Below are positions 1 through 25,875 of a stretch of 25,875 bases of DNA, in pieces. Source of the stretch: a virus. The DNA lies in IMG/VR virus record IMGVR_UViG_3300023284_000139, positions 1 through 25,875 of that record. One strand, written 5' to 3'. Position numbers and translations under genes: made by a program. The notes beneath the pieces are model-generated. The model was given only the letters and a program-made list of their open reading frames with translations, was not told the origin of the DNA and searched no databases. Every line of letters begins with the position of its first letter. Position 1 is the first letter of the stretch.

Positions 1-139
1 AATCCAAATACAAAGTATTCAACTCCGCACACTGTTCTTCTTTATTGCTTAAATCAGATTCGAATTCGTTACACTGGTCGGTTGGTGTTTCGATCTCGTG
101 ACGAAGTGTATCGAGTGCAGCTTCAATATTGGTATTCAT
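1..139 (-). CDS. Partial reverse-strand copy of the 63-aa coiled-coil gene at 942
   Basis: Read on the minus strand from an ATG at 139, this gives 46 residues that match the product of the gene at 942 except for four substitutions (I12L, D14H, L19P, E36Q). It runs off the window edge, so its end is unseen. The ribosome site (GGAGATAAATA before the ATG) is duplicated too. It is the only plausible minus-strand coding stretch here. It may be a real second copy in inverted orientation or a foldback assembly artefact. The differences are all replacements, with no stop or frameshift, so the reading frame is intact as far as visible. Confidence 0.45.
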   Translation of the reverse strand, partial: MNTNIEAALDTLRHEIETPTDQCNEFESDLSNKEEQCAELNTLYLD

Positions 140-153
140 TATTTATCTCCCTC
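1..153. repeat. Left arm of a 153-bp inverted repeat (partner 928-1080)
   Basis: The reverse complement of 1-153 aligns without gaps to 928-1080, with four mismatches (97.4% identity). Similarity stops sharply at 153/928 on the inner side. On the outer side it reaches the window edge, so the full repeat length is unknown. The arms enclose about 770 bases holding a promoter, a structured region and the first forward gene. Confidence 0.95.
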
Positions 154-208
154 TCTTCATTCTCTATATTATGTTAAATAAGTATTTTCTTTGTATGTAT
201 ATCCCTTA

Positions 209-287
209 TAGCGAAGCTTATAGGGATTGACATATGCTGATGAATCAGCTATAATGTAGGTATGCCGTAGGCTATAGAGCTTCGCTA
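209..287. repeat. Imperfect inverted repeat flanking a consensus promoter
   Basis: The left arm is TAGCGAAGCTTATAG (209-223) and the right arm is CTATAGAGCTTCGCTA (272-287). They are reverse complements apart from one inserted base. The 48 bases between them contain the whole promoter at 227-255. Such an arrangement could be a transcript stem, a paired operator, or crossover sites for promoter inversion. Nothing in the window decides among these. Confidence 0.75.
227..255 (+). promoter_or_regulatory. Perfect consensus sigma70-type promoter
   Basis: TTGACA at 227-232 and TATAAT at 250-255 are separated by 17 bases, an exact match to the sigma70 consensus. The start site would be near 262. No gene with a ribosome site follows for almost 490 bases, so the immediate product is probably an untranslated RNA. 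Confidence 0.8.
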
Positions 288-440
288 GCGAGATCATCAG
301 ATCGAGATAGTTAAGCGACTTGAAGGTGAGTCCCTCGGCGTAGCTCGGGACGCTGCGCCTGCTATCAGATGTCGAAGACTGTTGATAGCTTAAGGAGCCG
401 GGTTTCAAGGCTCCGCCATAGGGTAGCCAAACCCTACCCA
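262..440 (+). ncRNA. Candidate structured noncoding RNA
   Basis: The stretch starts at the predicted start site of a perfect promoter and has no supported ORF. It holds several hairpins: a GTCCC/GGGAC stem near 330-350, GGAGCC/GGCTCC at 394-414, and GGGTAG/CTACCC at 421-439. The last two stand back to back, but no U-run follows, so they are not a classical intrinsic terminator and the 3' end is a guess. No known RNA family was recognised. The remainder, 441-690, shows only a short TTCTGG/CCAGAA inverted repeat (614-628) and no convincing gene. Confidence 0.35.
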
Positions 441-695
441 ATTCAATATTTCCTGGTTACTGTCAGATTTCAAGCATACCCGGGTCTTTATCTGAAGTCC
501 CCTTACTGGCTACCTTTTCAGGTTTATGCGATTATGCGTTATTATAGTATCGAATCAGGTACTTAAATACCCTTCTGAACCACAATTCCCTTATATATCA
601 AAGGCATACCTTGTTCTGGCCTCCAGAATAGGGAGCACTGATTTCTGGCTATATGGGAATCAATGACTTACATGCAATAAACAGTGATAGGGTAC

Positions 696-724
696 TTGAC
701 ACCGACCTGCAGTCATGAGATACT
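696..724 (+). promoter_or_regulatory. Sigma70-type promoter for the first gene cluster
   Basis: TTGACA (696-701), a 17-base spacer and GATACT (719-724) predict a start near 731, just upstream of the ribosome site of the gene at 751. The upstream in-frame ATG at 715 lies inside the promoter spacer and would not be on this transcript. Confidence 0.7.
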
Positions 725-750
725 CTCCTTTCGTAAATGAGGAGATGATT

Positions 751-942
751 ATGGGTTGGTTACAAAATGTACTGGCAGGTGATTCAGCTATCAAAGCAGA
801 GCTTCTTGAGCTTGCACAGCGCAGCCGAGATGAATCCATCCCTTCTAAAGAAAGGCCGCAAGCATCATTTGCTCTTGGAATGGCGGTACAAAACGGAGAG
901 CGTCTGCAAGAAATGATTAATGAGATTGAGGGAGATAAATAA
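751..942 (+). CDS. Hypothetical 63-aa protein, first gene of the cluster
   Basis: This is a small, mostly helical, acidic protein of unknown function. The start at 751 was chosen over the in-frame ATG at 715 because a GAGGAG ribosome site lies just before 751 and the promoter's predicted start site is near 731. The sequence begins MGWLQNVLAGD and ends with an acidic helix. Its stop overlaps the next start (TAATG). The promoter places it early in its transcript. No motif suggests an activity. Confidence 0.7.
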   Translation: MGWLQNVLAGDSAIKAELLELAQRSRDESIPSKERPQASFALGMAVQNGERLQEMINEIEGDK

Positions 943-1080
943 TGAATACCAATATTGAAGCTGCACTCGATACAATTCGTGACGAGATCGAAACACTAAC
1001 CGACCAGTGTAACGAATTCGAATCTGATTTAAGCAATAAAGAAGAAGAGTGTGCGGAGTTGAATACTTTGTATTTGGATT
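928..1080. repeat. Right arm of a 153-bp inverted repeat (partner 1-153)
   Basis: This is the gapless reverse-complement match to 1-153 with four mismatches. It covers the end of the 63-aa gene at 751 and most of the gene at 942. Confidence 0.95.
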
Positions 1081-1133
1081 CGCAAGAACGTGTTGCTGAA
1101 CTCGAAGCAGAGCTGGCCGGAAAAGAGGAATGA
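942..1133 (+). CDS. Small acidic coiled-coil protein (63 aa)
   Basis: The product is almost entirely heptad-like, with repeated I/L and E/D/K positions from residue 5 to the end. This suggests one long helix that forms a coiled-coil oligomer or binds a partner. It starts in a TAATG overlap with the upstream gene, with GAGGGAGAT as ribosome site, and ends in an ATGA overlap with the next gene. A reverse-strand partial copy lies at the left edge of the window. Function is unknown. Confidence 0.75.
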   Translation: MNTNIEAALDTIRDEIETLTDQCNEFESDLSNKEEECAELNTLYLDSQERVAELEAELAGKEE

Positions 1134-1291
1134 CTCACTTGACGGTCATTGAAGCCTCTTATGACCGCGCTCTCGGTCAATCTTCAATTAGCCGGTGGTT
1201 TAGCTTGCAATCAGACGATTGTGGAGTTTCCGTCCAGGTTTGCAAGGATTGTGTGAGAAAGTACGCGTTATTCACGGATATCGTGACATGA
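1130..1291 (+). CDS. Hypothetical 53-aa protein with a cysteine pair
   Basis: The ATG overlaps the stop of the preceding gene (ATGA), with AGAGGA just upstream, so translation is probably coupled. The product (starting MTHLTVIEASYD) has three cysteines, including a CKDC pair, in its second half. That could be half of a zinc site or an oxidised pair. Family unknown. The reverse-strand ORF covering this stretch has no ribosome site and is a shadow. Confidence 0.6.
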   Translation: MTHLTVIEASYDRALGQSSISRWFSLQSDDCGVSVQVCKDCVRKYALFTDIVT

Positions 1292-1294
1292 AGC

Positions 1295-1322
1295 TTGCAA
1301 TAAACACCGCGTATGCTATACT
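1295..1322 (+). promoter_or_regulatory. Probable promoter before the gene at 1386
   Basis: TTGCAA (1295-1300), a 16-base spacer and TATACT (1317-1322) predict a start near 1329 and a leader of about 55 bases. The 11-base string TGCAATAAACA at 1296-1306 also occurs at 673-683, just upstream of the promoter at 696. Confidence 0.45.
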
Positions 1323-1385
1323 GGAGGTAAGGCTGGTCGTAGTGATCAGTCTGTAGACAGTAAACAGTAGATAGGAGAAAGACAG

Positions 1386-1637
1386 ATGTTAACAGTTAAA
1401 TGCTCGAAGAGCGACGGAACAATGCACGTATATGAAGCCTCTGGTTACACGATCAACCCGCCGAAAGAAAACGAAAATGGTAACTGGGTAACTACTGTGG
1501 ATTCGTGGAAACCCAGTGGTAGTGGTCCAATCCCTCACCAAGTCGTGAAAGAAGACTGGGGTTATGAGGCTATCTTTATTGAAAACGCCGCGGGGAAGAC
1601 GATTGACATAATCAGACCTTCGGTTGCAGGGGAATAA
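1386..1637 (+). CDS. Hypothetical 83-aa phage protein
   Basis: The start is supported by GGAGAAAG just before the ATG and by a probable promoter about 65 bases upstream. The product is soluble and mixed beta, rich in W, G and P (for example WKPSGSGPIP near the middle), with no transmembrane segment or cysteine pattern beyond Cys6. Function not recognised. One base separates its stop from the next possible start (GTG 1639), so the cluster continues downstream. Confidence 0.7.
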   Translation: MLTVKCSKSDGTMHVYEASGYTINPPKENENGNWVTTVDSWKPSGSGPIPHQVVKEDWGYEAIFIENAAGKTIDIIRPSVAGE

Positions 1638-1638
1638 G

Positions 1639-1704
1639 GTGGAGAGAGTCGTTACAGTTATTCACGGCAAGACACTTAATCGTGTCGAGTGTTCGGCAGT
1701 TTAG
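1639..1704 (+). CDS. Short GTG ORF (21 aa), possible 5' part of the next gene
   Basis: It starts one base after the preceding stop with a GTG and reads V E R V V T V I H G K T before a TAG at 1702-1704. It is too short to look like an independent gene. It overlaps the next ORF in another frame by up to 16 bases, so both could be one gene interrupted by a one-base shift between 1680 and 1701. Alternatively it is a leader coupled through the TAGTG overlap at 1702-1706. Confidence 0.35.
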   Translation: MERVVTVIHGKTLNRVECSAV

Positions 1705-1925
1705 TGGATATCGAAACAACAGATGAAGAAGAACTCGCGGTCTCACGGCTTGAGGCCGCGCTTAAGGATTTCCCGAATACGATTTGGCTATTCGCTGCTA
1801 GTGGTTCTTTGTATGTAATGAAGAATGGTCCGGACGGCGAGCACGTAGTTGAAGCAGATGGCTGCATGGATAGCGATTATATAATCGGACAACTGTTTGT
1901 GGATTGCGACGGAGGAGATTGGTGA
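1689..1925 (+). CDS. Hypothetical acidic 73-78-aa protein, start uncertain
   Basis: The frame opens with GTG at 1689 or, more credibly, GTG at 1704, which overlaps the preceding TAG. Neither has a good ribosome site, which is why a lost upstream segment (the 21-aa ORF at 1639) is suspected. The product is strongly acidic (stretches such as DIETTDEEE) with a short beta-like middle (TIWLFAASGSLYVM) and a DCDGGDW end. Function is unknown. It ends in a TGATG overlap with the next ORF. Confidence 0.6.
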   Translation: MFGSLVDIETTDEEELAVSRLEAALKDFPNTIWLFAASGSLYVMKNGPDGEHVVEADGCMDSDYIIGQLFVDCDGGDW

Positions 1926-2070
1926 TGAGATTCGAGGCGTACATTTGCGATGACGGCAATGTTTGGTTTCCTGGAATAGAGTCTTGGATTTTCTTATAAA
2001 CCATGCAGCTCTAACAAAAGTCACTGACCTACCTGATGATTTTATTCCACCGAGGAGATATCGAAAATGA
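1925..2070 (+). CDS. Hypothetical small protein, probably split by a one-base shift
   Basis: From the ATG at 1925 the frame gives 24 residues (MRFEAYICDDGNVWFPGIES plus four) and stops at 1997-1999. The -1 frame, open from 1954, carries a natural-looking continuation (LDFLINHAALTKV, then DLPDDFIPPRRYRK). It ends at 2068-2070 in an ATGA overlap with the next gene, exactly the junction style used elsewhere here. A single protein of about 48 residues is likely if one base is missing from the sequence near 1980-1990. I see no classical slippery heptamer. Function unknown. Confidence 0.45.
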
Positions 2071-2222
2071 ATTGGAAAGAAGTTTTGGAATCATACTCTC
2101 GAAGCAAAGCGCTCGCAGTCTCATGCCTGGTAGTTGTGGTAGCCGGAGCGTTTGCTATTCATGAAGGATTTGGTATGATCGTTCTAGGCATTATAGGAGC
2201 GTTCTGGTCGGTGCGCTACTAA
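2067..2222 (+). CDS. Small two-helix membrane protein (51 aa)
   Basis: A GAGGAG ribosome site precedes the ATG. After a polar N-terminus with several charges come two hydrophobic stretches, about residues 18-31 and 36-47, joined by a short HEGFG turn. This indicates a hairpin inner-membrane protein. It ends with a TAATG overlap into the next gene. No family recognised. Holins and superinfection-exclusion proteins can look like this, but nothing nearby supports a specific role. Confidence 0.6.
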   Translation: MNWKEVLESYSRSKALAVSCLVVVVAGAFAIHEGFGMIVLGIIGAFWSVRY

Positions 2223-2458
2223 TGCAAAATCTTGGTAAATACATGTGCGTCACTCACCCGGAAAAGTCGATCACCGGCAAGACGAACATTTGGACTATCT
2301 GTGATCGGAGTAACACACCCCTCGGCGAAGTAAAGTGGTTTGGTCGGTGGAGATGCTATGCATTCTTTCCGGAACCTGGCACAGCGTTTAACGCATCTTG
2401 CATGGAAGAGCTTGTCATTTTCTGCAAGTTCTGGACGGAAGAACAGAGGAGTAAGTGA
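2222..2458 (+). CDS. Conserved-type small phage protein (78 aa)
   Basis: The core, with LGEVKWFGRWRCYAFFPEPGT followed by an FN.SCMEEL segment, resembles a small protein pattern I know from many tailed phages: a beta strand with W/R/Y residues, an FPEPGT turn, then a helix. No biochemical function is established to my knowledge. The start is the ATG overlapping the previous stop (TAATG). The end overlaps the next start (TGATG). Confidence 0.75.
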   Translation: MQNLGKYMCVTHPEKSITGKTNIWTICDRSNTPLGEVKWFGRWRCYAFFPEPGTAFNASCMEELVIFCKFWTEEQRSK

Positions 2459-2673
2459 TGTTTGAATTCATAATCATAACCTGGCTGCTTCCTAATGTTC
2501 CGGTTAACGCAAATTCTTTCCTACACGAGTCTCAGCAGGAGTGTGTGCAGTTTTACAATAAGGTGGACACTTTGTTTGAACAGTTTCGAGAAGCGGACGA
2601 TCGCTTTCACTACGACATATCTGAATGTGCTAAAAAAGAGGAAAAGGATGGCGATGAAATTACACATCTCTGA
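2458..2673 (+). CDS. Hypothetical 71-aa protein with hydrophobic N-terminus
   Basis: Start chosen at ATG 2458 (TGATG overlap, AGAGGAG ribosome site) rather than the upstream GTG. Residues 2-14 are hydrophobic (FEFIIITWLLPNV) and are followed by a polar, helical, acidic body with two cysteines. This may be a short signal peptide or membrane anchor, although a positively charged N-terminus is lacking. The 3' end overlaps the next gene by 26 bases. Function unknown. Confidence 0.55.
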   Translation: MFEFIIITWLLPNVPVNANSFLHESQQECVQFYNKVDTLFEQFREADDRFHYDISECAKKEEKDGDEITHL

Positions 2674-2941
2674 AAAAGATTTGGTAGTCGGTGCGACGTA
2701 TCTCGGCGAGTTTTTTTATCCTTTCGTATGGACCGGAGAAGGATTCCTCTGTCAAGCATGTGCGGCATGGGAACTAAAAGATTTCAGCTTTTGTACTCGA
2801 TACAACGTGTTCTTACCTTACAAGTTGGTGGAGTATCCAGATTCTCTTGGTGGAGACTTGGCAATATTACGACATGCATGTCGTGAGGCGAAGGCCGCTA
2901 TAAAGGAGGCTTTACCGGATTGGATAAGGAGATTATTTTGA
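2648..2941 (+). CDS. Hypothetical 97-aa protein
   Basis: The frame is open further upstream, but AGAGGA five bases before ATG 2648 marks this start, and the residues upstream look out of frame. The product (MAMKLHISEKDLVVG) has a compact beta-rich half with an FLCQACAAW motif and a helical C-terminus ending in IRRLF. CxxC is present once, so a metal site would need further ligands. It ends four bases into the next gene. Confidence 0.65.
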   Translation: MAMKLHISEKDLVVGATYLGEFFYPFVWTGEGFLCQACAAWELKDFSFCTRYNVFLPYKLVEYPDSLGGDLAILRHACREAKAAIKEALPDWIRRLF

Positions 2942-3285
2942 GTGAAGGACATCATACGCAAGAGCAAATTGATAAAGCTTTTGCCGCCATACCGAAATTA
3001 CTTCGTCTTTTACAAGATGCAGGTATCCAGAATCCGTCTGTAGAACTTCACGCAGATGCATCTGGTAAACTTGTTCTTGGAACGACAATGGATGACTTCA
3101 CTAATGGACAAATCGAGTTTGCTATGGATTTGGTGAAGAGTCAGCGCCCTTACGACATGCTTGGGTTGTCCGATAAAATAGGCATCACAAGCTGTTGTGG
3201 TTTTGTTACGTTCGCGGAAGAGCTTGAGAAAAAGGGAGAGGATAGGGTTGATTACACGCACTATTCTTTGGATGATGGCTTATGA
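2938..3285 (+). CDS. Hypothetical 115-aa protein, TTG start
   Basis: The best start is TTG 2938, six bases after AAGGAG; an upstream TTG at 2920 has no ribosome site. The product begins with a helical segment (HHTQEQIDKAFAAIPKLLRL), then a beta-like stretch, and contains a CC pair (TSCCGFVTF). It is acidic overall and not recognised as any family. Its stop overlaps the next ATG by four bases. Confidence 0.65.
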   Translation: MSEGHHTQEQIDKAFAAIPKLLRLLQDAGIQNPSVELHADASGKLVLGTTMDDFTNGQIEFAMDLVKSQRPYDMLGLSDKIGITSCCGFVTFAEELEKKGEDRVDYTHYSLDDGL

Positions 3286-3686
3286 GTAATCACGACCATC
3301 CGTGCGAGCACTGCGGAGAAGACTTGCGACATTTAGGCCTGCATCACGAAAAGAACTGTGGTGGCGGACCCGGCAAGGAACGAGCGGATAATGAGCGAGT
3401 GACTGATCAAGGATTTACTCCACTAGGCAGACCTTGGATTGTGTGTGCAGCTATCCGCTATGAAGGTGGATTAGTTGTACCCAGCGCCCGTCACTTTGAT
3501 CGACTCGCCACGATAATTCATCGTAAAATATGTGGCGATAAAAAGGTACCGCACGATCAGGGCTTCATTGATCAGTGGGGTCGATTCTACAACAGAAAAG
3601 ATGCATTACAGGTTGCATTGCAGAACAAACAATGTTATCGTAACCCTGATGCAGTTTTCGAACTGTACAGCGAAGACCTTTACTAA
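3282..3686 (+). CDS. Phage protein with N-terminal zinc-finger-like motif (134 aa)
   Basis: The N-terminus has CEHC at residues 8-11, then HLGLHHEKNC, consistent with a C2HC zinc knuckle. The C-terminal part (AAIRYEGGLVVPSARHFD, then DQGFIDQWGRFYNRKDAL) matches a pattern I know from small uncharacterised phage proteins carrying a DQGF..dGRFv.R.eA segment. Its role is unknown; a nucleic-acid-binding role is plausible from the zinc motif only. Starts in an ATGA overlap. Confidence 0.75.
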   Translation: MSNHDHPCEHCGEDLRHLGLHHEKNCGGGPGKERADNERVTDQGFTPLGRPWIVCAAIRYEGGLVVPSARHFDRLATIIHRKICGDKKVPHDQGFIDQWGRFYNRKDALQVALQNKQCYRNPDAVFELYSEDLY

Positions 3687-3701
3687 GGCGAGGAGATGAC
3701 C

Positions 3702-3971
3702 ATGCAGTACAAAGGACAAGGATTCGACGGCGAGACGATTATTCCGGATGAAGATAATCCACGGCTCGGGAGACAAATAGAGCGCGTGTTTAAAGCTATC
3801 AAAGACGGAGCCTGGAATTCACTGGCCAGTATCTCAAAAAGGACAGATTCTCCAGAGAGTTCTGTGTCTGCTCGCCTGCGCGACCTTCGTAAGTTTAAGT
3901 TCGGAAGTCATACGATCGAAAGGAAGCGCCACGAGACAGGTTTGCACCTTTATCGATTGGTGCCATCATGA
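3702..3971 (+). CDS. Winged helix-turn-helix DNA-binding protein (89 aa)
   Basis: AGGAG directly abuts the ATG at 3696, so the ATG at 3702, six bases away, is the better start. Residues about 25-75 form a winged-helix pattern: a first helix (QIERVFKAIKDG), then SLASISKRTDSPESSVSARLRDLRK as helix-turn-helix, then a wing (THTIERKR-like, seen as SHTIERKR). Close relatives of this pattern occur in many phages as probable transcription regulators. It overlaps the next gene as ATGA. Confidence 0.75.
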   Translation: MQYKGQGFDGETIIPDEDNPRLGRQIERVFKAIKDGAWNSLASISKRTDSPESSVSARLRDLRKFKFGSHTIERKRHETGLHLYRLVPS

Positions 3972-4144
3972 GCCCGATCGCAATCGCCGCAGTATTGGAG
4001 TTTCATTTTTTATGGAACCCGAACACAGACGGTACCTACGCAAAGAATCCGGAAGCCATTCGGCAGTGCAGAGCAGCAGGTTTAATTGACCCCCTACGGA
4101 GCGCGTGTTACTGGTTTTACGTACGCGCTTACCCCTCTTGGTAA
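3968..4144 (+). CDS. 5' part of a phage helix-rich gene, probably frameshifted
   Basis: Begins MSPIAIAAVLEFHF and reads a family-like pattern to AAGLID at 4089, after which the frame becomes implausible and stops at 4142-4144. The continuation of the family pattern (YGARVTGFTYALTPLGKEFVEQL) is found in the +1 frame of the next ORF. The switch falls on a run of five C at 4090-4094. With four C, both parts read as one protein of about 165 residues. Known phage relatives of this type have an N-terminal helix, a variable loop and a LT..G..fve.L ending. Confidence 0.55.
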   Translation: MSPIAIAAVLEFHFLWNPNTDGTYAKNPEAIRQCRAAGLIDPLRSACYWFYVRAYPSW

Positions 4145-4466
4145 AGAGTTCGTGGAGCAGTTGCAAGCTTTGGTTCCTGGCGACGGCGATCAGTTGAAAA
4201 TCGTTGTGGAGAAAATCGGCGACATCACCTGCATGGAAATAGAGGGAGATGCTCAAATAATCGGCGAGGCGTACCACGAATTTTTGGTCAACAAACTTAC
4301 GGAAGACAACCTCCGTCTGACTGCTGAACTGGAAGCGGAGTCTAAACTTGCGGGCCGATACAAAGCACAATACAACCGTGTTTGCAAATCCAAAAAAGGG
4401 CTTTCTGCAACTACCCGAGACCTTCGCGCGAGATTAGGTGCTATACACAGTGTTGCGGATATCTAG
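4086..4466 (+). CDS. 3' part of the split gene: LTPLG motif plus coiled coil
   Basis: The only start available in this frame is a TTG without ribosome site, another sign that it continues the upstream ORF. It has the strand-turn-helix YALTPLGKEFVEQLQAL near its beginning, then a beta-like segment (KIVVEKIGDITCMEIEGD). A long heptad-rich helix follows (roughly residues 70-95). The tail is basic (KSKKGLSATTRDLRAR). Function unknown. Confidence 0.55.
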   Translation: MTPYGARVTGFTYALTPLGKEFVEQLQALVPGDGDQLKIVVEKIGDITCMEIEGDAQIIGEAYHEFLVNKLTEDNLRLTAELEAESKLAGRYKAQYNRVCKSKKGLSATTRDLRARLGAIHSVADI

Positions 4467-4477
4467 GATATTATTGA

Positions 4478-4675
4478 ATGATCTGCTGGCCTTTCAAAAG
4501 TCGTCGTAGGAAGCTTCAAGAACAACACGAAGAGTTGACTAGGTTGCTTATGCAAATCGCCAATGCTGCGCTAAAGTATCGTGGCCCTGCTAACAACATT
4601 CACCAACGTAAAGCACACGCTCGTCATTTGGATCGTTTGCTTGCTGAGTACAAGAAAAAGATGTATTGGAACTAA
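4478..4675 (+). CDS. Small basic helical protein (65 aa)
   Basis: Begins MICWPFKSRRRKLQEQ and is rich in K, R and L, with predicted helices through most of its length. The basic N-terminus could bind nucleic acid or membrane lipids. The ribosome site is weak (AGGAT about 12 bases upstream). Not recognised. Confidence 0.5.
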   Translation: MICWPFKSRRRKLQEQHEELTRLLMQIANAALKYRGPANNIHQRKAHARHLDRLLAEYKKKMYWN

Positions 4676-4700
4676 AGATTTACAAAAGGAGATCGTGCTA

Positions 4701-5135
4701 ATGAAGAGAGTGTTTTTAGTGTTAACAATGTTGCTTTTGTCCTTAAACGCATTTGGACAAATAGACCCGCCTTTCGAGGAAATTCTTCTTGAAATCGAAA
4801 CATCGAATGTGTTTCTTGAGCAGATAGAAGAGAATACAGAAAGGCCGCTTAAGGTGGTGTTTAAATACGGAAGTTGTTTTATTCTTTTGTCCACTCAAAC
4901 TACAGGATACTTGGACTATCAAATTCGCACTTCCACCACGGACATAAGACTGACTAACCCGCTTGGAACTTTTGTTATTGGGGTTATACCAGGAACGGAT
5001 AAAGACAATGCTCGGGAATTTCTCATAGCTGTTTTTAACGATCGTAACGGAACAGAGTTTGTTCTAGCAGATGCTCCTGTTGTTAACACCTCGCCTAATT
5101 GCGGAGAGTTTAACGTATTGGCTTTGGGCCTCTAG
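4701..5135 (+). CDS. Secreted or periplasmic protein with signal peptide (144 aa)
   Basis: The ATG at 4701 has AAAGGAG upstream and opens a textbook Sec signal: MKR, then a hydrophobic core VFLVLTMLLLSL, then NAFG before QIDPP as likely cleavage site. The in-frame extension upstream to 4581 overlaps the previous gene and lacks a ribosome site. The mature part is beta-rich with two cysteines, around residues 58 and 134, which could form a disulfide in the periplasm. Function unknown; an envelope or superinfection role is only a guess. Confidence 0.75.
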   Translation: MKRVFLVLTMLLLSLNAFGQIDPPFEEILLEIETSNVFLEQIEENTERPLKVVFKYGSCFILLSTQTTGYLDYQIRTSTTDIRLTNPLGTFVIGVIPGTDKDNAREFLIAVFNDRNGTEFVLADAPVVNTSPNCGEFNVLALGL

Positions 5136-5140
5136 CTAAG

Positions 5141-5353
5141 GTGAAACACATGCTCGACTTTCTTATTAACCTTTGTCCTTTTATGTCATTGGAGAGAGGA
5201 GGTCGAGCAACTAATTCAGAACTGCGTCGATGGTTTGATCGAGGCAGTGTATATGTAAACGGACAACCGGTTGATTGGAACGCTCCTGTGCCGGAGAAAT
5301 GGATCAGCTTAGTGTTGCACCCGCGATCGAAAAAGAGATGCACATTATGGTAA
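5141..5353 (+). CDS. S4-like small phage protein (70 aa)
   Basis: The central part, ATNSELRRWFDRGSVYVNGQPV followed by a P..W.SLVLHPRSKK end, matches a small S4-fold-like phage protein pattern (a helix with ..SElRRW, then a v.iNG turn, then a beta strand). S4 domains bind structured RNA, so RNA binding is the natural hypothesis; no experimental function is known to me. Start is GTG 5141 (TAAGGTG context) or ATG 5150. Confidence 0.65.
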   Translation: MKHMLDFLINLCPFMSLERGGRATNSELRRWFDRGSVYVNGQPVDWNAPVPEKWISLVLHPRSKKRCTLW

Positions 5354-5408
5354 ATAAAGCTTGCGGTGACGAATTGATTCTGTTATTGTGGTTTCTGAGG
5401 AGAGATTT

Positions 5409-5636
5409 ATGTTAACCAAGTTCCTGGACAATCTGGAGACAGAACTTAATCAATATGCTAATAAAGCATCCGATGAGGCGGACGGCACAGATGATCATAT
5501 TGAGAAGATGTGTGCTCGCTTTAAAGAAGAAGTGTTTCGAGATATTAACTCAGCGATCCACGACGCTCTCGACCGTTCCGTTGTTTATTTGATGGAAGAA
5601 CGTCTTCCCGAGCTTATGAAGGAGGGTAAGAAATGA
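5409..5636 (+). CDS. Hypothetical acidic helical protein (75 aa)
   Basis: The GAGGAG ribosome site sits before ATG 5409; an in-frame GTG at 5388 lacks one. The product is helical and acidic (MLTKFLDNLETELNQ), without recognised motifs. It overlaps the Toprim gene by four bases (ATGA), so the two are probably made together and could interact. A weak promoter-like pair (TTGCGG 5361, TATTGT 5384, 17-base spacer) lies just upstream. Confidence 0.65.
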   Translation: MLTKFLDNLETELNQYANKASDEADGTDDHIEKMCARFKEEVFRDINSAIHDALDRSVVYLMEERLPELMKEGKK

Positions 5637-6514
5637 AAGAAGCGTTCATCGAAAAGAAGTTTCGGGAAAAAACTCTTGCATTGATTGAAATTGCGAACGT
5701 GATCATTGACGAATATCGGGAGCAAGGTTTTACACTTACACTCCGACAATTGTATTATCAATTCGTTGCTCGTGATTATATCGAGAATTCGCAGCGTTCG
5801 TATAAGAACCTCGGGTCGGTAATCAACGACGGCAGGCTAGCGGGTTACATCGATTGGTCGGCTATCGAAGATCGCACCAGGAACATGGTAGAGGCTTGGC
5901 ATTTCTATTCTCCTAAGGACGCCATCGAACAGATGCGTAGTCAGTACATAATTGATATGTGGGAGAACCAGGATACGCGAGTCGAAGTGTGGATTGAGAA
6001 AGAAGCACTCGTCGGTGTTATCTCGCGTAAGTGTCGTGAGCTTGATGTGCCGTATTTCGCATGTCGAGGTTATGTGTCCGGTTCAGAAATGTATGCTGCC
6101 GGTAAACGCGCTCACGCTCGTTATCACACTTATGGACAACACACTGTGGTCGTTCACCTCGGAGACCACGATCCGTCTGGCATAGACATGACTCGCGATA
6201 ATGATGATCGTCTTGAGCTGTTAGCCGGATGGGAAGGTGCCCCTTTGGTAAGCCGCATCGCGTTGAACATGAATCAGGTAGAAGAATATAATCCTCCGCC
6301 TAATCCTGCGAAGTTGACAGACTCGCGGGCGTTCTCGTACATCTCACAGTACGGAAGTAAATCATGGGAGCTTGATGCTCTCGATCCGAAAGTGCTTAAT
6401 AAACTTATTCATAACGAAGTCGTTAAACATCGAAACGAAGATCGTTGGGCTGAAAAAGAAGAACAGCTTTCGGAAGAGGAAGACGTGTTAGATAAAATTA
6501 TTGAGGAGTTGTAA
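5633..6514 (+). CDS. Toprim-domain protein, Spo11/topoisomerase VI A-like
   Basis: A 293-residue protein with two parts. The N-terminal winged-helix-like part holds TLRQLYYQF (tyrosines 41 and 42), which resembles the catalytic-tyrosine region of Spo11/TopoVI-A. The central Toprim domain has the acidic glutamate in WIEKEAL (E122 or E124) and the D-x-D in GDHDPSGIDM (D178, D180). Spo11/TopoVI-A uses the tyrosine to cleave DNA with Mg2+ held by the Toprim acids. No B subunit (GHKL ATPase) is visible in the window, so it may act as a nuclease or nickase rather than a topoisomerase. The tail is acidic and coiled. Coupled to its neighbours by ATGA and TAATG overlaps. Confidence 0.75.
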   Translation: MKEAFIEKKFREKTLALIEIANVIIDEYREQGFTLTLRQLYYQFVARDYIENSQRSYKNLGSVINDGRLAGYIDWSAIEDRTRNMVEAWHFYSPKDAIEQMRSQYIIDMWENQDTRVEVWIEKEALVGVISRKCRELDVPYFACRGYVSGSEMYAAGKRAHARYHTYGQHTVVVHLGDHDPSGIDMTRDNDDRLELLAGWEGAPLVSRIALNMNQVEEYNPPPNPAKLTDSRAFSYISQYGSKSWELDALDPKVLNKLIHNEVVKHRNEDRWAEKEEQLSEEEDVLDKIIEEL

Positions 6515-6867
6515 TGAGATTCTTACTTGTATCTTTATTGGTAGTGTTTTTAGGCTGTGCTCCGTATCCGTATGTTGATTACTATGATATGGATGAAGCC
6601 ATCAAGAATGCACCTACAAAAGAAGAAAAAGAGTACTACGAAAAACGAGTAGAGGCTTTCGAAGATTTGGCTGAAAGAGCTAGCCTCTTTATAGAAGATT
6701 GGCAGTCTTGTATAGGGGATGCATCTTGTCAAATGCACTGCGAGTTTCGTGGTATGGCTCCGGAGACCGAGATAAGAAAGGTTCTTAAATACGATCTAAG
6801 GAAGCGGGTTAGATGGTTTAGACGTATTAAAGGGACATGCAGTTTATTTTATCAAGGGTATCATTAA
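6514..6867 (+). CDS. Probable phage lipoprotein (117 aa)
   Basis: The start overlaps the previous stop (TAATG). The N-terminus MRFLLVSLLVVFLGC is a signal peptide ending in a lipobox-like FLGC, so Cys15 would be lipidated. The mature part begins with a tyrosine-rich stretch (PYPYVDYYDMD), then an acidic helix, with further cysteines (CIGDASCQMHC). Phage lipoproteins often act in superinfection exclusion or as outer spanins, but no partner spanin gene is nearby, so the role is open. Confidence 0.7.
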   Translation: MRFLLVSLLVVFLGCAPYPYVDYYDMDEAIKNAPTKEEKEYYEKRVEAFEDLAERASLFIEDWQSCIGDASCQMHCEFRGMAPETEIRKVLKYDLRKRVRWFRRIKGTCSLFYQGYH

Positions 6868-6871
6868 TTAG

Positions 6872-6900
6872 TTGACACACTATTCTTAATGTGTCAAACT
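6872..6900 (+). promoter_or_regulatory. Promoter-like site coincident with an inverted repeat
   Basis: TTGACA at 6872-6877 is a perfect -35; 17 bases further is CAAACT (6895-6900), a weak -10. The same stretch is an inverted repeat, TTGACACA (6872-6879) and TGTGTCAA (6890-6897), with a ten-base gap. A dimeric regulator bound there would cover the promoter. No U-run follows, so it is not an intrinsic terminator. Confidence 0.45.
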
Positions 6901-7240
6901 AAGGGTTCTCAAGGAGAAATAATCTAAGCTCAAACCGAGCAAAGAAGACCACCATGAGACAAGACTGGTAAAAGCAGTCAAATCGAGCAGAGAAGGCTTC
7001 GAACGACCACGCGCCTATTACAGTTCACACATCGGGCTTCCCGGTCACTGTCTGGAAAAGCTGGAAACCGTAGCATGTAGCTGAAGGACTGAGGGCAGAG
7101 CGATCGATCTGCAAGAAGGGCCGTAAACCCTAAAATCCCGGCAGCACCGGGTGCGATAAAGGGCTCTTGTAACAGCGACAGCATCGTATGGATGCTGCGT
7201 GATGCTGGTACATAAGAGCAAGGAGAAAAATTCAAAGTGC
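6901..7240 (+). ncRNA. Candidate structured noncoding RNA or long structured leader
   Basis: The stretch has no supported ORF. It is dense in hairpins: GCTC/GAGC (6928-6940), GACTG/CAGTC (6963-6979), CGGG/CCCG (7033-7043), GCAGA/TCTGC (7095-7112), AGGG/CCCT (7117-7131), CCCGG/CCGGG (7137-7151) and CAGCATC/GATGCTG (7179-7197). The last sits inside an outer helix of GCTCTT (7163-7168) with AAGAGC (7214-7219), extended by GTA/TAC and CAGC/GCTG. A 17-base direct repeat (CAAAYCGAGCARAGAAG) occurs at 6931 and 6979. No intrinsic terminator follows. It could be an independent RNA or a 5' leader of the membrane-protein/rtcB cluster. No known family was recognised. Confidence 0.45.
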
Positions 7241-7277
7241 ATCAGGTTCAGATATCACAAATAGTGTTGAACAAGCG

Positions 7278-7541
7278 GTGGAAGTTTTGAAGCTTCTTAG
7301 TATAATATTTTGGACAGTTGCACTGGTGATGTTCTTTGTTGGCTTTGCGGCTGGAAACAATCACTATGGGTGTTTACCGGAAGAACCAGTAATACAGACG
7401 GAAAAACCGGTAACACTCTCGCGTCCACAATCCTGTGCTCACCTCTCTCTCGAACCTGATCCAGAGACATGGAATCCGGTTACCGAAGAGTACCCACCAA
7501 ACGATGAGTGGGAAGAGTGCATGGGCGTCGGTCGCCGATAA
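7278..7541 (+). CDS. Single-pass membrane protein (87 aa)
   Basis: A hydrophobic helix at residues 5-25 (LKLLSIIFWTVALVMFFVGF) is followed by a proline- and acid-rich tail with cysteines, presumably outside the cytoplasm. The start is uncertain: GTG 7278 or TTG 7287 lack a ribosome site, while an AAGGAG at 7220-7225 precedes an in-frame ATT, an unusual start. Function unknown. Confidence 0.55.
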   Translation: MEVLKLLSIIFWTVALVMFFVGFAAGNNHYGCLPEEPVIQTEKPVTLSRPQSCAHLSLEPDPETWNPVTEEYPPNDEWEECMGVGRR

Positions 7542-7571
7542 AACTTGCAAAGCAACGAAGCTAGAGGTATA

Positions 7572-7895
7572 GTGAGCAAGACGGGAACGATCGGTACACT
7601 GGTAAAAGTATACCCGGACGGACGAAAGTTTCCGGCATTGATTGTTCGTGTTCAGGACCACTTGTCGATCCAGTTCACATATAGTAAACCGGACGACGAT
7701 AATGTTACTGGCATATTCAGAAACGATGGAGAATGGCACGATGATTTCGAAACCGAAGATGTTTGGGCAGAACGAGCGCCTACAAACAGCGAAAGCGAAT
7801 CTGGATGCAAGGATAGCGATCGGAACGAAATGGTGGACCGACCGTGGTTACAGCCCGGACGACGCCGACGTAAAGTTCAGGATCGCACAGTCTGA
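7572..7895 (+). CDS. Hypothetical protein, beta-rich N-terminal part (107 aa)
   Basis: GTG 7572 has AGAGG just upstream and is preferred to TTG 7545. The first 65 or so residues (SKTGTIGTLVKVYPDGRKFPA, then IVRVQDHLSIQFTYS) look like a small beta barrel. After about 7770 the composition turns unnatural (SESESGC, then PGRRRRKV) while another frame becomes protein-like. So either it overlaps the next gene by 155 bases or the two are one gene split by a shift. Confidence 0.5.
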   Translation: MSKTGTIGTLVKVYPDGRKFPALIVRVQDHLSIQFTYSKPDDDNVTGIFRNDGEWHDDFETEDVWAERAPTNSESESGCKDSDRNEMVDRPWLQPGRRRRKVQDRTV

Positions 7896-7926
7896 AGCAT
7901 CCGTTCTCAAAAGGAGAACAAAGTAA
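7741..7926 (+). CDS. Hypothetical 61-aa protein upstream of rtcB
   Basis: ATG 7741 has GGAGA eight bases upstream; the frame is open further left but looks like a shadow there. The product (ends SEASVLKRRTK) is a helical, charged protein with WWTDRGYSPDD in the middle. It ends in a TAATG overlap with rtcB, which supports this frame as coding. It may be the true C-terminus of the ORF at 7572 if a +1 shift lies near 7770. Confidence 0.55.
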   Translation: MISKPKMFGQNERLQTAKANLDARIAIGTKWWTDRGYSPDDADVKFRIAQSEASVLKRRTK

Positions 7927-9143
7927 TGCCTATTCAAGAAGTAATACGCGGCGTCGGCGACAAAGGCATTGCTAAGGTCTGGACGACAGACATCGAAGAC
8001 TCTGCACGAAAGCAGGTTGAGAATATCGCTTCTTTGCCGTTCATTCACAAACACATTGCGATAATGCCTGATGTACATTGGGGATACGGTGCCACGATTG
8101 GTTCTGTTATACCAACTAAAGGTGCGATCATTCCGTCTGCGGTTGGTGTTGACATCGGTTGCGGTATGATGGCTGTGCAAACCACACTTACTGCCACCGA
8201 TATGCCAGACAATTTACTCAGCCTACGCAATCGAATCGAACGTGTCGTGCCTCATGGCTTCGTTACCGTCCAAGGTCGTAGCGTTAAAGGTTCATGGGAA
8301 GTCGCTCCGCAGTCGGTGTGCTCTCGCTGGGCTCCTCTCGAACAACGCTTTAACGCCATTGTTGAGAAGTTCCCGAACCTTGCCCGCAAGAATGCTTTGT
8401 CGCAGATGGGAACGCTCGGCGGTGGTAATCATTTTGTTGAGGTTTGCCTGGACGAAGAGGACACCGTCTGGGTTATGCTGCATTCCGGTTCACGCGGAAT
8501 CGGTAACATGATTGGTCAAATGTTCATCGAACTTGCACGTCAAGACATGCGACGGCATTTCATAAATTTGCCGGACAAAGACCTTGCGTATTTCCCGGAA
8601 GGCACGGAGCACTTTAATGACTATTGGAACGCAATGCAGTGGGCTCAGGAGTATGCCTTCGAGAATCGCCAAGCGATGATGGATAACGTGCTGCGAGTCA
8701 TGCGCGAAGAAGTTCCGAAATCGTTTGCGATGGGTAAGACCGCAGTCAACTGTCATCACAACTACGCCGAGATGGAGAACCATTATGGTGCCAACGTCTA
8801 TATTACACGAAAGGGCGCTGTCCGAGCACGAATCGGAGACCTCGGAATTATCCCAGGATCAATGGGAGCACGTTCTTTCATCGTCGAAGGACTCGGCAAC
8901 AAAGAATCGTTCAACTCCTGTTCGCATGGTGCAGGTCGCACGATGTCCAGGACGGAGGCTAAGAGGAGATTCACGGTTACGGACTTGGCTAAACAAACAA
9001 GCGGCGTTGAGTGCCGAAAAGACAAAGACGTGATCGATGAGATTCCGTCCGCGTATAAGGACATAGATGAGGTAATGGAGTTTCAAAATGATCTCGTCAG
9101 ACCGCTTCACACCCTCAAGCAAATTTTGTGTGTCAAAGGATGA
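7926..9143 (+). CDS. rtcB: RtcB-type RNA 3'-phosphate ligase
   Basis: A full-length RtcB of 405 residues; the E. coli enzyme has 408. RtcB joins RNA 2',3'-cyclic phosphate or 3'-phosphate ends to 5'-OH ends using GTP and Mn2+. All signature motifs are visible: DVHWGYG (49-55), VDIGCGM with the metal-binding D76/C79 region, GGGNHF (165-170), HSGSRG (186-191), NCHHNYAE (275-282) and CSHGAGR with the guanylated histidine H334. It starts in a TAATG overlap. In a phage it could repair tRNAs cut by host anticodon nucleases or process phage RNAs. A tRNA and structured noncoding stretches occur in this same window. Confidence 0.95.
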   Translation: MPIQEVIRGVGDKGIAKVWTTDIEDSARKQVENIASLPFIHKHIAIMPDVHWGYGATIGSVIPTKGAIIPSAVGVDIGCGMMAVQTTLTATDMPDNLLSLRNRIERVVPHGFVTVQGRSVKGSWEVAPQSVCSRWAPLEQRFNAIVEKFPNLARKNALSQMGTLGGGNHFVEVCLDEEDTVWVMLHSGSRGIGNMIGQMFIELARQDMRRHFINLPDKDLAYFPEGTEHFNDYWNAMQWAQEYAFENRQAMMDNVLRVMREEVPKSFAMGKTAVNCHHNYAEMENHYGANVYITRKGAVRARIGDLGIIPGSMGARSFIVEGLGNKESFNSCSHGAGRTMSRTEAKRRFTVTDLAKQTSGVECRKDKDVIDEIPSAYKDIDEVMEFQNDLVRPLHTLKQILCVKG

Positions 9144-9145
9144 TC

Positions 9146-9517
9146 ATGAAAAAGATACTTACAATTACTGTAGCTTTGCTCATCTTCAGTTGCCAACCAG
9201 CAACAGCGGCAGAAGGAGAGTGGTTTCTTACTGGGTCATTTGAATATCAGATCGACAGCAGATCAGATAGTTTTCTTCAGACCGGTTGTACCTACTACGA
9301 CAGGATGAGCATATGCCACGGTAGAAATCCGGGGTCTGAAGTAAAAATGGGATATGAGTTCGCTTTCGGAGATTGGCGAAGTAGGTGGTATGTTCCTATA
9401 TTCCAAGTCGGGTGGAAACACAGATCACATCTGTTTGAGGGCGCTCCTTTTAATGATAATCCAGAGACGCATACCGAAGCTATCTTTCTTGCGTTTAGTC
9501 TAGGAGGCTTGCGATAG
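9146..9517 (+). CDS. Exported protein with signal peptide (123 aa)
   Basis: AAAGGA lies five bases before ATG 9146. MKKILTITVALLIFSCQ is a signal peptide; IFSC could be a lipobox, or cleavage could occur after ATAA, giving a periplasmic or outer-membrane protein. The mature part alternates aromatic and polar residues (GEWFLTGSFEYQID, then WRSRWYVPIFQVGWKH), as in beta-barrel or beta-sandwich envelope proteins. Two cysteines could pair. Function unknown. Confidence 0.7.
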   Translation: MKKILTITVALLIFSCQPATAAEGEWFLTGSFEYQIDSRSDSFLQTGCTYYDRMSICHGRNPGSEVKMGYEFAFGDWRSRWYVPIFQVGWKHRSHLFEGAPFNDNPETHTEAIFLAFSLGGLR

Positions 9518-9545
9518 TGTCATTTGTTAATACTGAAGAAACGTA

Positions 9546-9602
9546 ATGAACAAAGCACTTAACCACAAAACGTGGAAAGAGAGAGTATTTTACGATGATT
9601 AA
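9546..9602 (+). CDS. Mini-ORF (18 aa), doubtful
   Basis: MNKALNHKTWKERVFYDD, starting at a TAATG overlap with a nine-codon GTG ORF (9517-9546) and overlapping the start of the next gene by eight bases. No clear ribosome site. It may be a coupling leader for the gene at 9595 or chance. Confidence 0.25.
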   Translation: MNKALNHKTWKERVFYDD

Positions 9603-10071
9603 TAAAAACATCAAAGACTTCGAGTTAACTCGTCAGAGTTATCTTGGAGAGTGTGATAACTACCCACCGCTAATTGTTCAGCGGCTTCTTCTAAACGGTA
9701 TGCGTACTCCGGACGGTACTGAGATATTCAGCTATACCGTCCATGATTATGTAACTTACCAAGACAAGAACGGCGAGGTCTATATGGTAGACGGTGGTAA
9801 CGAATATCTTCGTCGTAGTGTTAACAAAGAACCGGCTGAAGACCTTTCCGTGTACGTGGACGAAGATCACGAGATCAATCGAGAAAATATGATCTGGGGA
9901 AGCTATGGTCCAAACGGAGACCAGTCTTTGAAAATTCAGAAACTTTCCGAACTGGACACGGATCACATTCATGCGATTCTAGATACACAGACGCATATTC
10001 CGAAATGGAAGCGAGAGTTGTTCGAAGAAGAGCTTCGCTACCGTTCCAATAAAGATGCAGATGAGTCATGA
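9595..10071 (+). CDS. Conserved-type phage protein (158 aa)
   Basis: The C-terminal part (MIWGSYGPNGDQSLKIQKLSEL, interrupted here, then DTDHIHAILDTQTHIPKW) matches a pattern I know from uncharacterised proteins of many large tailed phages, where a WGs.G..g.q.l.....sel segment precedes a T.Hi.AILdTQ helix. The N-terminal half is mixed alpha/beta and acidic. No activity is known. ATG 9595 has AGAGAGAG upstream. It overlaps the next gene as ATGA. Confidence 0.75.
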   Translation: MINKNIKDFELTRQSYLGECDNYPPLIVQRLLLNGMRTPDGTEIFSYTVHDYVTYQDKNGEVYMVDGGNEYLRRSVNKEPAEDLSVYVDEDHEINRENMIWGSYGPNGDQSLKIQKLSELDTDHIHAILDTQTHIPKWKRELFEEELRYRSNKDADES

Positions 10072-10244
10072 AGACTATTAAAGACGATCAGGTCAAGGTG
10101 ATTGCTTTGGAATGTGCTTCTCGCATTGGACCGGGTAAAGGAGATGTTCGCGTAGTTCTTAAAAACTCCGAACTATTCGAAGCCTGGTTGAACGGAGATA
10201 CGACCGAGGTTGCTATACAAATCAAAGATCGCTTCCCATCATGA
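10068..10244 (+). CDS. Hypothetical 58-aa protein between two coupled genes
   Basis: The ATG at 10068 overlaps the preceding stop and its own stop at 10242-10244 overlaps the helicase ATG (10241), both as ATGA. Such double coupling supports it as a real gene. The product (MKTIKDDQVKVIALECASRI, then GDVRVVLKNSELFEAW) is a small alpha/beta protein. Not recognised. Confidence 0.65.
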   Translation: MKTIKDDQVKVIALECASRIGPGKGDVRVVLKNSELFEAWLNGDTTEVAIQIKDRFPS

Positions 10245-11884
10245 GTAGGTGGCCAGAGGCAGCTGTTGAAATGCCGGGGCCGGATAATCTTCCGGACTAT
10301 GTAATATCGAGTTTGCTTTCCGAGCAGGGTCAGGGTGATTGTGTAGTGGTTCCTCAGGAAGAGGATACCGGTATGAAGTGGAGTGACAATCAGAATAACA
10401 TTTTTGAATGGTTCAAGGCAGCGGCATTAGCTCCTGCCGAGCCACGATCTCTTGTCGTGAAGGCAGTTGCAGGATCGGGCAAGACCACAACGATCTCTGA
10501 GGCTTCCAGATATATCCCCGTCGATTCTGCGAGCGTGTTTCTTGCGTTCAATAAATCGATCGCTATAGAGCTGGGCAAAAAACTTCCGTCCAATATTGAG
10601 TCTCGCACTTTGAACTCTTTAGGGCATCGCGCCGTTATGGGTAAGTTCGGCCAAGTCGCATTAGACCCAAGCAAGACGATGAAGATAGTTCGCGAGCTGG
10701 ATAACGTAACAGGCTTCGACGGACAAGAGTACGTCGCCAAGTTTTACGCCGGAGACGTTTGTCAGCTCACAGCTAAAGCTAAGGCGGCGGGCTTAGTTCC
10801 GTTTGATAGTCTCAATGGCGACATTGCAGATGAATACAGCCTCTCTGCTTTGCGCGATCACTACAATTTGTATTCTGAATGTCCGGACGATGTTCTGTTC
10901 GACTTTGTTGTCGCAGCACTTAAGGATACCATTCAGCAAACGAACATTATCGACTATGATGACCAGCTTTACTTCGTCGTAGCATTCGATCTGCCGGTTC
11001 CTCAATACTCGTGGATTATTGTGGACGAGGCTCAAGATTTGTCTCACATTAACCGCCAGATGCTTCGTAAGTTTCTGGCGGCTACAGGTAATCTGATTGC
11101 TGTCGGTGACGACGCACAAGCTATTTATGGTTTTCGTGGTGCGGACTCCACCAGTTTGGACACCATCATTCGAGATTTCAACGCCGAACAACTTCCCCTG
11201 GATACAACATATCGTTGCCCTAAGAAAATAGTTGAGAAGGCTCAGCAGTACGTTCCTGAAATCAACTGTCCGGATGATGCACCTGATGGTGAAGTCATAG
11301 TTCACGATAAGTTTGAGCTTACTGATTTCAAAGATGAAGACTTGATCGTCTGTCGGAATACAGCTCCTCTTATCACATCTGCATATCGGATGATTCGTCA
11401 TGGTCTTCCGGTTCGAGTGATGGGACGAGACATAGGTAAAGGACTCACATCTTTGATTAAGAAAATCTCCGGACGTGCATTCAAGTATATGTCTATGGGA
11501 GACTTTGAGAAGGCACTCAGTCAGTGGATGCGTAAGCAAGTTGATATTGCCAAAAGGCGTGACCAGGAAGATCGTATCGAGGCTATTCAAGACAAGGCCG
11601 AATCTTTGTTCGCAATTATCTCCGGTTCAGATGTTGATACTCTGCCGGAGGTTTGCTTTATTATTGACGATTTGTTTCAAGGAGATCGCGGACCCAGGTT
11701 TGCGACCGTCCATAAGGCAAAAGGATTGGAGGCGGCGAGAGTGTTTATTCTCGACTCCGATTTGATGCCGTCTAAGTTCGCTAAACAAGAATGGCAAATG
11801 ACTCAGGAGAAGAATCTGATTTACGTCGCCATTACGCGGGCGAGCGAATCTTTGTGTTATATAGAAAGTAAAAGGCTAATGTAG
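10241..11884 (+). CDS. Superfamily 1 (UvrD/Dda-like) DNA helicase
   Basis: A 547-residue ATP-dependent helicase. Walker A is VAGSGKTTT (K81), motif II is VDEAQD (262-266) and motif III is GDDAQAIYGFRG (about 290-301). Motif IV-like YRCPKKIVE, motif V HKAKGLEA (about 491) and motif VI YVAITRASESL (about 528) follow. This motif set defines SF1 helicases, which unwind DNA 3'-5' (UvrD/Rep) or 5'-3' (Dda). It is shorter than UvrD and close to phage Dda-type sizes. It likely acts in phage replication, recombination or initiation. The 45 residues before MKWSDNQ are weakly structured; the ATGA overlap supports the upstream start. Confidence 0.92.
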   Translation: MSRWPEAAVEMPGPDNLPDYVISSLLSEQGQGDCVVVPQEEDTGMKWSDNQNNIFEWFKAAALAPAEPRSLVVKAVAGSGKTTTISEASRYIPVDSASVFLAFNKSIAIELGKKLPSNIESRTLNSLGHRAVMGKFGQVALDPSKTMKIVRELDNVTGFDGQEYVAKFYAGDVCQLTAKAKAAGLVPFDSLNGDIADEYSLSALRDHYNLYSECPDDVLFDFVVAALKDTIQQTNIIDYDDQLYFVVAFDLPVPQYSWIIVDEAQDLSHINRQMLRKFLAATGNLIAVGDDAQAIYGFRGADSTSLDTIIRDFNAEQLPLDTTYRCPKKIVEKAQQYVPEINCPDDAPDGEVIVHDKFELTDFKDEDLIVCRNTAPLITSAYRMIRHGLPVRVMGRDIGKGLTSLIKKISGRAFKYMSMGDFEKALSQWMRKQVDIAKRRDQEDRIEAIQDKAESLFAIISGSDVDTLPEVCFIIDDLFQGDRGPRFATVHKAKGLEAARVFILDSDLMPSKFAKQEWQMTQEKNLIYVAITRASESLCYIESKRLM

Positions 11885-12012
11885 TGTGGTGTATAATTCT
11901 TCTGGTGTTGGTATTGCTTGGTGCCGGAGTCTTCGGGCTCTGGTACTTTTTAGACGCTGTACGCAAAGACGACGAAGAAGCAGAAAAAATGGATGTGTGG
12001 TGGATCGGATGA
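11884..12012 (+). CDS. Small single-pass membrane protein (42 aa), GTG start
   Basis: GTG 11884 overlaps the helicase stop (TAGTG). The product has one hydrophobic helix (residues 3-23, with CIILLVLVLLGAGVFGLWYF) and then a charged tail (RKDDEEAEK). It ends in an ATGA overlap with the next membrane protein, so the two are probably co-translated and may act as a pair. Function unknown. Confidence 0.6.
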   Translation: MWCIILLVLVLLGAGVFGLWYFLDAVRKDDEEAEKMDVWWIG

Positions 12013-12230
12013 AAAATAAAGAGAAAAGTTGGGCGCTCAAAGCACTCCTTTGGTGGAACAAGAATGTTCCTAATGTAGTAGTCGGATGGGTTTGGGCAGC
12101 TAACAGCATATTTCTAATTGTCTATTACTTTAAGTTCAACGGCACCGGAGTAGACTTAGGTATTGGGATTTTCTGTTTCCTGATTGCTGTCCTGTTCTGG
12201 AACCGTGCAGATTTAGAGATCAAAAAGTAG
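12009..12230 (+). CDS. Two-helix membrane protein (73 aa)
   Basis: ATG 12009 overlaps the preceding stop. After a basic, tryptophan-containing N-terminus come two hydrophobic stretches (about residues 23-41 and 48-63) with a short loop between, then a charged end. Size and topology fit many phage membrane proteins, including holins, but no endolysin gene is in the window. The stop lies directly before the promoter at 12231. Confidence 0.65.
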   Translation: MKNKEKSWALKALLWWNKNVPNVVVGWVWAANSIFLIVYYFKFNGTGVDLGIGIFCFLIAVLFWNRADLEIKK

Positions 12231-12259
12231 TTGACTATACCTCAAGGATAGTGCATACT
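12231..12259 (+). promoter_or_regulatory. Sigma70-type promoter
   Basis: TTGACT (12231-12236), a 17-base spacer and CATACT (12254-12259) predict a start near 12266. It begins at the base after the preceding stop codon and would drive the membrane protein, HD phosphohydrolase and zinc-finger genes up to about 13816. Confidence 0.65.
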
Positions 12260-12277
12260 TCAGTTTGACACTGAAGT
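12257..12277. repeat. Inverted repeat over the -10 and start site
   Basis: ACTTCAG (12257-12263) and CTGAAGT (12271-12277) form a perfect 7-bp inverted repeat with a seven-base gap. It overlaps the end of the -10 and the predicted start site. It is a candidate operator, or a hairpin at the very 5' end of the mRNA, which could protect it. Confidence 0.55.
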
Positions 12278-12291
12278 ATAAGGAAGAGGAA

Positions 12292-12441
12292 ATGGAAATC
12301 GTATTTTGGAGCCTGGTCACCAGCATCTTTGCAGGTGCCAAGGCACATAAAGATCGCGTAGCCAAGAGGATGGTCTCGGCCAACGTCTTCGGCATCATAG
12401 GTCTTTCCGGTTATGCTACCGCCTTCGCAGGTATGTTTTGA
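12292..12441 (+). CDS. Small membrane protein (49 aa)
   Basis: AAGAGGA lies before ATG 12292. Two hydrophobic stretches (VFWSLVTSIFAGA and, after a basic KDRVAKR loop, VFGIIGLSGYATAFAG) suggest a helical hairpin with the basic loop in the cytoplasm. The stop overlaps the next TTG start. First gene behind the promoter at 12231. Function unknown. Confidence 0.6.
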   Translation: MEIVFWSLVTSIFAGAKAHKDRVAKRMVSANVFGIIGLSGYATAFAGMF

Positions 12442-12746
12442 AGCGAGGCCTATACAATAAAGGCAGCATTGTCTGGTTCACAAAACAGTCATGCCACGCT
12501 AAAGTTCTTAGGGTCAGACGACCGCTTGGGAAAGCGCTTTATCGATACGACATCGAATGCGACGACGGCGAGGTCTTGGAGTACATAGCAGAGGATCGAA
12601 TTTACCCATCAGAACTACCGGCGATCCCGGAGGAAAAGGAAAATGGCGGAACAAGCAAAGTACATACACGCTGCAACGTCTTGCAGTTCAAGAGGTCTGG
12701 AAGTAAACTATCTGAATCCAAGATTGGACCAGATAAGCTCGGCTGA
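12438..12746 (+). CDS. Hypothetical protein with SH3-like N-terminal region, TTG start
   Basis: TTG 12438 overlaps the preceding TGA. The first 65 or so residues (KGSIVWFTKQSCHAKVLRVRR, split here, then YDIECDDGEVLEYIAEDRIYP) look like a small beta barrel of the KOW/SH3 kind. The last 35 residues lie inside the HD gene in another frame and look unnatural. The true end may be shorter if a base error removed a stop near 12640, or this may be a genuine 104-base overlap. Confidence 0.5.
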   Translation: MKRGLYNKGSIVWFTKQSCHAKVLRVRRPLGKALYRYDIECDDGEVLEYIAEDRIYPSELPAIPEEKENGGTSKVHTRCNVLQFKRSGSKLSESKIGPDKLG

Positions 12747-13218
12747 CATAGCTGAAGGACTGTCGAAGGTTTGCCGCTACTCTGGCCAGGTCCCTGACAA
12801 ATTCTACTCAGTAGCCGAGCACTCAATACTGTGCAGCTACTTTGTTCCTGAGCATCTCGCGATGCAAGCTCTTTTGCATGATAGTGCAGAGGCATACACT
12901 AGCGATATCCCTTCTCCGATAAAGCAAATTATTCGAGGGGAAACGGATATTCTCGATAGAATCGAGGACGCACTCACTAGAGTAATTTTCAAAAAGTTCA
13001 GCGTCGATCCCTACTCCGATGATGACCCTATTTCTCCCGAAGTTCATGAAGCTGACGCTTACGTGTTTGTCCAGGAAAGAAACCAGATTATGCCAAAAGC
13101 TCCGTGGTGGAGAAGCTACGGCGGCGGCGATCCAAACTACGAAGCTATCGCATGTCACGATTGGCGTAAGGCTCGCCAGTTGTTTATCCGGCGATTCAAC
13201 GAGCTGTTCTATGGATAA
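12643..13218 (+). CDS. HD-domain phosphohydrolase, YfdR-like
   Basis: A 191-residue HD protein. The metal-binding residues are visible: H60 in SVAEHS, H79-D80 in ALLHDSAEAY, and a distal aspartate in HEADAY (about 147). The pattern CRYSGQVP.KFYSVAEHS, then LLHDSAEAY.sDIPsPIK, is that of the prophage protein YfdR and YfbR-like 5'-nucleotidases, which remove phosphates from (deoxy)nucleotides. A role in nucleotide pools during infection is likely. GGAGGAAAAGGA precedes the ATG. Confidence 0.85.
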   Translation: MAEQAKYIHAATSCSSRGLEVNYLNPRLDQISSADIAEGLSKVCRYSGQVPDKFYSVAEHSILCSYFVPEHLAMQALLHDSAEAYTSDIPSPIKQIIRGETDILDRIEDALTRVIFKKFSVDPYSDDDPISPEVHEADAYVFVQERNQIMPKAPWWRSYGGGDPNYEAIACHDWRKARQLFIRRFNELFYG

Positions 13219-13474
13219 GGCAGGAGCAAAAGAAGAAGCAGAAAGAATTCTTCGGAGATTTGTTGGAACCGACCTTACAACCGAAGCCCTTAACGAGATC
13301 GAAGACATAGTGAATAGTTTAATTGTGTCTTGGGCGAAGAAGATGTTTTTCATTCACGATGATCAAGGTAATCTTGTAAAAGGAATAAAAATTTGGTATG
13401 ATCTATTTGACGGAAGCTTGCGGTTTGCATTCAGGTATCCATCACAACTACAAAATATTAGGAGACAAGCGTGA
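13211..13474 (+). CDS. Hypothetical 87-aa protein
   Basis: The frame is open upstream into the HD gene, but the start is ATG 13211, overlapping the HD stop by eight bases. The N-terminal half is helical and charged (MDKAGAKEEAERILRRF); the second half looks like beta strands with aromatics (KMFFIHDDQGN, then FDGSLRFAFRYPS). Ends in a GTGA overlap with the next gene. Not recognised. Confidence 0.65.
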   Translation: MDKAGAKEEAERILRRFVGTDLTTEALNEIEDIVNSLIVSWAKKMFFIHDDQGNLVKGIKIWYDLFDGSLRFAFRYPSQLQNIRRQA

Positions 13475-13629
13475 TCAAAGCAAAACCTTATCAACAGCAG
13501 CCGCCTAATCCAGGAGCTTGTGGGTTTTGTGGAGAGCAATTTAATAATAATCTTCGCGTAGTACACCACAAAAACAAATGCGAAGAAAAGAAAAATAAGG
13601 AGGGTCCGAATGCGTTGCAAAGCGTGTAA
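13471..13629 (+). CDS. Zinc-finger miniprotein (52 aa)
   Basis: AGGAGA lies five bases before GTG 13471, which overlaps the previous stop. CGFC at residues 18-21 and VVHHKNKC about a dozen residues later make a C2HC or C2H2-like zinc finger. The C-terminus is basic and acidic by turns (KCEEKKNKEGP). Likely binds nucleic acid or protein. Its 3' end overlaps the next miniprotein by 20 bases. Confidence 0.6.
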   Translation: MIKAKPYQQQPPNPGACGFCGEQFNNNLRVVHHKNKCEEKKNKEGPNALQSV

Positions 13630-13816
13630 TAACTCAATGCAGGATTATGAGATCGCCTCTAGAAACCCTATATCTGGCGAGCCCGAAGAAATGTGTCGAA
13701 GCTGTATCAACCTAAGTTCAAGTTACAGCGATGGCTTAGGACCGCAGGTTGAGATAATGATGGACGTACCTTTATTGGATTTGTTACCTAATGGACCTAA
13801 GTCGATGGATAATTAG
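13610..13816 (+). CDS. Zinc-ribbon miniprotein (68 aa)
   Basis: AAGGAGG precedes the ATG. CKAC at residues 3-6 and CRSC at residues 29-32 form a CxxC-x22-CxxC zinc ribbon; an acidic and hydrophobic tail follows. Small zinc ribbons of this kind in phages often touch nucleic acid or RNA polymerase, but nothing here is specific. Last gene before the strong promoter at 13820. Confidence 0.7.
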   Translation: MRCKACNNSMQDYEIASRNPISGEPEEMCRSCINLSSSYSDGLGPQVEIMMDVPLLDLLPNGPKSMDN

Positions 13817-13819
13817 GGC

Positions 13820-13848
13820 TTGACATAATCCTGCCGATGTTTTATAAT
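13820..13848 (+). promoter_or_regulatory. Perfect consensus sigma70-type promoter upstream of the tRNA
   Basis: TTGACA (13820-13825), a 17-base spacer and TATAAT (13843-13848) match the consensus exactly, with a start near 13855. It lies four bases after the preceding stop codon. It would transcribe two tiny ORFs, tRNA-Pro and the structured region up to the terminator at 14511. Confidence 0.85.
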
Positions 13849-13873
13849 GAAGGGGAAGGTTGAGGAGATATCT

Positions 13874-13924
13874 ATGACCTTTGAATATATGGGTTATAGC
13901 CCGTCCCGTCGCCAAGAGACTTAA
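13874..13924 (+). CDS. Possible leader peptide (16 aa)
   Basis: A GAGGAG ribosome site lies before the ATG. The product MTFEYMGYSPSRRQET ends in a TAATG overlap with a second mini-ORF. Position, size and ribosome site suggest a leader ORF at the 5' end of the tRNA transcript. Confidence 0.4.
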   Translation: MTFEYMGYSPSRRQET

Positions 13925-14004
13925 TGCTAAGGGCTCTCGAATTAAAGGACAGCATGATGAAAACTACAGATAACATATCTCCAACCGAAGCTGACCCCAG
14001 ATAA
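13924..14004 (+). CDS. Possible mini-ORF (26 aa) ending directly at the tRNA
   Basis: Begins at the TAATG overlap (MLRALELKDSMMKTT) or at the internal ATG 13954, which follows AAAGGA. Its stop codon occupies 14002-14004 and the mature tRNA begins at 14005. Translation up to the stop would keep the RNA just before the tRNA unfolded. Confidence 0.4.
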   Translation: MLRALELKDSMMKTTDNISPTEADPR

Positions 14005-14081
14005 CTGGGCGTAGCTCAGCTTGGTAGAGTCCTGGCCCTGGAAGCCGGTTGTCGCAGGTTCGATTCCTGCCGTCCAGACCA
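14005..14081 (+). tRNA. tRNA-Pro (anticodon UGG)
   Basis: A 77-base cloverleaf. The acceptor CTGGGCG pairs with CGTCCAG (one G-U). The D arm is GCTC/GAGT with loop AGCTTGGTA. The anticodon stem is CTGGC/GCCGG with loop CCTGGAA, and the T arm is GCAGG/CCTGC with loop TTCGATT. Then come discriminator A and an encoded CCA. C1-G72 with A73 and the UGG anticodon are the hallmarks of bacterial proline tRNAs. Odd point: base 33, almost always U, is C here. A phage tRNA of this kind would supply CCN proline codons. Confidence 0.9.
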
Positions 14082-14510
14082 AATCATCCCCGGAGTTTTC
14101 TAGCTTCGGCCAACCAGTCTTCAAGAGGGCTGGGCTCTGATTACCGACAAAACGCGAGAGCGACAAACTGGTAGTCTAAAAAGTTCCTGGCGACTCTCGT
14201 ACAGCCGAGGAATACCGAAAAGGTAAGGTCGAGTCGTTCGTTCCTACTAACGTAAAGTAGCCTGGGCCGGTCACTACATCACCGCTTGATTAAGTTGCGA
14301 GAAAGGTGTAAGGATTTAACGGATTGACCAGGAAGAATTCAGTCCGCGAAGATCGACGGGCGTATACAAAAATATTGATCGCCATAGCAGAGAGTATCTG
14401 GTGTAAAGTTTAAAGGCGGACGTGTAGCGAGTCCGAAAGGATGTCCGCCCTTGCCCTCGGCAACGAGACCGGTCGTACCGGTTATAAAGAGCATTCGCAG
14501 AGAGAGAGGG
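14082..14510 (+). ncRNA. Candidate large structured noncoding RNA downstream of the tRNA
   Basis: No ORF in this stretch has a ribosome site or plausible product. It contains ACCAGT (14113) with ACTGGT (14167), CGC-GAGA-GCG (14153-14162, GNRA loop) and CTACT/AGTAG (14244-14260). A long hairpin at 14415-14449 (GGCGGAC/GTCCGCC) encloses a GTCC-GAAA-GGAT tetraloop stem. TTGCC-CTC-GGCAA (14451-14463) and ACCGGT-CGT-ACCGGT (14468-14482) follow, then an intrinsic terminator. Being cotranscribed with a tRNA in a phage is the typical setting of large ornate RNAs such as GOLLD and ROOL, but I cannot match it to either by sequence. Confidence 0.55.
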
Positions 14511-14543
14511 AAGCCGCTTCATTCGTGTTGCGGCTTTTCTTTT
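14511..14543 (+). terminator. Intrinsic terminator
   Basis: AAGCCGC (14511-14517), a 12-base loop, GCGGCTT (14530-14536) and TTCTTTT. It ends the tRNA and structured-RNA transcription unit. Terminase genes downstream would need readthrough or a promoter I could not identify. Confidence 0.8.
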
Positions 14544-14668
14544 GATCGTACGATTTAACATAATCTGGGATTGATGATCGGAGGATAGTCAGTCGCGGAA
14601 ACCGAGCATGGTCTGGCCCGCCTATGGGCTATCTCCTCCTCGCCCTGCTCAGGGGCAACCTGGATGTC

Positions 14669-14703
14669 GGAGCCTCTTCTTGGGGCTCCCATCCTTTTCT
14701 TTT
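14669..14703 (+). promoter_or_regulatory. Terminator-like hairpin in the terS leader
   Basis: GGAGCC (14669-14674) and GGCTCC (14684-14689) form a stem followed by CATCCTTTTCTTTT, ending eleven bases before the terS start. It could attenuate transcription into the terminase genes or hide the ribosome site. The preceding 14544-14668 holds two more short GC-rich inverted repeats (GCCC/GGGC), and is also a possible location for the packaging site. Confidence 0.45.
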
Positions 14704-14713
14704 AGAGGAAGAG

Positions 14714-15457
14714 ATGGACGATTTAGACCAAGGCTTATTTGACGACGGCATGATCGTAGAGGCAGCGGATGTAATTCCCGTACCTCCGGTTGTGGGCGTA
14801 GTTCATGGTGGAGATTCTTACGGAGATACCAGTCGTCTAACGATCCACGATTCAAATGATATAGAGCCAAGTCAGTCTCTGGTCACCCCTCCTGAACTTT
14901 ATGATCGCGTTACAGCAAAGGTCGCTCCAGACGGAAGCCCTTTAACACCGAACCAAATAGCGAGCCCTCATCTGTGGCGAGCGGGTGATCCGCGTCAGCC
15001 AGGTAGCGGCAAAAAAGCAAAGAAAGCCAACCGTATTAACGTGCGTGAATTGGTTAGTAAACTCTCTTGTGACACGATGCTTGATCCTATTGAAGTTCTG
15101 TTCTACATTATGAATGCGAACGAAGAATCTAGACATCATCTTGGACTTCGTAAATCTGATCGTATTTCTGCCAACCTACGAGCGAAATGCGCTCAAGAAC
15201 TATTGACGTACATGGCACCCAAGCTGAAGTCAATAGAAGTCAAGACGGATGATGGTCTCGGAGAGAAAGGAACAGGTATCCAGATTTTCTTACCGAAGAA
15301 TGAACGAGAGCACGGTGCTGTTGCTGAACAGCCGGAACTTGTTTTACCTACTAAGGATGGAGTTTCTATTCCATTTTCTCCAGAGATAGCAGCCCAATTG
15401 ATATTGAATATCGAGTCCGAAGACGATGAGAACTTACCGGATTGGGCGGACGTTTAA
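14714..15457 (+). CDS. terS: Terminase small subunit (probable)
   Basis: The product, 247 residues from ATG 14714 (AGAGGAAG ribosome site; an earlier ATG at 14624 lacks one), lies directly before the large subunit with a TAATG overlap. It has an acidic disordered N-terminus, then a PGSGKKAKKANRINVREL basic segment, and helices containing CDTMLDPIEVLFYIM and RAKCAQELLTYMAPKLKSIE. The latter resemble small-terminase-like regions found in phages with DUF935 portals. Small terminases recognise the packaging site as rings. The assignment rests on the position and on these helices. Confidence 0.7.
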   Translation: MDDLDQGLFDDGMIVEAADVIPVPPVVGVVHGGDSYGDTSRLTIHDSNDIEPSQSLVTPPELYDRVTAKVAPDGSPLTPNQIASPHLWRAGDPRQPGSGKKAKKANRINVRELVSKLSCDTMLDPIEVLFYIMNANEESRHHLGLRKSDRISANLRAKCAQELLTYMAPKLKSIEVKTDDGLGEKGTGIQIFLPKNEREHGAVAEQPELVLPTKDGVSIPFSPEIAAQLILNIESEDDENLPDWADV

Positions 15458-16923
15458 TGATAAACGTGCTCGGACCACAGCCGGGTCCACAGACGGCATT
15501 TCTTTCCTCTACAGCGGATATCGTTATTTATGGTGGAGCGGCAGGTGGAGGAAAAAGCTTCGGTCTGTTGCTAGAGCCTCTTCGACACAAAAATAATCCT
15601 GATTTCTCTGCTGTAGTCTTTCGACGCACTTCACCACAACTTACTAACCCGGGTGCGTTGTGGGACGAAGCTGCGAAGATGTATCCTAAAACAAGAGGTA
15701 CACAAAAGAAATCGGATATGGAGTACCACTGGGGAGAAATCGTCAATGGTGTTCGAGATGGAATGAAGATCGCGTTCCGTCATATGGAGCACGAGAAGAA
15801 TAAACTCGATTGGCAAGGGGCTCAGGTTCCTTTACTACTGTTCGATGAGATTACTCACTTCACAGAGAGTATGATCACGTACATGTTGTCTCGTAACCGG
15901 TCTTCTTCTGGAGTACCCGGTTACATGCGAGGCACTTGTAATCCTGATCCGGATTCGTGGGTTCGTACTTGGATCGATTGGTGGATCGGCGAAGATGGTT
16001 TTCCGATACCGGAAAGAGTAGGTGTAGTCCGCTACTTCATTCGTATCAACGACGAAATGATTTGGGCCTCCACACGACAAGAGTTAATCGACACGTACCA
16101 GCCTAAGGATTGTTCCGTGGAAGACGAAATTCTTCCGAAGAGCTTTACCTTCATTCCGGCTACGATTTACGATAACAAGATTCTGCTCAAAAACGATCCT
16201 AGCTATCTTGCTTCTTTGAAGGCTATGACAAGAGTAGAGCGCGAGTCGCTTCTTGGAGGTAACTGGGATGTTCGTATATCGGCAGGCAGCTACTACGATC
16301 GAGCCTGGTTGACCAAAATGAATCGGGTTCATCCTAATTCTGTATATGTTCGTTTCTGGGACCGAGCCGCATCAATACCGTCTGAAGCTTACCCTAATCC
16401 AGACTGGACTGTAGGCTTGAAAATGGCCAAGCAGCCAAAAGACTGCACTCCTAGGTATGTTATTTGTGATGTTCTTCGCGATAGGCAGATGCCAGCAGGG
16501 GTCCGTAAGATGATTCTTGACGCCGCAGACGCGGACGGAAAGAAAGTTCGAGCGGTGGTTGAGCAAGAGCCTGGTTCGTCCGGTAAAGCCGATGCTATCG
16601 ACATCGTTAATAAGATCGTGAAGATAGGAAAAGAGGCGCGCAAAAGACGCCCTACCGGAAATAAGCTCGACAGATACAAACCTTTTTCTGCTGCTTGCGA
16701 AGTCGGCGACATTGGTTATCTTATCGGCCCTTGGAATGCTGCTTTCCACAAAGAGAATGAAAACTGCCTCTTTGATGATAAAGACAACAGTAACAAGGAC
16801 GATCAACCAGATTCAGCATCCGGAGCATTTACAGAACTAAAGGATAATATGGTGATTCCTGATTTCAGTTTGGACGCGAGTTTCGGGAAACAGATTAATC
16901 AATTTGACAATATCGGAAATTAA
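15457..16923 (+). CDS. terL: Terminase large subunit
   Basis: A 488-residue packaging motor and nuclease that pumps DNA into the procapsid and cuts it at packaging ends. Walker A YGGAAGGGKS (K33), Walker B LLLFDE (D130, E131), an adenine-type R-rich segment (FRRTSPQL), and C-terminal RNase H-like nuclease acids in RFWDRAAS and EQEPGSSGKAD plus a late DDQPDSASGAF. The ATG chosen (15457) overlaps the terS stop; an upstream in-frame start at 15442 is less likely. GNWDVRISAG just before the nuclease domain is typical. Confidence 0.95.
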   Translation: MINVLGPQPGPQTAFLSSTADIVIYGGAAGGGKSFGLLLEPLRHKNNPDFSAVVFRRTSPQLTNPGALWDEAAKMYPKTRGTQKKSDMEYHWGEIVNGVRDGMKIAFRHMEHEKNKLDWQGAQVPLLLFDEITHFTESMITYMLSRNRSSSGVPGYMRGTCNPDPDSWVRTWIDWWIGEDGFPIPERVGVVRYFIRINDEMIWASTRQELIDTYQPKDCSVEDEILPKSFTFIPATIYDNKILLKNDPSYLASLKAMTRVERESLLGGNWDVRISAGSYYDRAWLTKMNRVHPNSVYVRFWDRAASIPSEAYPNPDWTVGLKMAKQPKDCTPRYVICDVLRDRQMPAGVRKMILDAADADGKKVRAVVEQEPGSSGKADAIDIVNKIVKIGKEARKRRPTGNKLDRYKPFSAACEVGDIGYLIGPWNAAFHKENENCLFDDKDNSNKDDQPDSASGAFTELKDNMVIPDFSLDASFGKQINQFDNIGN

Positions 16924-16926
16924 AGC

Positions 16927-16955
16927 TTGACATTATGTTAACTTTCAACGATAAT
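16927..16955 (+). promoter_or_regulatory. Sigma70-type promoter for the head genes
   Basis: TTGACA (16927-16932), a 17-base spacer and GATAAT (16950-16955), with a start near 16962. It lies in the 67-base gap between terL and the portal gene, just before the ribosome site TTGAGGAGAG. Confidence 0.75.
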
Positions 16956-16990
16956 AGGGGTATAACCAAAGAAATCTTGAGGAGAGCCCT

Positions 16991-18373
16991 GTGGTTTTAA
17001 GAGCCAGAGACACGCTCCCTCGGATTCCAGTCGGAAGAGAGATCGGAGTCACCGGTCTGCACGAATTCGACGGCGTAATCCACGAAGAAATACTTCGCAA
17101 GCTTCAATGGCCAATCGGCAACAAAGTTTGGCGCGAGATGAGCGACAACGACTCCGTAGTGGGAGCAATCCTATTCGCGGTGGAAATGCTCATCCGAGGA
17201 GTGAAGTGGGACGTTGAGTCAGCCGACGAAGACGATCCTAAATCGAACGAACGTAAAGACTTTGTTCTATCGATGCTCGATGATATGGAGAAACCTTTCT
17301 CCGAAGTCATCAATGATATTCTAAGTTTCTTACCGTTTGGATTCAGCGTACATGAGCTGGTCTACAAACGGCGTAACGGCCCCGGGAAAAATCCCAAGTT
17401 CAACAGCAAGTTTTCTGATGGACATTGGGCATGGCGGAAACTTCCGTGCAGAGCCCAAGACTCGATCCAGCGATGGATTTTTGACGAAGAAGAATCTTCT
17501 GAAGGTCACATAACCAGGAGCGCTCTGAGAGGAGTTGTTCAATTACCGCCGCAAGGTGGAACCGAGATTAGTATCCCGGTTGAACGCTTTCTTCTGTTCC
17601 GGGTCAACAGTAAAAAAGATAATCCAGAATCACGATCAGTGCTTCGAAACGCTTATCGTCCTTGGTTCTTTAAAAAGAGAATCGAGGAGATTGAAGCGAT
17701 CGGCATTGAGAGGGATTTGGCCGGAATCCCAATAGCGTTACTTCCTCCTATGTATATGGAGGATGGTGCAACCGATGATCAGAAAGCGGTTCTTAATTCT
17801 GTAAAGGAACTTGTTACCAGCATTCGTAATAACGAACAGGCTGGTCTTGTGTTTCCTCTGGCATACGACGAGAGCGGCAACAAGCTGTTCGATTTCAAAC
17901 TACTGGGACGTGAAAACGGATCAGGCAAAGCGTTTGACACCGAGCAAGTTATTCAGCGATACGATAAGAGAATCGCTGGTACCATTCTCGCCGATTTTAT
18001 TCTGCTAGGTCAACAGTCCGTTGGATCGTTCGCCCTTTCAGATAACAAGACGAAGTTGTTCGCCTCCGCAATTGGCGCGTGGTTGGAAAGCATTGCTTCA
18101 GTCTTCAACGGTCAAGCTCTTCCCCGATTATGGGATTTGAACAACTGGGACTTAGCCACTATGCCGAAGCTTACCTTCGGTGATATCGAGAAGCGAGACT
18201 TAACGAGTATCGCAGATTACTTCTCGAAGTTGGTTGGAAGCGGCGCGATACTTCCGGACGAAGATTTGGAGAACTGGATGAGAGGCTTGGCAGACGCACC
18301 CAAACGCGACAATGAATCCACTATACTGGAGCCCTTAGATGGCGGGAGCGAAGCAGACGGAGCAAGCGGATAA
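16991..18373 (+). CDS. Portal protein, DUF935/Mu gp29-like
   Basis: A 460-residue portal starting at GTG with a strong GAGGAG site. The N-terminal region (DNDSVVGAILFAVEMLIRGVKW) and middle (FGFSVHELVYKRR, then RFLLFRVNSKKDNPESRSVLR followed by YRPWFFKKR) have the order typical of DUF935 portals: dimer-like helices, a wing, then the KDNPxGxS-type loop. The portal forms the dodecameric ring through which DNA enters and to which the neck attaches. Its 3' end overlaps the next gene by 35 bases. Confidence 0.88.
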   Translation: MVLRARDTLPRIPVGREIGVTGLHEFDGVIHEEILRKLQWPIGNKVWREMSDNDSVVGAILFAVEMLIRGVKWDVESADEDDPKSNERKDFVLSMLDDMEKPFSEVINDILSFLPFGFSVHELVYKRRNGPGKNPKFNSKFSDGHWAWRKLPCRAQDSIQRWIFDEEESSEGHITRSALRGVVQLPPQGGTEISIPVERFLLFRVNSKKDNPESRSVLRNAYRPWFFKKRIEEIEAIGIERDLAGIPIALLPPMYMEDGATDDQKAVLNSVKELVTSIRNNEQAGLVFPLAYDESGNKLFDFKLLGRENGSGKAFDTEQVIQRYDKRIAGTILADFILLGQQSVGSFALSDNKTKLFASAIGAWLESIASVFNGQALPRLWDLNNWDLATMPKLTFGDIEKRDLTSIADYFSKLVGSGAILPDEDLENWMRGLADAPKRDNESTILEPLDGGSEADGASG

Positions 18374-19232
18374 GCTCAGGGAAGTCGCGGAAGAGCATGA
18401 AGCCCCTCTTCGAACGGCAATCGTAAAAGCCGTAGCCGTAGTTAAGAAGGCTGTGGTCATATCCCAGCTTTCCGAGGCTCTGAACGATGACGATGAAGAT
18501 GCTGCACTCGCAGCTACTAAGATCGACACACTCAAAGAAGAACTTAGTGGACCTCTTACACTTGGCGTAATAGCTGCACTGTTTGCAGGTTCCGACCTGG
18601 CACGTTCAGAGTTGCCAGCAACACTCCAAGCTGCCGGAGGTGCCTTCGATCCTCTACAAGACGAAATTCAGAAATGGATTCGCACTAACGGCGCAAGACA
18701 AATAACACAGATTTCTGGAGGTTCTAAAAGAGCTATCCAGCGCATCATCGGTGAGATGATAAGTAGCGGAGAGAGTGCTCGCCGTGCTGCAAGACAGATC
18801 AGGGATGTTATTGGCCTGACCGTACCGCAGCAAAAAGCACTCGCGCGTCAGCGAGCAGCAATGGTCGAAGCCGGTGCAACCAAAGGCGTCATTGAACGAA
18901 CCTTGGCTACGCGATCGGAAGCGATGTTGAACGAAAGAGCATTCGCCATTGCCAGAAACGAGTCTTTCATAGCTGCGGCTCAGGGAAGACAGATGTACTG
19001 GGAACAGCTCGTTGGACGCGGCGTACTTGATCCAGACACACTCAGAAAATGGATCACAGCAGAAGATGAGCGTGTATGCCCAATTTGTCGGCCAATGCAC
19101 AATCAGATTCGCGGCCTTAACGAATCATTTGAAAAGGGCGAAGGTGGTACTACATTAACCACACCAGCTCATGTGACTTGCAGATGCAGCGTCATTTTGA
19201 TCAATCCAACACAGCCTGTGGAAGACGAATAA
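18339..19232 (+). CDS. Head morphogenesis protein, Mu F/SPP1 gp7-like
   Basis: A 297-residue minor head protein. GGAG seven bases before the ATG supports a start inside the portal gene. The N-terminal two thirds are helical; the C-terminal domain has FAIARNESFIAAAQGRQ and then a CPICRPMHN...TPAHVTCRCS region, the cysteine pattern characteristic of the Mu F family (cysteines around 246-288). Family members bind the portal and ride in the capsid, sometimes entering the host with the DNA. Confidence 0.85.
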   Translation: MAGAKQTEQADKLREVAEEHEAPLRTAIVKAVAVVKKAVVISQLSEALNDDDEDAALAATKIDTLKEELSGPLTLGVIAALFAGSDLARSELPATLQAAGGAFDPLQDEIQKWIRTNGARQITQISGGSKRAIQRIIGEMISSGESARRAARQIRDVIGLTVPQQKALARQRAAMVEAGATKGVIERTLATRSEAMLNERAFAIARNESFIAAAQGRQMYWEQLVGRGVLDPDTLRKWITAEDERVCPICRPMHNQIRGLNESFEKGEGGTTLTTPAHVTCRCSVILINPTQPVEDE

Positions 19233-19233
19233 G

Positions 19234-19854
19234 ATGGATCGAATGAAAACCCTGAAAGCTCTCGCCAACGGCGAAAGCATCGAAAAGGGCGTCAGCCTAT
19301 CCAACATAGCAGAAGTTGGTGTGTTGGCCTCTAAGCTGCACAAAGCACTTACAGCCCCGGAACGTCCGCCATCGACCGTTGAGTTGATACTTGATCAGTT
19401 GAAGCAACTTGTTAAAAAATCACAAGCTCCTGTTGAAGACAGCGCGGACACCTTACAGTTTATAAGCACCCCTGTTGTAGTAGACGGGGCCAAGATAGCC
19501 AAATCAGTAAATCAAGATAAAGGCCTTATTACAGCCATCATCTTGAGACCAGACGAAGCCGACCTTCATGGAGATATTTACTCCGCCGATGAAGTCGAGA
19601 AGGCTTGTCACAATTTCAATACGGTCTGCCGACAAACCAATATTCAGCATACGAAAATGGCCGACTTTGACATGGTTGAGAGCTTCATAGCTCCTGCCGA
19701 CTTTGAGCTTGGTGAGGGCATTGTTAAAGCCGGAGACTGGCTAGGAACTATGTTCATCGACCCTTTGAAACATCAAGACACTTGGAGTTCCGTAAAAAGC
19801 GGTGACTTCACAGGATTCTCAATCGGCTGTAAAGCCAACGTGGAGAAATTATAG
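19234..19854 (+). CDS. XkdF-like putative prohead serine protease
   Basis: A 206-residue protein whose second half has the XkdF pattern: ITAIILRPDEADLHGDIYSADE, split here (about 100-120), then IQHTKMADFDMVESFIAP, then GDWLGTMFID and KSGDFTGFSIG near the end. XkdF proteins are thought to process scaffold or capsid during maturation. The N-terminal 80 residues are helical and may act as a docking or scaffold region. Stop overlaps the next start as TAGTG. Confidence 0.8.
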   Translation: MDRMKTLKALANGESIEKGVSLSNIAEVGVLASKLHKALTAPERPPSTVELILDQLKQLVKKSQAPVEDSADTLQFISTPVVVDGAKIAKSVNQDKGLITAIILRPDEADLHGDIYSADEVEKACHNFNTVCRQTNIQHTKMADFDMVESFIAPADFELGEGIVKAGDWLGTMFIDPLKHQDTWSSVKSGDFTGFSIGCKANVEKL

Positions 19855-20201
19855 TGGGATTTGAAAAACAACAACGACCGATTCTCCAAGAGAGGTATAT
19901 AACTGGAGAGCAAGTTACGCAATCACGGTGGGTTGATGGTAAAATTATTTACCGAAGAGCAGCTGTACTTGTGGGCGGAAATGGAACCTCTACATTAACC
20001 ATAGCAGCACTTGCTAATGTTTTGGAGACTTTAGTTCGAGCTGACGTATCAGTGAATGACGGCACAAACCTGGAAATTAACAGCGGCTCCGCAGTAGGGG
20101 TTTTGGTTGTTGAAGGCACAGGAGCCATAACCGCTACTCATACAGGTCAAGATTACACCGGAGATGATCCGGTATTGGTCCTGGAATACACTAAACAATA
20201 A
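19854..20201 (+). CDS. Hypothetical structural protein (115 aa)
   Basis: GTG 19854 overlaps the previous stop. After a basic N-terminus (GFEKQQRPILQERYITGEQV) containing an SRWVDGKIIYRR segment, the rest is Thr/Ser/Gly/Val-rich with many short strands, as in phage virion beta proteins. It lies between the protease and the scaffold-like gene. Probably virion-associated by position; no family named. Confidence 0.65.
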   Translation: MGFEKQQRPILQERYITGEQVTQSRWVDGKIIYRRAAVLVGGNGTSTLTIAALANVLETLVRADVSVNDGTNLEINSGSAVGVLVVEGTGAITATHTGQDYTGDDPVLVLEYTKQ

Positions 20202-20212
20202 GGTAGTGTTCG

Positions 20213-21259
20213 ATGACTAAAGCCATCCGTAGACTATTTGATTTTGATTTCACTAATAAGGATGCTCACATCGCACTTGTTGATGTAGCTGCTAACGGCA
20301 CCAGCATTCTTGTGAAAAAGAATTTTTCGGATTTCGATAAGTTTGACCGTGAGTCAGGCGAGTTCGTTCCTTTAACCGAATCTGGATTGCGAGTGAATAT
20401 GTCTCTCGAAGATATCTTGATGTTCTTCACTAATTTGTTTCCTGAAGACATCGAGACACTTACCGCATCCATAACTAAAGCCGCCGATGGCAAAGAACTT
20501 GGTGATCTTCTTGAGGAGTCTGTAAAGAAAACTCAAGTGATTCCGATCGATGTCTTCTCGGCCAGACGACAGGAGTTCCAAGAGAAGCTGGCAAGCCTTG
20601 ATGCAGAGGGTATGAATGCCCTGCGCGAAGCTTCGAAAGTTATCAAAGAATTTCTTGACCGGGGAACTACACCGGGAGAAACCGATGATGGTTCCCCAAC
20701 CCCAGACAATGTGGAGAAAACAATGACGGACGAAGAAAAAGCCGCCGCTGCACTCGCCAAGAGCGCTGAAGAAAACGGTAATACATCAGATGTGTCTGAG
20801 GGTGTTCCTGCCGATGTTCAGAAGGCTCTTGATGAGAGCAAGGCAACAATTACGAAGCAAGACAAGCAAATCGAAGCCCTTCAGAAAGCTGAAGACAATC
20901 GAACTACGGCTACCTTCATTACTAAGGCTGCTGGTTACGTCACGAAGGGTGCAACTCTTCCTGAAGTAGAAGAGGGCAAAGATGCTACCAACGAGTTTGG
21001 TTTGGCTCTTAAAACTCTGTCAGTGGCTGCGCCTGAAGCTTATGCTCAGGTAGAGTCAGTGCTTGAGAAGGCATTCGATACCATCGAGAAGGGTGCTAAC
21101 CTGGAGTCGGTAGGTGGAGATGGCGAACCTGAGCTTTCTGACAACGCAACTAATATCGCGAAAGCTGCGACTGAAATTCGAAAGAATCAGCCGGAGTTGA
21201 CCGAAGAGGAAGCGGTCGCGAAGGCTCTGGATGATAACCCAGAACTTTACCAAGGCTAA
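20213..21259 (+). CDS. Probable capsid scaffold or head assembly protein (348 aa)
   Basis: The N-terminal segment has DFTNKDAHIALVDVAANGTSI, a motif common near XkdF-type domains. The long remainder is acidic and Ala/Glu/Lys-rich, with a coiled coil around 205-235 (ALDESKATITKQDKQIEALQ) and a disordered linker (TPGETDDGSPTPDN). Composition and position just before the decoration and capsid genes fit a scaffolding protein that is expelled or cleaved. Confidence 0.7.
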   Translation: MTKAIRRLFDFDFTNKDAHIALVDVAANGTSILVKKNFSDFDKFDRESGEFVPLTESGLRVNMSLEDILMFFTNLFPEDIETLTASITKAADGKELGDLLEESVKKTQVIPIDVFSARRQEFQEKLASLDAEGMNALREASKVIKEFLDRGTTPGETDDGSPTPDNVEKTMTDEEKAAAALAKSAEENGNTSDVSEGVPADVQKALDESKATITKQDKQIEALQKAEDNRTTATFITKAAGYVTKGATLPEVEEGKDATNEFGLALKTLSVAAPEAYAQVESVLEKAFDTIEKGANLESVGGDGEPELSDNATNIAKAATEIRKNQPELTEEEAVAKALDDNPELYQG

Positions 21260-21281
21260 TTGATAGCGGGAGAAATAATAA

Positions 21282-21632
21282 ATGGCTTTTAACGCAGTAA
21301 AAACGGATATCACGCTTCCCGCGTCAGGTGACCTGAGTGCAGAGCAATTCCGGGGGGTTGTAGTTGACTCTTCGGGTGAAGCTGCTGTTGCAGGTGCGGA
21401 CGTTAAGGTGGCTGGTATCCTTCAAAATAACCCCGATACAGCCGGTAGAGCTTGTACCGTGCAATATAAGGGCATAGCCCAATGTAGAGCCGATGCAGCT
21501 ATTGCCGCTGGTGTTCGGGTGTTTACAGATGCCAGTGGTGATGTTTCTGCTACTGGAACTAATAACCCCGTAGGTACGACTCTTGAAGCCGCCTCCGGAG
21601 CTGGCAGCATTTTTGCTGTTCTACTTGATTAA
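21282..21632 (+). CDS. Head decoration protein, DUF2190-like (116 aa)
   Basis: Ala/Gly/Val/Thr-rich protein with short strands, including FRGVVVDSSGEAAVAGADVK, VAGILQNNPDTAGRACTVQ and a GTTLEAASGAGSIFAVLL ending. This DUF2190-like pattern of alternating strands and AG.r..v...G.. turns belongs to small capsid-stabilising proteins. It sits directly before the capsid gene, as such proteins often do. GGGAG precedes the ATG. Confidence 0.75.
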   Translation: MAFNAVKTDITLPASGDLSAEQFRGVVVDSSGEAAVAGADVKVAGILQNNPDTAGRACTVQYKGIAQCRADAAIAAGVRVFTDASGDVSATGTNNPVGTTLEAASGAGSIFAVLLD

Positions 21633-21649
21633 GAGGGGAGTAATAAAAA

Positions 21650-22648
21650 ATGCCACAACCAACCTCCAGTGATGTACATGTCAACACACCGTTGACTAAT
21701 ATCAGCATCGCTTTTATTCAATCCCAGGACGCTTTTGTCGCCAGCCGGGTTTTCCCCAGCATTCCGGTGAAGAAGCAATCCGATCGCTACTACACGTATG
21801 AACGTGGCGATTTTAACCGTGACGAAATGGAGCTACGCGCCCCAGGTACAGAGTCAGCAGGTTCCGGCTACGCCATCGACAACACGCCGACGTACTACGC
21901 CAATGTCTATGCATTCCACAAAGACATTCCGGATCAAGTCCGTGCTAACGCTGATAGCGTTCTCGCTCCTGATAAGGAAGCAACCATCTACAACACCCAA
22001 AAGGCTCTGTTGAAGAAGGAAGGTATCTTTGCTGCCAATTATTTGGTTGCAGGTGTATGGACGAATGACGAAGAAGGCGTAGCTGCTGGGCCTACAGGTC
22101 CACAGTTCTTGCAATGGAATGATGCCAGTTCGACACCGATTGAGGACATCCGTACAGCAATGACGGTCCAACAGCAGTCTACGGGTTTCCGCCCTAACAC
22201 GCTGGTTTTGACGCGACCTGTATTTGATGTATTGATTGATCATCCGGATATTGTTGACCGTGTGAAATACGGTACGCAGGATTCGCAAGGTTCTGTATCT
22301 TTGGTCGATGTACCGGAACTCCAGGCACTTTGGAAGATTCCTCGCATCCTGATCATGGACGCTATCGTCAATACTGCCGACAAAGGTCAGACTAACGCTC
22401 ATGACTTCATCGGCGGTAAGAATGCTCTGCTCGTTTACTCACAACCGAATCCGGGCCTCATGGTTCCTTCGGCGGGTTACGACTTCAACTGGACAGGGCT
22501 TTTGGGTTCTCGCGCCGGTATCGGTACTGCCACAAGTAAGTTCCGAATGAAAGAACTGAAGTCTGACCGTGTTGAGATCGAAATGGCATTTGACCTCAAA
22601 CTGGTTGCAGCTGATCTCGGAACTCTGTTCCGTACAGCAATCGCGTAA
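21650..22648 (+). CDS. Major capsid protein
   Basis: A 332-residue HK97-fold-type capsid protein. The beginning PLTNISIAFIQSQDAFVASR, then VFPSIPVKKQSDRYYTYERGD and ELRAPGTESAGSGYAIDNT, is a pattern I recognise from major capsid proteins of many tailed phages. The middle has VLTRPVFDVLIDHPDIVDRV and the end SDRVEIEMAFDLKL. GAGGGGAG provides a strong ribosome site, and an efficient terminator follows the gene. Confidence 0.9.
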   Translation: MPQPTSSDVHVNTPLTNISIAFIQSQDAFVASRVFPSIPVKKQSDRYYTYERGDFNRDEMELRAPGTESAGSGYAIDNTPTYYANVYAFHKDIPDQVRANADSVLAPDKEATIYNTQKALLKKEGIFAANYLVAGVWTNDEEGVAAGPTGPQFLQWNDASSTPIEDIRTAMTVQQQSTGFRPNTLVLTRPVFDVLIDHPDIVDRVKYGTQDSQGSVSLVDVPELQALWKIPRILIMDAIVNTADKGQTNAHDFIGGKNALLVYSQPNPGLMVPSAGYDFNWTGLLGSRAGIGTATSKFRMKELKSDRVEIEMAFDLKLVAADLGTLFRTAIA

Positions 22649-22660
22649 ATCAACGATTAA

Positions 22661-22697
22661 CCTGGGCGGGTGCGTAAAAGCATCCGTCTGGGTTTTT
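22661..22697 (+). terminator. Strong intrinsic terminator after the capsid gene
   Basis: A 13-bp stem (22661-22673 with 22680-22692, including several G-U pairs), a GTAAAA loop and five T residues. It ends or thins the capsid transcript before the neck genes. Confidence 0.9.
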
Positions 22698-22718
22698 CAT
22701 ACGATTAAGGAGTAAAGT

Positions 22719-23237
22719 ATGGCCCAACTAAGAGATTTCAACCCAAAGGCTCCTGTGGTAGTTCGCAGAGTCTGCGGTCTGAAACTAGGAGGCCGACTTT
22801 ACACTCAAGGCGAGTCCATCCCTGACGACTGTATTTCGGTTCGGAAAAGGATGCAGCTTTATAGGCAGAATGTTTTGTGTCATCCGCATGAGTTGACTAT
22901 TCCTGTCGCTGCAAAATCCGAAGAAGAGCTACAAGAAGAAGCCGAGGCACTTGCCCAGGCCGAGAAAGAAGCTCGGGAAAAGGAAGAAGCCAAAGCTCAA
23001 GCCGAGCAAGATGCTGCCGTAGCCGAAGCAGAGGAAGCAGCGCAAGCTGCCGCCGAAAATTCCGAGGACGTAAAGCCTGAAGCTGGCAATGGTGATGACG
23101 CAGCCGCGAGTGTCGCGAACGTATCAAATACCCAGGAAGGTGAAGGGGAGTCTTCGGATAAACCTAAGGACGGCGAAGAGGGCTCTAAGAAGCCCGCGAA
23201 GCCAACTAAGAAAAAGCGGCCTCGGAAGAAAAAGTAG
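22719..23237 (+). CDS. Small head-tail or head protein with long charged tail (172 aa)
   Basis: AAGGAG precedes the ATG. About 65 folded residues (VVVRRVCGLKLGGRLYTQGE, then a basic helix) are followed by a low-complexity region of about 105 residues: Glu/Ala/Gln-rich, then Lys/Pro/Arg-rich, ending KKRPRKKK. The tail could bind DNA or disordered partners. Position just behind the capsid gene and before the connector genes suggests a virion or assembly function. Confidence 0.65.
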   Translation: MAQLRDFNPKAPVVVRRVCGLKLGGRLYTQGESIPDDCISVRKRMQLYRQNVLCHPHELTIPVAAKSEEELQEEAEALAQAEKEAREKEEAKAQAEQDAAVAEAEEAAQAAAENSEDVKPEAGNGDDAAASVANVSNTQEGEGESSDKPKDGEEGSKKPAKPTKKKRPRKKK

Positions 23238-23249
23238 CAAGTCGGACAA

Positions 23250-23735
23250 ATGGCTACCTGGAGCTACAGCGGAGACCCACAGACGGATAGTAAAGATGCG
23301 GTAAGATTTTTGGTCGGCGATACCGGCCCAATCGCACCCTCTACTGCACCGGCTTGGTTGCTCTGTGACGAAGAGTATATTTATCTTCTCACAGAATATA
23401 CCTCGCCTCTTTCCGCAGCAGCCGCAGCCGCCGACGCACTTTGTGCGAAATTCGCTAGACAGATTGATGAACTAACCGGTGATCTTCAGCGCAAATGTTC
23501 TCAAAGATCGAAGGCGTATGGCAATTTAGCGGACAAGCTTCGTAAGCAAGCGTCTAATCCTGCAACTTCAACTCCGATCTCATTTGGTGGTGGTATCTCT
23601 TGCCGAGACATCCAAACCAGAGAAGAAGACACAGACAGATTTCCTGATATTTTCCATATTGGTGAGAACGACTCTCGTAAGGGTCTTGGTCTAAAACAAC
23701 AATCAGACAGAAGATTTGGAGGGTTTAATAACTAA
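23250..23735 (+). CDS. Head-tail connector protein (161 aa)
   Basis: The beginning YSGDPQTDSKDAVRFLVGDT, then LLCDEEYIYLLTEY and an alanine-rich helix AAAAAADALCAKFAR, is a pattern I know from neck/adaptor proteins encoded between capsid and tail genes. Such proteins form the ring below the portal. The C-terminal third is polar and probably flexible. Confidence 0.75.
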   Translation: MATWSYSGDPQTDSKDAVRFLVGDTGPIAPSTAPAWLLCDEEYIYLLTEYTSPLSAAAAAADALCAKFARQIDELTGDLQRKCSQRSKAYGNLADKLRKQASNPATSTPISFGGGISCRDIQTREEDTDRFPDIFHIGENDSRKGLGLKQQSDRRFGGFNN

Positions 23736-23744
23736 AGGCTTTAT

Positions 23745-24221
23745 ATGTCACTCAGCGTTATAATAAAAGTTAGCGAGTCGAGTGCCAGTAAGAAACGTCT
23801 TGAAAGAATCAGAAGGACTTTTATCAAAGCAGCTAGGTCTAAAGTAGACATTGGCTTTTTTGATGGACGACCTCACCCGGCAGACCCTTCTTTCACAGAA
23901 GCGACAATCGCCGCGATAAATGAGTTTGGTGTTCCTAGCCAGAATATCCCTGAACGACCCTTCATGGCCACTACCGCCAGGAACACTAAAGTTGGTGTGC
24001 ATATGGGTTTAGAACTCAAGCGCATCCTGGTAAACCAAAAATCAAAGTTTAGTTGGGCTAAGGTGGGAGATTTCTATGCCGGAGAAGTTAAGGCAACGAT
24101 CGAGGGATTCTCACAACCACCGAATGCACCTTTAACAGTTTCATTGAAAGGCTTCGATAACCCTCTTGTAGAGACGGGACACATGAAGAATCACGTCCAA
24201 AAGAGAGTCAAGATAATCTAA
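23745..24221 (+). CDS. Tail completion or neck protein, Mu gpG/HK97 gp10-like (158 aa)
   Basis: The order VDIGFFDG, then AINEFGVPSQNIPERPFM, then PPNAPLTVSLKGFDNPLVETGHMK is the hallmark of this neck family (NEFG..iPeRPFm...PPLap.T...Kg.d.PLvdTG.l). These proteins help join head to tail. Stop overlaps the next start as TAATG. Confidence 0.8.
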   Translation: MSLSVIIKVSESSASKKRLERIRRTFIKAARSKVDIGFFDGRPHPADPSFTEATIAAINEFGVPSQNIPERPFMATTARNTKVGVHMGLELKRILVNQKSKFSWAKVGDFYAGEVKATIEGFSQPPNAPLTVSLKGFDNPLVETGHMKNHVQKRVKII

Positions 24222-24637
24222 TGGAAACCGAAGCCTCGTTCGAATGCATAGCTAGCAAGACGGTTTCAAGGATTCGTCATGCATCTAGCGGGTATGACGC
24301 GTCTGGTGATTGGATTGCCGGGGTAGAAGACCCGGTTGATATTCAAGCTGTAGTTCATCCGGTTACAGCAGGTACAAATCTTTCGGAGAGAATGATCCGG
24401 GAGATAGGCAACAGCCGAGATCGTAAGTGGGTAGTTATTTACTCTCCGCCTCAAGACACGCAAAGGTCGCCAGAAGTAACGTGGCGAACATCGAGCGAAT
24501 CAGGGCAAAACGAAGCGGATATCATGATTTACAACGGACAGCGTTATGAAATCATGATGATTGATGAGTGGGAAGCGGGTGTTCTCGATCACATCAAGGC
24601 GATAGCTGTAAGGCTGGATGTTCGCGATGGCGATTAA
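24221..24637 (+). CDS. Head closure or neck protein (138 aa)
   Basis: The strand-rich order YDASGDWIAGVEDPVDIQAVV, split here, then TNLSERMIRE and IYNGQRYEIMMIDEWEAGVLDH fits head-completion-like proteins found between the gp10-like and tail-terminator genes (G.w..g....i.a.vqP, then i.g.rYev). Coupled to both neighbours. Confidence 0.7.
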   Translation: METEASFECIASKTVSRIRHASSGYDASGDWIAGVEDPVDIQAVVHPVTAGTNLSERMIREIGNSRDRKWVVIYSPPQDTQRSPEVTWRTSSESGQNEADIMIYNGQRYEIMMIDEWEAGVLDHIKAIAVRLDVRDGD

Positions 24638-25205
24638 CACAACTCAAATTGAACGAGAACTTATTCCGGTATTCCAAAGTTTGTTCCCTGCACTTGTTTC
24701 TGATCCATCGATAGACATACGTGTCATTCGAGGAGAGCAGACGAAACCCAGGCCGAACGAACTTACCTACATCGACATAAGAACAACAGATTTTCGGCAA
24801 GTAGGCCGTGAAGAAGTTGGACCGACAGATGCAACGTCCAATCTTACTAAAGTCGAAGCAAATTATCGACTTGAAATTCGAGTGCGATCAACCGGACAAA
24901 AAGCTAAAGAAGCAATCAGTATAGTCCAGTTCGGACTTAATCGACCTGACATACTGGACGCCTTTGAAGCACTCACAACACATCCGATCGCCTTACAAGA
25001 TGATCAGGATATAATCCACATTCCTTTACTTGTCGAAACCGAGTATGAGGAGCGAAGTCAGATGACGATAGTTTTCTACCTTCAAACGGAAGAAGACATC
25101 GACCTCGGTACGATCGAGAAATTGGACGATCTTACCGGTACTCTTAGCGGAGCGTCATCATCACCAATCAATACAAGTACAGGTCCGATTGACCGAAATG
25201 CTTAG
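24618..25205 (+). CDS. Tail terminator-like protein, LIC_12616-type (195 aa)
   Basis: The order IERELIPVFQSLFPAL, then TYIDIRTTDFRQVGREEV, then NYRLEIRVRSTGQKAKEA and PLLVETEYEERSQMTIVFY matches the family of neck proteins that precede DUF3383 genes in myoviruses. These probably cap the tail tube. ATG 24618 has AAGG upstream and overlaps the previous gene by 20 bases; ATG 24627 is an alternative. A Ser/Thr-rich C-terminus follows residue 170. Confidence 0.7.
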   Translation: MFAMAINTTQIERELIPVFQSLFPALVSDPSIDIRVIRGEQTKPRPNELTYIDIRTTDFRQVGREEVGPTDATSNLTKVEANYRLEIRVRSTGQKAKEAISIVQFGLNRPDILDAFEALTTHPIALQDDQDIIHIPLLVETEYEERSQMTIVFYLQTEEDIDLGTIEKLDDLTGTLSGASSSPINTSTGPIDRNA

Positions 25206-25213
25206 GAGCTGAT

Positions 25214-25875
25214 ATGAGTCTCAGTGAAATTGTCAATGTAAATGTTAATGTCGAAAATGTGGCGGTTAGCAGAGCCAGCTTCGGCACGATGTTGCATCTT
25301 GGCCTACACAAAGTTTTTACCGAGCGGCTGCGTTTGTATACCAGCATTCAAGGCTTACTTGACGATGGTTTTGGTCCGTCGTCCGTCGAGGTAGCGGTGG
25401 CTACGGCTGTTTTCAGTCAAGACATCACCCCCGAGTCGATCTACATTGGCCGACAACAGTCGGACCAGGTAGTTTTGACAGTAACCACTGTTGCTGATAA
25501 TACGGACTACACCGTAACCATTAACGGAATACCCTTCACCATTGATTCTGGATCATCGGCAACCAACATAACGATTGCTCTTGCTCTTGTAACTGCCATT
25601 AACCTCGGCGGTGAGCCAGTAACAGCTACGGATAATGTGGATGGAACATTCGATCTCGATCCGGATGTTGCAGCCACTCCTTACAGCGCAACACACACTG
25701 TTAATTTAACGTCTGTTGTTGATCTTGCTGGAGCAGAAACTCTTACTGTCGCCATCGCAGCCATTCGAGCTATTAACGACGAATGGTACGCCTTGACAAT
25801 GGAGAGTCACCTCGTCGCCGACATCGCCGAAGTAGCTGGTGTCATCGAGCCGCTGAAGAAAATTTACGCATACTC
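25214..25875 (+). CDS. DUF3383-type tail sheath-like protein, 3' truncated by the window
   Basis: AGGAGCTGAT precedes the ATG; the frame stays open for 220 codons to the window edge. The beginning SLSEIVNVNVNVENVAVSRA and FGTMLHLGL, then VAVATAVFSQDITPESIYIG, is the DUF3383 pattern of tail sheath-like proteins in contractile-tail phages. Residues about 80-155 (TVADNTDYTVTINGIPFTID, then alternating strands) look like an inserted beta domain. ALTMESHLVADIAEVAG opens the conserved core. Its presence is the main evidence for a contractile tail. Confidence 0.8.
   Translation, partial: MSLSEIVNVNVNVENVAVSRASFGTMLHLGLHKVFTERLRLYTSIQGLLDDGFGPSSVEVAVATAVFSQDITPESIYIGRQQSDQVVLTVTTVADNTDYTVTINGIPFTIDSGSSATNITIALALVTAINLGGEPVTATDNVDGTFDLDPDVAATPYSATHTVNLTSVVDLAGAETLTVAIAAIRAINDEWYALTMESHLVADIAEVAGVIEPLKKIYAY

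Follow-up and report, generated by a model that had tools for sequence, protein, structure and literature searches.

An uncultivated phage carries a candidate noncoding transcription unit in which a promoter at 13820-13848 is followed by a conserved leader, a tRNA-Pro and an RNA of 462 nt that ends in an intrinsic terminator. When the tRNA is processed, by RNase P at its 5′ end and at the encoded CCA at its 3′ end, a tRNA 3′ trailer with its 5′ end at approximately 14082 would be freed, and the terminator hairpin at the trailer's 3′ end would protect it. The last ~135 nt of this trailer, comprising three hairpins and the terminator, appear to be maintained by selection as an RNA structure. Because this 3′ domain seems to be under selection, the reading that we consider the likeliest, and hold with middling confidence, is that the trailer is a stable trans-acting phage RNA made in infection, serving as a base-pairing partner, a sponge or a protein-binding RNA, and is not waste; promoter use, processing, stability and trans action are what we infer. 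Few small, tractable examples are available among the GOLLD/ROOL-like phage RNAs found beside tRNAs, and a conserved domain of ~135 nt with its terminator, which a consensus promoter would produce along with a tRNA, would provide a simple system to test.

Genomic setting and lineage

The window, by which we mean the whole stretch of DNA analyzed here, is the 25,875-base virus record IMGVR_UViG_3300023284_000139, in which no end repeats were detected. It carries tailed-phage genes, all on the + strand, for an RtcB-like ligase, a helicase, a topoisomerase, a large terminase, a portal, head morphogenesis and major head proteins, and the tRNA and the gene-free stretch behind it sit between the early/metabolic block and the packaging genes. 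The window's longest interval free of + strand ORFs of at least 60 aa is 13817-14623, and minus-strand and short ORFs in this region gave no convincing PHROG match. The second-longest internal interval of this kind measures 410 nt and is located at 6868-7277. The RtcB-like RNA ligase (7926-9143; PHROG tRNA splicing ligase) is encoded in the same genome as the single tRNA and may serve tRNA repair.

Three records of the lineage were found, namely the window, L002 and L003 (L003 and L015 being one contig), with TerL identities to the window of 81% for L002 and 74% for L003. The L002 contig starts inside the RNA, and sequence further 5′ is absent from it. In a TerL profile scan the next relatives were ~50% identical and carried nothing alignable to the RNA region, a helicase query returned no further lineage member, and a profile search of genome contigs yielded one distant terminase only.

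Promoter, leader and tRNA

The strong promoter that lies closest upstream of tRNA and RNA is a + strand sigma70 promoter (TTGACA-17-TATAAT, 12/12 consensus positions) at 13820-13848, and its -35 and -10 positions are present in L003 too. A promoter scan found no other good site from there to the tRNA, and none between the tRNA and the RNA. Judging from the sequence, a single transcript from this promoter would run from the leader through the tRNA and the RNA to the terminator. An earlier reading of the sequence alone had placed the RNA in the transcription unit of the tRNA; the two do appear to belong together, and the unit probably starts earlier, at this promoter. Further strong sigma70-like promoters on the + strand were seen at 227-255 and 16927-16955 (12/12 and 11/12 matches, respectively), the first preceding an ORF-poor stretch and the second the portal gene.

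Between 40 and 95 nt after the promoter lies a leader segment that we call element A (13888-13942, + strand), which matches L003 at 3989-4043 with 94.5% identity over 55 nt, as compared with 37% at TerL four-fold degenerate sites in the same pair. Element A shows no extra folding stability (z 0.1 and 0.5) and matches no Rfam family, and an exact pattern scan of viral contigs with it found L003 only. The leader is separated from the tRNA by a putative short + strand ORF of 14 codons plus stop (13960-14004; reading MKTTDNISPTEADPR), in the place of which L003 has a 140-aa ORF.

The tRNA-Pro(TGG) is on the + strand at 14005-14081, with its CCA encoded and its end at 14081. Its anticodon loop (14037-14043) reads CCUGGAA, giving C33 and A37. 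Position 33 is normally U, and position 37 is normally G in bacterial tRNA-Pro; a tRNA-Pro with C33 and A37 may be inefficient in decoding or serve some other purpose. The counterpart tRNA in L003 is Ile, as opposed to Pro in the window.

Anatomy and folding of the gene-free stretch

From the end of the tRNA to the terminator the gene-free stretch (14082-14543) measures 462 nt, or 689 nt from the presumed start when the leader and tRNA are included. The sequence-only reading had described some 430 gene-free bases after the tRNA, hairpins with GAGA and GAAA loops, and a clear terminator at the end, and these features are all present: none of the 462 nt falls in a + strand ORF of at least 60 aa, the two GNRA hairpins are CGC-GAGA-GCG at about 14153-14162 and GUCC-GAAA-GGAU at about 14431-14442, and the intrinsic terminator is a + strand hairpin GAAGCCGC...GCGGCTTTTCTTTT with a T-rich tail at about 14508-14545 (z -4.26). 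A simple terminator scan missed this terminator and listed another at 14669. The position of the terminator is common to all three records, although in L003 the stem is different.

As a whole, the 462 nt are more stable than shuffled sequences (z -3.48, with 0/100 shuffles as stable), while the antisense strand has no folding excess (z -0.18). When all 200-nt + strand segments across the window were scanned, 14401-14600 had the lowest score (z -5.67), whereas 14101-14300 (z -0.61) and 14201-14400 (z +0.08) were ordinary. Separate z values for successive segments were -1.8 for 14082-14175, -0.3 for 14176-14405 and -2.2 for 14406-14500. The 5′ part of the stretch (14082-14409, 328 nt, + strand) contains several local hairpins at 14090-14175; within the collections searched it lacks a homologue, it shows no clear excess of folding stability, and a blastn search with 14082-14760 against 50,697 phage records returned nothing beyond five chance matches (25 bases, E 8). 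Thus, the earlier proposal of a new structured RNA after the tRNA is supported for the 3′ ~135 bases, while "large" is unproven, the 5′ ~330 bases having neither a homologue nor a folding excess.

Alternatively, only the terminator and the adjacent hairpins may matter, in which case 14082-14409 would be filler or a remnant of replaced sequence. The near-zero z and missing homologue of 14176-14405 fit this idea, as does the shorter and unrelated segment that L003 has in this place. However, 14082-14500, from which the terminator is left out, folds better than 99/100 shuffles, there are local hairpins at 14090-14175 (z -1.8), and non-homology in a fast-changing RNA does not prove lack of function. 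We regard filler as unlikely.

A conserved and structured 3′ domain

The best evidence for a trailer RNA with a function of its own comes from the conserved 3′ domain (14410-14504, + strand), which consists of a 7-bp stem (14415-14449) with the inner GAAA hairpin, a CUCG-GCAA-CGAG hairpin and an ACCGGU-CGU-ACCGGU hairpin. L002 matches the window from 14410 through the terminator and slightly past it, with 85.7% identity over 133 columns for domain plus terminator and 83.0% over 94 ungapped columns for the domain without it. At four-fold degenerate sites the same two records are only 41% (TerL) and 35% (TerS) identical, which is near saturation. The first 16 bases of L002 are unlike the window upstream of 14410, and are too short to fix the boundary of the domain.

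All 36 predicted pairs are kept in both sequences (72/72 cells paired), and changes are concentrated outside the stems: 5/72 paired columns changed as compared with 23/71 unpaired ones (Fisher P 1e-4), or 4/46 versus 18/54 when the terminator was left out (P 0.003). Four pairs differ between the window and L002, one by a compensatory change (G-C to A-U) and three by one-sided changes that preserve pairing. A single compensatory pair was matched in 234/500 shuffles, which is compatible with chance and, with two sequences, too little to claim covariation; the covariation check put forward by the sequence-only reading thus applies to the 3′ domain, in two sequences, and shows retained pairing there. 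We also considered a small protein gene as the reason for conservation. The domain is not coding, however, because stops and indels of 1-2 bases, which are not the same in the window and L002, interrupt every frame and leave none open in both.

Because of this conservation against saturated four-fold sites, the kept pairs and the lack of coding capacity, we consider that there is good evidence, from comparison of the sequences, for 14410-14545 being a selected RNA structure. When viral contigs were scanned for exact patterns taken from the 3′ domain, only L002 was returned, and a covariance model of the domain, run against six records, found nothing else convincing. One hit, at L009 6590 (E 0.003), was rejected as it rests on few stems with most of the domain deleted; another, at L003 4654-4763, had pairs broken and a score of 7.4 bits (E 3.4), and was likewise discarded. 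What speaks against the trailer RNA is that the 3′ domain is represented by two sequences only, together with the plain character of the 328 nt 5′ of it and the unalignable segment that L003 has in this place. A cis role would explain the same conservation of the 3′ domain, as considered below for a late-operon leader.

The region around the tRNA in the relatives

In L003 the order of promoter, element A, ORF, tRNA, structured stretch and terminator is kept. Only ~206 bases follow the tRNA there, and they are unalignable with the window, yet this segment folds well (z -3.2 with the terminator and -1.9 without it). For this reason the place after the tRNA can be said to hold structured RNA in all three records, and a different RNA in some of them. 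Directly behind the terminator, ATTTAACATAAT is found in 3/3 records (window 14553-14564, L002 ~158-169, L003 ~4847-4858); it may be a promoter element, with a clear -35 box absent.

Small ORFs flank the tRNA-RNA-terminator module in L003 (4058-4480 and 4906-5127) and in L002 (215-424) and are missing from the window. The two from L003 were scanned against Pfam and had no match. The sequence gives this region the appearance of a hot spot where small genes are gained and lost.

These observations raise the broader idea of a new tRNA-linked phage RNA family, in which the promoter-leader and the terminator region would stay fixed while the tRNA and a fast-changing structured RNA between them are exchanged as a cassette, and the whole 462 nt would act as one folded RNA in infection. 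We find this doubtful.

Element C and a possible late-gene leader

A further conserved segment, element C (14612-14716; L002 ~430-541, L003 ~5156-5253), lies directly before the start of the small terminase gene at 14714. It consists of two hairpins, an invariant CUCAGGGGCAACCUGGAUGUCGG, a C-rich segment and a second intrinsic terminator (14669-14705), and the C-rich segment is predicted to pair with the Shine-Dalgarno sequence of the terminase gene, fully in 2/3 records. Across the three records 97.7% of cells are paired and five pairs changed on both sides, a result reached by 2/500 shuffles; on these alignments, the covariation evidence for element C is better than that for any part of the tRNA-linked RNA. 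Element C is absent from Rfam (E ≤ 10), and an exact pattern scan of viral contigs with it returned only L002 and L003. It could be an attenuator or translation switch, or could overlap a packaging site. Taken together, elements A and C suggest a lineage in which the packaging operon is under the control of RNA structures.

This brings us to the main rival of the trailer RNA, which is a cis-acting late-operon leader composed of the promoter, element A, the first terminator (14508-14545) and element C with the second terminator, followed by the terminase, portal and capsid genes, with the tRNA and the RNA merely riding along. Read-through by means of an antitermination factor or an element of the nascent RNA would turn on the late genes, as with lambda pR′-6S RNA-tR′ or the HK022 put RNA. 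The layout found here is that of such a leader, in that two conserved terminators come after a strong promoter and before the packaging genes. The leader's two ends are also where conservation is best, in elements A and C, A being nearly invariant and close behind the promoter. However, a second strong promoter-like site (16927-16955) lies before the portal gene, and no antitermination protein was recognized among the ORFs scanned, which are part of those in a record that is itself a fragment. The put RNAs are ~70 nt long with two stem-loops, and putL lies directly after its promoter (PMC9378689); unlike that double stem-loop, element A shows no folding excess. A late-operon leader is thus a possibility that we entertain tentatively, and we continue to favor the trailer RNA.

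Comparison with known RNA families and systems

The structured 3′ RNA matches no known Rfam family. At gathering cut-offs the tRNA was the only convincing match, and apart from the tRNA a cmscan of both strands of 13800-14760 at E ≤ 10 gave just two chance matches, both scoring far under their gathering cut-offs. Group I and group II introns and HEARO had no Rfam match at E ≤ 10, so that the match to a known intron which might have overturned the sequence-only reading did not occur. A self-splicing intron, or another known family diverged past recognition, would account for the presence of hairpins and nothing more; the tRNA is complete, no split gene flanks the stretch, and we consider such an origin extremely improbable.

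The same reading had likened the RNA to GOLLD and ROOL while recognizing it as neither. Indeed, the GOLLD model (RF02032) gave no hit at E ≤ 10 in this stretch or elsewhere in the record, in a scan that was run without a GOLLD-bearing positive control, and ROOL (RF03087) had none in the record at E ≤ 10, the control genomes likewise being without a match. What is shared is the setting, since GOLLD and ROOL occur beside phage tRNAs (PMC12286853), and membership in either family is not supported. A giant, ornate, multimerizing RNA of this type that forms a new family would agree with the tRNA-side location, with the GNRA loops, and with a 3′ part more conserved than the remainder, as in GOLLD (PMC12286853). 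On the other hand, the stretch is shorter than GOLLD, its middle part is not over-stable and its L003 counterpart is just ~206 nt, making this explanation very unlikely in our opinion.

The RNA thus resembles GOLLD as a phage noncoding RNA adjoining a tRNA, with a conserved 3′ and a less conserved 5′ part, but many GOLLD members exceed 800 nt, as compared with 462 nt here (689 nt with leader and tRNA), and the ornate structure and multimers are features of GOLLD, whereas the present RNA is known from sequence alone. ROOL is also a phage RNA near tRNAs; its 574-position model was unmatched, and the counterpart in L003 is only ~206 nt. ROOL has an elaborate covarying structure with pseudoknots; in the 3′ 135 nt, the part of the present RNA that has a homologue, simple hairpins are seen. 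The lambda pR′-6S RNA-tR′ and HK022 put regions share with the window a strong promoter, a short conserved leader, one or more terminators and late genes, but differ in that a tRNA lies inside the region here, no Q- or N-like protein was recognized, and element A lacks put-like stability. For the trailer RNA that we favor, a bacterial comparison can be drawn. In Escherichia coli, 3′ETS-leuZ is a tRNA 3′ external transcribed spacer that acts as an sRNA sponge. Like it, the phage RNA runs from the 3′ end of a tRNA to an intrinsic terminator and would be released by processing; unlike it, the phage RNA is far longer and carries a structured, conserved domain.
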